Of a DNA stretch of 64,000 bases, positions 1-64,000 are shown piece after piece (position 1 is the stretch's first letter; each line of letters begins with the position of its first letter). The notes beneath the pieces are model-generated. The model ran no database searches, was not told the DNA's origin, and saw nothing but the letters and a program-made list of their open reading frames with translations. The position numbers and the translations under genes were made by a program. This DNA is from Baekduia alba (GTDB lineage Bacteria; Actinomycetota; Thermoleophilia; Solirubrobacterales; Solirubrobacteraceae): assembly GCF_028416635.1 (NCBI RefSeq), contig NZ_CP114013.1, forward strand, positions 5,766,001-5,830,000, written 5' to 3'.

Positions 1-822
1 GCCGCCGCGCTGGCGCTCCCCGCCGCGGCGTCCGCCGCCACCGCGCCGACCGACTGCCACCTCCAGGCTCCTCGCGTGGAGGTCGACCACCCGATCGCCG
101 GAACCGACCTGGTCGCCCGCGATCCCTACGGCGGGCTGCTGACCCGCAACCGCCTGTTCTTCGACTTCTCGGTGCGCGGGAGCGCAGCGGCGCTGGCCGG
201 CGTCGCGAAGGTCCAATGGGCCCTCGACGGCACCGTCGTGCGCGAGGACCCGACCGCGCCGTTCGAGTGGAAGGGCGTCTCGGGCTCCTCCAAGCGCATG
301 CCGGTCGGCGACCACACGATCACCGTGACCGTCACGCCGAAGGCCGGCGCGCCCGCGAGCACGCAGTTCGCGCTGACCGCGACCGACTGCCAGAACGCGA
401 CGTTCTACCCGGAAATCCCGCAGAAGCGGGGCGCGGCCTCGCTGGACTTCGGCTCCGCGTTCGAGGCCGACGGCGAGCCGCTGGACGCGGTGTCGGCCAA
501 CGCCGCCAAGAACGTCGTCGCGGCGATCCCCTCCGCGCTGCGCGGCCGCGCGATCGGCACGCTCGAGGTCGGCAAGAAGACCTACACGTTGAAGGGCGCG
601 CGCACGGCGCTGTCGCGCGGCAAGTTGAAGGTCTCGCTCGTCCCGGGCGCCAAGACGTTCCTGAAGGTGTCGGGCCTGCCGGCCGGGACGCAGACCGTCC
701 ACGTCGCCTTCAAGCCCGGGATCCTGCGCCTGCGCTCCGCGAAGCTCCCGTTCCTCGTGAAGGGGACGCTGACCGCGGGCTCGCGCCACGTGAGCCTCAG
801 CGCCGGCGGGGTGTACGCCTAG
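1..822 (+). CDS. Secreted protein of unknown function, 5' end missing
   Basis: The reading frame is already open at base 1, so the gene begins upstream of the window; 273 residues are visible. The first visible residues (AAALALPAAASAATAPTD) look like the end of a Sec signal peptide with a possible Ala-x-Ala cleavage site, so the protein is probably exported. The rest is beta-rich, with an Ig-like stretch (GDHTITVTVTP, about residues 100-110) and two cysteines (in TDCH and TDCQ) that could form a disulfide. No catalytic motif is visible. Its TAG stop shares a CTAG palindrome with the stop of the convergent PH-domain gene. Function unknown. Confidence 0.75.
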   Translation, partial: AAALALPAAASAATAPTDCHLQAPRVEVDHPIAGTDLVARDPYGGLLTRNRLFFDFSVRGSAAALAGVAKVQWALDGTVVREDPTAPFEWKGVSGSSKRMPVGDHTITVTVTPKAGAPASTQFALTATDCQNATFYPEIPQKRGAASLDFGSAFEADGEPLDAVSANAAKNVVAAIPSALRGRAIGTLEVGKKTYTLKGARTALSRGKLKVSLVPGAKTFLKVSGLPAGTQTVHVAFKPGILRLRSAKLPFLVKGTLTAGSRHVSLSAGGVYA

Positions 823-2198
823 CCAGGGGCGAGCTGCGCGAGCACCCGCGCGGCCAGCGGCCGCTCGACGTGGCGGACGCCGATCCGGGTGCCGCGCGCG
901 ATGGCGATCGAGACGGTCGCGAGGTCCGCGCGGCGCTGGAGCGGCGTGCGTGAGACGCCGAGCTCCTGCAGCCGGCGGCGGCGGGCGATCAGCGTCACGC
1001 GCGAGCCGCGGCGCCGGGCCCGGAGGATGACGCGCGCGTCTTCGGGCGCGAGGCGCAGGCCGCCGGCGGCGTAGGCGTCGAGCCCGCTGAGGACCGCGCC
1101 GAGCGCCAAGACCAGCGCGACCGGCCAGGCCTCGGGGACCAGGGCGATGAGGACGGCGCTCGCCGCCAGCGCGGCGACGAGCGGGACCGTCACGTAGCGG
1201 CGCCGCGCTCGCGCCGGCGGGCGCTGCTGCAGCTGGAGCGGGCCGGCCAGCTCGGGGATCACGGCGGACAGGAACGCGTCGACCTGCGCCGCGCGCAGCA
1301 GCGGGAACAGGGTCCGGGCGGCGGTCTCGCGCCCGCCGAGGCTCGTCACCTCCAAGCGTAGCGTGACCAGGCCGAACGGGCGGCGCAGCGGGCTCTCGAC
1401 GATCTGGACGCCGTCGACGCGGCCGACCGGGACCGAGACCGCGCGGCGCTGCAGCAGGCCGCGGCGGATCCGGAGGCGGTCCTCGACGCGCTCGATCTCG
1501 AAGCCGGAGAACGCCACGATCGCGCCGAGGAACGACAGCAGCCAGGCGCAAAGCAGGAGGACCAAGGCCACCATGACGACCTCGCCGGTCGAGTTGATGT
1601 GCTTGACCTCGGCCTCGCCGGCGCCGAGCAGGTCGTTCTGGAGCGCGCCGAAGATCGCGCCGACGACCGGGAGCAGGATCGTGAGCTGCGGGGCGGTGAG
1701 CGCGGCGAGCAGGAGCGCGCGCATCCGCAGGCGGCGGCGGGCGGCGCCGAGGCCGTGGTCGGGATGGCCGAGCGCCGCGCGCAGGTGGGCGGCGTTGGAC
1801 GCCGACAGCGCGCTGAGGATGACGTCGCCGTCCTCGCCGCCGCCGGGCGTCTGCACGTGCAGGCCGGTGACGCCGAAGACGCGCTGGACCGGGCCGGCGA
1901 TCGTGTCGACGGCCTGGATGCGCTCGAGCGGCACGACGGTGTCGTCGGGCGAGAACACGCCGGAGCGGAAGTGGAGGGCGCGGTCGGTGACGGTGTAGGT
2001 CGTCGCGTGCCAGCGGGCGATGCCGATCGCCAGCGCGGCGACCGCGCCGAGCAGGCCGAAGGCGAGCGCCGAGAACGACGAGCGCGTGCCGCCCGCGACG
2101 AGCCCGATGAGCAGCGGGACGGCGATGTCGCGAAGGCCGCGCAGGGCCTCGTCGACCGCGGCCGCCACGTGCAGGCGGTAGGGCCCGTCACTCGTCAT
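819..2198 (-). CDS. Multi-domain bacterial PH (bPH2/YdbT-type) membrane protein
   Basis: 459 residues. Three bPH2-like segments are visible: around residues 70-140 (VTDRALHFRSGVFSPDDTVV, then a VPLERIQAVD-type signature), 235-300 (FEIERVEDRLRIRRGLLQRR) and 380-450. Hydrophobic pairs of helices precede each segment (near residues 20-60, 160-220 and 335-375), giving a polytopic membrane protein of the YdbT type. The upstream 164-residue single-PH protein overlaps it by 11 nt, so the two are co-transcribed and probably act together, as YdbS/YdbT pairs do. The biochemical role of the family is poorly known; membrane or cell-envelope stress functions have been proposed. Confidence 0.82.
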   Translation of the reverse strand: MTSDGPYRLHVAAAVDEALRGLRDIAVPLLIGLVAGGTRSSFSALAFGLLGAVAALAIGIARWHATTYTVTDRALHFRSGVFSPDDTVVPLERIQAVDTIAGPVQRVFGVTGLHVQTPGGGEDGDVILSALSASNAAHLRAALGHPDHGLGAARRRLRMRALLLAALTAPQLTILLPVVGAIFGALQNDLLGAGEAEVKHINSTGEVVMVALVLLLCAWLLSFLGAIVAFSGFEIERVEDRLRIRRGLLQRRAVSVPVGRVDGVQIVESPLRRPFGLVTLRLEVTSLGGRETAARTLFPLLRAAQVDAFLSAVIPELAGPLQLQQRPPARARRRYVTVPLVAALAASAVLIALVPEAWPVALVLALGAVLSGLDAYAAGGLRLAPEDARVILRARRRGSRVTLIARRRRLQELGVSRTPLQRRADLATVSIAIARGTRIGVRHVERPLAARVLAQLAPG

Positions 2199-2682
2199 CG
2201 GGCGTCCGGATCAGGCCGGCGAGCCGGTCGCGGACGCTCGCGGCGTCGTGCTCGGGCAGCGTCGGGATCTCCGTCGTACCCGCCGCCGTGTGCACGACGA
2301 CGTCGGCGACGCCGAACAGCTGCGACCAGAACGACCGCCGGACGTCGACGTGCTGGATCCGCGCGATCGGGACGATCGTGCGGATCTCGGTGACGATCCC
2401 CCGCCGCAGGTCCAGCTCGTCGTCGTCGAGACGCCAGCGCCAGCGGCGCAGGCGCAGCGTAGGGACGGTGGCCGCGACGAGGATCGCGCCGACCAGGACG
2501 ATCCATGGCGCGAGGCTGGCGAGCGTGTGCAGCGCGCCGTCCTCGTGGTGATCGCGCAGGATCCGGCTCAGGAACAGCGTGACGACGAACGCGACCACGC
2601 CGCCACCGGCGAGCTCGAGCGTCCAGATCGTCCTCGCCGCGGGCGCGAGCCGCTGATCCGGCTCAGGGCGTTCGTCGGGCAC
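2188..2682 (-). CDS. Single PH-domain membrane protein (YdbS-like)
   Basis: 164 residues with two hydrophobic helices (about residues 22-42 and 55-75) followed by one bPH2 domain (DDDELDLRRGIVTEIRTIVP and an IARIQHVDV signature). It is the first gene of a two-gene unit with the larger PH protein, overlapping it by 11 nt. The GTG start is chosen because a TACGCT hexamer ends 6 nt upstream and no Shine-Dalgarno sequence is present, which fits a leaderless transcript. Confidence 0.82.
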   Translation of the reverse strand: MPDERPEPDQRLAPAARTIWTLELAGGGVVAFVVTLFLSRILRDHHEDGALHTLASLAPWIVLVGAILVAATVPTLRLRRWRWRLDDDELDLRRGIVTEIRTIVPIARIQHVDVRRSFWSQLFGVADVVVHTAAGTTEIPTLPEHDAASVRDRLAGLIRTPDDE

Positions 2683-2688
2683 GCCGTC

Positions 2689-2694
2689 AGCGTA
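2689..2694 (-). promoter_or_regulatory. -10 box (TACGCT) for the PH-protein pair
   Basis: Minus-strand TACGCT ends 6 nt before the GTG at 2682. It lies in the 20-nt gap after the helicase stop codon. No clear -35 or ribosome binding site is visible. Confidence 0.5.
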
Positions 2695-2702
2695 CGAGCC
2701 GG

Positions 2703-5700
2703 CTACGCGGCGTCGAGCTGATCGGACGACGGCGACGGCTCGGCCTCGCCGTCGGCGTCCGCCTTGCGGCGCGTGGTGCGGCGGCGCGGCTTCGGCGCCT
2801 CGTCGTCGGCCGGGGCGGTGGCGCCGTCGAGCGACAGCTGCTCCGGGGCCTCGGCCGCCTTGACCGTCCGGCGGCGCTTGGGCTTCGGCGCCTCGTCGGC
2901 GGCGGGAGCGGCCTTCTTGGCGGGCGCGCGCTTGCGCTTCGGCTTCTCCTCGACCGCCGCGGCGTCCTCGGCCTTCTTCGCCGCCGTCCGTCGCTTCGGC
3001 TTCGGCGCCTCCTCGGCGTCGCCCTCGGCGGCCGCCGGCTTCGCGGGCGTCCGGCGGCGCTTGGGCTTCGGCGCCTCCTCGGCGGCCGGCGTGGCCTCGG
3101 CCTCGGCCGGCTTCACCGGCGTCCGGCGGCGCTTGGGCTTCGGCGCCTCCTCGGCGGCCGGCGTGGCCTCGGCCTCGGCCGGCTTCACCGGCGTCCGGCG
3201 TCGCTTCGGCTTTGGTGCTTCTGCCTCCACGGGCGTAGCCGCCTCCGCAGGCACAGCCGCCGCGGCAGGCGCAGAGGCCTCCGCAGGCACAGCCGCCTCC
3301 GCAGGCGCACCCGCCGCGGCAGGCGCAGAGGCCTCCACAGGCACAGCCGCCTCGGCAGCCGCAGACGCCTCGGCGGGCGCCGAGCCATTCGCGGCCGCAG
3401 CCGACGCCACGGCCACCGGCGAGCGACGCTGGCGGGGCTTGGCCTTCGGCTTGGCTTCAGGCGCGTCGGGCGCGTCGGTGTCCGTGCTCGCGGGCGCCGA
3501 GCGGCCGGCCAGCAGCGCGGCCGCGGCCTCGATGCCGCGGGCGGCCTCGTCCGTATCGATCGGCTTGGGCTCGGCACGGTCCGCGCTCTCGCGCTCGCCG
3601 CCCTCGCCCTGCTCGGACGACGACTCCGCCCCCGCGGCCTCCGCCGCGGCGGCGGCCCGCGCGGCGGCGGACTTGCGCCGCGACCGCCGGCGCTTCTTGC
3701 GCGGCGGCGCCTGGCCGTCGCCGTTCTCTGTCGCGACGGCGTCCTCAGCGCCGTCGCCACCCTCGGCGCCCACCGCGGCGCCGACGGCGACCTCGACCTG
3801 CGTGGCCTTGACCGCCTCGTCGCCCTTCCTGCCGCGCCGCCGACGGGAGCGGGTCTTGCGCTTCGGGAAGTTGCGCAGCAGCTCGCGCGACAGCGCGCTC
3901 GGCTTGCGGGCCATGCGCGTCCGCGCGCCGCGGACCACCTCCATCGCCTCCGGCGTGTGCGCGACGGCGGCGGCCAGCAGCGCGGCGCTCAGCCGGCGGT
4001 CCTGCTTGCGAGCCGCGTGCACGAGCCGGCGGGCGTTGCGCGCGTGCGCGCCGCCCGAGGAGTTCACGAGCAGCCCGAGCAGGCGCTTCGTCTCGGGCCA
4101 GCGCTGGACCGCGTACTCCTCGTGCACCTCGCGCGTCATGTCGGCGAGGTCCCAGATCCAGTGCGATGCCTGGTCGCGACGCCCGATCCGGCGCTCGGCC
4201 AGGGCCTGCAGCAGGATCTTGACGCCCTCGCGGCGCTCGTCGCGCGACCACGTGCGCACGACGTCGACCGCCCGCTCGAACGCGTCGGCGTCCCGCGACT
4301 GCGCGATCTCCTGCAGCGCGCGCAGGCGCAGCTGCGAGTTCTTGTTGCGCTCGACCGCCGTCAGCAGGAACGCGCGCTTGAGCTCGCCGGTCTTGTCGAA
4401 GTGCAGCATCGCCCGCGCCCGGCGCCATCCGGACGGCGCGACGCGCGCGCCGGCCAGCGCCGCCCACTGCACCTGCTCGCCGTAGTCGAGGAACTCGACG
4501 GCGATCCGCCACAGCTCGCGCTCGAAGACCTCGACGCGCTTGTCCATGTCGGCCGTGACCGGGATGACCCGGCGCTCGACGCGCACGCGCCTGCCCCGGC
4601 CGCGCCGCACCGGTCCGACGACGATCGCGCCGCCGCGGTAGACGTCGCGGTCCAGCAGCGAGTGCAGCGTGACGACCGGGTCGTCGTGCCGCGTCGCAGG
4701 ATGGACGAAGTCCACGACGATCCCGGACTCCTTGCCCGGATGGCGCCGCGTCACGCGGCCGACGCGCTGCTGGTAGATGCGCTTGGACGCCGTCGGCGCC
4801 AGGTGCATGCAGATCGTCGCGCGCGGCGAGTTCCAGCCCTCGGCGAGCAGCTGGGCGTTGACCAGGACGTCGATCTCGCCGCGCTCGTACTTGGCCAGGA
4901 TCTCGGCCAGCTCGCGCTTCGGCGTCTCGCCCGAGACGCCCATCGCCTTGATGTCGAGCTGGCGGAACGCCTCGGCGACGTTCATCGCGTGCTTGACGCC
5001 CGCGGCGTAGACCACGCCGGGCACGCCGTTGAAGCGCGTCTTGTAGAGGTCGGCGATCGCCAGGTTGAACGGCGCCTGGTCGAGGAGCTCGGCCAGCATC
5101 TCCTGATCGAACTCGACGTCGACCTCGCCCTTGCGCAGGGGCACCTTGGCGATCGTCCGGACGCCCGGACCCGGCGGGATGCGGATCGACCGCAGCGGCG
5201 CGATCACGCCGCGGCGTGCCGCCTGGGCGAGGTCGAAGCGCGACGTCTGGGTCGGGAAGAGGTCGGTGACGTGACGGGCGATCAGCGCGCCGGTCGCGGT
5301 CATGCCGACGAAGATCGGGCCCGTCCACGCGCGGATCGCCGCGGACGTCTTGTCGCCCAGCGCGGTGTGCGCCTCGTCGCAGATGACGATGGTGTAGGCG
5401 TCGGAGATGCGGCCGGCGTTGCGGACGAACCACTGGTAGGTCTCGATCGTGACCGGACCCACCCGCCCGCCGTCGGTGCGGGTCGTGCCTTCGCCCTCCA
5501 GCAGCGGCGGCGACTCGCGATCCCCGTAGCCGCGGGTGCGCAGCTCGCCGAGGAACTGGTCGACCAGGTTGCGGCGGTGCGTCAGGATCAGGACGCCGCC
5601 GGTGCGCGACGCCTCGACGAAGCCCATGGCCGCGACGGTCTTACCGGCGCCGGTCGCGTGCTCGAACCAGAAGCGCTTGTCGGCGTTCGGGTCGTCGGCC

Positions 5701-6353
5701 GCGCCCTCCTCGATGTCCTCGTCGACGTCCTCGTCGGCCTCGTCGTCGTAGGACTCGTCCTCGGAGGGCTCAGGCTCCTCGTCGGCCTCGTCGTCGTCCT
5801 CGAGGCCTTCGATCTCGATCTCGACGGGCGTGCGATCCTCGGGCTCGTCGTCCTCGTCGTCGTCGTCGTGATCGTCGTCGGGCTCTTCGGGCTCGGGCTC
5901 TTCCTCCGGCGCCTCGACCGCATCCGGCGCCGGCGGCGCCTCCTCGACGGCCAGGACCGGCGCGGCGGCCTCGGCGGCGGCGCCGGCGCCGTTGAGCCCC
6001 TTCTGCGTCGACGCGAGCAGCGCGACCAGCGTGCCGGACAGCGCGTCGACCTGGTGCGGGTTCAGCAGCGTGCCGTCGGCCAGGCGCGGCTCGTCCTCGG
6101 ACAGGACGCGCTCGAGCCCGAGCAGCAGGGCGTAGCGGCGCCGCCACTTCGTCGACGGGACCTTGTCGCCCCGGGCGATCTCGGCCAGCGCGAAGTCCAG
6201 CGCACGGCGCCGGGCGCTGCCCGGTGCGAGCGCGATCGCGGCGTCCTCGCCCTCGTGCAGGAAGCGCTCACGGGTGAACGCCTCGGCGCGAGCGACGAGC
6301 GTCGGATCGGGGACGGATGCGGCCTCGACGGCCGGCGGCGGTGATTCAGCCAT
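2703..6353 (-). CDS. DEAH-box superfamily 2 helicase with acidic insertion and basic Lys/Ala/Pro repeat tail
   Basis: 1216 residues from the ATG at 6353 (MAESPPPA); the frame stays open upstream but that stretch is Arg-rich and unlikely to be coding. Helicase motifs: a Q-like HQ near residue 100, Walker A GAGKT near 236, LTHRRN (Ia), DEAH near 326-329, then motif V LLAEGWNSP and motif VI QQRVGRVTRR. About 120 residues between the Q-like motif and Walker A are a hyperacidic low-complexity insert (runs of D and E). The last roughly 400 residues are basic low-complexity sequence with KPKRRRTP repeats. The core resembles type III restriction/UvrB-like SF2 translocases, but no nuclease domain is visible. 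Substrate (RNA or DNA) cannot be told; the basic tail suggests nucleic acid binding. Confidence 0.85.
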   Translation of the reverse strand: MAESPPPAVEAASVPDPTLVARAEAFTRERFLHEGEDAAIALAPGSARRRALDFALAEIARGDKVPSTKWRRRYALLLGLERVLSEDEPRLADGTLLNPHQVDALSGTLVALLASTQKGLNGAGAAAEAAAPVLAVEEAPPAPDAVEAPEEEPEPEEPDDDHDDDDEDDEPEDRTPVEIEIEGLEDDDEADEEPEPSEDESYDDEADEDVDEDIEEGAADDPNADKRFWFEHATGAGKTVAAMGFVEASRTGGVLILTHRRNLVDQFLGELRTRGYGDRESPPLLEGEGTTRTDGGRVGPVTIETYQWFVRNAGRISDAYTIVICDEAHTALGDKTSAAIRAWTGPIFVGMTATGALIARHVTDLFPTQTSRFDLAQAARRGVIAPLRSIRIPPGPGVRTIAKVPLRKGEVDVEFDQEMLAELLDQAPFNLAIADLYKTRFNGVPGVVYAAGVKHAMNVAEAFRQLDIKAMGVSGETPKRELAEILAKYERGEIDVLVNAQLLAEGWNSPRATICMHLAPTASKRIYQQRVGRVTRRHPGKESGIVVDFVHPATRHDDPVVTLHSLLDRDVYRGGAIVVGPVRRGRGRRVRVERRVIPVTADMDKRVEVFERELWRIAVEFLDYGEQVQWAALAGARVAPSGWRRARAMLHFDKTGELKRAFLLTAVERNKNSQLRLRALQEIAQSRDADAFERAVDVVRTWSRDERREGVKILLQALAERRIGRRDQASHWIWDLADMTREVHEEYAVQRWPETKRLLGLLVNSSGGAHARNARRLVHAARKQDRRLSAALLAAAVAHTPEAMEVVRGARTRMARKPSALSRELLRNFPKRKTRSRRRRGRKGDEAVKATQVEVAVGAAVGAEGGDGAEDAVATENGDGQAPPRKKRRRSRRKSAAARAAAAAEAAGAESSSEQGEGGERESADRAEPKPIDTDEAARGIEAAAALLAGRSAPASTDTDAPDAPEAKPKAKPRQRRSPVAVASAAAANGSAPAEASAAAEAAVPVEASAPAAAGAPAEAAVPAEASAPAAAAVPAEAATPVEAEAPKPKRRRTPVKPAEAEATPAAEEAPKPKRRRTPVKPAEAEATPAAEEAPKPKRRRTPAKPAAAEGDAEEAPKPKRRTAAKKAEDAAAVEEKPKRKRAPAKKAAPAADEAPKPKRRRTVKAAEAPEQLSLDGATAPADDEAPKPRRRTTRRKADADGEAEPSPSSDQLDAA
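3047..3190 (-). repeat. Two perfect 72-bp tandem repeats inside the helicase tail
   Basis: Bases 3047-3118 and 3119-3190 are identical and a third, diverging partial copy begins at 3191. Each unit encodes 24 residues containing KPKRRRTPVKP followed by an Ala/Glu linker. The repeat keeps the reading frame, so copy number could vary between strains without breaking the gene. Confidence 0.85.
3257..3352 (-). repeat. 54-bp direct repeat encoding Ala/Pro/Glu-rich linker
   Basis: The 42 bases at 3257-3298 recur at 3311-3352 with one mismatch, a period of 54 bp (18 residues, PAEAS/APAAA type). Codons here end in T far more often (GCT, CCT, TCT) than in the surrounding gene, which suggests a recent local expansion. 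Confidence 0.75.
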
Positions 6354-6547
6354 GAACGGCTCTGCTCTTCGTAAGAAGCGTCCGCGAAGGAACCGAGAGC
6401 GGCGGACGTGCGCTTGGCGGTCCCGCTGGATGGGACCGAGGGAAGCGAGGGACCTCCTGTGAACAGCAGCTGTTCCCTCGCCTCTGGTGAGCAAGGATAC
6501 CGGATCGGCCGGCAGTTCCCTAGAGCGGTCCGACTACCCTTCACGAC
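6354..6547. other. Divergent intergenic region, helicase / thioredoxin
   Basis: 194 nt between two divergent genes. It contains nested dyads: GAACAG-CAG-CTGTTC at 6461-6475, inside an outer inverted repeat GCGAGGGA (6445-6452) / TCCCTCGC (6474-6481). The inner dyad has 7 nt between GAAC and GTTC, not the 4 nt of a Gram-positive LexA box. It may be an operator or an RNA hairpin. The plus-strand -10 for the thioredoxin gene is at 6535-6540. No additional gene is visible. Confidence 0.4.
6535..6540 (+). promoter_or_regulatory. -10 box (TACCCT) for TlpA-like gene
   Basis: TACCCT ends 7 nt before the ATG at 6548, so transcription would begin at or next to the start codon (leaderless). No Shine-Dalgarno sequence lies in the gap. 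Confidence 0.5.
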
Positions 6548-7144
6548 ATGTCTCGTGGCCGCGTCCTGCTCGTCACCGGCGCCGTGGCCGTGATCGCGAT
6601 CGTCGTGGTCGGGTTGGCGCAGAGCGGCGGCAGCACGAAGGCGCCCACGCCCGACCGGTTCGACCTCGCCGCCGCCAAGGCCAAGCTCGCCGGCGCGCCC
6701 GCGCCGCTGGCCGAGCTCCACGGCCAGGCCAACACGCTGATCCCGGCCGACAAGGGCGTCTACTCCCAGCGCATCTCGTCGCTCAAGGGCCACCCGATCG
6801 TCGTCAACAAGTGGGCGTCCTGGTGCGGACCCTGCCGTGGCGAGTTCCCGGTTCTCCAGTCGACCAGCACGCAGTTCGGCAAGCAGGTCGCATTCGTCGG
6901 CCTCGACGCCAGCGACAACGACCACGACGCGAGCAAGTTCCTGAAGCACTTCCCGGTCACCTATCCGAGCCTGGTCGACCGCAACTCGCGGATCGCGCAG
7001 TCGCTCGGCATCGGGCGCAGCTTCCCGACGACGCTCTACTACGGCGCCGACGGCAAGGTGAAGTACATCCACCAGGGCCCGTACACCTCCGACGCCGCGT
7101 TCGCGACCGACATCAAGCGCTACGCCCTGGGCCAGCCGAAGTGA
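6548..7144 (+). CDS. Membrane-anchored TlpA/ResA-like thioredoxin-fold oxidoreductase
   Basis: 198 residues. An uncleaved N-terminal helix (about residues 5-25, VLLVTGAVAVIAIVVVGLA) anchors an extracytoplasmic thioredoxin domain. The active site is WASWCGPCRGEF with Cys93 and Cys96; the cis-Pro region is SFPTTLY. The length and anchor fit TlpA/ResA proteins, which reduce disulfides in exported proteins or apocytochromes c. No cytochrome maturation genes are adjacent, so the partner is unknown. The gene appears leaderless. Confidence 0.88.
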   Translation: MSRGRVLLVTGAVAVIAIVVVGLAQSGGSTKAPTPDRFDLAAAKAKLAGAPAPLAELHGQANTLIPADKGVYSQRISSLKGHPIVVNKWASWCGPCRGEFPVLQSTSTQFGKQVAFVGLDASDNDHDASKFLKHFPVTYPSLVDRNSRIAQSLGIGRSFPTTLYYGADGKVKYIHQGPYTSDAAFATDIKRYALGQPK

Positions 7145-7196
7145 GGGCGCAAGACCTCGCCCAGAGGCTCCCTCGCGCGGCCGCGGCGGCATCGTC

Positions 7197-8198
7197 GTGA
7201 GTGAGGTCCGGGTCGATCCGCTGACCGGCCTGAAGACGATCGTCGCCGGCGGACGGGCCGACCGGCCGGGCGGCTGGCCGATTGCCGGCGCCGACGCGCC
7301 GCCGATCGACGCCGAGGCCGACCCGTTCGCGCCCGGCCATGAGGACCGCACGCCGCCCGAGGTCGCCGCCGACCGGCCCGACGGCAGCGCGCCCGACGGT
7401 CCCGGGTGGCGCGTGCGCGTCGTCCCGAACCTCTACCCGGCGCTCGCCCCGGACACCGAGGACCCCGCGCCCTCGCACGCCCCGGAGCTGTTCAGCACGG
7501 CCCCCGCGCGCGGCGCCCACGAGGTCATCGTCAACGCGCCGGACGCGGTGACGTCGCTGGCGGACCTGAGCGTCGAGCAGGTCGGCCACGCGATGGCGAT
7601 GTGGCGCGCCCGCATGCGCGCGCACGCGGGCGCCGCCTACCTGCACCTGCTCGTCAACGAGCGCGCCGAGGGCGGCGCCTCGCTCCCGCACACCCACGCG
7701 CAGTTGTACGCCTTGGACTTCGTCCCGGCCCAGGTCGCGCGCGAGCGCGAGCGCTTCGCGGCCTACGCGGTGCAGACGATGGGCAGCAACCTGCTGGAGA
7801 ACCTGGTCGCCGAGGAGGTCCGGCTGCGTGAGCGGCTGATCGCCATCGACGACGAGATGGTGCTGCTCAGCCCCTACGCCGCGCGGCTGCCGTTCGCGAT
7901 GCTGCTCGCGCCGCGGCGGCCGACCGCCCGCTTCGAGGACGACGGCCTGGCCGGCGGGTTCGGCGCCGCGCTGCTGCACGGCGCGCTCCAGCGCCTGCGC
8001 GGCGTCCTCGGCTTCCTGCCGCCGCTGAACATCTGGGTCCGGACCGCGCCCGCCGGCGCCGACCACTTCTGCTGGCGCATCGACGTCGTGCCGCGCCTGA
8101 CCCACCTCGCCGGGCTGGAGCTGGGGACCGGCGTCGGCCTGAACATCGTGGCGCCGGAGACGGCCGCGCAGCGCTTGCGCGACGCCAGCACGGCGTGA
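7197..8198 (+). CDS. GalT-like HIT-superfamily nucleotidyltransferase lacking the zinc cysteines
   Basis: 333 residues. The family signature CPFCPGxEDRTPPE appears as [15 protein letters not shown] (from residue 42), with both zinc cysteines replaced (Asp42, Ala45). The active-site segment is [12 protein letters not shown] with His165-Thr-His167 in place of the His-Pro-His of canonical galactose-1-phosphate uridylyltransferase. The [13 protein letters not shown] block and C-terminal half ([12 protein letters not shown]) otherwise match the GalT family. It may transfer or phosphorolyse nucleotides on another sugar phosphate. The GTG start is followed directly by AGTGAG; the next gene overlaps its stop by 4 nt. 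Confidence 0.75.
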
Positions 8199-9118
8199 TC
8201 CTCGTCGCGCTGGCCATCCTGGCGTCGACGCTCGTCGGGGCCGGCGCCGAGCACCGCTTCGGCATGGGCGCGCAGCGGTTCGCGCGCGGCCTGATCGACG
8301 TGATGGTGTGGGGCCTGCTGCCGTTCATCGTGTTCTTCGTCGTCGCGCGGCTGCACCTGGGCGGCGGCGTCGGGATCGGCCTGCTGCTCGGGTTCCTGGA
8401 GCTGGCGATCGTCGGCGTCCTGGCCGCCCAGATCGGGACGCGCGTGCTGAAGCTGCCGCGGCCGAGCGTCGGGACCCTGATCCTCACGGTCATCCTGGGC
8501 AACACGGGGTACTTGGGCATCCCGCTCGTCGCCGCGCTGCTCGGCCACCACGCGCTCGCGCCCGCGATCGCCTGGGACACGGTCGTCAGCCAGGTCATGC
8601 TGTACACGGCGGGGTTCGCGGTGGGCGCCGCGTACGGGACCGAGGCCGGCGAGACCCCGCGCGACCGCGCGCGGGCGTTCCTGATGAAGAACCCGGTGCT
8701 GTGGGCGCTGCTGGCCGGGCTGCTCGCGCCGAACGTGCTCGCGCCGGAGGCGGTCGTGAGCGTCGCGCGCTTCTGCGCCGCCTTCGCCGTCCTGCCGCTC
8801 GGCTTCTTCATCCTCGGCGTGAACCTGATGGCCGAGCGCGAGGAGGGCGTCTTCGGCTTCCCGCCGCCGCTGACGCCCGCCGTCGGCGTCGCGCTCGGGC
8901 TCCGGATGGCGGTCGCTCCGGCGTTGTTGTACGTGTTCTCAAAGCTGACGCTCGACGTGCCGGACGCCTACCTGCTGCAGGCCGGGATGGCGTCCGGGAT
9001 CAACTCGCTGATCGTCAGCCACCTGTACGGGTTGGACCTCAGGCTGGCCGCGAGCGCGATCGCCTGGTCCACGACGCTGGTCGTCGCCCTCGCCCTCGTC
9101 CTGTCCCCGCTCCTCTAG
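8195..9118 (+). CDS. AEC (auxin efflux carrier)-family transporter
   Basis: 307 residues, about ten hydrophobic helices in the 5+5 arrangement of the AEC/bile-acid transporter fold. The [17 protein letters not shown] segment (about residues 92-108) is the broken-helix motif of the family, and the second half repeats it ([17 protein letters not shown]). GTG start in a GTGA overlap with the GalT-like gene indicates translational coupling. The family exports or imports small carboxylates such as malate; the substrate here is unknown. Confidence 0.82.
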
Positions 9119-9129
9119 GAGGACGTGCC

Positions 9130-9552
9130 ATGCGCGCCCTGATCCAACGCGTCAGCGAAGCACGAGTGGCCGTCGACGGCGAGACCGTCGGCGCGATCGG
9201 CCCGGGGTTGTTGGTGCTGTTGGGCGTGACCCACGACGACGACGAGGCCATCGGCGACCGCCTGGCCGACAAGGTCGCCGCCCTGCGGGTGTTCGAAGAC
9301 GCCGACGGCAAGATGAACGACGCGCTCGGCCCGGACCGCGAGATCCTGGTCGTGAGCCAGTTCACGCTCTACGGCGAGACCCGGAAGGGCAACCGCCCCT
9401 CCTTCGTCGCCGCCGCCCGCCCAGAGCACGCCGAGCCGCTCTACGAGCGCTTCCGCGCCCGCCTCGGCGCGCAGGGCGGCGTCTTCGGCGCGCACATGGA
9501 GGTGAGCCTGGTCAACGACGGCCCGGTGACGTTGATGATGGAGCTGCCGTAG
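9130..9552 (+). CDS. dtd: D-aminoacyl-tRNA deacylase
   Basis: 140 residues, the usual Dtd length. It removes D-amino acids (and glycine from tRNA-Ala) from mischarged tRNAs in the cytoplasm. Visible signatures are the N-terminal [13 protein letters not shown], the catalytic [17 protein letters not shown] block and the cross-subunit NDGPVT motif near the C-terminus. AGGAGG at 9117-9122, overlapping the upstream stop codon, sits 7 nt before the ATG and fixes the start. Probably co-transcribed with the transporter upstream. Confidence 0.96.
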
Positions 9553-9589
9553 GTCTCCGCGTCACGGACCGCTGCTGCGCGCCACACCG

Positions 9590-9595
9590 TAAGGT
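9590..9595 (+). promoter_or_regulatory. -10 box (TAAGGT) for unknown acidic protein
   Basis: TAAGGT ends 8 nt before the ATG at 9604; the intervening bases are CCCCACCC, with no ribosome binding site, consistent with a leaderless start. Confidence 0.45.
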
Positions 9596-9603
9596 CCCCA
9601 CCC

Positions 9604-10257
9604 ATGCCGCCCGTGGACCGCTTCGTCCCCCGCTTCGCCGCCGAGCCTCCGCAGGAGCTGCTTCCGTACGGGCGCTGGGCCGACAAGCTGCGGGAGGAGT
9701 TCCTCGCGGCGTGCCTGAGCATCGAGGACGAGGTCGGGGAGCCCGGCGACATCGTGTGGTTCCCGGACCGGACGTGGGGTGGGCGGACGTACGTGCCCGC
9801 GACGTGTCGCACCTCGACCAACCTGGAGCTGTACGGCGTCGTCTCGTTCGCGCCCGCCGTCGAGGACGGCCAGGAGCCCGACCACTTCGTCGCGACCGCC
9901 GACTGGACCGAGGAGACGGTCGAGGCCAACCCGGAGTGGACGATCGACGTCTGCGAGGAGGTCGTCGGCGGCTGGCGCGGCGAGAGCGGCGCGGTCGCCG
10001 CGATGACCCTGGTCTGGGGCACGCCGGTCGTCGACCGGGTCGCGGTCGCGACCGCCGAGCTCGCCGACCTCGTCGTCGACCAGTGCATCCTGATCGAGAA
10101 CCGCTTCACGCTCCTCGCCCCGGACGACTACCGCGGCGACACGCTCGACGTCGCGGTGTTCGACGCCGTCGGCCGGGAGCTCGCCCGCGAGTCGCTGTAC
10201 GACGACGATGGCGAGGACGACGAAGACGGCGATGACGACGACCGGCCCGCCGCCTGA
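9604..10257 (+). CDS. Conserved-looking protein of unknown function with acidic tail
   Basis: 217 residues, soluble, no signal peptide. The body is rich in Trp, Asp and Glu (WFPDRTWGGRTYVPATCRT; ADWTEETVEANPEWTIDVCEE). The last 18 residues (DDDGEDDEDGDDDDRPAA) are almost all acidic. I do not recognise a family. The 3' end overlaps the start of kup by 26 nt (or 50 nt if the upstream kup ATG is used), suggesting translational coupling with potassium uptake. Confidence 0.75.
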   Translation: MPPVDRFVPRFAAEPPQELLPYGRWADKLREEFLAACLSIEDEVGEPGDIVWFPDRTWGGRTYVPATCRTSTNLELYGVVSFAPAVEDGQEPDHFVATADWTEETVEANPEWTIDVCEEVVGGWRGESGAVAAMTLVWGTPVVDRVAVATAELADLVVDQCILIENRFTLLAPDDYRGDTLDVAVFDAVGRELARESLYDDDGEDDEDGDDDDRPAA

Positions 10258-12184
10258 GCACACGCCCGGCGACGGGCACGGACACCAGCGCGAAGCGCTC
10301 CACGCCGGCGGCGCCGCGGCGCTGACCCTCGGCGCGCTCGGCATCGTCTTCGGCGACATCGGCACCTCGCCGCTGTACGCCCTGCAGAGCGTCTTCAGCG
10401 TCGACCACCACGCCGTCCACCCCACGCAGACGACGGTCTACGGCGTGATCTCGCTGGTCTTCTGGACCATCACGATCATCGTCTCGATCAAGTACGTGAC
10501 CTTGATCATGCGCGCCGACAACGAGGGCGAGGGCGGGATCATGGCCCTCATCGCGCGCATCCAGGGCGTGAGCCTGGAGCGGCGCTGGGCGCAGGTCGCG
10601 CTCGTCATGCTCGGCATCTTCGGCGCCAGCCTCTTCTACGGCGACGGCATGATCACGCCTGCGATCTCGGTGCTCTCCGCCGTCGAGGGCATGGAGATCG
10701 TGTCGCCGTCCTTCGAGGACTGGGTCGTCCCGATCACGCTCGCGATCCTCACGGTCCTGTTCTCGATCCAGCGCTTCGGCACCGGCGCCGTCGGGCGCGC
10801 GTTCGGCCCGATCATGGCGCTGTGGTTCACGCTGCTGGCCGTCAGCGGCACGGCCGAGGTCGTCAACCACCCCGGGATCCTGCGCGCGCTCTCCCCCACC
10901 TACGCCATCACCTTCATGGGCGAGCACGGCAGCACCGCGTTCATCGCGCTGGGCTCGGTCGTCCTCACGGTCACCGGCGCCGAAGCGCTGTACGCCGACA
11001 TGGGGCACTTCGGCCGCCCGCCGATCCGCCGCGCGTGGTTCGGCCTGGTCTTCCCGGCGCTGCTGCTGCAGTACATGGGCCAGGGCGCGCTGATCCTGCG
11101 CGAGCCCAAGGCCATCGACAACCCGTTCTTCCTGCTGATGCCGCACTGGTCGCGGATCCCGGTCGTGATCCTCGCGACGTTCGCGACGGTGATCGCGTCC
11201 CAGGCCGTGATCTCGGGTGCCTTCAGCGTCACGCGCCAGGCGATCGGACTCGGCTTCCTGCCGCGGCTGACGATCCGCCACACGTCGCGCGAGGCGATCG
11301 GCCAGGTCTACGCGCCGGCGGTGAACTGGGGGATCTTCGTCGCGGTCGTCGCGCTCGTCGTCGGCTTCCAGTCCTCCGAGCACCTCGCCTCGGCCTACGG
11401 CATCGCGGTGACCGGGACGCTGGCGATCGACACGATCCTGTTCTTCGTCGTCGTCCACGTCGTCTGGCGCAAGCCGCTGCGCACCGCGATCGCCGGCGGC
11501 GCCATCTTCCTCACCGTCGACCTCACGTACTTCACCGCCAACCTGCCCAAGGTCGCCCACGGCGGCTGGTTCCCGCTGCTCATCGCCGGCCTGATCTTCG
11601 TGGTGCTGACGACCTGGCAGAAGGGCCGCGAGATCCTCACGGCCAACCGCACCGAGCTCGAGGGTCCGCTGCGCGACTTCGTCGACGAGGTCCACGCCTC
11701 GGACCCGCCGGTGTTCCGCCCGCCGGCGACCGCGGTGTTCCTCAACGCCAACATCAAGACCACGCCGCTGGCGCTGCGCGCGAACGTCGAGCACAACCGC
11801 GTCCTGCACGACAACGTGGTGATCGTGTCGGTCGTCGTCGACCGCGTCCCGCACGTGCGCGAGACCCAGCGCGTGACCGTCGACGACCTCGGCTACGGCA
11901 ACGACGGCATCGTCCACATCACCGCCCACCACGGCTTCCAGGACGACGTCGACATCCCGCGCACGCTGCGCCGCGCGAGCAAGCGCCTGGAGGGCGACAT
12001 CGACGTCGCCCACGCCAGCTACTTCATCTCGCGCATGACCATCGTCATGACCAGGAAGCCCGGGATGGCGCGCTGGCGCAAGAAGCTCTTCATGGCCATG
12101 TCGCGCAACACGTCGAACCCCGTGGGCTACTTCGGCCTCCCCGACGACCGCACGGTCGTCATGGGGTCGCACGTCGAGTTGTAG
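10232..12184 (+). CDS. kup: KUP-family potassium uptake transporter
   Basis: 650 residues, about twelve transmembrane helices then a hydrophilic C-terminal domain, the standard Kup/Trk-D layout. The family signature GDIGTSPLYA lies at residues 41-50, and FYGDGMITPAISVLSAVEG follows near 140. It imports K+ with protons across the cytoplasmic membrane. The ATG at 10232 (MTTTGPPP) is preferred over one at 10208 because it shortens the overlap with the upstream gene and has GAGGA about 14 nt upstream; neither start has a strong ribosome site. The stop lies 2 nt from the end of the convergent ybaK. Confidence 0.94.
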   Translation: MTTTGPPPEHTPGDGHGHQREALHAGGAAALTLGALGIVFGDIGTSPLYALQSVFSVDHHAVHPTQTTVYGVISLVFWTITIIVSIKYVTLIMRADNEGEGGIMALIARIQGVSLERRWAQVALVMLGIFGASLFYGDGMITPAISVLSAVEGMEIVSPSFEDWVVPITLAILTVLFSIQRFGTGAVGRAFGPIMALWFTLLAVSGTAEVVNHPGILRALSPTYAITFMGEHGSTAFIALGSVVLTVTGAEALYADMGHFGRPPIRRAWFGLVFPALLLQYMGQGALILREPKAIDNPFFLLMPHWSRIPVVILATFATVIASQAVISGAFSVTRQAIGLGFLPRLTIRHTSREAIGQVYAPAVNWGIFVAVVALVVGFQSSEHLASAYGIAVTGTLAIDTILFFVVVHVVWRKPLRTAIAGGAIFLTVDLTYFTANLPKVAHGGWFPLLIAGLIFVVLTTWQKGREILTANRTELEGPLRDFVDEVHASDPPVFRPPATAVFLNANIKTTPLALRANVEHNRVLHDNVVIVSVVVDRVPHVRETQRVTVDDLGYGNDGIVHITAHHGFQDDVDIPRTLRRASKRLEGDIDVAHASYFISRMTIVMTRKPGMARWRKKLFMAMSRNTSNPVGYFGLPDDRTVVMGSHVEL

Positions 12185-12186
12185 TT

Positions 12187-12600
12187 CTAGGACCCGGCCG
12201 CGCGGACGCGCACGCGCGCGGGCGTCCCGTTGGTGCGCCGCAGCAGCTCGACCGGCGCGATCGGGAACACCTTGGCCGGATGCCCGGCCGCCGCCCAGAC
12301 CTCGTCGTAGGTCATGAGGTCCTCGTCGACGAGCGTCTCCAGCGGCGCCGGATGCCCGTACGGCGCGACCCCGCCGATCGCCTGACCCGTGACCTCGCGG
12401 ACCGTCGCGGCCCGAGCGCGCTCGACGCCCAACGCCTCCTCGTCGACGCGGTTGGCCCCGGAGCAGAGCACCAGGACCGGAACGCCATCGCGCAGGAAGA
12501 CCAAGGACTTGACGATGGCGCCGACATCGACCCCGATCGCCGCCGCCGCCTGCTCGGCGGTATGCGCGGGCTCGGCGAACTCGCGGACGTTGTCGTACAT
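12187..12600 (-). CDS. ybaK: YbaK/ProX-type aminoacyl-tRNA deacylase, short form
   Basis: 137 residues from the ATG at 12600 (MYDNVREF). The YbaK fold signature AAAIGVDVGAIVKSLVF carries the expected lysine, and GAPYGHP-like VAPYGHPAPLETLVDEDL matches the substrate-pocket loop. These enzymes hydrolyse misacylated tRNA-Pro or tRNA-Cys. The usual first 15-20 residues (an amphipathic helix before VREF) are absent. The frame extends upstream to 12756, but that stretch has no family resemblance, and a TACGCT -10 box ends 6 nt before the chosen ATG. Confidence 0.8.
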   Translation of the reverse strand: MYDNVREFAEPAHTAEQAAAAIGVDVGAIVKSLVFLRDGVPVLVLCSGANRVDEEALGVERARAATVREVTGQAIGGVAPYGHPAPLETLVDEDLMTYDEVWAAAGHPAKVFPIAPVELLRRTNGTPARVRVRAAGS

Positions 12601-12606
12601 GGGCGA

Positions 12607-12612
12607 AGCGTA
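12607..12612 (-). promoter_or_regulatory. -10 box (TACGCT) for ybaK
   Basis: Minus-strand TACGCT, gap of 6 nt (TCGCCC), then the ATG at 12600. The same hexamer and gap are found before the PH-protein gene at 2682. Indicates a leaderless start. Confidence 0.5.
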
Positions 12613-12733
12613 TGCGGTGGTGTCGCGAGCGCGGGCCGGCGTCCAGCGCCGGACGTCGCGCGCGAGGTGAACGGTGGTTCTGGGGGCCCATAGGCCACCA
12701 AAGCACCGCCGACCTCCGTCAACGGCGGGATTT

Positions 12734-12750
12734 GGGTTCCCGTGGAACCC
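12734..12750 (-). terminator. Hairpin downstream of the opp operon
   Basis: GGGTTCC (12734-12740) and GGAACCC (12744-12750) form a 7-bp stem with a 3-nt loop, 49 nt beyond the oppF stop. A second GC-rich hairpin, GCCGCGG 12772-12778 / CCGCGGC 12787-12793, lies between. There is no T-run, so this could be a weak or factor-dependent terminator. Confidence 0.4.
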
Positions 12751-12798
12751 CGACACGCCGCCGACCCAACGGCCGCGGCGCGTCCGCCGCGGCGGCCC

Positions 12799-13859
12799 CT
12801 ACGCCGCCGCCGTCGGCACGCGCCGAGCGATCTCCTCGTCGGTCAGCGGGAAGTGGCAGGCGGCGACGTTGCCGCCGTCCTTGACCTCGAGCTCCGGGTA
12901 GGTGACGTCGCACGTGCCCTCGACGAACTTCGGGCAGCGCGTGTGGAAGCGGCAGGCCGACGGCGGGTTGGCCGGCGACGGGACGTCCCCGCCGAGCACC
13001 TGGCGGTTCTTGTTGCGCGCCAGGCGCGGGTCCGGGACCGGGACCGCCGACAGCAGCGCGCCGGTGTACGGGTGGCGCGGGTGGTTGTAGAGGTCGTCGG
13101 ACTCCGCCAGCTCGACGATCTTGCCGAGGTACATCACGGCGACGCGGTCGCACGTGTGGCGGACGACCGACAGGTCGTGCGCGATGAAGATGATCGTCAG
13201 CCCCAGCTCGCGCTGCAGGTCCTTGAGCAGGTTCAGCACCTGCGCCTGGATCGACACGTCGAGCGCGGAGACCGGCTCGTCGGCCACGATCAGCTTCGGC
13301 TTCAGCGCGATCGCGCGGGCGACGCCGATGCGCTGGCGCTGGCCGCCGGAGAACTGGTGCGGCAGGCGGTTGTAGTGCTCGGGGTTGAGCCCGACCTGCT
13401 CCATCAGGTCCTGGACCAGGCCCTTGCGCTTGCGCTCGTCGGTCTCGACGCCGTGGATGATGAACGGCTCGCCGATGATCGTGCCGACCGTCTTGCGCGG
13501 GTTCAGCGACGAGTACGGGTCCTGGAAGATCATCTGCATCTCGCGACGCAGCGGCTTGAGCTCCCGGCGCGAGAGGCCGGCGATGTCGCGGCCCTCCCAC
13601 GTGATCGAGCCGCCGGTGGGCGCGAGCAGGCGCGTGATCAGGCGCGCGGTCGTCGACTTGCCGCAGCCGGACTCGCCGACCAGGCCGAGCGTCTCGCCGC
13701 GCTTGACGTCGAAGGTGATGCCGTCGACGGCCTTGACCGCGCCGACCTGGCGCTGGACCAGGAAGCCGGAGCGGATCGGGAAGTGCATCTCCAGGTCGCG
13801 GACCTTGACCAGCGTGTCGCCGCCGGCGCCGACCGTGCCCAGCTCCTGCTGCTGCTCGC

Positions 13860-13863
<4 letters not shown>
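12799..13863 (-). CDS. oppF: Oligopeptide/dipeptide ABC importer ATPase (OppF/DppF)
   Basis: 354 residues. Walker [13 protein letters not shown] signature [15 protein letters not shown], Walker [13 protein letters not shown], followed by the oligopeptide-transporter C-terminal extension with clustered cysteines ([26 protein letters not shown]), which in this family can bind an Fe-S cluster. With OppD it forms the ATPase heterodimer energising peptide uptake. The ATG overlaps the oppD stop by 4 nt. Last gene of the five-gene operon. Confidence 0.94.
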
Positions 13864-14963
<1,100 letters not shown>

Positions 14964-14980
14964 GGGACTCACCCTCCCAC

Positions 14981-15937
14981 TTAGTAGCGCACGCGCGGGT
15001 CGAGGAACGCGTACAGGATGTCCACGACCAGGCTCATGATGGCCACGCTGGCGGCCAGGACGATCGTCGTGCCCTGGATCGTGGCAAGGTCACCGCGCTG
15101 GATCGCGTCGAATGAGAGACGGCCGACGCCGTCGATGTTGAAGACGGTCTCCGTCAGGATCGCGCCGCCCATCAGGATGCCGATGTCCAGGCCGAGCACG
15201 GTGATCACGGGGGTGATCGCCGAGCGCACGCCGTGGCGCAGGACGACGCGCCGCTCGTTCAGGCCCTTGGCCCGCGCGGTGCGGATGTAGTCCTCGCTCA
15301 TCGTCTCCAGCAGGTTGGAGCGCAGGAGCCGGGCGTAGATCGCGGCGAAGGCCGCGGCCAACACGCACCACGGCATGACCATGGCCCAGCACTTGGCCGG
15401 GAAGGTGTGCGCGTCCTGGTAGGCGCCGGCGCCCGGGAAGATCTTCCACTTGCCGATGTCATCGCTGAACAGGTACAGCGAGACGAGGCCCATCCAGTAC
15501 ACGGGCGCCGAGATCGCGACGAGCGCCCCGCCCATCAGGAAGCGGTCCCAGAAGGAGCCGCGCCGCGTGGCGGAGACGATGCCGATGACCACGCCGCTGA
15601 CGAACCAGACGAGCGCCGCGCCCAGGACCAGGAAGATCGTGTTCGGGAGGCGGTCGAAGATCAGCGACCGCACCGACGTGTTGTTGATGAAGCTGTCGCC
15701 GAAGTCGAAGTGCAGCCAGAGCGCCTTCGTGTAGTCGACGTATTGCGCCGGGAGGGACTTGTCGAGGCCAAGCTGGTGCTTGATGGCCTTGATCAGGTCC
15801 GGGGACGGATCGCGCCCCGCGCGCAGCGCGGCCGGATCGGCCGTCGGAAGCACGTAGAAGATGAGGAAGGTGACCGCGGTGATCACCAACAGGAGCAGGA
15901 TCGTCCAGAGGACGCGTCGAGCGATGTAGCTGGCCAT
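14981..15937 (-). CDS. oppB: Peptide ABC importer permease (OppB/DppB)
   Basis: 318 residues, six transmembrane helices starting right at the N-terminus (RRVLWTILLLLVITAVTFLIF). A large extracytoplasmic segment follows helix 1. The EAA loop that docks on the ATPases is seen in IRTARAKGLNERRVVLRHGVR (split here by helix context). The C-terminus DILYAFLDPRVRY is typical of the DppB family. Pairs with OppC to form the membrane pore. It starts 75 nt after oppA, across a strong RNA hairpin. Confidence 0.94.
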   Translation of the reverse strand: MASYIARRVLWTILLLLVITAVTFLIFYVLPTADPAALRAGRDPSPDLIKAIKHQLGLDKSLPAQYVDYTKALWLHFDFGDSFINNTSVRSLIFDRLPNTIFLVLGAALVWFVSGVVIGIVSATRRGSFWDRFLMGGALVAISAPVYWMGLVSLYLFSDDIGKWKIFPGAGAYQDAHTFPAKCWAMVMPWCVLAAAFAAIYARLLRSNLLETMSEDYIRTARAKGLNERRVVLRHGVRSAITPVITVLGLDIGILMGGAILTETVFNIDGVGRLSFDAIQRGDLATIQGTTIVLAASVAIMSLVVDILYAFLDPRVRY

Positions 15938-15964
15938 GTGGTGGAAAAGGCTCCCCCGTACGCC

Positions 15965-15994
15965 GCCGCCCCGAGGCGTGAGCCCCGGGGCGGC
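15965..15994 (-). terminator. Attenuator-like hairpin between oppA and oppB
   Basis: GCCGCCCCG (15965-15973) pairs with CGGGGCGGC (15986-15994), and an inner GGC/GCC pair extends the stem. It sits just past the oppA stop. Such hairpins after a binding-protein gene partly terminate transcription or protect the 3' end, so that more binding protein than permease is made. Confidence 0.55.
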
Positions 15995-16012
15995 AGAGAC
16001 GGATCTCGTGAG

Positions 16013-17803
16013 CTACTTGATCGAGGTGAAGGACAGGTCCCAGAGCGCGATGTACGGGTTCGCGACGCCGTTGACGTTCTTCGAACGCACCAGCGTGGTC
16101 TTGTCCCAGATGAACGGGATGCCGGCGGCATCCTGGACGATCATCTTGTCGACGTTGGCCCACGCCTGGAGGCGTGCGTCACCCTCGAGCAGCGCCGCCT
16201 TGTTCATGGCGTCGTCGACCTTGGGGTCGTTCAACATCGAGTAGTTGATGTTGCCGCTCTGGCGGTTGATGAGCGAGCCCTTGAAGACCGGCTCCAACAT
16301 CGACTGCGGATCGGCGAAGTCCTTGAACCAGCCGGCGCCACCGCACATGCCGACCTTCTTGGACGGGACCTGGCACCAATCCGTGTACACGGCGTCCTGC
16401 GGGACCAGGCGCAGACGGGTCTTGAAGCCCATCTTCTGCAGCTGGGCCGAGGCGACTTCGGCCTGGGCCTTGCCCGGGTCGGCGTTGGCGCCGACGATCA
16501 GGATCTCGTCGTTGCCCTCGTACTTGCCCGAGGCGTAGCCGGCGGCCTTGAAGTACTTCGCGGCCACGGCCATGTCGCCGTCTTCGTTCTTGTCGTTGAA
16601 GTAATCGATGTCCGGGAAGCCCTTGAAGCCACCGGATTGATCGAAGCCCGGGAAGTCCGGCGGCAGCCAGTGCGTGGCGATGTCGCCGACGTACTTGCCA
16701 CCACGCGCCAGACGCGCCGCGTTCCGGGAGAAGCCCGCCATCACGGCCTTGCGGACGTTGATGTTGTCGAACGGCTTGACCTCGGTGTTCAGCGGGAAGT
16801 AGCGGTAGCCACCCGACGGAACGGAGAGGTACTGGTCCTTCACCTGCGTGACGAGGTCCTTGAGGATGTTCGCCGGCGGGTTGGTGTCCAGCAGCATCGA
16901 CGAGCCGTCGATGACCTGACGGGCCGAGACGTTGGCGTCCGACGCGTTGGTGCGGATGAAGAACGAGTCCGCGTTCGCCGGGCGGTAGTCCGTCTTGGCG
17001 TCCCAGTTCGGGTTGCGCACCATCGAGATGCTCTTGCCGGGCTTGTAGCCGGTGAGCGAGCCGGAGCTGTTGTTCTCGATCATGTACGGGCCCGTGAACG
17101 CGACGTGCGTGTTGTACGTCGACGGGTTCTTGGCGTCGAACTTCGACGCGTACTCCTTGGGCACCGGCACCGTGATCGGCATCACCAGGGCGGCGACGAA
17201 CGAGACGGCGGTCGGGTCCTTCAGGTGGAAGACGATCGTCTGGTCGTCGGGCGTCTCGATGCCGGAGATCGGCTTGACGCCGGTCGTGGGCTTCGACGGC
17301 GCGCCGTCGATCACCGAGAAGTAGCCGGGGTACTGGCCGCCGACGTTGACCGAGAAGAAGCGCTCGATCGCGTACTTGACGTCGGCCGAGGTCACGTCAC
17401 GGTTGACCGGCGGCGCGTACTTGACGCCCGGGCGGATCTTGATCGTGACGGTCTTCTTGTCGCTGGAGACCTGAGCCTCGTCAGCGGCGAGGTCCGGCAC
17501 CGGCTTGTTGGCGTCGTCAGGCTTGAAGGAGTACAGCGGGCGGTTGGTCGCCAGCGTCACCATCTCGCCGAACGTGTAGTAGGTGTGGCCCGGGTCGACG
17601 AAGTCGACGTCGGAGGCAGCAAGCATGGTGATCTTGCCGCCCTTCTTGGCGGGGGCGTCAGCCGTCTTGGCGTTCGACTCGGTGCCGGCGCTGCTCTTGG
17701 AGGTCGACGACGAGCTGTTGTCGTCGCCTCCACAGGCGGCGACCACGAACGCGAGCACGACGAGCATGCCCGCCACCAGGAATCGGAGGTGACTCCGAGA
17801 CAT
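16013..17803 (-). CDS. oppA: Peptide-binding lipoprotein of the ABC importer (SBP_bac_5)
   Basis: 596 residues. The signal peptide ends in a lipobox (LAFVVAACGG) with Cys24 as the lipidation site, followed by a Ser-rich tether. The mature part is a family 5 extracellular solute-binding protein (PVPDLAADEAQVSSDKKTVT and similar blocks). It captures peptides outside the membrane and hands them to OppBC. The ATG at 17803 has AAAGGA 7 nt upstream. It lies in the middle of the operon, flanked by RNA hairpins on both sides. Confidence 0.93.
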   Translation of the reverse strand: MSRSHLRFLVAGMLVVLAFVVAACGGDDNSSSSTSKSSAGTESNAKTADAPAKKGGKITMLAASDVDFVDPGHTYYTFGEMVTLATNRPLYSFKPDDANKPVPDLAADEAQVSSDKKTVTIKIRPGVKYAPPVNRDVTSADVKYAIERFFSVNVGGQYPGYFSVIDGAPSKPTTGVKPISGIETPDDQTIVFHLKDPTAVSFVAALVMPITVPVPKEYASKFDAKNPSTYNTHVAFTGPYMIENNSSGSLTGYKPGKSISMVRNPNWDAKTDYRPANADSFFIRTNASDANVSARQVIDGSSMLLDTNPPANILKDLVTQVKDQYLSVPSGGYRYFPLNTEVKPFDNINVRKAVMAGFSRNAARLARGGKYVGDIATHWLPPDFPGFDQSGGFKGFPDIDYFNDKNEDGDMAVAAKYFKAAGYASGKYEGNDEILIVGANADPGKAQAEVASAQLQKMGFKTRLRLVPQDAVYTDWCQVPSKKVGMCGGAGWFKDFADPQSMLEPVFKGSLINRQSGNINYSMLNDPKVDDAMNKAALLEGDARLQAWANVDKMIVQDAAGIPFIWDKTTLVRSKNVNGVANPYIALWDLSFTSIK

Positions 17804-17826
17804 GTGCGGTCCTTTCGTAATGGACT

Positions 17827-17849
17827 GCCGAGCGTTCTCAGGGCTCGGC
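17827..17849 (-). other. RNA hairpin in the oppC-oppA intergenic region
   Basis: GCCGAGC (17827-17833) pairs with GCTCGGC (17843-17849) around a 9-nt loop. It ends 23 nt before the oppA start codon, outside the ribosome site. It may stabilise a processed oppA message at its 5' end, in partnership with the hairpin after oppA. Confidence 0.45.
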
Positions 17850-17877
17850 CATGGGGATGGGCGGCGTCGCACGTGCA

Positions 17878-18852
17878 CTACTTCGACGTCCGCGGGTTGA
17901 GCGCATCCTGCAAGCCGTCGCCGACGATGTTGAAGGCGAGGACCGTGATCAGGAGCGCCAGGCCTGGGAAGACCATGAACCACCAGGCGTCCTGGAAGAT
18001 CGAGGTGGCGTCGGAGATCATCGCGCCCCAGCTCGGCTTGGACGGATCCACGCCGACGCCGAGGAACGACAGTGCCGCCTCGTACAGGATGTTCTGCGGG
18101 ATGAGCACCGTCGCGTAGACGATGATCGGGGCGATGAGGTTCGGGAGGATCTCCCGGAAGATGATGCGTGCGTCGCTGGCGCCCAGCGAGCGAGACGCCT
18201 CGACGAACTCGCGCTCGCGCAGCGACAGCACCTGGCCGCGCACGATGCGGGCCATGTAGGGCCAGGTCGTGAGCGTGATCACGAAGATGATCACCGGCAG
18301 GCCCGGCTGGATCGCGCCGCCGAGGCAGCCGTCCGCGCAGGCGACGCCCAGGCCGACGGCCAGGACGAGCACCGGGAACGCCAGGAACAGGTCCATGACG
18401 CGGCTGATGAGCGTGTCGACCTTGCCGCGGTAGTAGCCCGTGGTCAGGCCGGCGGTCACGCCGATGATCACGATCAGCGCCGTGGCGATGAACGCGACCT
18501 CGAGCGAGACGCGGGAGCCGTAGATGACGCGCGACAGGACGTCGCGCCCGCGCTCGTCGACGCCGAACGGGTGCGCGCCGGACGGCCCGGTGGGCGACCC
18601 GAAGTCGTCGAGCAGGTTGTCGTTCTGCGTCCGCGGGTTGGGCAGGCCGAAGACCTTCACGATGAGCGGGGCGAAGATCGCCACGAACACCATGAAGAGC
18701 ACGATGGCCAGCGCGACAAGCGCCACCTTGTCGCGTCGCAGTCGCCGCCAGAAGAGCTCCAGGGGCGAACGGGCAGCGATGTCCGCTGCCGACTCTCCCG
18801 TCAGGTCGACGGGTTCGCTCTCGAGGAGCGATTCGGGGGTGCCGGTGCTCAC
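17878..18852 (-). CDS. oppC: Peptide ABC importer permease (OppC/DppC)
   Basis: 324 residues. The cytoplasmic N-terminal tail (about 45 residues) contains the OppC_N pattern SPLELFWRRLRRDKVALVAL leading into helix 1. After a periplasmic-side loop with GVDERGRDVLSRVIYGSRVS, five more helices follow; the EAA loop is FVEASRSLGASDARIIFREI (split at its end). First gene of the operon, starting with GTG at 18852 behind GGGGG. It forms the pore with OppB. Confidence 0.93.
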   Translation of the reverse strand: MSTGTPESLLESEPVDLTGESAADIAARSPLELFWRRLRRDKVALVALAIVLFMVFVAIFAPLIVKVFGLPNPRTQNDNLLDDFGSPTGPSGAHPFGVDERGRDVLSRVIYGSRVSLEVAFIATALIVIIGVTAGLTTGYYRGKVDTLISRVMDLFLAFPVLVLAVGLGVACADGCLGGAIQPGLPVIIFVITLTTWPYMARIVRGQVLSLREREFVEASRSLGASDARIIFREILPNLIAPIIVYATVLIPQNILYEAALSFLGVGVDPSKPSWGAMISDATSIFQDAWWFMVFPGLALLITVLAFNIVGDGLQDALNPRTSK

Positions 18853-19115
18853 GCGTCGGCCCCCACGTGCGTGGTCTCGTCCTGCTTAATGGGTCCCTCT
18901 CCCAGAAGCTGTTCGACGTTCGCGCTGTAACGGCCCCTGCACCTCCTCAATGGGAGGGGCTTCGCTGCGAACGGCGCGCAGGCTACTCCTCTTGACAGGG
19001 ATATGTCAGGTTACTTGACCACACACAACCTGAGCTTCACGCAAGCCCTAGAGCCACGGGACTCCACATTGGACAATTCGCGTCCGGAACGGTGTGCCGA
19101 TCCGACACGTCCGTG
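18853..19115 (-). promoter_or_regulatory. opp operon upstream region with candidate promoter and dyad
   Basis: 263 nt without a gene. On the minus strand CTGACA (19009-19004) and TAGCCT (18985-18980) are separated by 18 nt, a plausible -35/-10 pair, leaving a leader of about 120 nt. The -35 overlaps an inverted repeat TGACA-N6-TGTCA (18993-18997 / 19004-19008), a possible repressor site. The stretch around 18990-19080 is noticeably more AT-rich than the flanking genes. Confidence 0.4.
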
Positions 19116-19535
19116 TCAGCGCGTCGCGCGGGCGCGGCGCTCGACGAACCCGGTCCCGAGCAGCAGCAGCCAGGACCACTTCGCCAGCGACTCCGAGATC
19201 GCGTAGGCGATCACGATCGACAGCGCGAAGATCCCGGCCCGCACCGCGACGCCGACGACGATCTCACGCCGGTCCCGGATCCGCCGCGGCCGCTCGTCGT
19301 CCTGGAGGTCGGCGACCAGGCCGTCGTCGAGCGCGACGAGCGAGGTGGGCCCGCTGAGGATCACCGTAATGCCGACGGTCTCCTTGTCCATGTTGTAGTT
19401 GTCGTCGTACGCCAAGTGCGTCTGCGACTCCGTAACAGACGCGGCGCCGCGGGTCACCGCCACCGGCGGCCGATGCTCGAAGCTCTCGACCGTGACCGAC
19501 CCGGACGGGTCCGTGATGGTCGTCGCGCCCGTCAA
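19116..19535 (-). CDS. Small membrane protein of unknown function starting at the tRNA-Arg 3' end
   Basis: 139 residues from TTG at 19535. Codon third positions are strongly G/C from the first codon on, which supports coding over the whole length. Residues 1-85 are hydrophilic (including TSLVALDDGLVADLQDDERP); two hydrophobic segments follow (about 92-110, VVGVAVRAGIFALSIVIAY, and 118-127) before a basic end. No known family. The TTG is the trinucleotide immediately after the discriminator base of tRNA-Arg. Alternative starts are GTG codons near 19460 or the ATG at 19391. Confidence 0.5.
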   Translation of the reverse strand: MTGATTITDPSGSVTVESFEHRPPVAVTRGAASVTESQTHLAYDDNYNMDKETVGITVILSGPTSLVALDDGLVADLQDDERPRRIRDRREIVVGVAVRAGIFALSIVIAYAISESLAKWSWLLLLGTGFVERRARATR

Positions 19536-19609
19536 CGCCCCGAGCTGGATTCGAACCAGCGGCCTTCCCCTTAGGAGGGGGACGCTCTATCCATCTGAGC
19601 TATCGGGGC
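19536..19609 (-). tRNA. tRNA-Arg (anticodon CCT)
   Basis: 74 nt. The 7-bp acceptor stem is GCCCCGA / TCGGGGC, D stem GCTC/GAGC, anticodon stem TCCCC/GGGGA with loop CTCCTAA giving anticodon CCT (reads AGG), and T arm GCTGGTTCGAATCCAGC. The discriminator is G and CCA is not encoded. It lies 23 nt downstream of the receiver-protein stop; that stop, TAAGCT, itself looks like a -10 box about 20 nt before the tRNA. Confidence 0.96.
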
Positions 19610-19632
19610 CGGATGCCGCAGTGCGGTGAAGC

Positions 19633-20076
19633 TTAGGACGGCAGGCGAACGACGGAGACGAAGAAGTCGTCGATCTGGCGCACGATCGAGACGAAGCGCT
19701 CGAAGTCCACGGGCTTGGTCACGTAGGCGTTGGCGTGCAGCTGGTAGCTCTTGAGGACGTCCTCCTCGGCCTCGGAGGTCGTGAGGACGACGATCGGGAT
19801 CGAGCGCAGGCGCTCGTCGGACTTCGCCTCGGCCAGGACCTCGCGGCCGTCCTTGCGCGGGAGGTTGAGGTCGAGCAGGACGAGGTCGGGGCGCAGCGAC
19901 CGCGCGTACTCGCCCTCCTGACGCAGGTAGGCCAGCGCCTGCTCGCCGTCGTGGACCACGTTGAGGTTGTTGTGGACCTTGTTGAACTCGAACGCTTCGC
20001 GGATCAGCAGGACGTCGCCGGGATCGTCCTCGACCAGGAGGACTTCGATCGGCTGGCCAGCGGGCTTCGGGGTCAT
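19633..20076 (-). CDS. Single-domain response regulator (Rcp1/CheY-like)
   Basis: 147 residues, one receiver domain and nothing else. Acidic pocket VEDDPGD, phosphoacceptor Asp in [11 protein letters not shown], switch Thr in LTTSEAEED, and conserved Lys in YVTKPVDF. The spacing (DPGDVLLI, then a long alpha-4 region) is that of Rcp1-type regulators that pair with phytochrome-like kinases. It has no output domain, so it probably acts by phosphotransfer or protein contact. It overlaps the kinase gene by 4 nt. Confidence 0.92.
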
Positions 20077-21644
20077 GCGGGGCTCTTCTCGTCGTCGGGG
20101 GGAACGGGGAGCGTGAAGCGGAAGGTGGCGCCGGCGCTCTCGCCGTCCTCGGCGTTGTCAGGCTCGAGCCAGATCTGGCCGCCGTGGAACTCCACGATCT
20201 TGCGGCACATCGCGAGGCCGATCCCGGTGCCGGTGTACTCCTCCTTGGGATGCAGCCGCTGGAAGATCACGAAGATCCGGTCGGCGTAGCGCGGCGCGAT
20301 CCCGATGCCGTTGTCGGACACCGTGAAGGTGTACATGTCGGCGTCGCCGTTGGCGGCGGGCGTGCGCGTCACGCCGACGTGGACGTGCGGCGCGTCGTCG
20401 CCGCGGAACTTGATGGCGTTGCCGATCAGGTTCTGCAACAGCGCCGTGAGCAGCGAGCGGTCGCCCTGGACGCGCGGCAGCGGCGCGTCGACCTCGACCT
20501 GCGCGCCGCTCTCCTCGATCGCCGCGGCGAGGTTGCGCTCGGCGTCGGCGGCGGCCTCGCCCATGTCGACGACGACGTCCGCCGTCCCCACCCGGCCGAC
20601 GCGCGAGAACGCGAGCAGGTCGTTGATCAGCACCTGCATGCGCTTGGCGCCGTCGACGGCGAAGTCGATGTATTGGTCGGCGCGCTCGTCGAGCTGGCCC
20701 TGGTAGCGGTGCTGCAACATCCCCGTGAACGAGGCGACCTTGCGCAGCGGCTCCTGCAGGTCGTGCGACGCGACGTAGGCGAACTGCTCGAGCTCGGCGT
20801 TGGAGCGCTGGAGGTCCAGCGTCTGCTCCTCGAGCTGGGCTCGCGCGCGGTTGACCGTGTCGAGCTCGGCGATGATCCGCTGGCGCATCGACTCGACGTC
20901 GGTGCTCAGGCCCTGGATGTCGCGTGGGCCCTCGACCGCGACCTCGTGGTCGAACTCGCCGCGCGCGACGCGCCGGGCGTCGCGGGCCAGGTGCGACAGC
21001 GGCATCGCGACCACGCGGCTCAGCGTGACCGCCGCCGCGAGCGCGGCGGCGAGGATCAGCGCCGCGGTGAAGATGACCGCCCACTGCGCCAGCGCCGCGG
21101 CGTGGCGCAGCTGCGTGCGGGCGTCCGCGCGCTCGGCGATCAGGTGCTGCTGCATCTGGTCGAACGCGCCACGCAGGCCGTCGAACAGCTGCTTGCCCGC
21201 GGCGTTCGACGGGAGGTTCTCGGCGCCGACGCCCTCCGCCCGGATCGTCAGGATCGACGGATCGGCGTAGAGCAGGTGCCAGGACGTCGAGGCCGACGCG
21301 ACGCCTTGGAGGTCCTCGAACAGGTGCGGGACCCTGCCGGTCGCGGCGAGCTCGTCCAGCCGCTTCCGGGCCAGCACCGCGTTCTTGGCGCCGAGGTCAT
21401 ACGGCCCGAGGTAGTCGTTCGTCCCGGCGGCGGCGTACCCGCGGATCCCGGTCTCCTGGTCGACGAGCGCGGTCAGGTAGAACTGCGACGCGACCCGCGC
21501 CGGGTCAACGCGCTCGACGACCTGCTCGCGCGCGCCGGTCAGCCGGTGCAGCGCGACGAGGCAGACGACGATCCCGACGAGCGCCGCGACCACCAGCCCG
21601 CCCGCCGTCAACGCCAGCCACTGGCCGGAGCGCAGCCGGCTCAT
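20073..21644 (-). CDS. Sensor histidine kinase with CHASE3-like sensor and HAMP
   Basis: 523 residues. Transmembrane helix 1 near residues 8-32, a CHASE3-like extracytoplasmic helical region ([20 protein letters not shown]), helix 2 near 180-203, HAMP, then a coiled coil leading to the H-box [15 protein letters not shown] (the DLQEPLR form of the phytochrome-type HisKA group). The ATPase domain has NLIGNAIKF (N), DNGIGIA (G1) and GTGIGLAMC (G2). ATG at 21644 overlaps the phosphatase stop; the stop overlaps the receiver gene. Likely phosphorylates the adjacent receivers. Confidence 0.93.
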
Positions 21645-22831
21645 GGGGCGGCGAGCACCAGGACGGCGATGTCGTCGGCGAGGTCGCCGCCGTTGAGTCG
21701 CTCGGCCGTGGCGATCAGCCGGTCGATGAGCACCGACCCGGGCTCGGCCCCGGCGCGCTCGCGCACCAGGTCGACGAGGCGGTCCGCGCCGAGGCGCTCG
21801 GTCCCGCCGTCGACGCGCCCCTCGATCAGGCCGTCGGTGTAGAGCAGCAGCTGCCAGCCCGCCGGGAGCGCGACCGGGACCTCCGGCCACGAGCCGGCCC
21901 CGGCGCCGATGCCCAGCGGCGGGCGCGTCAGCGGGCCGGGGAGCTCGGTCGCGTCGCCGCCGGCGATCAGCACCGGCAGCGGATGGCCGGCGACGCGGAC
22001 GATCGCGCTGCGACGGTCGGGCGCGACCGACACCATGCACGCGGTCGCGAAGACCTCGTCGGCGAGGCGCTCGTGGACCAGCACCTCCTCCAGCGTGCCT
22101 AGCAGCTCATCGCTCGCGCGGCCGCCGAGCACGAGCGTGCGCCACGCGATCCGCAGGCACACGCCGAGCGCCGCCGCGTCCGGGTCGTGGCCGCACACGT
22201 CGCCGATGACCGCGTGCAGCGTGCCGTCGGCGGCCTCGACCACGTCGTAGAAGTCCCCGCCGAGCAGGGCGCGCTCGCGGCCGGGGCGGTAGCCCGTGTC
22301 GACCGCGATCTGGCCGTCGGCGACCAGCGGGCGCGGGAGCAGCCCGCGCTCCAGGCGCGCGTTCTCCTCGGCCGTCAGGTTGGCCGCGCGCAGCTGGCCC
22401 TGGACGACCTCCGCGCGCTGGCGCTCGATCGCGTAGCGGATCGAGCGGGCGAGCAGCTCGCCGTCGACGCGGCCCTTGACGAGGTAGTCCTGCGCGCCGG
22501 CGGCCACCGCCTCCAGGCCCCGGGCCGAGTCGCTGAGGCCGGTGAGGACGAGCATCGGGACGCCGGGCGCGGCGGCGCGCAGGCGATGCAGCGCGGCGAG
22601 GCCGTCGGCGTCCGGGAGGCCGAGGTCCAGCACGACGCAGGCGACGTCGTCCGGGAGCAGCGCCGCGGCGGCGGCGACCGTGCGCTCGCGGACGACGCTG
22701 ACGTCGAGGTCGGCGTCGCGCAGCAGCTCCTCGAACAGGAACGCGTCGCCGTCGTCGTCCTCGACGAGGAGGACCCGAAGCGTGGAGGTGGCGACCATCT
22801 CCGTGGGACCTGACCCGGCCGGCACGTGCAC
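21641..22831 (-). CDS. Receiver-domain SpoIIE/PP2C-type serine phosphatase (RsbU/RssB-like)
   Basis: 396 residues. N-terminal receiver domain (VEDDDGDAF; phospho-Asp in VLDLGLPDADG; Lys in DYLVKG), a helical linker, then a PP2C-SIGMA phosphatase domain (GGDFYDVV, IGDVCGHD, LLYTDGLIEG, DDIAVLVL). Such proteins dephosphorylate anti-anti-sigma factors when the receiver is phosphorylated. No anti-sigma partner is in the window. GTG at 22831 is chosen because TAAGTT ends 7 nt upstream; an ATG at 22798 is the alternative. Confidence 0.9.
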   Translation of the reverse strand: MHVPAGSGPTEMVATSTLRVLLVEDDDGDAFLFEELLRDADLDVSVVRERTVAAAAALLPDDVACVVLDLGLPDADGLAALHRLRAAAPGVPMLVLTGLSDSARGLEAVAAGAQDYLVKGRVDGELLARSIRYAIERQRAEVVQGQLRAANLTAEENARLERGLLPRPLVADGQIAVDTGYRPGRERALLGGDFYDVVEAADGTLHAVIGDVCGHDPDAAALGVCLRIAWRTLVLGGRASDELLGTLEEVLVHERLADEVFATACMVSVAPDRRSAIVRVAGHPLPVLIAGGDATELPGPLTRPPLGIGAGAGSWPEVPVALPAGWQLLLYTDGLIEGRVDGGTERLGADRLVDLVRERAGAEPGSVLIDRLIATAERLNGGDLADDIAVLVLAAP

Positions 22832-22838
22832 GAGCGCC

Positions 22839-22844
22839 AACTTA
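22839..22844 (-). promoter_or_regulatory. -10 box (TAAGTT) for the PP2C-kinase-receiver operon
   Basis: Minus-strand TAAGTT, gap of 7 nt (GGCGCTC), then GTG at 22831. It lies in the 32-nt gap after pyrE. Confidence 0.45.
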
Positions 22845-22863
22845 CACGCGCGTGCGGGAGGCT

Positions 22864-23415
22864 TCAGCCACGATCGGGCCGATCAGGGTAAATCTGGTCA
22901 ATCGTGGTGCAGGGGACGTACGGAGCGCCGGCCGCCGCCGCGATCTTCTCGGCTCCGCCGGCGAGGCGGTCGAGGACCGCGATCACGCCGACGATCTCGT
23001 GGCCGGCCTCGCGCACCGCGTCGATCGCCTGCAGCGTGGAGCCGCCCGTCGTCACGACGTCCTCGACGATCACGCAGCGCTCGCCGGCGTCCAGGGGCGG
23101 CCCTTCGATGCGCCGCTGGAGGCCGTGCTGCTTGGTCTCCTTGCGGACGAAGAAGGCCTTGCCGGCGAAGCCGCCGGCCAGCGCGGCGCACGCGACCGGG
23201 TCGGCGCCCATCGTGAGGCCGCCGACCGCGGTGGCGCCCCACTCGCGCGCGTGGTGCGCGACGAGCTCCCCCAGGGCGGCGAAGCCGGCCGGCCGGAGGA
23301 TGGCGCGCTTGGCGTCCACGTAGTACTGCGCGGTCTTGCCGCTCGTCAGCACGACCTCGCCCTTGATCAGCGCGTGCGTCCGTAGTTCGTCCACGAGGCG
23401 TTGGGTGGCGTCCAT
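22864..23415 (-). CDS. pyrE: Orotate phosphoribosyltransferase
   Basis: 183 residues. It condenses orotate with PRPP to give OMP in de novo pyrimidine synthesis. The PRPP loop CVIVEDVVTTGGST is complete, the flexible catalytic loop RKETKQHG is present, and TSGKTAQYYVDAK at the N-terminus is characteristic of PyrE. The ATG at 23415 is supported by a shared symmetric -10 element that ends 10 nt upstream. No other pyr genes are adjacent. Confidence 0.95.
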   Translation of the reverse strand: MDATQRLVDELRTHALIKGEVVLTSGKTAQYYVDAKRAILRPAGFAALGELVAHHAREWGATAVGGLTMGADPVACAALAGGFAGKAFFVRKETKQHGLQRRIEGPPLDAGERCVIVEDVVTTGGSTLQAIDAVREAGHEIVGVIAVLDRLAGGAEKIAAAAGAPYVPCTTIDQIYPDRPDRG

Positions 23416-23424
23416 GAGCGGCCG

Positions 23425-23431
23425 TAGTCTA
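23425..23431. promoter_or_regulatory. Symmetric bidirectional -10 element TAGTCTA (pyrE / small membrane gene)
   Basis: The 7-bp TAGTCTA reads TAGTCT on the plus strand (23425-23430), ending 6 nt before GTG 23437, and TAGACT on the minus strand (23431-23426), ending 10 nt before pyrE ATG 23415. Both transcripts would be leaderless or nearly so. No Shine-Dalgarno sequence is seen for either gene. Confidence 0.5.
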
Positions 23432-23436
23432 TGCGC

Positions 23437-23802
23437 GTGATCGAACGGGCCCTGCGCCTCGCCGCCATCGTGTGCAGCCTGCTCGTGGTCGCCGGCTGGG
23501 GGTGGTTCGTCATCGACGAGACGAGCGCGGCGTCGAAGAACTCGCAGGCCGAGATCGCCGGCCAGGCCGCGTCGCGCACGGCGAGCCCGGATCCGGACGC
23601 CGAGCGCGACCGCGAGAAGGTCAACTCGAAGGTGCACGAGTGGGTCGACGACGCCAACGACGTGCTCCTGCGGCCGTTCTCCTCGGTGGGCGAGTCGAGC
23701 TCGAGCAAGTGGGTGCGGCGGACGGTCCCGGCCCTGCTGGCGCTGCTCGTCTACGGATTCGGGCTCGGTCTGCTGGCGCGGGTGGCCGCCGGCCGCTGGT
23801 GA
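23437..23802 (+). CDS. Small two-helix membrane protein of unknown function
   Basis: 121 residues from GTG 23437; an ATG at 23431 overlaps the -10 hexamer and so would not be fully transcribed. One N-terminal helix (LAAIVCSLLVVAGWGWFVI), a charged middle (DPDAERDREKVNSKVHEWVDD) and one C-terminal helix (VPALLALLVYGFGLGLLA). Both termini are probably cytoplasmic. No family recognised. Its TGA overlaps the GTG of the GCS2 gene, so the two are translationally coupled. Confidence 0.75.
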   Translation: MIERALRLAAIVCSLLVVAGWGWFVIDETSAASKNSQAEIAGQAASRTASPDPDAERDREKVNSKVHEWVDDANDVLLRPFSSVGESSSSKWVRRTVPALLALLVYGFGLGLLARVAAGRW

Positions 23803-24890
23803 CCGCCTTCGGCCGGGCGTTCGCGCTCGGGGTCGAAGAGGAGCTGATCGTCGTCGACGGCACGACGCTCGCCGTCTCGCACACCGGCGTCGACGTGCTC
23901 GAGGCCATGGAGGTGCCGGCGGGCACCGGGAGCGCGCACCCTGACACGTACGCGGCGCTGGTCGAGTTCGCCTCGCCGGTGTGCGCGACGCCGGAGGAGG
24001 GCGTGCGCGCGGTCGCGGCGCTGCGGGCGCGGGCCCGCGCGACCGGCGCGTCGATGATCGGCGCGGGGATCCATCCCGACGGCGCGTTCGGCGACGTCGT
24101 GCACGTCGACGAGCCGCGCTACCACGCGATCCACGACCAGCTGCGCGGCCTGCTGCGCCGCACGCCGACGTGCGCGCTGCACGTCCACGTCGGGATGCCG
24201 GACCCCGAGACAGCCATCCACGTGTACAACGGGCTGCGCGAGTGGCTGCCGTTGTTGCAGGCCTTGGCGGCGAGCTCCCCGTTCTGGCACGGGTCCGACA
24301 GCGGGCTGGCGACCTCGCGCGCGCAGCTGTTCCGCGGCTACCCGCGCGGCGACATCCCGCGGGCGTTCGCGTCGTTCGACGACTTCGAGGAGAGCGTCGG
24401 CGCGGTGCTCGCGGCCGGCGACCTCGCCGACTACACGTTCCTGTGGTGGGACATCCGCCCGCATCCGCGGCTGGGGACGGTCGAGATCCGGGCGATGGAC
24501 GCGCAGTCGTCGCTGCGCACCGTGCTCGGGTTGGTGTCCTTGATCCACGGCCTGGCGCAGGCGGCCGCCGGCGCGCCGGAGCCGGACGGCGGCTGGTCGC
24601 CGCGGGAGGCGCTGATGGAGTCGTCGTTCCGCGCGGCGCGCGACGGCCTGGCGGCGACGCTGCGCCACGACGGCGCCCTGCGGCCGGTGCGCGAGATCGC
24701 GCGCGCCGCGATCGAGCGGGCCCGGCCGTTCGCCGCGGGCGACGGCCTCGACGAGGTCGTCCGGATCGTCGAGCACACCGGCGGCGGCGCGGACCGCCAG
24801 CGCGCGGCGTTCGCCCGCGGCGGGATGCGCGCGCTGCTGCAGCTGCTCGCGGCCGAGACCGCGGCGGACCCGTTCAGCACGGCGACATGA
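23799..24890 (+). CDS. Carboxylate-amine ligase, GCS2 (YbdK-like) family
   Basis: 363 residues from a GTG in a 4-nt GTGA overlap. The N-terminal GVEEELIVVD is the family's nucleotide/metal signature, and HVHVGMPDPETA and LWWDIRPHPRLGTVEIR are further GCS2 blocks. YbdK-type enzymes have weak glutamate-cysteine ligase activity; the physiological substrate is uncertain. In actinobacteria relatives sometimes act in mycothiol-independent thiol or peptide-like ligations. It converges on the L,D-transpeptidase with a 4-nt gap. Confidence 0.88.
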   Translation: MTAFGRAFALGVEEELIVVDGTTLAVSHTGVDVLEAMEVPAGTGSAHPDTYAALVEFASPVCATPEEGVRAVAALRARARATGASMIGAGIHPDGAFGDVVHVDEPRYHAIHDQLRGLLRRTPTCALHVHVGMPDPETAIHVYNGLREWLPLLQALAASSPFWHGSDSGLATSRAQLFRGYPRGDIPRAFASFDDFEESVGAVLAAGDLADYTFLWWDIRPHPRLGTVEIRAMDAQSSLRTVLGLVSLIHGLAQAAAGAPEPDGGWSPREALMESSFRAARDGLAATLRHDGALRPVREIARAAIERARPFAAGDGLDEVVRIVEHTGGGADRQRAAFARGGMRALLQLLAAETAADPFSTAT

Positions 24891-24894
24891 TGGC

Positions 24895-25932
24895 CTACGG
24901 GTAGACGTCCACGTAGTCGCCGTACCTGATCCAGCTGTAGATCGGGACGGCGTCCGGGACGGGCGTGCGCAGGCAGCCGTGGGAGGCGGCGAAGGTCGGG
25001 ACCTCCGCGTAGCCGTGGATGCCGTAGCCGCCGTGGAAGTAGGAGGTGAAGACCATGCCCTTGGCGTTGGTGCCCGGCGTCTTGGAGTAGACGCGGAACG
25101 TGCCGAGGACGGTGGGCGTCGAGGGCTTGCCCGAGGAGATCGGGTAGATGCGCTCGACCTTGGACCCGCCGATCAGGGCCAGCACCTGCAGCGACAGGTC
25201 AGCCTCGACGTGGTGGCCCTGCTTGGGGAAGCGCACCCTGAAGGCGCCCGCGCCGTGGGCGAGCTTGCGGAACACGTCCTTGCTCGCCTCCTGCGTGCGC
25301 GCCATCCCCGTGACCTTGCGGAAGGCCAGGACCGCGCGGGCGGTGCGCCCGTCGTAGACGCCCTTCTGCCCGATGACGTACCCCAAGGCCTTCAACTTGC
25401 GCTGGAGCACGCGGACCGCGAGGCCCTTCGAGCCGGGCGACGCGCGCAGCGGCAGGACGTCGACGCCGCGGCCCTTGGCCACCATCGTGGCGAGCTCCGC
25501 GGTCGCGCGGTGCGACGCGCGGACCGTGATGTGCCCGGCCTTGCCGGCCCGGTAGCCGAGGACGAACATCCCGGCCGTGCCGCTCTTGGAGGCCTTGATC
25601 GCGACCTTCTTGGACGCGATCTTCCTGTCGCCGCGGTAGAAGCGCACGACGACGGTCTGGCCCGCGACGAACGGCTTGACCGCGCCGCGGATCCGGAAGC
25701 GGTCGCCGGCCAGGACGGCGGCCGACCGGCCGTTGACCTTCTCGAGCGTGAGGCCGAGCTTGCCGGCGGCTGGGGCCGGAGCCGGAGCCGGCGGCGGCGT
25801 GGTCGTCGGGGGCGTCGCCGTGGTGGGTGGCGCGGCGGTCGTCGGCGGCGTCGCCGTCGTCTGCGCCTGGGCGGTGCCGGCCAGCGCGAAGGTGGTCAGG
25901 GCGGCGGCGGCGACGGCGGCTCGGCGATGCAT
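24895..25932 (-). CDS. Exported L,D-transpeptidase with peptidoglycan-binding domain
   Basis: 345 residues. Sec signal peptide (AAVAAAALTTFALAGTAQA), a Thr/Pro linker of TATPPTT-like repeats (residues 25-55), a beta-rich domain, a PG_binding_1 domain (VRVLQRKLKALGYVIG and VLAFRK, about 165-215), and a C-terminal YkuD domain with HGYAEVPTFAASHGCLRTP; Cys320 is the nucleophile. It forms 3-3 cross-links in peptidoglycan or anchors proteins to it. TACGAT ends 10 nt before the ATG. Confidence 0.92.
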   Translation of the reverse strand: MHRRAAVAAAALTTFALAGTAQAQTTATPPTTAAPPTTATPPTTTPPPAPAPAPAAGKLGLTLEKVNGRSAAVLAGDRFRIRGAVKPFVAGQTVVVRFYRGDRKIASKKVAIKASKSGTAGMFVLGYRAGKAGHITVRASHRATAELATMVAKGRGVDVLPLRASPGSKGLAVRVLQRKLKALGYVIGQKGVYDGRTARAVLAFRKVTGMARTQEASKDVFRKLAHGAGAFRVRFPKQGHHVEADLSLQVLALIGGSKVERIYPISSGKPSTPTVLGTFRVYSKTPGTNAKGMVFTSYFHGGYGIHGYAEVPTFAASHGCLRTPVPDAVPIYSWIRYGDYVDVYP

Positions 25933-25942
25933 AGGCGCGCGA

Positions 25943-25948
25943 ATCGTA
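25943..25948 (-). promoter_or_regulatory. -10 box (TACGAT) for the L,D-transpeptidase
   Basis: Minus-strand TACGAT with a 10-nt gap to ATG 25932; predicted leader of only 3-4 nt. It lies between this gene and the CPBP protease. Confidence 0.45.
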
Positions 25949-25966
25949 CCCGCGCCGGCTCCGGGG

Positions 25967-26860
25967 TCAGCCGATTGGCGCGGACGGACTCATCAGCCGG
26001 ACGGCGCCGGACGGCGCCGGCTCCGGCCAGAAGCGCAGGCCGAGCCAGACGAACAGCGCGATGCAGGCCGGCGCGAGGATCAGCACGACGGGCACCTGCC
26101 AGGACCAGTGCTCGCTGCTGCTCATCGCCACCGAGTTGTTGATGCAGTGCAGCGCGATGCCCGGGTACAGGGAGCCGGTCTTCTCGCGGATGAAGCACAG
26201 CGCCATGCCCAGGAGCGCGAGCGGGACGACGAACGCGATCGGCGAGCCGAAGACGTGCACGACCCCGAACGCGAGGCCCGTGAAGCCCGCGGCGAACCAG
26301 AAGCCGTGAGACCGCAGCGCGCCGAAGAAGTACCCGCGGAAGAAGAACTCCTCGGCCAGCGGCGCGCAGACGGTCACCACGAACGTGACGAGGATCAGCG
26401 CGATCGTGGAGTCCTTCGCGCCGAGGTCCTCGGTGATCGTGTCCTTCGCGTCGGGCTGACCGATGATCGACAGCCAGACGAACGAGGCGATGATGAAGAC
26501 GAGGTAGCCGCCGACGACGTAGGCCACCGACTTGCGCAGCGGCGCCGGGTTGAGCCCGAACGCCTCGGGCCGCGGCGGCGCGACGGCGCGCGCGAACAGG
26601 ATCGCGGCGCCGATCAGGCAGATGTCCTGCGCGATGACCGACGTGATGCTGACCGCCGGCGGCGGGTCCTGCAGGTCGGCGCCGAAGAGCACGCCGATCA
26701 ACCCGATGAACAACCCGGCGACGAGCGCGGCGGCGAAGCCGGCGAAGAGCGCGGCCGGCGCCGACCACGCGGGCCACGGCGGGATCGCGCTCGGAACCCG
26801 CGGGCGTTCGGGATGCTCGGGCGGCGCGGGGTGCGCGCCGTCGGCCGGGACGGACGTCAT
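25967..26860 (-). CDS. CPBP-family intramembrane metalloprotease (CAAX-like)
   Basis: 297 residues with about seven hydrophobic helices. The catalytic EExxxR motif is AEEFFFRGYFFGAL (Glu170, Glu171, Arg175), followed by the FxxxH-type GLAFGVVHVFGS and a third motif with Asn in HCINNSVA. An extra Pro-rich cytoplasmic N-terminus (about 30 residues) is unusual. The family cleaves in the membrane or processes bacteriocin-like peptides. The ATG overlaps the HAD gene stop by 4 nt. Confidence 0.88.
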   Translation of the reverse strand: MTSVPADGAHPAPPEHPERPRVPSAIPPWPAWSAPAALFAGFAAALVAGLFIGLIGVLFGADLQDPPPAVSITSVIAQDICLIGAAILFARAVAPPRPEAFGLNPAPLRKSVAYVVGGYLVFIIASFVWLSIIGQPDAKDTITEDLGAKDSTIALILVTFVVTVCAPLAEEFFFRGYFFGALRSHGFWFAAGFTGLAFGVVHVFGSPIAFVVPLALLGMALCFIREKTGSLYPGIALHCINNSVAMSSSEHWSWQVPVVLILAPACIALFVWLGLRFWPEPAPSGAVRLMSPSAPIG

Positions 26861-27603
26861 CGCCCGGGAGAGTAGGGGGCGAAGCTTGACGGAGCATCAA
26901 CGGCGAGCAGCGGCCCCAGCGCCGTGAGGTCGGCGACCGTCGTGACGCCGGGCACGGGCGCTGGCGTGGGCGCGCCGTCGCGCGCGACGAGGATGGGGCG
27001 CAGGCCCGCGGCGAGCGCGCCGGCGACGTCGTGCTCCGGGCTGTCGCCGACGTGGACGACCGCGCTCGGCGCCGGATCGCCGGCCAGCGCGAGCGCCTGG
27101 CGGAAGATCGCGCCGTCGGGCTTGCTCGACCCGGCCTCGGCGGAGGAGAGGGCGGCGTCGACCAGCGGCTCCAGGCCCGTCGCCGCGAGCGCCTCGTGCA
27201 GCGAGACGTCCCAGTTGGAGACGACGACCAGCCGCAGGCCGGCGGCGCGCAACGTCCTCAGCGCCGGCGCGGCGTCCGGATAGGCCGTGAAGCGCAGGCT
27301 GGCGAGCAGCGCCTCCCGCAGGTCGGCGACGTCCCGTGCGCGCCGCGGCAGCGCGGCCCGCAGCACCTCCGCGCAGCGATCGCGCAGGTCGGCGAGCGCC
27401 GCCGCGTCCGCGGCCTCGTCATGATGGGCGCGGTAGTAGGCGATCTCGGTGCGCAGCGCGCGCGACGCCTCGTCCTCGGAGACCGCGACGCCCCGCGCCG
27501 CCAGCTCCGCCCGCAGCAGCGGCACCGGCGGCTCCAGCCGCACGAGCGTGCCGAGCGCGTCGAGCAGGACCGCCTGAGGACGCACCGCGGCGCCCCGCTT
27601 CAT
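26857..27603 (-). CDS. HAD-superfamily hydrolase
   Basis: 248 residues. Motif I is LLDALGTLVRL (the nucleophile Asp is in DALGT, with Ala where many members have Asp-x-Asp), motif II VVSNWDVS, motif III Lys in SSKPDGAIF, motif IV HVGDSPEHDV. An alpha-helical C1 cap lies between motifs I and II. Like other DALGTL/SNWD members (the HDHD3/REG-2-like group), it is probably a small-molecule phosphatase. It overlaps the genes on both sides by 4 nt. Confidence 0.9.
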   Translation of the reverse strand: MKRGAAVRPQAVLLDALGTLVRLEPPVPLLRAELAARGVAVSEDEASRALRTEIAYYRAHHDEAADAAALADLRDRCAEVLRAALPRRARDVADLREALLASLRFTAYPDAAPALRTLRAAGLRLVVVSNWDVSLHEALAATGLEPLVDAALSSAEAGSSKPDGAIFRQALALAGDPAPSAVVHVGDSPEHDVAGALAAGLRPILVARDGAPTPAPVPGVTTVADLTALGPLLAVDAPSSFAPYSPGR

Positions 27604-28865
27604 GCGACCCAATGCCACGTCGTGAACAGCGCGCTGCACGCCGCGAGGCCGACCGCGAACACCCCGAGCACCGCGACCCGGCGCCATGCCGGGCCGCGCG
27701 CCAGCCACCAGCCGAGCCACAGGAAGAGCGGGTAGAGGACGGCCTCGAAGCGCGGCAGCGACATCAGCGGCTGCGGCACGACCGGATAGGACAGCGGCAG
27801 CAGCAGCGCGAAGAACGCGTAGGCGGCGTGGGCCAGCGGCAGCCGCCGGAAGGCGCCGACCAGCGCCGGGACGGCGATCAGCAGGCACGCGAAGAGCGCG
27901 ACGTTGTGGCGGCCGATCGCCATCGCGTCGCCGACGGCCTTGTCGAAGTAGGTCGGCGGCGGCGGGCCGTGGACCAGCTGCCGCGCGCCGTCCCAGGCCG
28001 CGGTCGCGCCGTCGGCCACGCCTGTCCACGGCCCCTTGAGCGCGCGGTGCCACGTGTCCTGGGACGAGAACGGCGCGCGGGCGCTCTCGCCGTCCACCGC
28101 CAGGTACCCGCAGAACGCCGCGAGCCCGAGCGGCACCACGGCCAGCCAGCCGGCGGTCCGCCACGGCACGCGGGTCGGGTGGGCCCGGCGCGCCTCCCAC
28201 CACAGCAGCGCCAGCGGGATCATGAGCAGCAGCCCGGCGCTGCGCGTCGCCGCGCCCAATGCCCCCAGCACGCCGGCCCACGCCCAGCGCTCCTTGCGCG
28301 CGCACAGCACCGCCCCGACCGACACCATCAAGAACAGCGACTCCGAGTACGCCGCCGAGAACCACAGCGAGCCGGGGAACAGCGCCAGCGCGACCACCGT
28401 CCAGCGCGCGGCCTCCGGCCCGACTTCGATCACGGCCAGCCGGTGCAGCGCGGCCAGGGCCATCAGGAACGTCACGAACGACACCAGCAGCGCGGCGACC
28501 AGCGGCGACCCGACCACCCAGCCGCCGGCCCGGACGACCATGGGGTACAGCGGGAAGAACGCGGCGCGGTCCGCGCTCCCCGCGCCGTAGCCGTCGTTGG
28601 CGATGTTGAGGTACCAGACGCTGTCCCACCGCGCCCCAGGCCCGACCAGCAGGTCGCCGACCGCGCCGAACGGTCGCGTCACCCCGCCCGGGTCGAAGTT
28701 CGCGCGGTGCGTCGCGTGGATGCCCCAGACCGCGACCGCGCCCAGCCCGGCCGCCCAGACGAGCAGCCGCGAGGTCCACAGCGCGGTCCACGCGGCGCGC
28801 ACGTCCGGGCGCCACGACGCCCACACGGCCCGCCAGCGCGCGTCCCGGCGCTTTTGTACGGTCAC
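27600..28865 (-). CDS. Polytopic mannosyltransferase-like protein (PIG-V/Gpi18 type)
   Basis: 421 residues with about ten transmembrane helices. An early acidic loop GARWDSVWYLNIANDGYG and AAFFPLYPMVVR match the Gpi18/PIG-V mannosyltransferase family, which uses polyprenyl-phosphate mannose outside the membrane. It probably glycosylates an envelope lipid or protein. The start is uncertain: GTG at 28865 or 28871 leaves it almost touching the divergent mscS gene, whereas GTG 28826 would leave room for promoters. Confidence 0.8.
   Translation of the reverse strand: MTVQKRRDARWRAVWASWRPDVRAAWTALWTSRLLVWAAGLGAVAVWGIHATHRANFDPGGVTRPFGAVGDLLVGPGARWDSVWYLNIANDGYGAGSADRAAFFPLYPMVVRAGGWVVGSPLVAALLVSFVTFLMALAALHRLAVIEVGPEAARWTVVALALFPGSLWFSAAYSESLFLMVSVGAVLCARKERWAWAGVLGALGAATRSAGLLLMIPLALLWWEARRAHPTRVPWRTAGWLAVVPLGLAAFCGYLAVDGESARAPFSSQDTWHRALKGPWTGVADGATAAWDGARQLVHGPPPPTYFDKAVGDAMAIGRHNVALFACLLIAVPALVGAFRRLPLAHAAYAFFALLLPLSYPVVPQPLMSLPRFEAVLYPLFLWLGWWLARGPAWRRVAVLGVFAVGLAACSALFTTWHWVA
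28857..28862 (+). promoter_or_regulatory. -10 box (TACGGT) for the MscS-family gene
   Basis: TACGGT ends 9 nt before GTG 28872, with no ribosome site. The hexamer and gap are the same as those before infA at 32080. Confidence 0.45.
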
Positions 28866-28871
28866 GCCCAC

Positions 28872-29648
28872 GTGACGCACATCGTGGCAGCCTCGTTCCT
28901 CGAGAAGTACGACAACCTCTTCACCGCGTTCGGGACGCTGGTCGCCGGCGCGCTGATCATCTTCTTCTTCGACCGCTTCCTGGTCCGCCGCGCGACGCGG
29001 CTGGCCGGCGCCATCACCGGCGAGCAGGGGCTCTCCCGCGACGCCGCGACGCGGCTGCGCTTCGCCCGCCGCGTGATCGAGGCCGTCGTGGCGATCATCG
29101 TCATCGCGATCGCGCTGTCGGAGTTCGACTCGCTGGACCGCGTCGGCCGCGCGATCCTGGCCTCCAGCGCGATCACCGCCGCCGTCGTCGGCTTCGCGGC
29201 CCGCCAGACGCTGGCCAACGCGATCGCCGGGATCCTGCTGGCGGTCGTCCAGCCGATCCGGATCGGCGACCTCGTCACGTTCGAGGGCGACACCGGCACC
29301 GTCGAGGACGTCGGCCTCACCTACACGTGGCTGCGCACGGGCGCCGACGCGCGCCTGCTGATCCCCAACGAGCGCCTGGCCGGCGGGATCATCCGCAACG
29401 ACTCGATCCGGTCGCCCACGGTCTCGATCGAGGTGTCCGTGTGGCTCGCGCCCGACGCCGACGAGGCCCAGGCGCTGGAGGCGCTGCGCGCGATCGCCGG
29501 CGTCCGCGCCCGCATCGCCGAGTCCACCCACGAGGGCCTGCGGATCCTCGTCATGGGCGAGCCCGGGCCGCCGTCGGAGCGCCTCGCCCGGGAGGCCGAC
29601 CTGCGCGCCACCGCGCTCGGCGCGCTGCGCCGCGCCGGCGTGCGCTGA
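28872..29648 (+). CDS. Small mechanosensitive channel, MscS family
   Basis: 258 residues. Three hydrophobic helices, the third being the Gly/Ala-rich pore helix (TAAVVGFAARQTLANAIAGI), followed by the MscS beta domain (IRIGDLVTFEGDTGTVEDVG, then TWLRTGADARLLIPNERLA). It lets solutes out under hypo-osmotic stress. Length is at the short end for the family, with only a reduced C-terminal domain. GTG start, apparently leaderless. Confidence 0.92.
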   Translation: MTHIVAASFLEKYDNLFTAFGTLVAGALIIFFFDRFLVRRATRLAGAITGEQGLSRDAATRLRFARRVIEAVVAIIVIAIALSEFDSLDRVGRAILASSAITAAVVGFAARQTLANAIAGILLAVVQPIRIGDLVTFEGDTGTVEDVGLTYTWLRTGADARLLIPNERLAGGIIRNDSIRSPTVSIEVSVWLAPDADEAQALEALRAIAGVRARIAESTHEGLRILVMGEPGPPSERLAREADLRATALGALRRAGVR

Positions 29649-29681
29649 CGCCCGTCCGGCGGAGGACTCGCGCGGGCGGGC

Positions 29682-29687
29682 TAGAAT
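29682..29687 (+). promoter_or_regulatory. -10 box (TAGAAT) for the class A PBP
   Basis: TAGAAT lies 55 nt before ATG 29743, giving a leader of about 48 nt, unlike the leaderless genes around it. No good -35 or Shine-Dalgarno sequence is visible. Confidence 0.4.
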
Positions 29688-29742
29688 CCCCTCTTCGCGA
29701 GCGCGCCCTCGGGAGGGGTTCCACGCGCTTGCCTCCCCGCTT

Positions 29743-32001
29743 ATGTCCCGCCGCGAACGCCAGCGCCGTCGGCGCCGCAACAAGGGCGGCCCTGCCCGCC
29801 CCCTCTTCCTCGCCATCGGCGTCTTGACGACGTTCGCCGCTCTCGCGGTGCTCGGCGCGGTCGGCTGGGTCGTCTCGGTGGCCAACTCCGGACCGACGCT
29901 CGACACGATCAAGCCCCAGGACCAGGGGGCCGCGTCGGTGATCTACGCCGCGGACGGCAGCCGCCTGGGCTTCATCAGCTCCGACGTCCTGCGCACGCCC
30001 GTCACCGGCGGCCAGATCCCGCAGGTCGTCCGCGACGCGACCGTCGCGATCGAGGACCGTCGCTTCTTCGAGCACAAGGGCGTCGACTTCGAGGGCGTCG
30101 TCCGCGCCGCCGTCAAGAACCTCGAGTCCAAGGACGACGTCCAGGGCGGCTCGACGCTGACGATGCAGCTGATCCGCAACCTGTACACCAAGGACACGGT
30201 CCGGACCGGCGTCGAGGGCTACAAGCGCAAGATCCGCGAGGCCAAGCTCGCCGAGGAGCTGGAGAACAACCACCCCGGCCAGCGCGGCAAGCGCTGGATC
30301 CTCGACAGCTACCTCAACAACGTGCCCTACGGCACGGTCGGCGGCAAGACCGCGGTCGGCATCCAGGCCGCGGCGCGCATCTTCTACGACAAGCCCGCCG
30401 AGAAGCTGACGCTCGCGCAGGCCGCGCTGCTCGCCGGCCTCCCGCAGGCGCCGTCGCTCTACAACCCGTTCCTCAGCGCCTCCAAGGCCAAGGCGCGCCG
30501 CGACGACGTGCTGCGCCGCATGGCCGACCAGGGCTACATCACCCAGGCCCAGGCCGCGAAGGCGATCCAGGCGCCGCTCGGCGTCAAGCCCAACGGCTAC
30601 TACTCCAAGAAGCGCGAGAGCTACTTCTACGACTACGTCAAGCAGCAGCTGGTCGACGAGTACGGGGCCAAGCGGGTGCAGGCCGGCGGCATGCACATCT
30701 ACACGACGCTGGACCTGAAGATGCAGAGCGCGGCGCGCAAGGCGCTCGACGACGCGCTCGCCGGGACCGACAAGTCCGGCGCGATCGTCTCGGTCGACCC
30801 GCGCAACGGCGACATCAAGGCCATGGCCTCGACCGCGCGCTACGGGCAGTTCAAGTTCAACCTGGCGGCGCAGGGCGGCTACGCGGCCGGCTCGACGTTC
30901 AAGGTGATGGTCTTGATGACCGCCCTCCGCAAGGGCGTCGACCCCGACAGCACGACGTACACGTCGATGCCGCTGAAGTTCGACGACCCCAAGTACGGGC
31001 CGATCGACGTCCACACGTACGCCGGCACCTACCTCGGCCGCGCGAACCTGGTCAAGGCGACGCTGGCGTCCGACAACTCGATCTACCAGCAGCTCGACCT
31101 CGACGTCGGCCCCGACAACGTCACGCAGACCGCGAAGGACATGGGGATCAAGTCCCCGATGGAGAGCGTGCCGGCCGAGGGCCTGGGCGGCCTCAAGCAC
31201 GGCGTCTCGCCGCTGGAGATGGCCAACGCCTACGCGACGATCGCCTCCAACGGCTGGCGCAACAAGGTCTCCGCGGTCCGCAAGGTGTGCTTCCCCACGA
31301 AGCTGGGCGGCTTCGACTGCAAGCTCGACAAGGCGCACCGCCACCGTGCGTTCGAGGACGGCGTCACCGCCGAGGCGACGAAGATCCTGAAGGCCAACGT
31401 CGAAGGCGGCACCGGCACCAAGGCGCAGTTCGGCTGCCCGGCCGCCGGCAAGACCGGCACCGTCGATGACTTCACCGACGCGTGGTTCGTCGGCTACACC
31501 CCGCGCCTGGCGACGTCGGTCTGGGTCGGCCACGCCACCGACCGCCGCACGCTCGGCCCGGGCGCCGCCGGCGGCGAGGTCGCCGCGCCGATCTGGGGCG
31601 CCTACATGAAGACCGCGCACGGCAAGTACTGCGGGGACTTCTCCAAGCCCAAGCACGCGTTCGTCTCGACCCCGTTCTTCGGCAAGTACGCCAAGACCGG
31701 CGTCCAGGACAACAAGGTCGACCCGAGCGAGTACCAGACCGACACGTCCGGCGCCAAGGACCTCGAGACCGGCAAGGCCAAGGACGGCAACGGGACCGGC
31801 AACGGCTCGCAGCAGTACCCGAGCGACCAGTACGCGTCGCCGCCCCAGGGCGAGCCGAACACGCAGACCGCGCCGAGCACCGGCGCCGGGACGGGCACCG
31901 GCAACGGCAACGGGACGGGCGCGACCGGCACCGGGAACGGCACCGCCACCCCGACGCCCGACACGGGCGCGGGCGGCGGCACCGGCGCGCCCCCGCCGTA
32001 G
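29743..32001 (+). CDS. Class A penicillin-binding protein (transglycosylase/transpeptidase)
   Basis: 752 residues. A very basic cytoplasmic start (SRRERQRRRRRNKGG), one transmembrane helix (about 21-46), a GT51 domain with catalytic Glu104 in AIEDRRFFEHKG and GGSTLTMQLIRNLYT, and a transpeptidase domain with SxxK (STFK near residue 384), SDN near 443 and KTGT near 570. It polymerises and cross-links peptidoglycan outside the membrane. The last 80 or so residues are a Gly/Thr/Asn low-complexity tail (GTGNGNGTGATGTGNGT). Confidence 0.95.
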   Translation: MSRRERQRRRRRNKGGPARPLFLAIGVLTTFAALAVLGAVGWVVSVANSGPTLDTIKPQDQGAASVIYAADGSRLGFISSDVLRTPVTGGQIPQVVRDATVAIEDRRFFEHKGVDFEGVVRAAVKNLESKDDVQGGSTLTMQLIRNLYTKDTVRTGVEGYKRKIREAKLAEELENNHPGQRGKRWILDSYLNNVPYGTVGGKTAVGIQAAARIFYDKPAEKLTLAQAALLAGLPQAPSLYNPFLSASKAKARRDDVLRRMADQGYITQAQAAKAIQAPLGVKPNGYYSKKRESYFYDYVKQQLVDEYGAKRVQAGGMHIYTTLDLKMQSAARKALDDALAGTDKSGAIVSVDPRNGDIKAMASTARYGQFKFNLAAQGGYAAGSTFKVMVLMTALRKGVDPDSTTYTSMPLKFDDPKYGPIDVHTYAGTYLGRANLVKATLASDNSIYQQLDLDVGPDNVTQTAKDMGIKSPMESVPAEGLGGLKHGVSPLEMANAYATIASNGWRNKVSAVRKVCFPTKLGGFDCKLDKAHRHRAFEDGVTAEATKILKANVEGGTGTKAQFGCPAAGKTGTVDDFTDAWFVGYTPRLATSVWVGHATDRRTLGPGAAGGEVAAPIWGAYMKTAHGKYCGDFSKPKHAFVSTPFFGKYAKTGVQDNKVDPSEYQTDTSGAKDLETGKAKDGNGTGNGSQQYPSDQYASPPQGEPNTQTAPSTGAGTGTGNGNGTGATGTGNGTATPTPDTGAGGGTGAPPP

Positions 32002-32064
32002 GCCCTGGGCCGCGCGGCGTCCGCCGCTTCGCCAAACCCTTGTCTGCGCCACCCCGGCCCCTGG

Positions 32065-32070
32065 TACGGT
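32065..32070 (+). promoter_or_regulatory. -10 box (TACGGT) for infA-thiL
   Basis: TACGGT ends 9 nt before ATG 32080. A possible -35, TTGTCT (32040-32045), is 19 nt upstream of it. AGG touches the ATG too closely to act as a ribosome site. Confidence 0.5.
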
Positions 32071-32079
32071 CCGCGCAGG

Positions 32080-32298
32080 ATGTCCAAGGAGGACAAGGTC
32101 GAGTTCGAGGGCGAGGTGCTCGAGGCCCTCCCGAACGCCATGTTCAAGGTGCAGCTCGACAACGGCCACGAGGTCCTCGGCCACGTCGCCGGCAAGATGC
32201 GCCGCTTCCGCATCCGCATCCTCCCCGGCGACCGCGTGCGCGTCGAGCTGAGCCCGTACGACCTCAACCGCGCGCGCATCGTCTACCGCCATAGGTGA
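32080..32298 (+). CDS. infA: Translation initiation factor IF-1
   Basis: 72 residues, exactly the IF-1 length, a single S1/OB fold: [20 protein letters not shown], then [19 protein letters not shown]. It occupies the ribosomal A site during initiation. Here it is separate from the rpmJ-rpsM-rpsK ribosomal cluster that infA usually joins and instead shares a GTGA overlap with thiL. Confidence 0.96.
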
Positions 32299-33260
32299 GC
32301 GGCGAACGGAACCTCATCGCCGCCTTCCAGCGGCTGCTGACCAACCGCTCCGAGCGCGTCGTGCGGTGGAGCGGCGACGACTGCGCGGTCGTGCGGGCGC
32401 GGCCGGTGCAGGCGGTGAGCGTCGATGCGATGGTCGACGGCGTCCACTTCCGGCTCGACCACCCCGACGTCACCCCGGCCGACGTGGGCCACCGGGCGCT
32501 CGCCGGCGCGCTGAGCGACCTCGCGGCCATGGGCGCCGACGCGGGCGAGGCCTACGTCGTCCTCGGCCTCCCGCCGGGCTTCGGCGCCGACGACACGCTG
32601 GCGCTCGCGGGCGGGATGGAGGCGCTGGCGGAGCGGACGGGCACGACGATCGCCGGCGGCGACGTCACCCGCGCGCCCGCGCTGACGATCTCGGTGACCG
32701 TCGTCGGCTGGGCCGACGAGGAGGCCCAGCTCATCGGCCGCGACGGCGCGCGACCCGGCGACGACGTCGTCGTCTCCGGCACGCTCGGCGCCTCCGCGGC
32801 GGGCCTGGCGATCCTGCTCGGCGACGCGACCGGCGACGCCGCGCTCGTGCGCCGCCACCTGCGCCCCGAGCCGCGCCTGGCGCTCGGCCGCCGGCTGGCG
32901 CGCGAGGCGGGCGCGCACGCGCTGATCGACCTCTCCGACGGCGTCGCCACCGACGCCGCCCACGTCGCGCGCGCCAGCGGCGTGACGCTGCAGATCGACC
33001 TCGACGCGCTCCCGCTGGCGCCCGGCGTCGCGGCGATCGCCGCGCAGCTCGGCCAGGTCCCGGGCGTCCTGGCCGCGACCGGCGGCGAGGACTACGAGCT
33101 GCTGGCCTGCGTCCCGCCGGAGGCGGTGGCGCGGCTCGGTGCCGGCGCCGACCTGACGGTGGTCGGCCGCGTCGTGGCCGCGGTGGGCGAGCCGGGGCTC
33201 AGCGTTGCGGGCGCGGGCTCCGCGCAGCCGCTGCGCGGTCACGAGCACCCCGTCGGGTGA
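32295..33260 (+). CDS. thiL: Thiamine-monophosphate kinase
   Basis: 321 residues. It phosphorylates thiamine monophosphate to the active diphosphate. PurM/ThiL-fold motifs: SGDDCAVV (ATP/Mg loop), [34 protein letters not shown] and [11 protein letters not shown] start in a 4-nt overlap with infA, an unusual partner. No thiamine (TPP) riboswitch is upstream. The 3' end overlaps the convergent FlgM-like gene by 62 nt. Confidence 0.94.
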
Positions 33261-33417
33261 TCCTCGGCGCATCCTCGCGCCTGGCGGCCGCGCGGCGCAG
33301 CAGCGCCTCGGCGACCCTCGCGCAGTCGACCACGTACGTGTCGTGCTCGACCTGCTCTTTCAATGCCTTCAGGTACATCTCACGCCTGCTTCCATTGACC
33401 CCTTGTCCGGACGGCAT
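33199..33417 (-). CDS. Small FlgM-like protein (anti-sigma-28 domain)
   Basis: 72 residues. Residues 15-45 ([20 protein letters not shown], then VAEALLRRA) match the C-terminal sigma-binding pattern of FlgM (helix, G/D-x-Y-x-V-D, helix). The ATG follows the sortase stop by 3 nt, so it belongs to that operon. An alternative ATG at 33378 starts directly at the conserved part. The first 20 codons use A/T-ending codons (GGA, CAA, AAT, AAA) much more than neighbouring genes. No sigma-28 or flagellar gene is in the window. The tail is antisense to the thiL end. Confidence 0.6.
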
Positions 33418-33420
33418 CGG

Positions 33421-34206
33421 TCAACCGGGCGCCGAAGTGAGACGCGGGCGTCCAACCTCCGACCCTTGTCCACCGACGGCCGCCCGCAGGGGCACGACGG
33501 ATGTCAGACGGGAGACAACGACGATCCGTTGAGCGGCGCTGAACAACGGGTGGCAGGCCGAGAGCACGAGTCGGTCGTAGCCGACGTCGCGCAGAACCTT
33601 GATCGCGTCGGGCGAGACGATGCGCGTGCGCTGGACGCGGTAGGTGAACGTCGCGTAGGGCAGCTCGACCGTGATGCGGTCGTTCGGGTGCAGGTCGTCG
33701 AGGTGGCGGAACGGCGCGAGGTAGGTCGTGCGGTGTCCGGCGATCGCCGTCGTGCCGCCGACGCCGGGCAGCGGCGTGTCGTCGAACGTGCCCGGGCCCT
33801 TGCGCAGGTCGGCCGGGTCAGCGCCCTTCACCACCACGAAGTCCGCGCCCAATCGGGGGATCTTCAGCCGCGCGATCGCGTCGCCCGGCGCGGTGTGCTG
33901 CTGCAGCGAGCGCGCGAGGATCGCGATCCGGCGATCGCTGTCGGTCACGCCGGCCAGCGCGCGGGCCTCCAGCCGCGTCGGGCCCTGGCGCTCCAGCGAC
34001 CGCAGGTCGCCGCGCAGGCCGTTCTGGCGCAGCTTGGTCTGCAGCGCGGTGACCGGCTCCATCCACAGCACGGTCGCCGCGGCGTCGGCCAGGACGAGCA
34101 CGCCGGCGGCGATCAACACGGTGGACAACCGGCGTAGCCGGCGACGCCGGCGCTCGGGGCGCGGCGGCGGGGCGGGGGAGCGTGCGACGGTCGCGATCGG
34201 GCTCAC
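33421..34206 (-). CDS. Class E-like sortase
   Basis: 261 residues. Cytoplasmic Arg-rich start, one transmembrane helix (about 31-50), then a sortase domain with catalytic His in IAGHRTTYLAPF, Cys in LSACHPLFSAAQR and Arg in the same block. Sortases attach surface proteins to the wall through a C-terminal LPxTG/LAxTG-type signal; class E is the housekeeping type in many actinobacteria. The GTG overlaps the M28-like gene stop by 4 nt. No obvious sortase substrate is encoded in this window. Confidence 0.9.
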   Translation of the reverse strand: MSPIATVARSPAPPPRPERRRRRLRRLSTVLIAAGVLVLADAAATVLWMEPVTALQTKLRQNGLRGDLRSLERQGPTRLEARALAGVTDSDRRIAILARSLQQHTAPGDAIARLKIPRLGADFVVVKGADPADLRKGPGTFDDTPLPGVGGTTAIAGHRTTYLAPFRHLDDLHPNDRITVELPYATFTYRVQRTRIVSPDAIKVLRDVGYDRLVLSACHPLFSAAQRIVVVSRLTSVVPLRAAVGGQGSEVGRPRLTSAPG

Positions 34207-35993
34207 CGCCGCAGGGCCGAGCCGAAGTCGCCGAGCGAGCCCGGGCCCGCGTAGGTGACCGGCCCGCGCGTCTTGATCTCCTCGGGCTCCTCGTCCTTGG
34301 GCCGGCGCCGGCGGATCGCGACCAGCCCCGCCGCGACCGCGCAGCCCCAGAAGAAGCTCCACAGCACCCACGAGCCGATCGGCACGTGGCCGCCCGCGAC
34401 GAGGATCGTCCAGAACCAGATCCCGTGCGGCAGGTCGAGCGCGAACGCGTGGCCGTCGAGCGCGAAGACGAGCAGCAGCGGCGCGAGCGCCAGGACGACG
34501 ACCGCCAGCGACGCGCTGCGCGGCAGCCGCAGGTCCGGCGTCAGCGCCCAGAACCACAGGTGCAGGGCGGGGATCGCGAGCGCGGCCGCGTACGGGTTGC
34601 CGACCCACAGCGCCGTCGTCACGGCGAGCGTGGTGAGCCCGATGGCGATCACCGCGCCCGGCGCGTCGGGCTCCCGCCGGCGCGCGCGCAGCGCGCCCGA
34701 GGCGTGCAGCAGCGCGGGCCGAGCGACCAGCCAGCCGAGCGCGAACACCAGCAGGATCGCGAAGAGCGCGACCAGCGGTCCCCCGCCCAGCTCGAGCGCC
34801 GTGCCCGGGATCGGCGCCCTCGGCGCGACCGAGATCAGCCCGATCTTCGCCAGCAGGATCGCGAACGCGCACGCCAGCAGGAACGGGATCGCGCTGGACA
34901 GCGTCCAGACCGTCCACAGCCCCATCGGCTCGTGACGGCGGCGCAGGCGCGCGAGCGCGTCGACGCCCATGAGCAACGGCGGGATCAGCAGCGTCCCGAT
35001 GACGAGCCGCACCGCCCAGCCGGGCAGGACCTTGCCGCGGATGACGAGGTCGTCGCGCGGCGCGGCCGCGAAGTCGCGGAAGTTGTCCAGCGCGTAGAGG
35101 ACGCGCAGCGCCGCGCGCCCGAAGTGCTGCAGGCGGACCTCGCTCGTCCGCTCGTCGGCCGCCGGCGGCCGCTCGCCCGAGGACGACAGCAGCACCGCCG
35201 GTTGGCCGGCGCGCAGGAACTCGCCCTGCTCGGAGATCGTGGCTGGGACCGCCATCCGGCTCCACTGCGTCATCGCCCGCGGCGAGCCACCCTCGGTCCC
35301 GAGCTCGGCGTGCAGCGCGCGCTGCACCGTGCGCTGCAGCTGCAGCGGGGCCTGGCCGCGGCCGTTGGACATGCCGACGACGAACGGCCGCCGCGCGTCG
35401 CGGCCCGCCATGTCGCCGAGGACGACGATCCCGTCCGCGCGCCCCCCGAGGCGCTGCGCCGCCTCGCGCGCGCCGGCGGCGCCGCCGCTGCCGCCCGAGG
35501 TCGAGATGAACGTGATCGTCCGGCGCAGCCGTCCGTCGGCGGCGACGCGCGCGAGCTCGAGCAGCGCGGCGGTGGACGACAGCTCGGCCTGCGCGGGGTG
35601 GGCGGGATCGCCGTGCGCGGCGTCGCGGTGGGCGACCACGACCAGCGGCGGTCCCGGCTGGCCGGGACGCGTCGCGACGACGTTGATCAGGTCGCGCTTG
35701 CCGTCGATCGTGTCGCCCTCGAAGTGGTGCTCGGCGACGGTGCCCGGAACGGTCTCGCGCAGCCGCGCCGCGACGTAGCGCGCGAGGCGGTCGTCGCCGT
35801 CGCTGCCCGGCCGCCGGTCCGCGTAGACCTTGGCGAGATCGGTGAGCGTCTGCTGTGCCCGCAACCCGTCGAAGCCCTCCGGGCTTTGCGTCGTCCCGAT
35901 CGGCCGGGGCCGATCCTGGAGGGAGAACGCCGCCACGAGGAGCGCGAGGAGCACGGGCACGAACGCGACGCGATAGAGGCGCGGTTCGAGCAT
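34203..35993 (-). CDS. Degenerate M28-like peptidase domain fused to a multi-helix membrane domain
   Basis: 596 residues. One N-terminal helix, an extracytoplasmic domain with the M28 aminopeptidase outline (VVVAHRD at 118-124, TAALLELAR at 141-149, DMAGRD at 194-199), then about eight transmembrane helices from residue 325. Metal and catalytic positions look lost: the bridging-Asp segment reads AELSS, the Glu-Glu catalytic segment reads STSGGSGG (164-171), and the final HTP-x-D segment reads PPAADERT. Only His122-x-Asp124 and Asp194 remain. Probably a binding or regulatory pseudo-enzyme. Start at ATG 35993; translated with the sortase. Confidence 0.75.
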   Translation of the reverse strand: MLEPRLYRVAFVPVLLALLVAAFSLQDRPRPIGTTQSPEGFDGLRAQQTLTDLAKVYADRRPGSDGDDRLARYVAARLRETVPGTVAEHHFEGDTIDGKRDLINVVATRPGQPGPPLVVVAHRDAAHGDPAHPAQAELSSTAALLELARVAADGRLRRTITFISTSGGSGGAAGAREAAQRLGGRADGIVVLGDMAGRDARRPFVVGMSNGRGQAPLQLQRTVQRALHAELGTEGGSPRAMTQWSRMAVPATISEQGEFLRAGQPAVLLSSSGERPPAADERTSEVRLQHFGRAALRVLYALDNFRDFAAAPRDDLVIRGKVLPGWAVRLVIGTLLIPPLLMGVDALARLRRRHEPMGLWTVWTLSSAIPFLLACAFAILLAKIGLISVAPRAPIPGTALELGGGPLVALFAILLVFALGWLVARPALLHASGALRARRREPDAPGAVIAIGLTTLAVTTALWVGNPYAAALAIPALHLWFWALTPDLRLPRSASLAVVVLALAPLLLVFALDGHAFALDLPHGIWFWTILVAGGHVPIGSWVLWSFFWGCAVAAGLVAIRRRRPKDEEPEEIKTRGPVTYAGPGSLGDFGSALRR

Positions 35994-35998
35994 CCACC

Positions 35999-36004
35999 TA
36001 CAGT
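35999..36004 (+). promoter_or_regulatory. -10 box (TACAGT) for the response regulator operon
   Basis: TACAGT lies in the 23-nt gap between the divergent M28-like and regulator genes and ends 12 nt before ATG 36017; predicted leader about 6 nt. No convincing -35. Confidence 0.4.
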
Positions 36005-36016
36005 GTGTCTCACAGG

Positions 36017-36733
36017 ATGGCCGAACGCGCACCCAGAATCCTGCTGGCCGACGACGAGCAGTCGATCCAGACGCTCCTGAGCTTCCCGCTGCGCAAGGAC
36101 GGCTACGAGGTGACGACCGCCTCCGACGGCCGCGAGGCGCTGGCGCGCTTCCAGGAGGGCAAGTTCGACCTCGTGGTCCTCGACGTGATGATGCCGCGGA
36201 TGGACGGGCTGGAGGTGTGCCGCCGGATCCGGGCGCGCAACACGGTCCCGATCATCATGCTCACCGCCAAGGCCGAGGAGATCGACAAGGTCCTCGGGCT
36301 GGAGCTCGGCGCCGACGACTACATCACCAAGCCGTTCTCGCTGCGCGAGTTCCGCTCACGCGTCCGGGCCGCGCTGCGCCGCGCCGGGATGCAGACGCAG
36401 TCGGCCGATCCCGACGCCGACGAGCAGCCGCTCACCGTCCACGAGCTGGAGATCGACCCGGCCAAGCGCGCGGTGCGCGTGCGCGACACCACGGTCGAGC
36501 TGACGTTCGTGGAGTTCGAGATCCTCAACGCGCTGGCCCGCAACCCCGGCCGGGTCTTCACGCGCGACATGCTCCTCACGCGCATCTGGGGCGACAGCGC
36601 CTACCGGGACCCGCGCACGATCGACGTGCACATCCGGCATCTGCGCGAGAAGCTCGAGACCGACGCCAAGGACCCGGAGTACCTGTTCACGGTGCGCGGC
36701 GTGGGCTACCGCTTCAGAGACGAAGCGCGATAG
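36017..36733 (+). CDS. OmpR/PhoB-family response regulator
   Basis: 238 residues. Receiver domain (ADDEQ; phospho-Asp56 in VLDVMMPRMDG; Thr in MLTAKAEE; Lys in YITKPFS) and a C-terminal winged-helix DNA-binding domain (about 140-238, TVELTFVEFEILNALARNPG, RTIDVHIRHLREKL, VRGVGYRF). The start with MAERAPRILL is the first ATG that preserves the domain. It heads an operon with a histidine kinase and an HtrA-like protease, the same order as MprA-MprB-PepD in mycobacteria. Confidence 0.94.
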   Translation: MAERAPRILLADDEQSIQTLLSFPLRKDGYEVTTASDGREALARFQEGKFDLVVLDVMMPRMDGLEVCRRIRARNTVPIIMLTAKAEEIDKVLGLELGADDYITKPFSLREFRSRVRAALRRAGMQTQSADPDADEQPLTVHELEIDPAKRAVRVRDTTVELTFVEFEILNALARNPGRVFTRDMLLTRIWGDSAYRDPRTIDVHIRHLREKLETDAKDPEYLFTVRGVGYRFRDEAR

Positions 36734-36751
36734 TCACAATCAGCGCCGCGA

Positions 36752-38161
36752 ATGCGATCGCTGCGCACCCGACTGACGCTGTCGCTGTTCGTGATCGTCC
36801 TGGGGGCGGTCGCGATCGTGAGCGTCGGCGTCCTGAAGTCGCTCGACGGCGACCTGCGCGACGCGGCGCTCGAGCAGCTGATGACGACCGCGCGGATCAA
36901 CTCGCGCGGGATCGACATCGCGATCGACCGCGGGGACTCGGCCCGCCACATCGACACGCTCGTGCGCGACGCCGCCGACCAGGCCACCGCGCGGGTCACG
37001 CTGCTCGGCCTGTACTCCAACCCGGGCAACCTGCGCACCTACCCGAAGTCGGACTCGACGCGGCAGGTGGAGATCCGCGACCTCCAGTTCGACGTCGCGG
37101 TCGACGCGGCCCAGACCGGCCGGCCGCAGACCGCGGTCGAGGCCGGCGACGCGGGGCGCGTCGGCGAGGCCGCGGTCCCGCTGATCTACGAGGACCCGCG
37201 CACGCACAAGCGCGTCGTGGGCTCGGTGATCGTCTTCTCGCGGCCGCTGGACGTCGTCGACCGCGACCTCCAGGTCGTGCGCGACCGCGTCCTCACCGCG
37301 GCGCTCGCCGCGCTGGTCCTGGCCGCGCTGGCCGCGTGGATGGTCGCGCGCAACGTGTCGCTGCGCGTCCGGCGCCTGGAGGTGGTCGCCGACCGCGTCG
37401 CCCAGGGCGACCTGACCGCGCGCTTCCCGGTCGACGCGCACGACGAGCTCGGCCAGCTCGCCGACACGCTGGAGCAGATGCGCCGCCAGCTCGCCGAGCT
37501 CGACGACGCGCGCAAGCGCTTCATCGCGACCGCGTCGCACGAGCTGCGCACGCCGCTGTTCTCGCTCGGCGGGTTCCTCGAGCTGCTCGAGGAGGAGGAG
37601 CTCGACGAGGAGGACCGGCGCCGGTTCATCACGCAGCTGCGCCAGCAGGTCCTGCGCATGCAGAAGCTGGCCACCGACCTGCTCGACCTCTCGCGGCTGG
37701 AGGCGGGCTCGCTGGAGCTGCGGCGCGAGCCGACCGACCTGGGCGACGTCGCGCGCCTGGTCGCCGACGAGTTCGCGCCCGCGCTGGTCGCCCACGACGC
37801 GCACCTGGAGCTGCGGCTGCCGCCTGATCCCGTCGAGGCCGACTGCGACCCCGAGCGCGTCGCGCAGGTCCTGCGCATCCTCATCGACAACGCGATCACG
37901 CACACGCCGCCCGGCACCGACCTGGTGGTGTCGGCCTCGCGCCGCGGCGATCAGGCGCGCATGGGAGTGGGGGACTTCGGACCGGGTATCCACCGGACGA
38001 TGCTGCCCCGGATCTTCGAGCCGTTCGTGACCTCCGACGATGCCCAGGGGTCCGGCTTGGGCCTCGCGATCGCCAGCGAGCTGGCGGAGCGCATGGACGG
38101 CCGGCTCGCGGTGGACTCCCATCCGGGGCGCACGACGTTCACGCTGGAGCTGCCGGCATGA
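36752..38161 (+). CDS. Sensor histidine kinase, HAMP type
   Basis: 469 residues. Two transmembrane helices (about 8-28 and 182-200) bracket a roughly 150-residue external sensor region; HAMP 200-252; H-box [13 protein letters not shown] with His263; N box IDNAITH; G1 GVGDFGPGI; G2 GSGLGLAIA. It autophosphorylates and activates the adjacent OmpR-type regulator, probably in response to envelope conditions. The TGA overlaps the ATG of the protease gene. Confidence 0.94.
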   Translation: MRSLRTRLTLSLFVIVLGAVAIVSVGVLKSLDGDLRDAALEQLMTTARINSRGIDIAIDRGDSARHIDTLVRDAADQATARVTLLGLYSNPGNLRTYPKSDSTRQVEIRDLQFDVAVDAAQTGRPQTAVEAGDAGRVGEAAVPLIYEDPRTHKRVVGSVIVFSRPLDVVDRDLQVVRDRVLTAALAALVLAALAAWMVARNVSLRVRRLEVVADRVAQGDLTARFPVDAHDELGQLADTLEQMRRQLAELDDARKRFIATASHELRTPLFSLGGFLELLEEEELDEEDRRRFITQLRQQVLRMQKLATDLLDLSRLEAGSLELRREPTDLGDVARLVADEFAPALVAHDAHLELRLPPDPVEADCDPERVAQVLRILIDNAITHTPPGTDLVVSASRRGDQARMGVGDFGPGIHRTMLPRIFEPFVTSDDAQGSGLGLAIASELAERMDGRLAVDSHPGRTTFTLELPA

Positions 38162-39318
38162 CGCGTGCGGTCGCCGGGACGCTGGCGGCGATCGCGCTGG
38201 TCGCGACGGGGTGTGGGGGCTCGAGCAAGGACGACAACAAGACGGTCGCCTCGACGGTGGACCGCACGACCCGCGTCGAGGTCGTCAAGGGCGCCGACGC
38301 CGCCGGGCGGTTCGACCCGCAGGCGATCTACCGCCGCGACTCGCCGGGCGTCGTGACGATCCTGTCGGCCTTCGGCGACTCGGGCGGTTCGGCCGGCGAC
38401 GCCGGGCTCGGCTCCGGGTTCGTGATCTCCGCCGGCGGCGAGATCGCCACCAACGCGCACGTCGTCACCACCGGCGAGGGCGCGTCGATCCGCAAGGCGT
38501 CGCAGGTCTTCGTCCGCTTCGGCGACCGCAACCAGGTCAGCGGGCGGATCCTCGGCTTCGACCCGTTCTCCGACGTCGCGCTGGTCAAGGTCGACCCCGC
38601 GGGGCTGACGCTGCGCCCGCTGGGGCTCGGCTCGAGCGAGAACGTGAAGGTCGGCGAGCCGGTGGCCGCCATCGGCTCGCCGTTCGGCGAGGAGCGCTCG
38701 CTCTCGGTCGGCGTGATCTCGGCGACCGACCGCGCGATCGAGTCGCTCACCGGCTTCCAGACCTCGGGCGCGCTGCAGACCGATGCGGCGATCAACAGCG
38801 GCAACTCGGGCGGGCCGCTGCTGGACTCCGGCGGGCGCGTGCTCGGCATCAACTCCCAGATCCGCTCGTCGTCGGGCTCGGGCAGCGGCGTCGGGTTCGC
38901 GGTCCCGGTCGACGTGGTCCGGCGCTCGCTGGCCCAGCTGCGCAAGGCGGGCAAGGCCGAGTACCCGTACTTGGGCGTGTCGACCTCCGGCGTGTACCCG
39001 CAGCTCGCGGAGCGCTTCGACCTCGGCACCGATCACGGCGCGTGGATCCAGGAGGTCGTCGCCGGCGGGCCGGGCGACCGCGCGGGCCTGAAGGCCGGCG
39101 CGCGGCGCGAGACGTTCCAGGAGCAGCCGTGGCGCGTCGGCGGCGACGTCGTGACGAAGATCGACGGCGCGGACGTCCGCGAGGACGCCGATCTCGCGCG
39201 CTCGCTGGACGGCAAGGCGCCAGGAGGCAAGGTCAGGCTGACGCTTGTGCGCGACGGCGAGGCGCGCGATGTGACCGTGACGCTCGGAACCCGCCCGCTG
39301 CAGTCCCCGCGGGGGTAG
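38158..39318 (+). CDS. HtrA/DegP-like S1C serine protease, lipoprotein
   Basis: 386 residues. Lipobox LVATGCGG with Cys19 suggests membrane anchoring by lipid. Trypsin-like triad: His101 in TNAHVV, Asp139 in DVALVKVD, Ser217 in INSGNSGGPL. One PDZ domain follows (about 280-375). It probably degrades or refolds misfolded exported proteins. Co-transcribed with the two-component pair upstream, so protease output is likely part of an envelope-stress response. The TAG stop forms the first three bases of the next gene's -10 box. Confidence 0.93.
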   Translation: MTRAVAGTLAAIALVATGCGGSSKDDNKTVASTVDRTTRVEVVKGADAAGRFDPQAIYRRDSPGVVTILSAFGDSGGSAGDAGLGSGFVISAGGEIATNAHVVTTGEGASIRKASQVFVRFGDRNQVSGRILGFDPFSDVALVKVDPAGLTLRPLGLGSSENVKVGEPVAAIGSPFGEERSLSVGVISATDRAIESLTGFQTSGALQTDAAINSGNSGGPLLDSGGRVLGINSQIRSSSGSGSGVGFAVPVDVVRRSLAQLRKAGKAEYPYLGVSTSGVYPQLAERFDLGTDHGAWIQEVVAGGPGDRAGLKAGARRETFQEQPWRVGGDVVTKIDGADVREDADLARSLDGKAPGGKVRLTLVRDGEARDVTVTLGTRPLQSPRG

Positions 39319-39321
39319 GCT
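39316..39321 (+). promoter_or_regulatory. -10 box (TAGGCT) for treT, overlapping the upstream stop codon
   Basis: TAGGCT begins with the TAG stop of the protease gene and ends 7 nt before GTG 39329; leaderless start predicted. Confidence 0.5.
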
Positions 39322-39328
39322 CGGTCCC

Positions 39329-40633
39329 GTGCTCCAGCCCGTGACCCTGGGGTCCAAGACCCTCGCCGACTACACGCACATCTTCGGTCGGGACCAGATC
39401 GCGGAGATCCGCGAGCTCGCCGAGCCGTTGAAGGGCGCGCGCGTGGCGCACATCTCGGCGACGGCGTTCGGCGGCGGGGTCGCCGAGATCCTCTACACGT
39501 TGGTCCCGTTGATGAAGGACGTCGGGATCGACGTCGAGTGGCAGATCATCTACGGGCGCGAGGAGTTCTTCCACGCCACGAAGTTGATGCACAACGCGCT
39601 GCAGGGCGCCCCGGAGGACCTGACCCGCGAGCAATGGGACACGTGGCGCCGCTACAACGAGATGAACGCGAAGGAGCTGCCCGACGGATGGGACGTGGCG
39701 GTCGTGCACGACCCGCAGCCGGCGGCGCTCCACGGGCTCGTCCCTGAGAAGGCGCGCGGGTGGGTATGGCGCTGTCACATCGACCTCTCGACCCCGAACC
39801 CCGCGACGATCGACGAGCTGCTGCCCTACATCCGCGACTACCCGCAGACGCTGTTCCACATGGAGCAGTACGTGCCCGCCGGCCTCAAGGGCAGGGTCAA
39901 CGTCGTCCCGCCCGCCATCGACCCGCTGGCCCCCAAGAACATGGCCTTGTCGCCCGACGACGCGTCCTACGTCTGCGGCCAGTTCGGCATCGACGTGGAC
40001 CGGCCGCTGATGGTGCAGGTCTCGCGCTTCGACCCGTGGAAGGACCCGCTGGGCGTCATCGACGCCTACAAGCTGGTCAAGGAGGAGCGCCCGGACGTCC
40101 AGCTCGCACTCGTGGGCTCGATGGCCAGCGACGACCCCGAAGGCTGGGACTACTACAACGCGACCGTGGCACACGCCGACGGAGACCCCGACATCTTCAT
40201 CCTCAACAACTTCAACAACGTTGGCTCGATCGAGGTCAACGCCTTCCAGTCGCACGCCGACGTCGTCATCCAGAAGTCGATCCGCGAGGGCTTCGGGCTG
40301 ACGGTGAGCGAGGCCCTCTGGAAGAGCAAGGCCTTCGTCGGCGGCGACGTGGGCGGGATCCCGCTGCAGGTCGAGCAGGGCGTCACGGGCTATCTGGTCC
40401 GCTCGCCGGAGCAGTGCGCCGCGCGGTGCGCGGACATCCTCCAGGACCCGGCGCTGGGCAAGGCGCTGGGGCGGCGCGGCAAGGCGCACGTGCGCAAGCA
40501 CTTCCTGACGCCGCGCTACCTGCGCGACTACCTGAAGATCTTCAGCGAGCAGCTGGGCGTGTCGGCGCCGGGCACGGCGGCGACATCGTCGTCGCAGCCC
40601 GACTCGTCGTCCCTGGCGGAGGGAGCGGCATGA
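39329..40633 (+). CDS. treT: Trehalose glycosyltransferring synthase-like GT4 enzyme (TreT)
   Basis: 434 residues, GT-B fold. N-terminal AHISATAFGGGVAEILYTLV with the glycine loop, VVHDPQP, and WRCHIDLS (TreT-type acceptor pocket) are followed by the donor domain VSRFDPWKDPLGVIDAYK and the E-x7-E motif in SIREGFGLTVSEALW. TreT joins NDP-glucose and glucose to trehalose directly. GTG start behind the -10 hexamer. It overlaps otsA by 4 nt, so both trehalose routes are co-expressed. Trehalose phosphorylase-like activity is an alternative. Confidence 0.85.
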   Translation: MLQPVTLGSKTLADYTHIFGRDQIAEIRELAEPLKGARVAHISATAFGGGVAEILYTLVPLMKDVGIDVEWQIIYGREEFFHATKLMHNALQGAPEDLTREQWDTWRRYNEMNAKELPDGWDVAVVHDPQPAALHGLVPEKARGWVWRCHIDLSTPNPATIDELLPYIRDYPQTLFHMEQYVPAGLKGRVNVVPPAIDPLAPKNMALSPDDASYVCGQFGIDVDRPLMVQVSRFDPWKDPLGVIDAYKLVKEERPDVQLALVGSMASDDPEGWDYYNATVAHADGDPDIFILNNFNNVGSIEVNAFQSHADVVIQKSIREGFGLTVSEALWKSKAFVGGDVGGIPLQVEQGVTGYLVRSPEQCAARCADILQDPALGKALGRRGKAHVRKHFLTPRYLRDYLKIFSEQLGVSAPGTAATSSSQPDSSSLAEGAA

Positions 40634-42102
40634 CCGTGACCGGTGGTGAGAGCGACCGCCCGCTGATCCTGGTGTCCAACCGCGGGCCGGTCACCTACGA
40701 CGACGAGGGCGGCTTCAAGCGCGGCACCGGCGGCCTGGTGACGGCGCTGACCGGGCTGGCGGTGCACCGCGACGTGATCTGGATCGCGAGCGCGCTGACC
40801 GGCGGCGACAAGCAGCGCGTGGCGGAGGCCGACGGCAAGTCCTTCGAGGTCGACACGGCCGGCGAGGGGACCTTCCAGGTCCGCATGGTCGTCAGCGACG
40901 ACGACGCCTACGACCGCTTCTACAACATCTTCGCGAACCCGATGCTGTGGTTCATCCAGCACTACCTCTGGGACCTCTCCAACGCGCCGGACGTCCGGCG
41001 CCACGAGATCGAGGCCTTCGAGTTCGGCTACAACGTGGTCAACGAGGACTTGGCCAAGGCCGTGGTCGAGGAGATCGAGGGCGTCGAGGAGCCCGTCGTG
41101 ATGGTCCACGACTACCACCTCTACACCTTGCCCGGCCTGATCCGGAAGGCGCGGCCGGACGCGTTCCTCCATCACTTCGTGCACATCCCGTGGACGCAGC
41201 CGGACGCGTGGCGCGTGCTGCCGCGCGGGGTGCGGACCGAGATCTACGAGGGGCTACTGGCCAACGACATCATCGGGTTCCACACCCGGTCCTATCGCTG
41301 GAACTTCCTGCAGTGCTGCCGCGACCTGATGGACTTGGACGTGGACTTCAACGAGGGCATCGTGAAGTTCGAGGACCGCGAGGTCTGGGTTCGCGCCTAT
41401 CCGCTGCCGATCGACGCCGACGCGATCCGCCGCGTCGCGCAGAGCGAGCGCGTCGCGGAGTTCGAGGCCGAGCTGCTGCGCCGGCGCCGCGAGCACATCG
41501 TGCTGCGCGTCGACCGTGCCGACCTGTCCAAGAACGTGCTGCGCGGGTTCACCGCCTTCGACCTGTTCCTGGAGCAGCATCCGGAGTTCCGCGAGAAGGT
41601 GACGTTCGTCGCGCAGCTGATGCCGTCGCGCACCGACGTGCCCGAGTACGCCGAGTACCTGGAGCGCATCGAGGCGATCGTCGCCGTCGTCAACCACCGC
41701 CACGGCACGCCCGACTGGATGCCGATCCAGCTGAAGCTGAAGGACGACCTCGAAGATGCCGTCGCGGCCTACAAGAACTACGACGTCCTCCTCGTGAACG
41801 CCATGTTCGACGGCATGAACCTGGTCGCGAAGGAGGGACCGATGGTCAACGAGCGCCACGGCGTCTCGATCCTGTCCGAGAACACCGGCGCCCACGAGGA
41901 GCTCGGCGAGTACGCGCTCTCCGTCAACCCCTTCGACATCCAGGAGCTCGCCGACTCCATCCACGCCGCCCTGACGATGGCGCCGGCCGAGCGCGAGCGC
42001 CGCGCGCGAGGACTGCAGGAGATCATCACCTCCCGCAACCCCGGCGACTGGATCGACGACCAGATCGCCGACATCCGCAAGAAGGCGGGCGTGGAGGCGT
42101 AG
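40630..42102 (+). CDS. otsA: Trehalose-6-phosphate synthase (GT20)
   Basis: 490 residues. LILVSNRGPVTYD at the N-terminus, VHDYHLYTLPGLIRK, HHFVHIPWTQPDAWRVLP, and the donor-binding VDRADLSKNVLRGF match OtsA, which makes trehalose 6-phosphate from NDP-glucose and glucose 6-phosphate. The C-terminal NAMFDGMNLVAKEGPMVNE is also conserved. The acceptor loop DRADLSKN differs from the classical RLDxxKG, and pseudo-glycosyltransferases of this fold exist, so the acceptor is inferred. No otsB phosphatase is adjacent. Confidence 0.88.
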   Translation: MTVTGGESDRPLILVSNRGPVTYDDEGGFKRGTGGLVTALTGLAVHRDVIWIASALTGGDKQRVAEADGKSFEVDTAGEGTFQVRMVVSDDDAYDRFYNIFANPMLWFIQHYLWDLSNAPDVRRHEIEAFEFGYNVVNEDLAKAVVEEIEGVEEPVVMVHDYHLYTLPGLIRKARPDAFLHHFVHIPWTQPDAWRVLPRGVRTEIYEGLLANDIIGFHTRSYRWNFLQCCRDLMDLDVDFNEGIVKFEDREVWVRAYPLPIDADAIRRVAQSERVAEFEAELLRRRREHIVLRVDRADLSKNVLRGFTAFDLFLEQHPEFREKVTFVAQLMPSRTDVPEYAEYLERIEAIVAVVNHRHGTPDWMPIQLKLKDDLEDAVAAYKNYDVLLVNAMFDGMNLVAKEGPMVNERHGVSILSENTGAHEELGEYALSVNPFDIQELADSIHAALTMAPAERERRARGLQEIITSRNPGDWIDDQIADIRKKAGVEA

Positions 42103-42272
42103 AGCCGCGGCGCAGGCCCCGCACCGGCGGAGGACGCGTGCCGCGAACGGCGTGAGCGCGATCCGGGTCGGGGCGGACCCGAGATCGTCGACATCAGCTT
42201 GCTCCTCCGGGTGCGGATGCTCGCGCTGGCGATGCTGACGGCGGCGGGGCGTCGGCGCCAGAGCCGAGTGGC
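42103..42272. other. Intergenic region after otsA
   Basis: 170 nt between convergent genes, no coding potential seen. CGGGTC (42164-42169) and GACCCG (42176-42181) form a 6-bp hairpin with a 6-nt loop but no T-run; it could be a weak terminator. Confidence 0.3.
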
Positions 42273-42677
42273 TTAGGGGCGGAACTCGGCGCCCGACGGC
42301 GGCGGCGGGAGAGGCGGCGAGGCGGGCGGGCTCGACGGCGGGACGGCCGGCGGAGGAGGTGCGGCCGCGGCGGGGACCGGCTGCGCCTGCGGCTGACGGC
42401 GGCGGCGCGGCACGGCCTTGCGGTGGGCCGGGCGCGGGTGGCGCTTGGCCCGGATGTGCTTGGTCTTGGCGTGCGCCGGGTTCGGCTTCGGCTCGGGCGG
42501 CACCGTGGTCGTCGGCGCCTCGGCCGGCGTCGTGTCGAGCGGTGCGGCGACCGCCGGTGGCAGCGCCGGCTCGGTCGCGTGGAGATGCGGCCAGGCGAAG
42601 ATCAGGGCGAGGGCCAGCAGGACGGCGGCGGCGCGGGCCAGGTTGGCCCAGCGGAGGCGGTGGAGGAGGTCGGTCAT
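42273..42677 (-). CDS. Single-pass membrane protein with basic, Pro-rich tail
   Basis: 134 residues from ATG 42677, with GAGGGC just upstream. One helix (about 13-32, LARAAAVLLALALIFAWP), then an external or wall-spanning low-complexity region: Pro/Thr linker, a His/Lys/Arg block (HAKTKHIRAKRHPRPAHRK) and a Pro/Ser tail. No catalytic domain; the composition suggests electrostatic contact with wall polymers. Family unknown. Confidence 0.65.
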   Translation of the reverse strand: MTDLLHRLRWANLARAAAVLLALALIFAWPHLHATEPALPPAVAAPLDTTPAEAPTTTVPPEPKPNPAHAKTKHIRAKRHPRPAHRKAVPRRRRQPQAQPVPAAAAPPPPAVPPSSPPASPPLPPPPSGAEFRP

Positions 42678-42742
42678 GCCCTCGTGAGGTCCGCGGCGCT
42701 GCAAGCTCGCCCCCCGAGCGTCCTTGCCCGAACCAATGCCGC

Positions 42743-42748
42743 TATAGT
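42743..42748 (+). promoter_or_regulatory. -10 box (TATAGT) for rpsF
   Basis: TATAGT, the best -10 consensus match in the window, 28 nt before ATG 42777. The predicted leader is about 22 nt and contains a small GCCC-TCC-GGGC hairpin but no Shine-Dalgarno sequence. Confidence 0.5.
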
Positions 42749-42776
42749 CGTTCGCCGCCCTCCGGGCCCTCTCATC

Positions 42777-43163
42777 ATGCCTGAACAGAACCCCACTTAC
42801 GACCTCATGCTGCTCCTCGACACCTCCGCGGAGGAAGAGCAGCGCGCCAAGGTCCTCGCCGAAGCCGAGCGGATCCTGGAGAGCAACGACGCCACCATCG
42901 TCAGCAAGCACGACTGGGGCGTCCGCCGCACGGCGTTCGAGATCCGCCACAAGAACGACGCCGAGTACCACCTCCTGCAGTTCCAGGGTGGTCCTGAGGT
43001 CCCCGCCGCGGTCGGCCGCTACCTGCGGATCACCGACGGCGTCGTCCGCTTCCGCGTCATCAAGCTCCGCGCCGGCCTTCCGCCCGTGCCGGACCTCCGC
43101 GCCGCCAACGAGCCCGCTCCGGAGGCCGCCACCCCCGAAGCCGCGCCGGTCGAGCGCCTCTAA
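42777..43163 (+). CDS. rpsF: 30S ribosomal protein S6
   Basis: 128 residues. YDLMLLLDTSAEEEQRAKVL and the SKHDWGVRRTAFEIRHKNDAEY-type centre (quoted in part) are S6 hallmarks; the acidic/Pro C-terminal tail (ANEPAPEAATPEAAP) is longer than in E. coli. It binds S18 in the 30S platform. It is usually followed by ssb and rpsR on the same strand; here it ends in its own terminator and ssb is inverted. Confidence 0.96.
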   Translation: MPEQNPTYDLMLLLDTSAEEEQRAKVLAEAERILESNDATIVSKHDWGVRRTAFEIRHKNDAEYHLLQFQGGPEVPAAVGRYLRITDGVVRFRVIKLRAGLPPVPDLRAANEPAPEAATPEAAPVERL

Positions 43164-43192
43164 GCCTCACCGCACATCCTGTTGGACTTCTC

Positions 43193-43215
43193 AGCGCCGC
43201 TCCTCGAGCGGCGCT
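43193..43215 (+). terminator. Terminator of rpsF
   Basis: AGCGCCGCT (43193-43201), loop CCTCG, AGCGGCGCT (43207-43215), then GTTTCGTTG. A perfect 9-bp stem with a weak T-rich tail, 30 nt after the rpsF stop. Confidence 0.7.
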
Positions 43216-43253
43216 GTTTCGTTGTGCGGCCGCATGCGCCCCGGGAACGACAA

Positions 43254-43284
43254 GAGCCCCCGGCGCACGGGGCGCCGAGGGCTC
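43254..43284 (-). terminator. Terminator of ssb
   Basis: A 13-bp stem with one mismatch, GAGCCC..CGGCGC (43254-43266) against GCGCCG..GGGCTC (43272-43284). On the minus strand it is followed by TTGTCGTT. It lies 30 nt beyond the ssb stop. Confidence 0.7.
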
Positions 43285-43313
43285 GTCGAAGCTGCGCAGG
43301 CTGCGCGCGCGGC

Positions 43314-43802
43314 CTAGAACGGGATGTCGTCGTCGGCCGGCGTGGACACCGGGGCCGAGACGGGCGTGGGCTGCGGCGGGCCGAAGTCGCTCGTGTCCGT
43401 CGGAACGTCGGAGCGCGGGGTGAACCCGCCACCGCCACCGCCGCCGCCACCGGCGTCGTCGCGGCCGCCCAAGAACTGGACGGTGTCGGCCACGATCTCG
43501 ACCTTGGAGCGGTTCTTGCCCGTCTCCTTGTCGGCCCACTCGCTCCACTCCAGGCGGCCGTCGATCGCGACGGGGCGGCCCTTGGCGAGGTAGCGCGCGC
43601 AGTTCTCGCCCTGCGCGCCCCAGACGGTGACGTCGAAGTAGTTGGCCTTGTCGTCCCACTCGCCGGTCGAGCCGTTCTTGCGGCGAGTGTTGACGGCGAC
43701 GCGCAGCTTGCAGACGGACGTGCCGCTGGGCAGCGAGCGCAGCTCGGGATCGAAGGTCAGGTTGCCGGTCAGGATGACCCGGTTGATGTTGGAGGCGGCC
43801 AC
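43314..43802 (-). CDS. ssb: Single-stranded DNA-binding protein
   Basis: 162 residues. OB fold with NRVILTGNLTFDPELR, YFDVTVWGAQGENCARYLAKG and DGRLEWSEWADKETGKNRSK; a poly-Gly linker (nine consecutive Gly) and the protein-docking tip DDDIPF. It coats single-stranded DNA in replication and repair. GTG start with AAAGGAG 7 nt upstream, so unlike its neighbours it has a classical leader. It lies on the minus strand between rpsF and rpsR, an inversion of the normal operon. Confidence 0.96.
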   Translation of the reverse strand: MAASNINRVILTGNLTFDPELRSLPSGTSVCKLRVAVNTRRKNGSTGEWDDKANYFDVTVWGAQGENCARYLAKGRPVAIDGRLEWSEWADKETGKNRSKVEIVADTVQFLGGRDDAGGGGGGGGGFTPRSDVPTDTSDFGPPQPTPVSAPVSTPADDDIPF

Positions 43803-43951
43803 GAACGGGCTCCTTTCGGGTACGAACGGAAGTCTGCGGCCAGTCTAGGGACGGGCCCTGACGGCAAAGTGGGAAAGGCTGCAACCTGCGGCCGAATCTG
43901 CGCGAAGTCGTCACCAACCGCGTGTCCGCGCGCGCAGACCGAGGTGCCAAG

Positions 43952-44644
43952 ATGCCCGGCATCGCCTTCGACGCCACCACGCCCCGCTCGCCGCTCGCGC
44001 CCGCGCTCCCGCCCGATCTCACCCCGAAGGACCTCGCCGCGCTGTGGCTCGAGGACGAGGACCGGCTGGAGGGCGTGGAGCTGACGGGCAGCGCGCCGCC
44101 CGACCTCCGCGCCCGCAACGTCACGATCGAGGACGCGCGCATCGCCGGCTCCCTCGCGAGCGCGCGCCTGCACGACCTCCACCTCCACGACGCCGTGATC
44201 GCCGGCGCCGACCTCGCGAACGTCGACCTCCGGCAGGCCCACCTCAGCCGCCTCACCGTCACGAGCGCACGCCTGACCGGCGCCCAGCTCATCCGGGCCA
44301 CGCTTCAGGACGTCACGCTCACCGACTGCCGCCTGGACTTCGCCGTCCTGGCCGAGGCCCGCCTCGATCGCGTGCTCCTGCGCAACTGCGTCCTGACCGA
44401 GGCGACGCTCGAGCAGGCGCAGCTGCGCGACGTCCGGTTCGAGTCCTGCGACCTGACCCGCGCGTCGCTCGGCCAGTCCCAGCACCTGCGCGTCGAGCTG
44501 CACGGCTGCCGCCTGGCCGAGGTCCGCTCCCTCTCCGACCTCCGCGGCGCCGCGCTGCCCTACCCCGACATGGTCGACCAGGCCGTCAACCTCGCCGGCG
44601 CGCTGGGCATCCGCATCGCGACGGACCCCGACGAAGACGCGTAG
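43952..44644 (+). CDS. Pentapeptide-repeat-like protein
   Basis: 230 residues from ATG 43952, with GAGGTG 5 nt upstream. From about residue 55 to 190 the sequence has a five-residue rhythm with Leu/Ala centres ([38 protein letters not shown]), which folds as a right-handed quadrilateral beta helix. Some such proteins mimic DNA and protect gyrase, but this is only one possible role. It occupies the position between rpsF and rpsR where ssb is normally found. Confidence 0.78.
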
Positions 44645-44796
44645 CGCACGCCGCTAGACTGCTCCGTCCGCGACGTGCGCTAATGACCGGGAAGCGATCC
44701 GGGCCGCACGCATGTCACACTGTCCGTTCGCGCGTCCAGCTAGGCGCGCGTTCGCACGTCAAGACTTCATTCGCAACACCCAAGCAGAAGGACACC
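44645..44796 (+). promoter_or_regulatory. rpsR-rplI promoter and structured leader
   Basis: TAGACT at 44655-44660 is a likely -10, giving a leader of about 130 nt. It can form a two-tier stem (GTGCG 44675-44679 / CGCAC 44705-44709 outside CCGG 44687-44690 / CCGG 44699-44702) and a second hairpin (GCGCG 44730-44734 / CGCGC 44745-44749). The long leader suggests post-transcriptional control of S18, for example by S6:S18 feedback, now that rpsF is a separate unit; this is inference. Confidence 0.4.
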
Positions 44797-45129
44797 ATGG
44801 CCAAGCAGCGCAAGAGCGCCACGAAGCCCGCTCGTCGGCGGGACAAGAAGGGCGGCCCGGGCAGCGGGCGTCGTAAGCCCTGCCCGTACTGCAAGGACAA
44901 GATCGAGCTCGTCGACTACAAGGACGTCACCGGCCTGCGCCGGTTCGTCTCCGAGCGCGGCAAGATCCGATCCCGCAGGATCACCGGCGCCTGCCGCCGG
45001 CACCAGAACCAGATCGCGACCGCCGTCAAGCGCGCCCGCGAGCTGGCCCTGCTGCCCTACGCGGCCGAGCCCGCCTCCGAGAGCGTCGGCGGCCGCCGCG
45101 GCCGTGACCGCGATCGGGACCGGGACTAG
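44797..45129 (+). CDS. rpsR: 30S ribosomal protein S18 (zinc-type)
   Basis: 110 residues. CPYCKDK and CRRHQ supply a C-x2-C...C-x2-H zinc site (C+ type), and [19 protein letters not shown] is the S18 core. It has extended, very basic N-terminal and charged C-terminal ([12 protein letters not shown]) ends. AGAAGGA 5 nt before the ATG fixes the start. It pairs with S6 in the 30S platform. rplI follows after 4 nt. Confidence 0.95.
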
Positions 45130-45133
45130 CAGC

Positions 45134-45583
45134 ATGCCCGAAGCCATCCTGCTCAAGGACGTCGACGGCGTCGGCTCCCGCGGAGCCGTCGTGGACGTCT
45201 CCAAGGGCTACCTCCGCAACTTCCTGATCCCGCGCAAGCTCGCCGCGCCGGCCACCAAGGGCCTGCTGCGCGAGGCCACGCGCAACCAGGACGCCTACAA
45301 CAAGGCGACCGCCACGCGCATCGCGCAGGCCCAGGAGCACGCGGAGCAGCTCAACAAGACGGTCCTGACCATCTCGCAGCAGGCCGGCGAGGACGGCCGC
45401 CTGTTCGGCTCGGTCACGACCCAGGACATCGCGGACGAGATCAAGGCGGCGCGCAGCATCGACGTCGACCGCCGCAAGATCCACCTCGACGACCCGATCA
45501 AGAACGTCGGGACCTACCAGGTGGTCCTCGAGGTCGCCGAAGGCGTCACCGCGACGGTCAAGGTGATGGTCTCCGAGGCCTAG
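45134..45583 (+). CDS. rplI: 50S ribosomal protein L9
   Basis: 149 residues, the standard length. N-terminal domain AILLKDVDGVGSRGAVVDVS and GYLRNFLIPRKLA bind 23S rRNA near the L1 stalk, a long connecting helix (about 40-75) and the C-terminal domain (DGRLFGSVTTQDIADEI) follow. It is co-transcribed with rpsR and ends at a strong terminator. Confidence 0.96.
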   Translation: MPEAILLKDVDGVGSRGAVVDVSKGYLRNFLIPRKLAAPATKGLLREATRNQDAYNKATATRIAQAQEHAEQLNKTVLTISQQAGEDGRLFGSVTTQDIADEIKAARSIDVDRRKIHLDDPIKNVGTYQVVLEVAEGVTATVKVMVSEA

Positions 45584-45613
45584 GCCCCGGCCGCCGCAGC
45601 GCATCGCTTCACC

Positions 45614-45641
45614 GAAGGGCGCCCCGAGCGGGGCGCCCTTC
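45614..45641 (+). terminator. Terminator after rplI
   Basis: GAAGGGCGCCCC (45614-45625), loop GAGC, GGGGCGCCCTTC (45630-45641), then GTCGTTCC. A perfect 12-bp stem 30 nt after the rplI stop; it separates rplI from dnaB. Confidence 0.8.
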
Positions 45642-45716
45642 GTCGTTCCGGCAAGGCCCGAACGAATTCGCGCGCGCAATGCGGCAACTTCCCGGAGATG
45701 CCGCCGCGGGGAGCGT

Positions 45717-45722
45717 TACCTT
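45717..45722 (+). promoter_or_regulatory. -10 box (TACCTT) for dnaB
   Basis: TACCTT ends 10 nt before GTG 45733; the gap has no ribosome site. It favours this start over the ATG at 45679, which lies upstream of the promoter. Confidence 0.4.
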
Positions 45723-45732
45723 CGGTAGCGCC

Positions 45733-47157
45733 GTGACGACGTACGACCAGGACTACAACTACGAGGACTACGCGCCCGGCAACGCCGGTGGCGGGCCGCT
45801 CGCGCAGGCCGCGCTCGCCCCGCCGCACTCGCTCGAGGCCGAGCAGTCGGTCCTCGGCGCCGTGCTGCTCTCCGACAAGGTCCACTACGCCTACGTCATC
45901 GAGGAGGGCCTCAAGCCCGACGACTTCTACCGGGAGCGCCACCAGGTCATCTACGACTCGATGATCGCGCTGTACTCCGAGAGCGAGCCGATCGACGTCG
46001 TCACGGTCACCGAGCACCTGCGCGCGCGCGGCGCGCTGGAGCAGGCCGGCGGCCCCGCCGAGATCGACGCGCTGACCGCCGCGGTCCCGGCCGTCGGCAA
46101 CCTGCGCCGCTACGGCCAGATCGTCCGCGAGATGTCGCTGTTGCGCAAGCTGCTCAACGCGACCTACGAGATCCAGTCCTCGGTCCACAACCACGAGGGC
46201 CTCCCGCGCGACATCGTCGAGCAGGCCGAGAAGGCGATGCTCGAGGTCGGCCGCGACGACCGCCAGAAGGACTTCCGCAAGGTCGGCGAGGTCCTGCACG
46301 AGGAGCTCGACCGCTGGCACGAGCTGTCCACCGAGGGCAAGTCGATGACCGGCACGCCGTCGGGCTTCCACGAGCTCGACGAGATGACCGGCGGCTTCCA
46401 GCCCGGCAACATGATCATCGTCGCCGCGCGCCCGTCGATGGGCAAGTCGGCGCTCGTCACGAACTTCGCCGAGAACGTCGCGCTGCACCCGGACCGGCCG
46501 CGCCCCGTCGCGCTGTTCAGCCTGGAGATGTCGGAGTCCGAGCTCGCCCAGCGCTTCATCGCGTCGCAGGCCTCGATCAAGGGCGACGACCTGCGCAAGG
46601 GCCGCCTGAAGGACCCGCGCAAGTGGCAGCGCGTGCTGGAGACCGCGGCGCGTTACGACCGCTCGCCGCTCTACGTCGACGACTCGTCCGACATCGGCAT
46701 CCTCGAGGTCCGCGCCAAGGCGCGCCGCCTGCACCAGCAGACGATGAGCGAGTACGGCGGCCTGGGCATGATCATCGTCGACTACCTCCAGCTGCTGCGC
46801 ACCGACGCCCGGACCGACAACCGCGTCCAGGCGATCGGCGAGATCTCCCGCGGCCTGAAGATCCTCGCGCGTGAGCTCGAGGTCCCGGTCATCGCGCTGT
46901 CGCAGCTGTCGCGTGGGGTCGAGTCGCGCACCGACAAGCGCCCGATGCTCTCCGACCTGCGCGAGTCCGGCCAGATCGAGCAGGACGCCGACCTCGTCAT
47001 GTTCATCTACCGCGACGAGTACTACAACGAGAACACCGACCGCCCGGGCGAGGCCGACCTCATCGTCGCCAAGCACCGCAACGGCGGCCTCGGCGACGTG
47101 CCGCTGACCTTCCAGGGCGAGTACCCGCGCTTCCTGGGCCTGCAGCGCGCGGCGTAG
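45733..47157 (+). CDS. dnaB: Replicative DNA helicase DnaB
   Basis: 474 residues from GTG 45733. N-terminal primase-interaction domain (PHSLEAEQSVLGAVLLSD), RecA-like motor with Walker A ARPSMGKSAL (near residue 235), FSLEMSESELAQR, Walker B MIIVDYLQLL, VIALSQLSRGVE and the arginine-finger region KHRNGGLGD. It unwinds DNA at the fork as a hexamer. No intein or homing element is inserted. An ATG at 45679 would add 18 residues. Confidence 0.95.
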   Translation: MTTYDQDYNYEDYAPGNAGGGPLAQAALAPPHSLEAEQSVLGAVLLSDKVHYAYVIEEGLKPDDFYRERHQVIYDSMIALYSESEPIDVVTVTEHLRARGALEQAGGPAEIDALTAAVPAVGNLRRYGQIVREMSLLRKLLNATYEIQSSVHNHEGLPRDIVEQAEKAMLEVGRDDRQKDFRKVGEVLHEELDRWHELSTEGKSMTGTPSGFHELDEMTGGFQPGNMIIVAARPSMGKSALVTNFAENVALHPDRPRPVALFSLEMSESELAQRFIASQASIKGDDLRKGRLKDPRKWQRVLETAARYDRSPLYVDDSSDIGILEVRAKARRLHQQTMSEYGGLGMIIVDYLQLLRTDARTDNRVQAIGEISRGLKILARELEVPVIALSQLSRGVESRTDKRPMLSDLRESGQIEQDADLVMFIYRDEYYNENTDRPGEADLIVAKHRNGGLGDVPLTFQGEYPRFLGLQRAA

Positions 47158-49232
<2,075 letters not shown>

Positions 49233-49239
49233 GGCCGGA

Positions 49240-49246
49240 TAGCCTA
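49240..49246. promoter_or_regulatory. Symmetric bidirectional -10 element TAGCCTA
   Basis: Plus-strand TAGCCT (49240-49245) ends 9 nt before GTG 49255; minus-strand TAGGCT (49246-49241) ends 8 nt before ATG 49232. The two start codons are 22 nt apart, so both messages would begin within about 3 nt of their start codons. Confidence 0.55.
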
Positions 49247-49254
49247 GTGAGCCC

Positions 49255-50280
49255 GTGGGAAGCAACGACCTTCCGCGCGGCGCGGTGATCGGCCTGGGCA
49301 TGATGGGCCGCCACCACGCGCGCATCCTCCAGTCCAACCCCGCGATGCGCTTCGCCGGCGCCGTGGACCCGGGTGGCGACCGCTTCGACGCCGTGCTCGA
49401 CGGCGCGCGCGTCCACGCGACGCTCGACGACCTGCTCTCCGCGGGCGAGGCCCCCGACTTCGCCGTCGTCGCCGTCCCGACCGAGGAGCACCTGCCGATC
49501 GTGCGGTCGCTGGCCACCGCGGGCGTCCACGTGCTGATCGAGAAGCCGCTGGCCGCGACGGTCGACGAGGCGCGCGCGATCATCGACGTGTGCGCCGAGC
49601 ACGGCGTCGTCGGCGCCGTCGGCCACGTCGAGCGCTGCAACCCGGCGCTGCGCGAGCTGCGCGCGCGCGTCCTCGACGGGCAGCTCGGCGACGTCTTCCT
49701 GGTCGCGACCGAGCGCGTCGGGCCGTTCCCGGACCGCGTCCGCGACATCGGCGTCGTCAAGGACCTGGCGACCCACGACCTCGACCTCGTCCGTTGGCTG
49801 GGCGACGCGCCGATCGAGCGCGTCGCGGCGCAGACCCAGCACCGCATGGGCCGTGAGCACGAGGACCTCGTGCTGGTCACCGGGCGCGTCGAGAACGGGC
49901 GCGCCTTCAACTCCGTCGTCGACTGGCTGACGCCGACCAAGGTGCGCCGCACGCGCGTGCTCGGGGAGCGCGGGATGCTCGTCGCCGACACGCTGGCCGC
50001 CGACCTCTTCTTCTACGCCAACGCGCACGTCCCGACCGGCGGCTGGCCGGAGATGCAGGCGCGCCGCGGCGTCGCCGAGGGCGACATGACGCGCTACGCG
50101 ATCGAGCGCCGCGAGCCGCTGGCCGTCGAGCTGGAGGAGTTCGTCGCGGTGCTCGGCGGCGCCGACGCGACCAAGGTGGTGTCCTTGGCCGAGGGCCTGG
50201 AGACCGTGGCGGTCGCCGAGGCGGTCCTGGCGTCGGCCGCGAGCGGCGAGACGGTCGCGCTGACCGGGAGCGCCTCCTAG
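49255..50280 (+). CDS. Gfo/Idh/MocA-family oxidoreductase (WbpB-like candidate)
   Basis: 341 residues. Rossmann fold AVIGLGMMGRHHARIL, the family's EKPLA motif (IEKPLAATVDEA) and GHVERCNPALRELR, with catalytic-site H in KDLATHDLDLVRWLG. WbpB/WlbA members oxidise C3 of UDP-GlcNAc-uronic acid. Context with a UDP-sugar 6-dehydrogenase, hexapeptide acetyltransferase and 2-epimerase favours that role, but the family is broad. GTG start, leaderless. Confidence 0.85.
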   Translation: MGSNDLPRGAVIGLGMMGRHHARILQSNPAMRFAGAVDPGGDRFDAVLDGARVHATLDDLLSAGEAPDFAVVAVPTEEHLPIVRSLATAGVHVLIEKPLAATVDEARAIIDVCAEHGVVGAVGHVERCNPALRELRARVLDGQLGDVFLVATERVGPFPDRVRDIGVVKDLATHDLDLVRWLGDAPIERVAAQTQHRMGREHEDLVLVTGRVENGRAFNSVVDWLTPTKVRRTRVLGERGMLVADTLAADLFFYANAHVPTGGWPEMQARRGVAEGDMTRYAIERREPLAVELEEFVAVLGGADATKVVSLAEGLETVAVAEAVLASAASGETVALTGSAS

Positions 50281-50283
50281 CCG

Positions 50284-51582
50284 ATGCGCGCGGTCGTCAT
50301 CGCCCTGGGCAAGGTCGGGCTGCCGCTGGCCGCGCGGATCGCGCTGGCGGGCCACGCGGTCGTCGGCGCCGACGTCGACCCGCGGGTCGTGGATCTGGTC
50401 AACGCCGGCGAGGCGCCGTTTCCCAACGAGGCGGGCCTGCCGGAGGCGCTGCGCGAGACCGTGGCCGACGGGCGGCTGCGCGCGGTGACCGACACGGCCG
50501 CCGCGGTGGCCGACGGCCCGGACCTCGTCGTCGCCGTCCCGCCGCTGGTGGTCGACGCGACCGCCCGCCCGGACTGGGGCATCCTCGACGCGGTCGTCGC
50601 CGACATCGGCCGCGGCCTGAAGGCCGGGACCACGGTGTCGGTCGAGACGACGGTCCCGGTCGGCACGACGCGCGCCCGCGTCGCGCCGGCGCTGGAGGCC
50701 GCCTCCGGGCTGCGCGAGGGCACCGACTTCCACGTGGTCTTCTCGCCCGAGCGCATCTTCAGCGGCCGCGCGATCGAGGACCTGGACAAGTACCCCAAGT
50801 TGGTTGGCGGCCTCAGCGCCGCCGGTGAGGCGCGCGGCATCGAGTTGTACGCGTCGTTCCTCGACGCCGAGGTCCGCGGCCTCGGCTCCGCGGAGGCGGC
50901 CGAGCTGAGCAAGCTCGCCGAGACGACCTACCGCGACGTCAACATCGCCTTCGCCAACGAGCTGGCGCGCTACGCCGACACGCTCGGGATCGACGTCCTC
51001 AGCGTCATCGACGCCGCCAACTCCCAGCCCTACTCGCACGTCCACCGGCCCGGGATCGCGGTCGGCGGCCACTGCATCCCGGTCTACCCGCGCTTCCTGC
51101 TGGCCGGCGACGCCGACGCGCGCCTGCCGATCGTCGCGCGCGAGGTCAACGAGCGGATGCCGGCCTACGCCGCCGACCTGGTCGCGGAGGGCGTGGCCGG
51201 GCGCCGCGTGCTGATCCTCGGGATCGCCTACCGCGGCGGCGTGAAGGAGACCGCGTTCTCAGGCGCCTTCCCCCTGCGCGACACGCTGCTCGGGCGCGGC
51301 GCCGAGGTCGTCGCCCACGACCCGCTGTTCAGCGCCGACGAGCTGCGTGCCCACGGCTTCGAGCCCTGGGACGGCGAGAGCGCCGTCGACGTCGCGATCG
51401 TCCAGGCCGACCACGCCCAGTACGCGGCGCTGGGCGCCGCCGACCTGCCCGGCGTGCAGGTGGTCGTCGACGGCCGCGGGATCCTCGACGCCGCGCGGTT
51501 CGCCGGCGTCCCGGTCCGCCGCATCGGCCGCCCCGAGGGCTCCGCGCAGGACGCGGGCTCGGCGATCGCGCCGCGCAGCTGA
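50284..51582 (+). CDS. UDP-sugar 6-dehydrogenase (WecC/WbpA-like)
   Basis: 432 residues. NAD-binding region VIALGKVGLPLAARIA (Ala replaces the first Gly of GxGxxG), VETTVPVGTT, the helix with catalytic Lys SKLAETTYRDVNIAFANE, and the nucleophile Cys in VGGHCIPVYP. It oxidises the C6 hydroxyl of UDP-GlcNAc or UDP-ManNAc to a carboxylate in two steps. It follows the oxidoreductase by 3 nt in one operon. Confidence 0.9.
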   Translation: MRAVVIALGKVGLPLAARIALAGHAVVGADVDPRVVDLVNAGEAPFPNEAGLPEALRETVADGRLRAVTDTAAAVADGPDLVVAVPPLVVDATARPDWGILDAVVADIGRGLKAGTTVSVETTVPVGTTRARVAPALEAASGLREGTDFHVVFSPERIFSGRAIEDLDKYPKLVGGLSAAGEARGIELYASFLDAEVRGLGSAEAAELSKLAETTYRDVNIAFANELARYADTLGIDVLSVIDAANSQPYSHVHRPGIAVGGHCIPVYPRFLLAGDADARLPIVAREVNERMPAYAADLVAEGVAGRRVLILGIAYRGGVKETAFSGAFPLRDTLLGRGAEVVAHDPLFSADELRAHGFEPWDGESAVDVAIVQADHAQYAALGAADLPGVQVVVDGRGILDAARFAGVPVRRIGRPEGSAQDAGSAIAPRS

Positions 51583-51597
51583 CCGACGCGCCCGACG

Positions 51598-52665
51598 CTA
51601 CGTGTGCGCGTCGATCGCCGCCACGACACGCTCGCCCGCGCGCCCGTCGCCGTAGAGCTCCGGCCGTGCCGCCGGCGGCGTCTCGCGCAGTGCCGTGAGC
51701 GCGGAGTGGAGGTCCAGGTCGACCAGGACGTTCCAGCCGGCGTCGACCGTCTCGACCCACTCGGTCGTGTCGCGCAGCGTCACGCACGGCACGCCGGCGA
51801 AGTAGGCCTCCTTCTGCACGCCGCCGCTGTCGGTCAGCACGCGGCGGGCGTTGGTCAGCAGCGCGGTGAAGGCCATGTAGCCCAGCGGCGGCGCGAGACG
51901 GACGTGGTCGGCGCCGGCCAGCTCGTCCAGCCAGCCCGCGGCGTCGAGGCGCGCGCCGGTGCGCGGGTGCAGCGGCAGCACCACCGGCTCGTCGAGCGCC
52001 AGGAGGATGTCCACCAACCTGCGCAGGCGCTCCGGGACGTCCACGTTGCCGGCGCGGTGCGCGGTGCACAGCACGAACGCGCCCGGCTCCACGCCGGCGT
52101 CGCGCAGCGCCCGCAGCTCGGTCCGCGCGCGCGGCTGGAACATCATCGACACGTCGACCATCACGTCGCCGACCAGCACGACGCGCCCCGCGACCGACTC
52201 GCGCGCGAGGTTGGCCTGCGCGGTCTCCGACGGCACGAGCAGCAGGTCGCTGAGGTGGTCGGTCAGCACGCGGTTGAGCTCCTCGGGCATGGCCCGGTCG
52301 AACGACCGCATCCCGGCCTCGACGTGCACGACCGGGATCCGGGCCTGCGCCGCGGCCAGGCCGCCGGCGACCGTCGAGTTCGTGTCGCCGTAGACGAGCA
52401 CGACGTCGGGCGCCTCGTCCTGGAGCAGCGGCCCGATCGCGCCCAGCATCCGCGCGGTCTGCTCCGTGTTCGTGCCTCCGGCGATGTGCAGCTGGTGCTC
52501 GGGCCGCGGGACCTGCAGCTCCGCGAAGAAGATCGCGCTCAGCTCATCATCATGATGTTGGCCGGTGTGGACGATGACCTCGTCGTGGGCCTCGCGCAGC
52601 AGCCGCGACACGGCCGCGGCCTTGACGAACTGCGGCCGGTTGCCGATGACCGTGACGATCTTCAT
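51598..52665 (-). CDS. wecB: UDP-N-acetylglucosamine 2-epimerase-like enzyme (WecB/WbpI family)
   Basis: 355 residues, GT-B-like fold. KIVTVIGNRPQFVKAAAVSR at the start, YGDTNSTVAG, VHVEAGMRSF and LTDSGGVQKEAY are the non-hydrolysing epimerase signatures. The specificity loop reads RDTTEWVETVDAGWNVLV rather than the ERPE form of classical WecB, so the substrate may be a modified UDP-GlcNAc. It starts immediately after the stop of the class IV aminotransferase and converges on the 6-dehydrogenase. Confidence 0.9.
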   Translation of the reverse strand: MKIVTVIGNRPQFVKAAAVSRLLREAHDEVIVHTGQHHDDELSAIFFAELQVPRPEHQLHIAGGTNTEQTARMLGAIGPLLQDEAPDVVLVYGDTNSTVAGGLAAAQARIPVVHVEAGMRSFDRAMPEELNRVLTDHLSDLLLVPSETAQANLARESVAGRVVLVGDVMVDVSMMFQPRARTELRALRDAGVEPGAFVLCTAHRAGNVDVPERLRRLVDILLALDEPVVLPLHPRTGARLDAAGWLDELAGADHVRLAPPLGYMAFTALLTNARRVLTDSGGVQKEAYFAGVPCVTLRDTTEWVETVDAGWNVLVDLDLHSALTALRETPPAARPELYGDGRAGERVVAAIDAHT

Positions 52666-53460
52666 CTACGCGCCGAGCTCGTCGCGCATGTGGGCCGTGA
52701 AGACCTCGTGCGCCGCCGCCGTCAGCGGCCCCGGCGCGGCCGGCAGCTCGCGGCCGTCGATCGCGACCGCCGGCTGCACTTCGCGCGTCGTGGACGCCAG
52801 GAACGCCTCGCGCGCGCCGCCGAGCTCCTCCACCGTAACGACCTCCTCGCGCGCATGCGGCAACAACGACAACAACCGCCGGCGCGTGATCGAGTCCAGG
52901 ATGTGGTCGCTCAGCGGCGGCGTCACGAGCGTCTCGCCGTCCAAGGACGCGAAGAACGCCGACGTCGGCGCCTCCAGCACGCGGCCGTGCGGCGTGACGA
53001 GCAGCGCCTCGGTCCCGCCGCGCTCGACCGCGATCCGCGTCGCGAGCATGTTCGAGCCGTAGGACAAGGACTTGACCCCGTCGAGGATCCGCGTCGGCAC
53101 GTACTCGACGGTCGCCAGCCGCAGCGGCGGGTCCTCGCCGCGCTCGGGCTCGACCAGGCCGATCCGGCGGCCGCCGCGCGTGACGATGAACCGCAGCGCG
53201 CCGGTGACCGGCCCGGCCGCCTCGGCCAGCGTCTCGATGTCGGCGCGGACCGCGTTGAGGTCGATCTCCAGGCGCATGTTCTGGGCCGACGTCGCCATGC
53301 GGCGCAGGTGGTCGTCGAGCGCGAACATCTGGCCGTCGTGCAGGGAGACGACCTCGAACACGCCGTCGCCGCGGATGAGGCCGAGGTCGGTGACCCCGAT
53401 CGTCGCGTCGGCGGCGGGCAGGACCGTGCCGTCGAGGATGGCGAGCGCGTCGTGGGCCAT
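52666..53460 (-). CDS. PLP-dependent class IV aminotransferase
   Basis: 264 residues, fold type IV. LGLIRGDGVFEVVSLHDGQM and LDDHLRRM are the N-terminal family pattern; the catalytic Lys is in DGVKSLSYGSNMLA; the phosphate-binding segment is RVLEAPTSAFFA. Relatives are branched-chain or D-amino acid aminotransferases and aminodeoxychorismate lyase. Its stop codon abuts the epimerase ATG with no gap. GACAAT ends 6 nt before the ATG. Confidence 0.88.
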   Translation of the reverse strand: MAHDALAILDGTVLPAADATIGVTDLGLIRGDGVFEVVSLHDGQMFALDDHLRRMATSAQNMRLEIDLNAVRADIETLAEAAGPVTGALRFIVTRGGRRIGLVEPERGEDPPLRLATVEYVPTRILDGVKSLSYGSNMLATRIAVERGGTEALLVTPHGRVLEAPTSAFFASLDGETLVTPPLSDHILDSITRRRLLSLLPHAREEVVTVEELGGAREAFLASTTREVQPAVAIDGRELPAAPGPLTAAAHEVFTAHMRDELGA

Positions 53461-53466
53461 GGCCCC

Positions 53467-53472
53467 ATTGTC
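53467..53472 (-). promoter_or_regulatory. -10-like box (GACAAT) for the aminotransferase-epimerase unit
   Basis: Minus-strand GACAAT ends 6 nt before ATG 53460. The same hexamer and gap occur before the GNAT gene at 60908. It lacks the first T of the consensus. Confidence 0.35.
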
Positions 53473-53481
53473 GCCGATCCG

Positions 53482-54753
53482 TCAGGCGGTCACGGTCTCG
53501 ACCCGCTCGGCCGGCAGCGTGAGGCGCGCGAGCGTCCCGCCGCCCGGCGCCGCCTCCAGCGCGACCGACCCGCCATGCGCCTCGGCGACCTGGCGCACGA
53601 TCGCCAGGCCCAGCCCGCTGCCCGGCCGGCCGCGCGCGTTGGCGCCGCGGTGGAAGCGGTCGAAGACGTGCGGGAGGTCGTCCGGGTCGATGCCGGGGCC
53701 GTGGTCGCGGGCGGTCAGGACGCCCGCGCGCAGCGTCACCTCGACCGCCGCGCCGTCCGGCGAGTGCTTGGCCGCGTTGTCGAGCAGGTTGTTGATCGCG
53801 CGCGCCAGCCGCTCGGGCGCGCCCTCCACCACGCACGGCTCGGCGTCGAGCCGGAAGTCCAGCCCGGGCGCGTGACGGCGCGCGCGCTGGACCGACTCAT
53901 AGGCCAACGCGTCGAGACGGACGTCCTCGACCGCGGGATCCGGGACGTCGCCGCGCGCGAGGTCGATGAGGTCGCCGATCAGCGCGGTCAGCTCCTCGGC
54001 CTGCTCGACCACCTCGCCGGCGATCAGGCGCCGCTCGTCGTCCGGGACGTACGACGCGTCGCGCAGCATCTCGGCGTTCGTCCGCACCGACGTCACCGGC
54101 GTGCGCAGCTCATGCGACGCGTCGGCGACGAGCTGGCGCTGGGCGGCCAGCGAGTCGGCCAGCGCGCCCTGGGACACGGCGAGCTCGTGCTCGGTCGGCG
54201 CGGCGACCGGTCGCGAGAGGATGCGCGCCAACAGCGCGGCGAACGCGGTCCCGACGACGGTCAACAGCACCAACACGATCCGCAGCCGGCTCAGCGCGCG
54301 GTCCACCGACGTCAGCGAGCGCGCCAGCTGCACCGCGCCGCGGCCGGGCACGCCGACCGTGAGCATCCGCAGGTGCGCGCCGTCGGCGTGCGTGTCCTGG
54401 AGCGCGTGCCGGGTCGACGACGAGCGCGCGATCGCGCGCGTGGCGGCCGTCACCGGCAGCCGCGGCTCGGTGCTCCCCGGCGGGCGCCGGACGGTCCCGT
54501 CGGCCGAGACGAACTGCACGTAGGCCTGCGACGCGCCGGTCCGGCGCTGCGGCTGGGGCACGCGGCGCGGGAACGTCGGGTCGATGCGCTGCGGCGGGAT
54601 GCGGGCGACCTGATGGCCCTGCTCGCGCAGCGAGTCGTCGATCTGCCCGCGCAGCTCGCCGCGCATGACGAAGTAGCAGGTGACCGAGGCCAGGACGAGC
54701 GTCGCGCCGACGACCAGCGCGGACATGAGCGTCACGCGCCGGCGCAGGGTCAT
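53482..54753 (-). CDS. Sensor histidine kinase (MprB-like)
   Basis: 423 residues. Two transmembrane helices (about 8-30 and 152-175) around a 120-residue sensor; HAMP-like linker; H-box [22 protein letters not shown] box [10 protein letters not shown]1 [10 protein letters not shown]2 [11 protein letters not shown]. The phosphorylation segment VTSVRTN is the MprB form. ATG overlaps the regulator stop by 4 nt. No protease gene follows, unlike the system at 36-39 kb. Confidence 0.92.
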
Positions 54754-55424
54754 GCGGGCTCCTCCCGGAGGATGTAGCCGACGCCGCGGACCGTGTGGAG
54801 CACTCGCGCCTCGCCGTCGGCCTCGGTCTTGCGGCGCAGGTACCCCATGTAGACGCCGAGGACGTTGGAGGTCGCGCCGAAGTCGTAGCCCCAGACCTGC
54901 TCGAAGACCACGGAGCGCTCGAGCACCTGGCGCGGGTGGCGCAGGAAGAGCTCCAGCAGCGCGTACTCGGTGCGGCTCAGCTCCAGGCGCCGGTCGCCGC
55001 GCCAGACGTCGCGGGTGGCGGGCTCCAGCCGCAGGTCGCCGAAGCGCAGCTCGTCGGACGGGCCGTCGACGCGGCGCAGCAGCGCGCGCAGCCGCGCCTG
55101 GAGCTCGCGCAGCGCGAACGGCTTGACGAGGTAGTCGTCGGCGCCGGCGTCCAGGCCCGCGACGCGGTCGTCGACCGCGTCGCGCGCGGTCAGCATCAGG
55201 ACCGGCGTCCGGTCGCCCGCGGCGCGCATCCGGCGGCAGGCCTCGAGGCCGTCCAGCTGCGGCATCGAGACGTCGAGCACGATCGCGTCGTAGCGCGCGT
55301 TCGCCACGCGCTCCAGCGCCTCACGTCCGTCCTCGGCGAGGTCCACGTCGTAGCGCTCCAGGTTCAGGGCCCGGTGCAGGGACGTGCGGACGGCCAGCTC
55401 ATCGTCGACGACAAGGACGCGCAT
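54750..55424 (-). CDS. OmpR-family response regulator (MprA-like)
   Basis: 224 residues. [16 protein letters not shown] start, phospho-Asp in [22 protein letters not shown], Lys in [12 protein letters not shown], and a winged-helix output domain ([41 protein letters not shown]). The frame is open upstream to 55601, but MRVLVVDDE is the natural start. It forms a pair with the kinase downstream. Confidence 0.93.
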
Positions 55425-55501
55425 AGACACGTCAGGGTGGCGGCGTTTCCTTGGAGCTTTCTGAGAACTTGCGAAGAAGCCAGGAGGTTCGATGGACGTC
55501 G

Positions 55502-55507
55502 TACAAT
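55502..55507 (+). promoter_or_regulatory. -10 box (TACAAT) for the monooxygenase gene
   Basis: TACAAT, near-consensus, ends 8 nt before ATG 55516. An AGGAGG at 55479-55484 lies upstream of the -10 and so is not a ribosome site. Confidence 0.55.
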
Positions 55508-55515
55508 GAGCGGCG

Positions 55516-56652
55516 ATGCCCCAGGTTCCCCTCTCCGTCCTCGACCTCGCCCCGATCCGCGAGGGCGCCACGCCCGCTGAGGCCCTGCGCCAGTCGCTCA
55601 CGCTCGCGCCGGTCGTCGAGCGCCTCGGCTACCGCCGCATCTGGGTGGCCGAGCACCACAACATCCCGGGCGTGGCGTCGTCGGCGACGTCGGTCCTGAT
55701 CGGCGCGCTCGCCGACGCGACGACCACGATCCGCGTCGGCAGCGGCGGGATCATGCTGCCCAACCACGCGCCGCTGGTCATCGCCGAGCAGTTCGGGACG
55801 CTGGAGGCGCTGCATCCGGGCCGGATCGACCTCGGCCTGGGCCGCGCGCCGGGGACCGACCACGTCACCGGCTGGGCGCTGCGGCGCAACCCGAAGGGCG
55901 GCGTGGAGTTCGACGCCGAGGTCGCCGAGCTGCGCGCGTTCCTCGCGCCGGCGGCGCCGGGCCAGCGCGTGCGGGCGGTCCCCGGGGTGGGCTCCGGCGT
56001 CCCCGTGTGGTTGTTGGGGTCCTCGACCTACGGCGCGGCGCTGGCCGCGCAGCTCGGGCTGCCGTTCGCGTTCGCCTCGCACTTCGCGCCGCGGTTCCTG
56101 ATGGAGGCGGCCGAGCTCTACCGGTCGCGGTTCGTCCCGTCGCCCGACGGGCTGAGCGAGCCCTACATGATGGTCGGGGTCTCGCTCCTGGCGGCCGACA
56201 CCGACGCGGAGGCGACGCGGCTGTTCTCCTCGACGCTGCAGAAGTTCGCCTGGCTCACGCGCGGCGCGCCGAAGGGCACGCTGCCCCCGATCGACGACAT
56301 GTCGACCTTCTGGATGCCGGGCGAGGAGGCGGCCACCCAGGGGCAGATGAGCGAGGCGGTGGTCGGCGGGCCGGCGACGGTGCGCTCCAAGTTGGAGTCC
56401 TTGGTGGAGCGCACCGGCGCCGACGAGGTCATCGTCGCCAGCGACGCCTATGACTTCGAAGCCCGCGTGCGCTCCTACGAGGTGCTCGCCGACGTCTGGG
56501 GCACCGGCGCGAGCGGGTCGGCGAGCGGTTCCGCCGGCGCCTCCGCCACCGCCACCGCGCGGGCCGGCACCAGCAGCCCGACCGCGGCGCCGAGCAGCGC
56601 CATCCCGGCCGAGGCGCCGATGGCGGGCGCGAACCCGTCGACGAACGCCTGA
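55516..56652 (+). CDS. Luciferase-like (LLM-class) flavin monooxygenase
   Basis: 378 residues. [60 protein letters not shown] and [18 protein letters not shown] are the family 2 (TIGR03558-like) signatures. It binds reduced FMN or F420 and oxidises an unknown substrate. Residues after about 330 are an Ala/Ser/Gly tail encoded antisense to the 3' end of the MFS gene; the core enzyme ends near LADVWG. Confidence 0.92.
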
Positions 56653-57932
56653 GGCGAGAGGTAGGAGCCGGCGTCGGCGAACACCGCGACGCAGATCGCG
56701 ATCCCGAAGACGCCGCCGAGCTCGCGCAGCGTCGAGTTCGTCCCGGCCGCCTTGCCCATGTCCTGCGGGGCGACCGCGCCGGTGACGGCGTTCATCGCGG
56801 CCGGCAGCGCCATGGACACGCCGGCGCCCGCGATCATCAGCGCCGGGATCATCTTGTAGTACTCGAGTCCGGGCTCGGCGATCAGCGCGACCCAGCCGAG
56901 GCCGACCGCCTGCAGCGCCAGGCCGGGGACCAGGAACGGGCGCTCGCCGAAGCGGTCGACGAGCTTGCCGGCCAGCGGCGCGACGAAGAACAGCGTGGCG
57001 GTCCAGGGCAGCAGGCGCAGGCCGGCGTGCAGCGGATCCTGGCCGAGGCCGATCTGCTGGTACTGGGCGAAGAAGAACACCGTCGAGAACAGGCTGGCGG
57101 TGAGCAGGAACGCCGCAGCGTTGCCGGCGCTGAAGGCCCGCGCGGCGAACAGGCGCGGCGGCAGCAGCGCGGCGTCGCCGGACGCGAGCTGCGAGCGGAC
57201 GAAGGCGGCGCTGAACACCACGCCGGCGGCGAACGAGGCGAGCACCTCGGGCGAGCCCCAGCCGGCGTCGTTGCCGCGGACCAGGCCCCACACGAGGCCG
57301 AGCGCGGCGAGCGTGATGAACGCGACGCCGCGCAGGTCGATCCGCAGCCGGCTGCGGTCGCCGACGCTCTCGGGGATCCGGGCCAGGACGAGCGGCGCCG
57401 CGAGCAGGCCGATCGGGACGTTGAGCCAGAAGATCCACGGCCAGTCGATGCCCTGGGCGACCGCGCCGCCGATCACCGGTCCGGACGCGACCGACAGGCC
57501 GGTCAGGCCCTGCATCGCGCCCATCGCCGCGCCGCGGCGCTCGGGCGGGAACGTGGCGCCGACGAGCGCGATCGCCAGCGGCAGGACGAACGCGGCGCCG
57601 ACGCCCTGGAGGGCGCGGGCGATGATCAGCGTCGTGACGTCGGGCGCGACCGCGCACGCGGCCGACGCGAGGGAGAACGCGACGAGGCCGGCCGCGAAGA
57701 CGCGCCGCCGGCCGAGGCGGTCGCCGACGGCGCTCGCCGGCAACAGCAGGACGGCGAAGGTCAGGTTGTAGGCGTTGACGGTCCACTCGAGGTCCTCGAC
57801 GGACGCGCCGAGGTCCTGGCGGATCGTGGTCAGGGCCGTGGAGACGACCAGCGTGTCGAGCGCGACCATGAACGACGCGACCGAGGCGAGGCCGAGGACC
57901 CAGCGGAGGGTCTTGGGGTCTGGGGAGGTCAT
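56475..57932 (-). CDS. MFS drug exporter, DHA2 (14-helix EmrB/QacA) family
   Basis: 485 residues with about fourteen helices. Motif [20 protein letters not shown] in helix 1, [10 protein letters not shown] (motif A), and [18 protein letters not shown] with GPVIGGAV (motif C) place it in DHA2, proton-driven exporters of lipophilic drugs or metabolites. The last 178 nt overlap the 3' end of the convergent monooxygenase gene. No TetR-type regulator is adjacent. Confidence 0.92.
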
Positions 57933-58002
57933 GGCGGGTTGGACGGCGGGGCGCCCGGGAAGTCACCGATGAGATCGCGGTGCCGGCGGCGTCTGAACCC
58001 GT

Positions 58003-58956
58003 ATGGGCGTCGTGACGGCTTCGAACACGGACGAGCGCGCGCTGGTCGCCAGCGCGCAGGCGGGCGACGAGCGGGCCTTCATGGCGCTCGTCGAGCCCCA
58101 CCGGCGCGTGCTCGAGGTGCACGCCTACCGGATGCTGGGCTCCCGGCACGACGCCGAGGACGTCGTCCAGGAGACCCTGCTGCGGGCGTGGCGGTCGCTG
58201 GAGCGCTTCGAGCGGCGCGCCAGCGTCTCGACCTGGCTGTACCGGATCGCCACCAACGCGTGCCTGGACGAGATCGAGCGCCGGCCGCGGCGCGGCGAGC
58301 CGCTCGCGGTCGACCCGTTCCCCGACGACAAGCTCGCGGAGGCGGCGCTGGTCGCGCCGGTCGTCGACCCGGCCGCGCGCTACGCGGCGCGCGAGGGCAT
58401 GGAGCTGGCGCTGCTCACCGCGATCCAGCGGCTGCCGGGCCGCCAGCGCGCGGTGCTGATCCTGCGCGACGTGCTCGGCTGGACCGGGCCGGAGGTCGCC
58501 GACCTGCTGGACACGACGGTCGCTGCGGTCAACGGCGCGTTGCAGCGCGCGCGGTCGGCGACGGAGGACGTGGTCCCGGCACGGTCGGCGCGGTCGATCG
58601 CGCGGACCGACGACCGCGAGCTGCTCGCGCGCTACGTCGACGCGTGGGAGCGGGCGGACATCGACGGGCTGGTCGCGCTGCTGCGCGACGACGCCGTGCT
58701 GTCGATGCCGCCCGAACGCACACTGGTCGGCGCCGCGGCGATCGGCGCGTTCTGGCAGACGCGCGCCTGCGGGCTCGGCGCCCTGCGCAGCGCGCGCCGC
58801 GCCTGGTCCAACGGCGCGCCGGCGGTCGCGTTCTACGAGGCCGACGGCACGCCGCACCGGCTGCTGGTGCTCGCCGGGCGCGACGCCGACGGGCAGCTGG
58901 GCATGATGTACGCCTATGCGGTCGACGACCTAGACGCGTTCCTGGAGCGCGGCTAG
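58003..58956 (+). CDS. ECF sigma factor with C-terminal SnoaL-like domain
   Basis: 317 residues. Sigma region 2 (FMALVEPHRRVLEVHAYRML, DAEDVVQETLLRAWR) and region 4 (AIQRLPGRQRAVLILRDVLG, VADLLDTTVAAVNGALQRAR) are followed by a roughly 110-residue SnoaL/NTF2-like domain (YVDAWERADIDGLVALLRDD). This is the SigG/SigJ-like architecture (TIGR02960 type), in which the tail replaces a separate anti-sigma factor. Its end overlaps the convergent YCII gene by 27 nt. Confidence 0.92.
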   Translation: MGVVTASNTDERALVASAQAGDERAFMALVEPHRRVLEVHAYRMLGSRHDAEDVVQETLLRAWRSLERFERRASVSTWLYRIATNACLDEIERRPRRGEPLAVDPFPDDKLAEAALVAPVVDPAARYAAREGMELALLTAIQRLPGRQRAVLILRDVLGWTGPEVADLLDTTVAAVNGALQRARSATEDVVPARSARSIARTDDRELLARYVDAWERADIDGLVALLRDDAVLSMPPERTLVGAAAIGAFWQTRACGLGALRSARRAWSNGAPAVAFYEADGTPHRLLVLAGRDADGQLGMMYAYAVDDLDAFLERG

Positions 58957-59223
58957 CTCGTCGGCGGTCGTCGTCGCGGTGAACTGGGCGACGTTGTACG
59001 TCGCGATCCCCTCGCGCGTGAACGGGTCCGACGCGATGACCTCGTCGAGCTCGTCGCGCGGCATGGCCTTCGCGAGGATCACCCCACCGGTCCGCGGCAC
59101 CTTCGGCCCCGAGGCGATGAACCTGCCGGCCTCGTACTGCGTGGAGATCCACGCCAGGTGATCGTCGCGGACGCGGTCGACCTCCTCGAGGTCGACGATG
59201 TAGGTCAGGGAGAGGACGAACAT
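58930..59223 (-). CDS. YCII-related protein
   Basis: 97 residues, one YCII ferredoxin-like domain: LTYIVDLEEVDRVRDDHLAW, ASGPKVPRTGGVILAKA and SDPFTREGIATYNVAQF, including the conserved His and Asp of the putative active site. YCII proteins are often encoded beside ECF sigma factors of the SnoaL or DGPF-associated groups, as here. Exact activity unknown. TAGCCT, starting with the permease stop codon, ends 8 nt before the ATG. Confidence 0.9.
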   Translation of the reverse strand: MFVLSLTYIVDLEEVDRVRDDHLAWISTQYEAGRFIASGPKVPRTGGVILAKAMPRDELDEVIASDPFTREGIATYNVAQFTATTTADELAALQERV

Positions 59224-59231
59224 GCCTGGGC

Positions 59232-59237
59232 AGGCTA
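59232..59237 (-). promoter_or_regulatory. -10 box (TAGCCT) for the YCII gene, overlapping the permease stop
   Basis: The TAG stop of the ABC-2 permease is the first half of the minus-strand TAGCCT, which ends 8 nt before ATG 59223. Confidence 0.5.
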
Positions 59238-59993
59238 GTCGTAGGTGCGAATCACGCGCAGGTTGAGGACGATCATGATGGCCATCGCGAGCGCGACGAC
59301 CAGGAAGCCGGGCCAGATGTGGTTCCAGGCGAAGTCGTCGAGGATCAACGAGCGCAGCGCCTCCATGACGTAGGTCACCGGGTTGATCGAGGCCGCGACC
59401 TCCATCGGGCGCGTGAGCATGTCGCGGGGCACGAAGTTCGGCGTCAGGAAGAGCAGCGGGAAGAAGATCAGGCCGCCGGAGTTCGTCGCCGCGGCGGAGC
59501 GGGTCGTCAGCGCGATGAGCTGCATGAACCCCACGTAGACCACGGCCCACAGCGCGGTGAGGCCGATCAGCAACAGGAAGCCGAACGGGCCGGAGGCGAT
59601 CGTGATGCCGAAGACCAGGGCCAGGACGACGATCGCGGTGGCGATCAGCAGGCCCTTGACGAGCTCGGCGACCAGGCGCCCGAGGACGATCGCGCTACGC
59701 GACACGGGCGCCGCGCGGAGCTTGTCGAAGTAGCCGTCCTCGATGTCCTCGACGAGGAACAGCGCGGCGGTGCCGAACGAGGCGGCGAGCAGGAGCGAGG
59801 ACGGCAGCTGGAACGCCCCGTAGCTCTGACCTTTGAGGAAATCCGTGGAGTCGCTCGGGAAGATCTTGCCCGCCTGGCCGACGTTGACGACGAGGAAGAA
59901 CAAAGGGATGAACAGCGTCGGGACGAGCGCCTCGGGCGTGCGCCAGGCCTCACGGAGCGCGCGGCGGCCGAGGACGAGGGTCTGCGTGGCCAT
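59235..59993 (-). CDS. ABC-2 type exporter permease (DrrB-like)
   Basis: 252 residues with six helices. Cytoplasmic RRALREAWRTPEALVPTLFI leads into helix 1; LVEDIEDGYFDKLRAAPVSR is the amphipathic coupling segment; SINPVTYVMEALRSLIL is the C-terminal family signature of the DrrB/ABC-2 group. It works with the ATPase 3 nt upstream to export a lipophilic compound, possibly with the MFS gene in drug tolerance. Confidence 0.92.
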   Translation of the reverse strand: MATQTLVLGRRALREAWRTPEALVPTLFIPLFFLVVNVGQAGKIFPSDSTDFLKGQSYGAFQLPSSLLLAASFGTAALFLVEDIEDGYFDKLRAAPVSRSAIVLGRLVAELVKGLLIATAIVVLALVFGITIASGPFGFLLLIGLTALWAVVYVGFMQLIALTTRSAAATNSGGLIFFPLLFLTPNFVPRDMLTRPMEVAASINPVTYVMEALRSLILDDFAWNHIWPGFLVVALAMAIMIVLNLRVIRTYD

Positions 59994-59996
59994 GGT

Positions 59997-60800
59997 CTAC
60001 AGGACCTCCTGGACCTCGCCCGCGGCGCGGTCGCGGGTGCGGCCGGTGGCGTCGAGGAAGACGTCGTCGAGGGTGGGCTCGGCATCGAGTTGTAGGCGCT
60101 GGCGGAGCTCGTCCTTGAGCTCGGTGGGCGTGCCGTCGCGCACGATGCGACCGCCGTCGATGATCGCGAGGCGGTCGCAGAGCTGGTCGGCCTCTTCGAG
60201 GTACTGCGTGGTGAGGAAGACGGTGGTGCCGCGCTGGTTGATGCGGCGGACCTCGTCCCAGACCGTCAGGCGGCTGGCGGGGTCCAGGCCGGTGGTCGGC
60301 TCGTCGAGGAAGAGGACGTCGGGCTCGTGGACGAGCGCGGAGGCGAGGTCGAGCCGGCGCTTCATGCCGCCCGAGTAGCCCTTGATGCGGCGGTCGGCGG
60401 CGTCCTGGAGCTCCATGAGGTCGAGGAGCTGCTCGGCGCGGTCGGTCGCGTTGGCCGGCGTGAGCCCGAACAGGCGGCCCTGGAGGTGCAGCAGCTCCCG
60501 GCCCGTCTGGCGCGGGTCCAGGCCGGCCTCCTGGAGGGCGACGCCGATGCGCCGGCGCGCCGCGTCCGGCTGGCGGGCGACGTCCACGCCGGCGACGCGG
60601 GCGGTCCCGTCGGTGATCGTCAGGAGCGTCGTGAGCATGCGCACGGTCGTCGATTTGCCGGCGCCGTTGGGGCCGAGGAAGCCGAACGCCTCGCCGGACC
60701 GGACCGCGAGATCGACGCCCTTCACCGCCTCGACGGTCCCGTTCCGGCTCTTGTAGGTCTTGACGAGGCCGTGCGCCTCGACGGCGAGTTCGTTGGTCAC
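59997..60800 (-). CDS. ABC exporter ATPase (DrrA-like)
   Basis: 267 residues from GTG 60800 (VTNELAVEA); the frame is open to 60833 but the upstream residues are not conserved-looking. Walker A GPNGAGKST, signature YSGGMKRRLDLASAL, Walker B VLFLDEPTTGLD and TQYLEEADQLCDR are of the daunorubicin-resistance (DrrA) family, including the C-terminal extension. It energises the ABC-2 permease. Confidence 0.93.
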   Translation of the reverse strand: MTNELAVEAHGLVKTYKSRNGTVEAVKGVDLAVRSGEAFGFLGPNGAGKSTTVRMLTTLLTITDGTARVAGVDVARQPDAARRRIGVALQEAGLDPRQTGRELLHLQGRLFGLTPANATDRAEQLLDLMELQDAADRRIKGYSGGMKRRLDLASALVHEPDVLFLDEPTTGLDPASRLTVWDEVRRINQRGTTVFLTTQYLEEADQLCDRLAIIDGGRIVRDGTPTELKDELRQRLQLDAEPTLDDVFLDATGRTRDRAAGEVQEVL

Positions 60801-60895
60801 GGTCCTAAGACTGGCGGACCGCGGCGAACTCATCGAGGGGTCGGGCGCGAAGAGCAGGATCCGAGAAGCGGCTGCGCGCGGACCCCCGGTCTGGA

Positions 60896-60901
60896 GACAA
60901 T
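60896..60901 (+). promoter_or_regulatory. -10-like box (GACAAT) for the GNAT gene
   Basis: GACAAT ends 6 nt before ATG 60908; same hexamer and gap as at 53467-53472. Confidence 0.35.
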
Positions 60902-60907
60902 GTCCGG

Positions 60908-61477
60908 ATGGACAGCCATGAGCCGGACTTCGTCGTCGTCGGCGAGAAGGTCGCGCTGGGCCCGCTGCGGCGCGATCTCGCCGACACGTACGCGCGCTGG
61001 ATGAACCAGGTCGACGTCCGGCACGGCCTCGTGCAGATGGGCATCGCCAGCGCGCAAAGCCAGGAGAAGTGGGTGGAGGAGAACCTCGAGAAGTCCGCGA
61101 TGCACGAGCCCGAGGTCGTCGAGTTCACGGTCTATGACCGCACCGACGCGACCGCCGTCGGCACCGTCGGCCTCCTGAAGATCTCCCACGCCCACGGCAA
61201 CGCCGAGCTCGGCATCGCGATCGGCGAGCGCCGCGGCCAGGGCCTCGGGACCGAGGCGACGCGGCTTGCGCTCGACTACGCGTTCCATGTCCTCCAACTG
61301 CGCAACGTCCTGCTGGAGACGCTGGCCTGGAACGTCGCGGGGCTGACGGCGTACGAGCGCGCGGGCTTCCGCCGCATCGGCGTCCGCCGTCAGGCGGTGA
61401 TGAGCCGGGGTCGAGCGACCGACGTCGTGTTCATGGACGCGGTTGCGGAGGACTTCGGGGCGTCGGTGCTGCGCTGA
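60908..61477 (+). CDS. GNAT-family N-acetyltransferase (RimJ/RimL-like)
   Basis: 189 residues. LGPLRRDLADTYARWMNQVD start, AELGIAIGERRGQGLGTEATRLAL (acetyl-CoA-binding motif A, RGQGLGTE) and NVAGLTAYERAGFRRIGVRR (motif B) fit the RimJ/SpeG-like branch that acetylates protein N-termini or polyamines. Substrate unknown. Confidence 0.9.
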   Translation: MDSHEPDFVVVGEKVALGPLRRDLADTYARWMNQVDVRHGLVQMGIASAQSQEKWVEENLEKSAMHEPEVVEFTVYDRTDATAVGTVGLLKISHAHGNAELGIAIGERRGQGLGTEATRLALDYAFHVLQLRNVLLETLAWNVAGLTAYERAGFRRIGVRRQAVMSRGRATDVVFMDAVAEDFGASVLR

Positions 61478-61484
61478 CGCGAGG

Positions 61485-62207
61485 TCACGCGCCCAGGCGA
61501 GCCAGCCACTCGCGAGCGACCAGCGCCAGCGCATCGGGTTGCTCGAGCGGCAGGTAATGCCCGGCGCCCGCCAGTGCGGTGTAGGTGCCGTCGGGGAAGT
61601 GCTGCAACTGCTCGAACTGGTCGACGTAGCCGGCGATGCCGTCCTGCCGCCCGACGATCGCGGCGACGGGTCCCGCGAAGGAGTGCTCGCTGCGCTCGTC
61701 GGCGAGCTGGTAGCCGTTGGCGCGCAGGTCGCGCAGGTAGTCGCCGTGGGGCTGGGGCAACGCGTCGAGCAGCTCCTGGACGGGTGCCGGGACCGACTGC
61801 GCGTCGGCCGGGATCGTGCGCTCGGCCGGGAGGATGCGAACCCCGTGGCAGACGAGCAGCAGCCCTTTCACGCGGTCGGGGCGACGACGCGCGAGCGCAG
61901 CGGCGAGATACCCGCCGTAGGAGTGCCCCGCGATGGCGATCGAGCCGTCGAGCTCCTCGTCGACGACCCGCAGCACCGCCTCCAAGACGCTCTCCGACGT
62001 CGGCTCGACCGGCGGCGAGTCCCCGCTGCCGGGCAGGTCGAGGTAGATCCGTTGGTGCGGGGCGTCGTGTAGGGCCGGCTCGAAGCATTGGGCGGCGAAC
62101 GACGCGTTGGTCGCGTAGGAGTGCAGGCAGAGGATCGGGCTGCCTTCGCCGACGAGGTGGCGTGCGAGAGCGGGTTTCGCAGCAGCGCTGTGGCCCGGGT
62201 CCGGCAC
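61485..62207 (-). CDS. Alpha/beta hydrolase
   Basis: 240 residues from GTG 62207. Oxyanion-loop ILCLHSYATN, nucleophile Ser in IAGHSYGGYLAAA, acid in VGRQDGIAGYV and His in GAGHYLPLEQPD. An esterase- or epoxide-hydrolase-like cap lies between. The frame extends 78 codons further, but TAGGCT ends 7 nt before this GTG and the upstream residues are Arg-rich. Substrate unknown. Confidence 0.87.
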   Translation of the reverse strand: MPDPGHSAAAKPALARHLVGEGSPILCLHSYATNASFAAQCFEPALHDAPHQRIYLDLPGSGDSPPVEPTSESVLEAVLRVVDEELDGSIAIAGHSYGGYLAAALARRRPDRVKGLLLVCHGVRILPAERTIPADAQSVPAPVQELLDALPQPHGDYLRDLRANGYQLADERSEHSFAGPVAAIVGRQDGIAGYVDQFEQLQHFPDGTYTALAGAGHYLPLEQPDALALVAREWLARLGA

Positions 62208-62214
62208 GATCGTC

Positions 62215-62220
62215 AGCCTA
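62215..62220 (-). promoter_or_regulatory. -10 box (TAGGCT) for the hydrolase
   Basis: Minus-strand TAGGCT, 7-nt gap, then GTG 62207. It sets the start well inside a much longer open frame. Confidence 0.5.
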
Positions 62221-62341
62221 TCCAGGCCAGCCACGTCGGCAGCGGGCCGGCGAGGAAGGTGGCGGCGGTTCGCCCACATCGTACTCAATGCTCTGGAGTG
62301 TGTACCAAGTGGGGTTCTCGCCTGGCGAACGGACAGGCTCG

Positions 62342-62764
62342 CTAGCTGCCGCGCCCGAAGGCACCTGGGCTCGTCGGCGCGACGCCCCAGGCGTTCAGGG
62401 CGGCCAGGAGCGGCACATCGGCGCGGTCGACGCTCAGCCACAGCAACTTGCGGGCGGTGCCGTCACGGAGGTCGAGGGTCAGGCGGTCGGCCATCCGGCC
62501 GCGGCGCCCCCTCGCGGCGACGATCTCGCCAGCCGGGATCCAACTCAGCTGCTTGCCCGCCGCGTCCGCCCCGGTCAGCTCCTCGTCCCGCACCGGTCGC
62601 CGTCGCAACGTCCCCGGCACGCTCGGTCCCTTCCCGTGTGCCCGCGTTGCCCCGAGGTCGAGCCGGACCAACAGCAGACCGTCGTCGCAGAGCCACAGCT
62701 CGCGGTGGATCCAGTCGAACCACCCGGTCGTGCAACTCGCAGTCGCCAGGCGACCCTCTCGCAT
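62342..62764 (-). CDS. Small protein of unknown function, possibly PH-like
   Basis: 140 residues, soluble. Alternating strands ending in a helix (ELWLCDDGLLLVRLDLG; ADRLTLDLRDGTARKLLWLS; ADVPLLAALNAWGV) resemble a PH/GRAM-like barrel with a C-terminal helix, but the match is only structural in outline. No catalytic motif. TAGGTT ends 6 nt before the ATG. Confidence 0.65.
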   Translation of the reverse strand: MREGRLATASCTTGWFDWIHRELWLCDDGLLLVRLDLGATRAHGKGPSVPGTLRRRPVRDEELTGADAAGKQLSWIPAGEIVAARGRRGRMADRLTLDLRDGTARKLLWLSVDRADVPLLAALNAWGVAPTSPGAFGRGS

Positions 62765-62770
62765 CGCGCC

Positions 62771-62776
62771 AACCTA
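62771..62776 (-). promoter_or_regulatory. -10 box (TAGGTT) for the small unknown gene
   Basis: Minus-strand TAGGTT ends 6 nt (GGCGCG) before ATG 62764; leaderless start predicted. Confidence 0.45.
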
Positions 62777-62990
62777 CCTCGACCTGCCGGCGAGGGCGTT
62801 CCGCCGCGGAGCGCGTCGAGCGTCCACGGAGGACCGGCAGCGGCGGGGCCGCCACCGACACCTCACGACCGACGCGGCGGCGGTGGCGGCGCGAGGGGCC
62901 GACTGCGGCCAGCGGCGTCGGCGGCACACGGGCGAGGAGGGCGCGGCAACCGAGGGCCCTGAGAAGGGAGGCGAGGCGACCCAGGCAACA

Positions 62991-63014
62991 GAAAAGCCCG
63001 GCAATCGCCGGGCT
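62991..63014 (-). terminator. Terminator of tRNA-Lys
   Basis: AGCCCGGC (62995-63002) pairs with GCCGGGCT (63007-63014) around a 4-nt loop; on the minus strand it is followed by TTTCTGTT. It starts 10 nt beyond the tRNA 3' end. Confidence 0.85.
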
Positions 63015-63023
63015 CCTCACCAA

Positions 63024-63096
63024 TGCCCCCACTAGGAATCGAACCTAGAACCTTCGGATTAAGAGTCCGCTGCTCTGCCAGTTGAGCTATAGGGGC
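63024..63096 (-). tRNA. tRNA-Lys (anticodon CTT)
   Basis: 73 nt. Acceptor GCCCCTA / TGGGGGC, D arm GCTC/GAGC, anticodon loop CTCTTAA with anticodon CTT, T arm CTAGGTTCGATTCCTAG, discriminator A; CCA not encoded. The outermost anticodon-stem pair is G-A. A TATCCT -10 box (63107-63112, minus) lies 10 nt before its 5' end. Confidence 0.96.
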
Positions 63097-63106
63097 GGGG
63101 TCGAAC

Positions 63107-63112
63107 AGGATA
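63107..63112 (-). promoter_or_regulatory. -10 box (TATCCT) for tRNA-Lys
   Basis: Minus-strand TATCCT ends 10 nt before the mature tRNA 5' end, so the precursor would carry a leader of about 3 nt. Confidence 0.5.
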
Positions 63113-63149
63113 GCGAGGAGGCGCCGTGGGGCGCCGGCTCACAGGCGGC

Positions 63150-63860
63150 TCAGCCGGAGGGTGTCGAGGTCGTCGCGGGGGACGACGAGGTCGCGGAGTC
63201 GACGGTGGCCGAGGCGGCCTGGCGGGCGGCGTCGAGCTGGGCCTTGACCTGCTCGCGGTCGTCCTTGGGCGTCAGCGCGAGGGCCTTCTTGGAGGCGAGC
63301 TCGGCCTTGCGGGTCTGGCCGGCCTGGTAGGCGAGCGCGGCGTACTGCGCGTAGAGCGGGCCGGTGGGCTCGCGGCCGCTGAGGTAGACCTCCATCGCGC
63401 TGACCGCCTTGTCGGGCTCGTTGAGCCCGGTCTGGCTGAACGCCTGGATCATCAGCGACGCCACGTTCGGGTCGGGCTTCTTGGTCAGCGTGAGGTACTT
63501 GTTCCACGCGGCCTCGGTCTGGCGCAGGCCGTCCTTGCCCTGGTCGGTGAAGGCGCCGGCGTTCTGGTCGAAGCCGTTGCCCGAGCCCGCCTGCTGGAAG
63601 CGCACGCGCGTCAGCTCGGCCCAGGCCCTCGGATCGGTCGGCCGCACCTGCACGGCCTTCTCCGCCGTCTCGACGCGCTTCTTGAACACGTCGCTCACGT
63701 CCGCCGACCCGCTGTCGGACTTGAACGCGTCCAGCAACCCGCCGCTCGTGGCGCCACCGACGCCGAACAGCACCAAGCCGCCCCCCATCAGGAGGGCAAG
63801 GCTGAGGTAGATCGCCTGAACGGCACGCCGGCGTCCGCGTCCGCGGAGGTCGAACAGCAT
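63150..63860 (-). CDS. Membrane-anchored tetratricopeptide-like protein
   Basis: 236 residues. Arg-rich start, one transmembrane helix (about 14-36, AIYLSLALLMGGGLVLFGVGG), then helical repeats of TPR character (AEKAVQVRPTDPRAWAELTR near 67-86; AVSAMEVYLSG; YAALAYQAGQTRKAELASKK) and a Ser/Thr tail. Probably a scaffold at the membrane; partners unknown. TAGACT ends 7 nt before the ATG, within the last codons of the upstream gene. Confidence 0.8.
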   Translation of the reverse strand: MLFDLRGRGRRRAVQAIYLSLALLMGGGLVLFGVGGATSGGLLDAFKSDSGSADVSDVFKKRVETAEKAVQVRPTDPRAWAELTRVRFQQAGSGNGFDQNAGAFTDQGKDGLRQTEAAWNKYLTLTKKPDPNVASLMIQAFSQTGLNEPDKAVSAMEVYLSGREPTGPLYAQYAALAYQAGQTRKAELASKKALALTPKDDREQVKAQLDAARQAASATVDSATSSSPATTSTPSG

Positions 63861-63865
63861 GCGGG

Positions 63866-64000
63866 TCAGTCTAGATCGTTCGGCCGCTCAGCAGACTCAC
63901 CCTCGGCTGCGTATGCCGGTTCGTCAGGGTCGTCGTCCACGTCGTCGTCGCCGTCTGCCTCGTCGTCATCGTCGTCGTCGAGATGCGACAGGAACCCGAA
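63866..64000 (-). CDS. C-terminal end of a hyperacidic protein (partial)
   Basis: A frame entering from the right edge runs 44 codons to a TGA at 63866-63868. It encodes GFLSHLDDDDDDEADGDDDV followed by more acidic residues. Codon third positions fit local usage. It is 5 nt from the TPR gene, which has its own -10 box inside this tail. The gene's identity lies outside the window. Confidence 0.55.
   Translation of the reverse strand, partial: FGFLSHLDDDDDDEADGDDDVDDDPDEPAYAAEGESAERPNDLD
63868..63873 (-). promoter_or_regulatory. -10 box (TAGACT) for the TPR gene
   Basis: Minus-strand TAGACT ends 7 nt before ATG 63860 and lies inside the final codons of the acidic upstream gene. Confidence 0.5.

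What the first reader, a model, noticed from the sequence alone, without database searches (positions are those of the whole stretch)
34203..35993. Membrane pseudo-peptidase: M28 fold with catalytic and metal ligands lost
Of the five metal ligands and catalytic Glu expected in M28, only His122-x-Asp124 and Asp194 are recognisable; the bridging Asp, the Glu pair and the final His segments read AELSS, STSGGSGG and PPAADERT. The hydrophobic core is kept and eight helices follow, so the gene is maintained. It is translationally coupled to a sortase, suggesting a role in presenting or holding sortase substrates rather than cutting them.
Basis: partly seen in the sequence, partly recalled or inferred. 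Interest (0 to 1): 0.65.

Follow-up and report, generated by a model that had tools for sequence, protein, structure and literature searches.

The report
Bacterial GPAA1-like dead peptidase beside sortase
A soil bacterium and most of its class carry a membrane protein built like a peptidase that has lost its cutting site; its predicted shape best matches GPAA1, a non-cutting scaffold of the human machine that attaches GPI anchors to proteins, and here its gene overlaps that of a sortase, the bacterial enzyme that attaches proteins to the cell wall.

Summary
The gene (34203-35993, minus strand, 596 aa) has an M28 fold but lacks the bridging Asp, both Glu and the last His; only His122, Asp124 and Asp194 remain. 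No Glu stands at the two Glu positions in any of 111 relatives, so the loss is ancient. It is no isolated oddity: 196 of 229 good genomes of the class (Solirubrobacterales and relatives) carry it.

The new point is the whole-protein fold. An AlphaFold2 model (pLDDT 93.6) has GPAA1, the non-catalytic M28-like subunit of the human GPI transamidase, as its four best full-length PDB matches (Foldseek E 1e-13). The membrane part alone also ranks GPAA1 first (Z 10.7-12.2; next unrelated 6.6). The sequence does not match Pfam Gaa1. The 8-TM, N-in/C-in topology agrees.

Overlap with an intact sortase recurs in several families, and these sortases cluster on the tree. But 61 of 196 genomes with the protein have no Pfam sortase, so a sortase-only role is too narrow. 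A divergent cell-wall-type two-component system is the more constant neighbour, and the order shares a nearly invariant cytosolic tail. Best reading: a non-catalytic membrane scaffold, used by the coupled sortase where there is one.

The parts
34203..35993 (-). Coding sequence of the membrane pseudo-M28 protein (596 aa)
   Evidence: relatives
35910..35966 (-). TM1 (residues 10-28), N-terminus predicted cytosolic
   Evidence: hydropathy and charge pattern; helix in the model
35061..35903 (-). M28-like extracytoplasmic domain (residues 31-311)
   Evidence: Pfam; AF2 model; VIA Z up to 30 against active M28 enzymes
35622..35630 (-). His122-Arg123-Asp124: His is the kept first ligand; Arg123 in 110/111 and Asp124 in 105/111 relatives
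35586..35588 (-). Ala136 at the bridging-Asp position
   Evidence: alignment with canonical-ligand M28 proteins of the same genome
35487..35492 (-). Gly168-Ser169 at the catalytic Glu / ligand Glu positions
   Evidence: no Glu at either position in 111 relatives
35412..35414 (-). Asp194, kept ligand Asp (72/111 relatives)
35226..35228 (-). Gln256 (109/111), near the former active site, at the SDH-type His position of active M28 enzymes
35145..35168 (-). PPAADERT (residues 276-283), segment of the lost final His ligand
34311..35060 (-). Seven-TM domain (residues 312-561), same fold as the GPAA1 membrane domain in the model comparison
34206..34268 (-). Conserved cytosolic C-terminal tail RGPxxYAGPGSLGxxxSALRR (residues 576-596)
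   Evidence: found only at this gene, in 61 of 78 family genomes
34203..34206 (-). GTGA overlap of the stop codon with the sortase start (translational coupling)
   Evidence: recurs in other genera and families
33421..34206 (-). Sortase, class-E-like, catalytic His (GHR), Cys (LSAC) and Arg (QRIVV) present
36017..36733 (+). Divergent response regulator (WalR/MtrA type), start 23 bp from the M28-like gene
   Evidence: conserved neighbour across the class
36752..38161 (+). Histidine kinase (MtrB/WalK type)
38158..39318 (+). HtrA/Do-family serine protease with PDZ

Best explanation
A catalytically dead M28 protein anchored by eight membrane helices, with the same overall architecture and predicted fold as GPAA1. 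Shown: the loss of the catalytic site across the family, and the GPAA1-like model. Inferred: it works as a scaffold on the outer face of the membrane. The remodelled pocket (invariant Arg123, Asp124, Gln256) and the 7-TM part bind a secreted protein, peptide or lipid-linked partner without cutting it, and the conserved cytosolic tail docks a cytosolic partner. Where a sortase gene overlaps it, it most likely acts as that sortase's membrane subunit, presenting the substrate or the cell-wall acceptor to the sortase cysteine, as GPAA1 serves the cysteine transamidase PIGK. Where there is no sortase it does an envelope job linked to the neighbouring WalRK/MtrAB-type system.
For: Loss of both Glu and the last His in all 111 aligned relatives, and of the Glu pair also in the more distant copies of other families. 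High-confidence model, pLDDT 93.6 and pTM 0.91. The four best full-length PDB matches are the four GPAA1 chains, E 1e-13 to 2e-12, TM 0.61-0.64. Membrane part alone: GPAA1 ranks 1-4, Z 10.7-12.2 over 210-223 of 257 residues, next row 6.6. Positive-inside pattern fits N-in, domain-out, C-in with eight TMs, the number reported for GPAA1 (PMC9098846). Sortase downstream in 24/39 f1 and 5/9 f7 loci, and also in f6 and f8; 4-base overlaps recur; adjacency clusters on the sortase tree, 3 changes against 15.9 shuffled, 0/500. The sortase keeps His, Cys and Arg. [quoted passage not shown]
Against: 61 of 196 class genomes with the protein have no Pfam sortase, so the sortase link is not its constant role. 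Pfam Gaa1 gives no match in this genome at E 10, and the TM profile finds no GPAA1 by sequence. Foldseek on the TM part alone is not significant, and Z 12 for a helical membrane domain is below the tool's own caution level of 13. GPAA1 may rank first only because it is one of few solved M28-plus-multi-TM proteins. No physical interaction was tested.
Confidence: 0.45

Rival explanations
1. Envelope sensor or regulator: the protein is the membrane partner of the divergently encoded WalRK/MtrAB-type two-component system and HtrA protease. It binds envelope peptides or cell-wall precursors in its dead M28 pocket and signals through its cytosolic tail; the sortase is a later passenger.
For: The divergent response regulator, with starts mostly 15-130 bp apart, was found next to 93 of 123 fetched loci, including families without an adjacent sortase, and also in f6 and f8. 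The kinase is MtrB/WalK-like and an HtrA gene follows. The cytosolic tail is conserved with or without a sortase in the genome.
Against: Divergent neighbours need not interact. No response regulator was found beside the f9 and f10 copies. No known motif links the tail to kinases.
Confidence: 0.3
2. General membrane chaperone or substrate receptor for secreted proteins, in the manner of nicastrin or nicalin, unrelated to either sortase or the two-component system.
For: M28-like pseudo-peptidases acting as receptors are known. Three of 11 deep-branch members touch Pfam Nicastrin weakly, best E 0.005.
Against: Nicastrin and nicalin have a single C-terminal TM (established knowledge), unlike the 1+7 arrangement here. 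Recurrent sortase overlap would be unexplained.
Confidence: 0.15
3. Still an enzyme: an alternative set of residues completes a metal site, so it is a divergent peptidase, cyclase or peptide-bond-forming enzyme.
For: His122, Asp124 and Asp194 are present here. The f7 branch also keeps DNxSG with the bridging Asp. A peptide-synthetase role was once proposed for GPAA1 (PMC7522609).
Against: His122 is kept in only 61/111 and Asp194 in 72/111 relatives, and Glu never at 168-169, whereas a catalytic metal site would be conserved.
Confidence: 0.06
4. Decaying pseudogene or annotation artefact.
For: Weak Pfam score with catalytic residues missing.
Against: Open, nearly always single-copy, full-length gene in 196 of 229 class genomes, nearly invariant residues, mostly synonymous changes in the tail.
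Confidence: 0.01

Closest known systems
GPAA1/Gaa1, subunit of the eukaryotic GPI transamidase (PDB 8imx, 8imy, 7w72, 7wld)
   Same: One N-terminal TM, an M28-like extracytoplasmic domain without a working metal site, then seven TMs of matching order. Best full-length fold match and best match of the membrane part alone. Partnered with a Cys transamidase in eukaryotes; often co-encoded with a Cys transpeptidase here.
   Different: About 15% identity and no Pfam Gaa1 hit. No C13/PIGK protein detected in this genome. The neighbour is a sortase, an unrelated fold. Bacterial cell wall instead of GPI anchor. Conserved cytosolic tail specific to this order.
Zinc aminopeptidases of family M28 (BSAP 6hc6, SGAP 1tkf, AM-1 2ek8)
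   Same: Same fold of the soluble domain, Z 29-30 over about 245 residues.
   Different: Bridging Asp, Glu pair and final His missing; eight-TM anchor.
Transferrin receptor, nicastrin and nicalin (M28-like pseudo-peptidases)
   Same: Dead M28 domain on the outer side of a membrane; TfR1 is the best sequence-profile match in PDB, E 2e-15.
   Different: Single-span proteins; no seven-TM domain.
Class E sortases of actinobacteria (SrtE)
   Same: The coupled sortase scores best against the NCBIfam class E model (117 bits) and has the catalytic triad.
   Different: Below that model's cut-off of 160; no M28-like partner of class E sortases turned up in the literature searched.
Proteobacterial dedicated sortase system (TIGR03784/TIGR03785)
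   Same: A sortase next to a two-component system.
   Different: Sortase 68 against cut-off 158 and kinase 99 against cut-off 612; not members.

Membership tests
M28 peptidase (active) | M28 fold / Pfam PF04389 score | tested here: met
   29.9 bits, cut-off 21.3; VIA Z 30.3
M28 peptidase (active) | Metal ligands His, Asp(bridge), Glu, Asp, His and catalytic Glu | tested here: not met
   Bridging Asp, both Glu and last His missing; 0 of 111 relatives has Glu at either Glu position
M28 peptidase (active) | Peptidase activity / zinc binding | not testable with these tools
   needs bench work
GPAA1/Gaa1 | 1 TM + M28-like domain + 7 TM, full-length fold | tested here: met
   Foldseek ranks 1-4, E 1.1e-13 to 1.8e-12, TM 0.61-0.64
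GPAA1/Gaa1 | Fold of the membrane domain taken alone | tested here: met
   VIA ranks 1-4, Z 10.7-12.2, 210-223 of 257 residues, next row 6.6; caveats: Foldseek alone not significant, Z under 13 for helices
GPAA1/Gaa1 | Pfam PF04114 sequence match | tested here: not met
   no match at E <= 10 in this genome
GPAA1/Gaa1 | PIGK (Peptidase_C13) partner | tested here: not met
   no PF01650 match in this genome
GPAA1/Gaa1 | Subunit of a protein-anchoring transamidase complex | not testable with these tools
   only gene overlap with a sortase is shown
Nicastrin/nicalin | Pfam Nicastrin match | tested here: not met
   P0002: no Nicastrin match at E <= 1; 3 of 11 f7/f11 members weak, best E 0.0054
ERMP1/Pff1-type M28 multi-TM proteins | Fold of their membrane domain | not testable with these tools
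   no ERMP1/Pff1 row appeared among the PDB matches shown and no AlphaFold DB is on hand
Class E sortase (the neighbour) | NCBIfam NF033747 cut-off | tested here: not met
   117 bits against 160; passes general sortase models PF04203 and TIGR01076
Proteobacterial dedicated sortase system | TIGR03784 and TIGR03785 cut-offs | tested here: not met
   68 vs 158 and 99 vs 612

The most novel reading that the evidence does not exclude
A true bacterial homologue of GPAA1 that forms, with a cysteine transpeptidase, a membrane transamidase complex: the sortase cuts and ligates while the dead M28/7-TM subunit presents the protein or a lipid-linked acceptor. It would be a prokaryotic counterpart, or distant relative of the ancestor, of the GPI transamidase.
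Probability: 0.2. Interest if true: 0.95.

Novelty: new variant of a known kind. Interest (0 to 1): 0.72.

Why it matters
The cryo-EM paper on GPI transamidase states that the GPAA1 membrane domain has no recognizable structural relative (PMC9098846, 2022), and what GPAA1 does is still debated. A bacterial protein with the same whole-length architecture, encoded with a much simpler transpeptidase, would give a genetically tractable system in which to ask what a dead M28 scaffold does for a Cys transpeptidase, and a lead on where GPAA1 came from. It also assigns a class-wide, uncharacterised core membrane protein to a testable role.

Tried and rejected
Sequence search of genome contigs with the single protein found nothing; with the close alignment A4 it found 49 loci, nearly all titled Solirubrobacterales or Actinomycetota, with a few MAGs that look mislabelled. 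The A1 alignment was too diverse for that tool and too large for one Pfam run. Search for active-site-complete members in the most divergent families (f6, f9, f10): none found. TM profile across the phylum: only the class plus three borderline fragments, so no wider bacterial family was found. Profile search of PDB by sequence with the TM part: nothing. The tail pattern elsewhere in the genome: two other DNA hits, in short frames that look non-coding. ERMP1/Pff1 could not be compared because no solved structure surfaced. The claim of one single origin of sortase adjacency: the tree needs 3 changes with weak inner forks, so ancestral versus repeated gain is open. Papers linking GPAA1 to bacteria, or Thermoleophilia to sortases: none found.

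Full report
WHAT WAS CHECKED. The gene lies at 34203-35993 on the minus strand and gives a 596-aa protein. Its stop codon overlaps the GTG start of a 261-aa sortase in GTGA. Pfam sees an M28 domain at 29.9 bits, above its cut-off of 21.3, over residues 104-229. The organism is a Conexibacter-like member of the Solirubrobacteraceae: the nearest named relatives found are Conexibacter sp., Paraconexibacter antarcticus and Svornostia abyssi.

LIGANDS. Four M28 proteins of the same genome, of which L001 and L002 carry the canonical ligand set, served as positive controls in one alignment. The first ligand His (122) and the supporting Asp (124) are present, and Asp194 too. The bridging Asp is Ala136. 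The Glu pair is Gly168-Ser169. The last His falls in PPAADERT. Across 111 relatives His122 is kept in 61, Asp194 in 72, and Glu is found at neither Glu position in any. A deep branch (family f7) still has the DNxSG motif with the bridging Asp but not the Glu pair. The most distant copies (f6, f9, f10) lack the Glu pair as well. So catalysis was lost before the class diversified and the remaining ligands drifted afterwards. Arg123 (110/111), Asp124 (105/111) and Gln256 (109/111) stayed, which suggests a pocket kept for binding (inference).

DISTRIBUTION. The protein was found in 139 of 146 genomes of the family. With a profile of 102 relatives, strong matches occur in 196 of 229 genomes of the class at least 90% complete; the family is missing from f5 and from three genera of f2 (weak M28-like hits in those groups were not counted). 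A profile of the membrane part alone, run over 396 genomes of the phylum, finds only this class plus three borderline fragments. It is thus a class-restricted core membrane protein.

STRUCTURE. AlphaFold2 with 102 relatives gives mean pLDDT 93.6 and pTM 0.91. VIA-align ranks active zinc aminopeptidases first for the soluble domain (6hc6, Z 30.3, rmsd 2.4, 247 residues). Foldseek, which scores the whole chain, ranks the four GPAA1 chains of the human GPI transamidase first (8imx_G E 1.1e-13, TM 0.62/0.64 over 640 columns; 8imy_G, 7w72_A, 7wld_G). The soluble M28 enzymes follow, the best at E 9.3e-10. To test whether this was carried by the M28 domain alone, the membrane part (residues 312-568) was modelled separately (pLDDT 93.6, pTM 0.90). 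Foldseek found nothing significant for it (best E 0.39), but VIA-align put the same four GPAA1 chains at ranks 1-4 with Z 12.2-10.7, 210-223 of 257 residues, GPAA1 residues 357-621; the next, unrelated row has Z 6.6. Hydropathy and the positive-inside pattern give TM1, the outer domain, then TM2-TM8, with N- and C-termini inside, and GPAA1 is reported to have eight TM helices (PMC9098846). [quoted passage not shown] By sequence there is no link: Pfam Gaa1 does not hit this genome at E 10 and the TM profile does not find GPAA1 in PDB. I therefore claim a shared architecture and probable fold, not membership of Gaa1. GPAA1 may also lead because few M28-plus-multi-TM proteins are solved; ERMP1/Pff1 could not be tested.

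NEIGHBOURS. Downstream: a sortase with GHR, LSAC and QRIVV, class-E-like but under the NCBIfam class E cut-off. In loci with enough sequence, a sortase follows in 24 of 39 f1, 5 of 9 f7 and 1 of 10 f4 (about 1 kb further on), in none of the f2, f3, f9 and f11 loci looked at, and also in f6 and f8. Four-base overlaps recur in f1 and f7. On a sortase tree the adjacent copies cluster (3 changes against 15.9 in shuffles, 0/500 as low); L234 (f8), entered there as non-adjacent, was later seen to be adjacent, and near relatives also favour clustering. On the other side, 61 of 196 class genomes with the protein have no Pfam sortase (135 with both; Fisher p 0.03 without correction for relatedness). 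The sortase link is therefore real and recurrent but not obligatory. Upstream, a response regulator is transcribed divergently, 23 bp away here, and was found beside 93 of 123 loci in most families; it is WalR/MtrA-like, followed by an MtrB/WalK-like kinase and an HtrA protease.

TAIL. In f1 and most of f4 the protein ends, after a variable linker, in RGPxxYAGPGSLGGTxSALRR. A DNA pattern for its core occurs in 61 of 78 family genomes, always at this gene and only once except in one genome that carries two copies of the gene; the reversed control gives none. Among rows chosen for having the motif, tail identity is 0.83 against 0.17 for the linker, 0.45 for the M28-like part and 0.38 for TM2-8, and codon differences are mostly synonymous (the selection of rows inflates the tail value). 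It lies on the cytosolic side and is of low confidence in the model, as a disordered end would be. A short fixed peptide after a variable linker is typical of a docking site (inference); the partner is unknown. It is kept in genomes without a sortase, for example G078 and G143.

MECHANISM. Shown: dead M28 domain, eight-TM architecture, GPAA1-like model, recurrent sortase overlap, constant two-component neighbour, fixed tail. Inferred: a non-catalytic scaffold on the outer face of the membrane, serving the coupled sortase where one is present much as GPAA1 serves PIGK, plus an older envelope role tied to the cell-wall-type two-component system and to a cytosolic partner of the tail. I put 0.45 on this combined reading and 0.3 on the sensor rival. 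The structural statement alone I would put near 0.85.

Noticed in passing
34206-34268 (minus): Nearly invariant cytosolic C-terminal tail RGPxxYAGPGSLGGTxSALRR, found only at this gene, in 61 of 78 family genomes; partner unknown.
   Followed up: partly
35994-36016: Only 23 bp separate the divergent starts of the M28-like gene and the response regulator, and short gaps recur across the class; promoters must overlap coding sequence or transcripts be nearly leaderless.
   Followed up: no
L075-L078 (genus g20, Patulibacter-like): Copies here have lost the conserved tail; several carry long charged or Pro-rich C-terminal extensions instead.
   Followed up: no
L113-L130 (families f7 and f9): In these families a MoeA-like gene and a family-2 glycosyltransferase seem to lie near the M28-like gene, in place of thiL (read by eye output, not searched).
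   Followed up: no
L003, L004 (own genome): Two further M28-like proteins share the variant motif GANDAAAAVG with an intact-looking Glu pair; possibly cyclase-like.
   Followed up: no
L181, L184, L188, L199: Four MAG records titled Bifidobacterium breve carry the gene; they look mislabelled.
   Followed up: no
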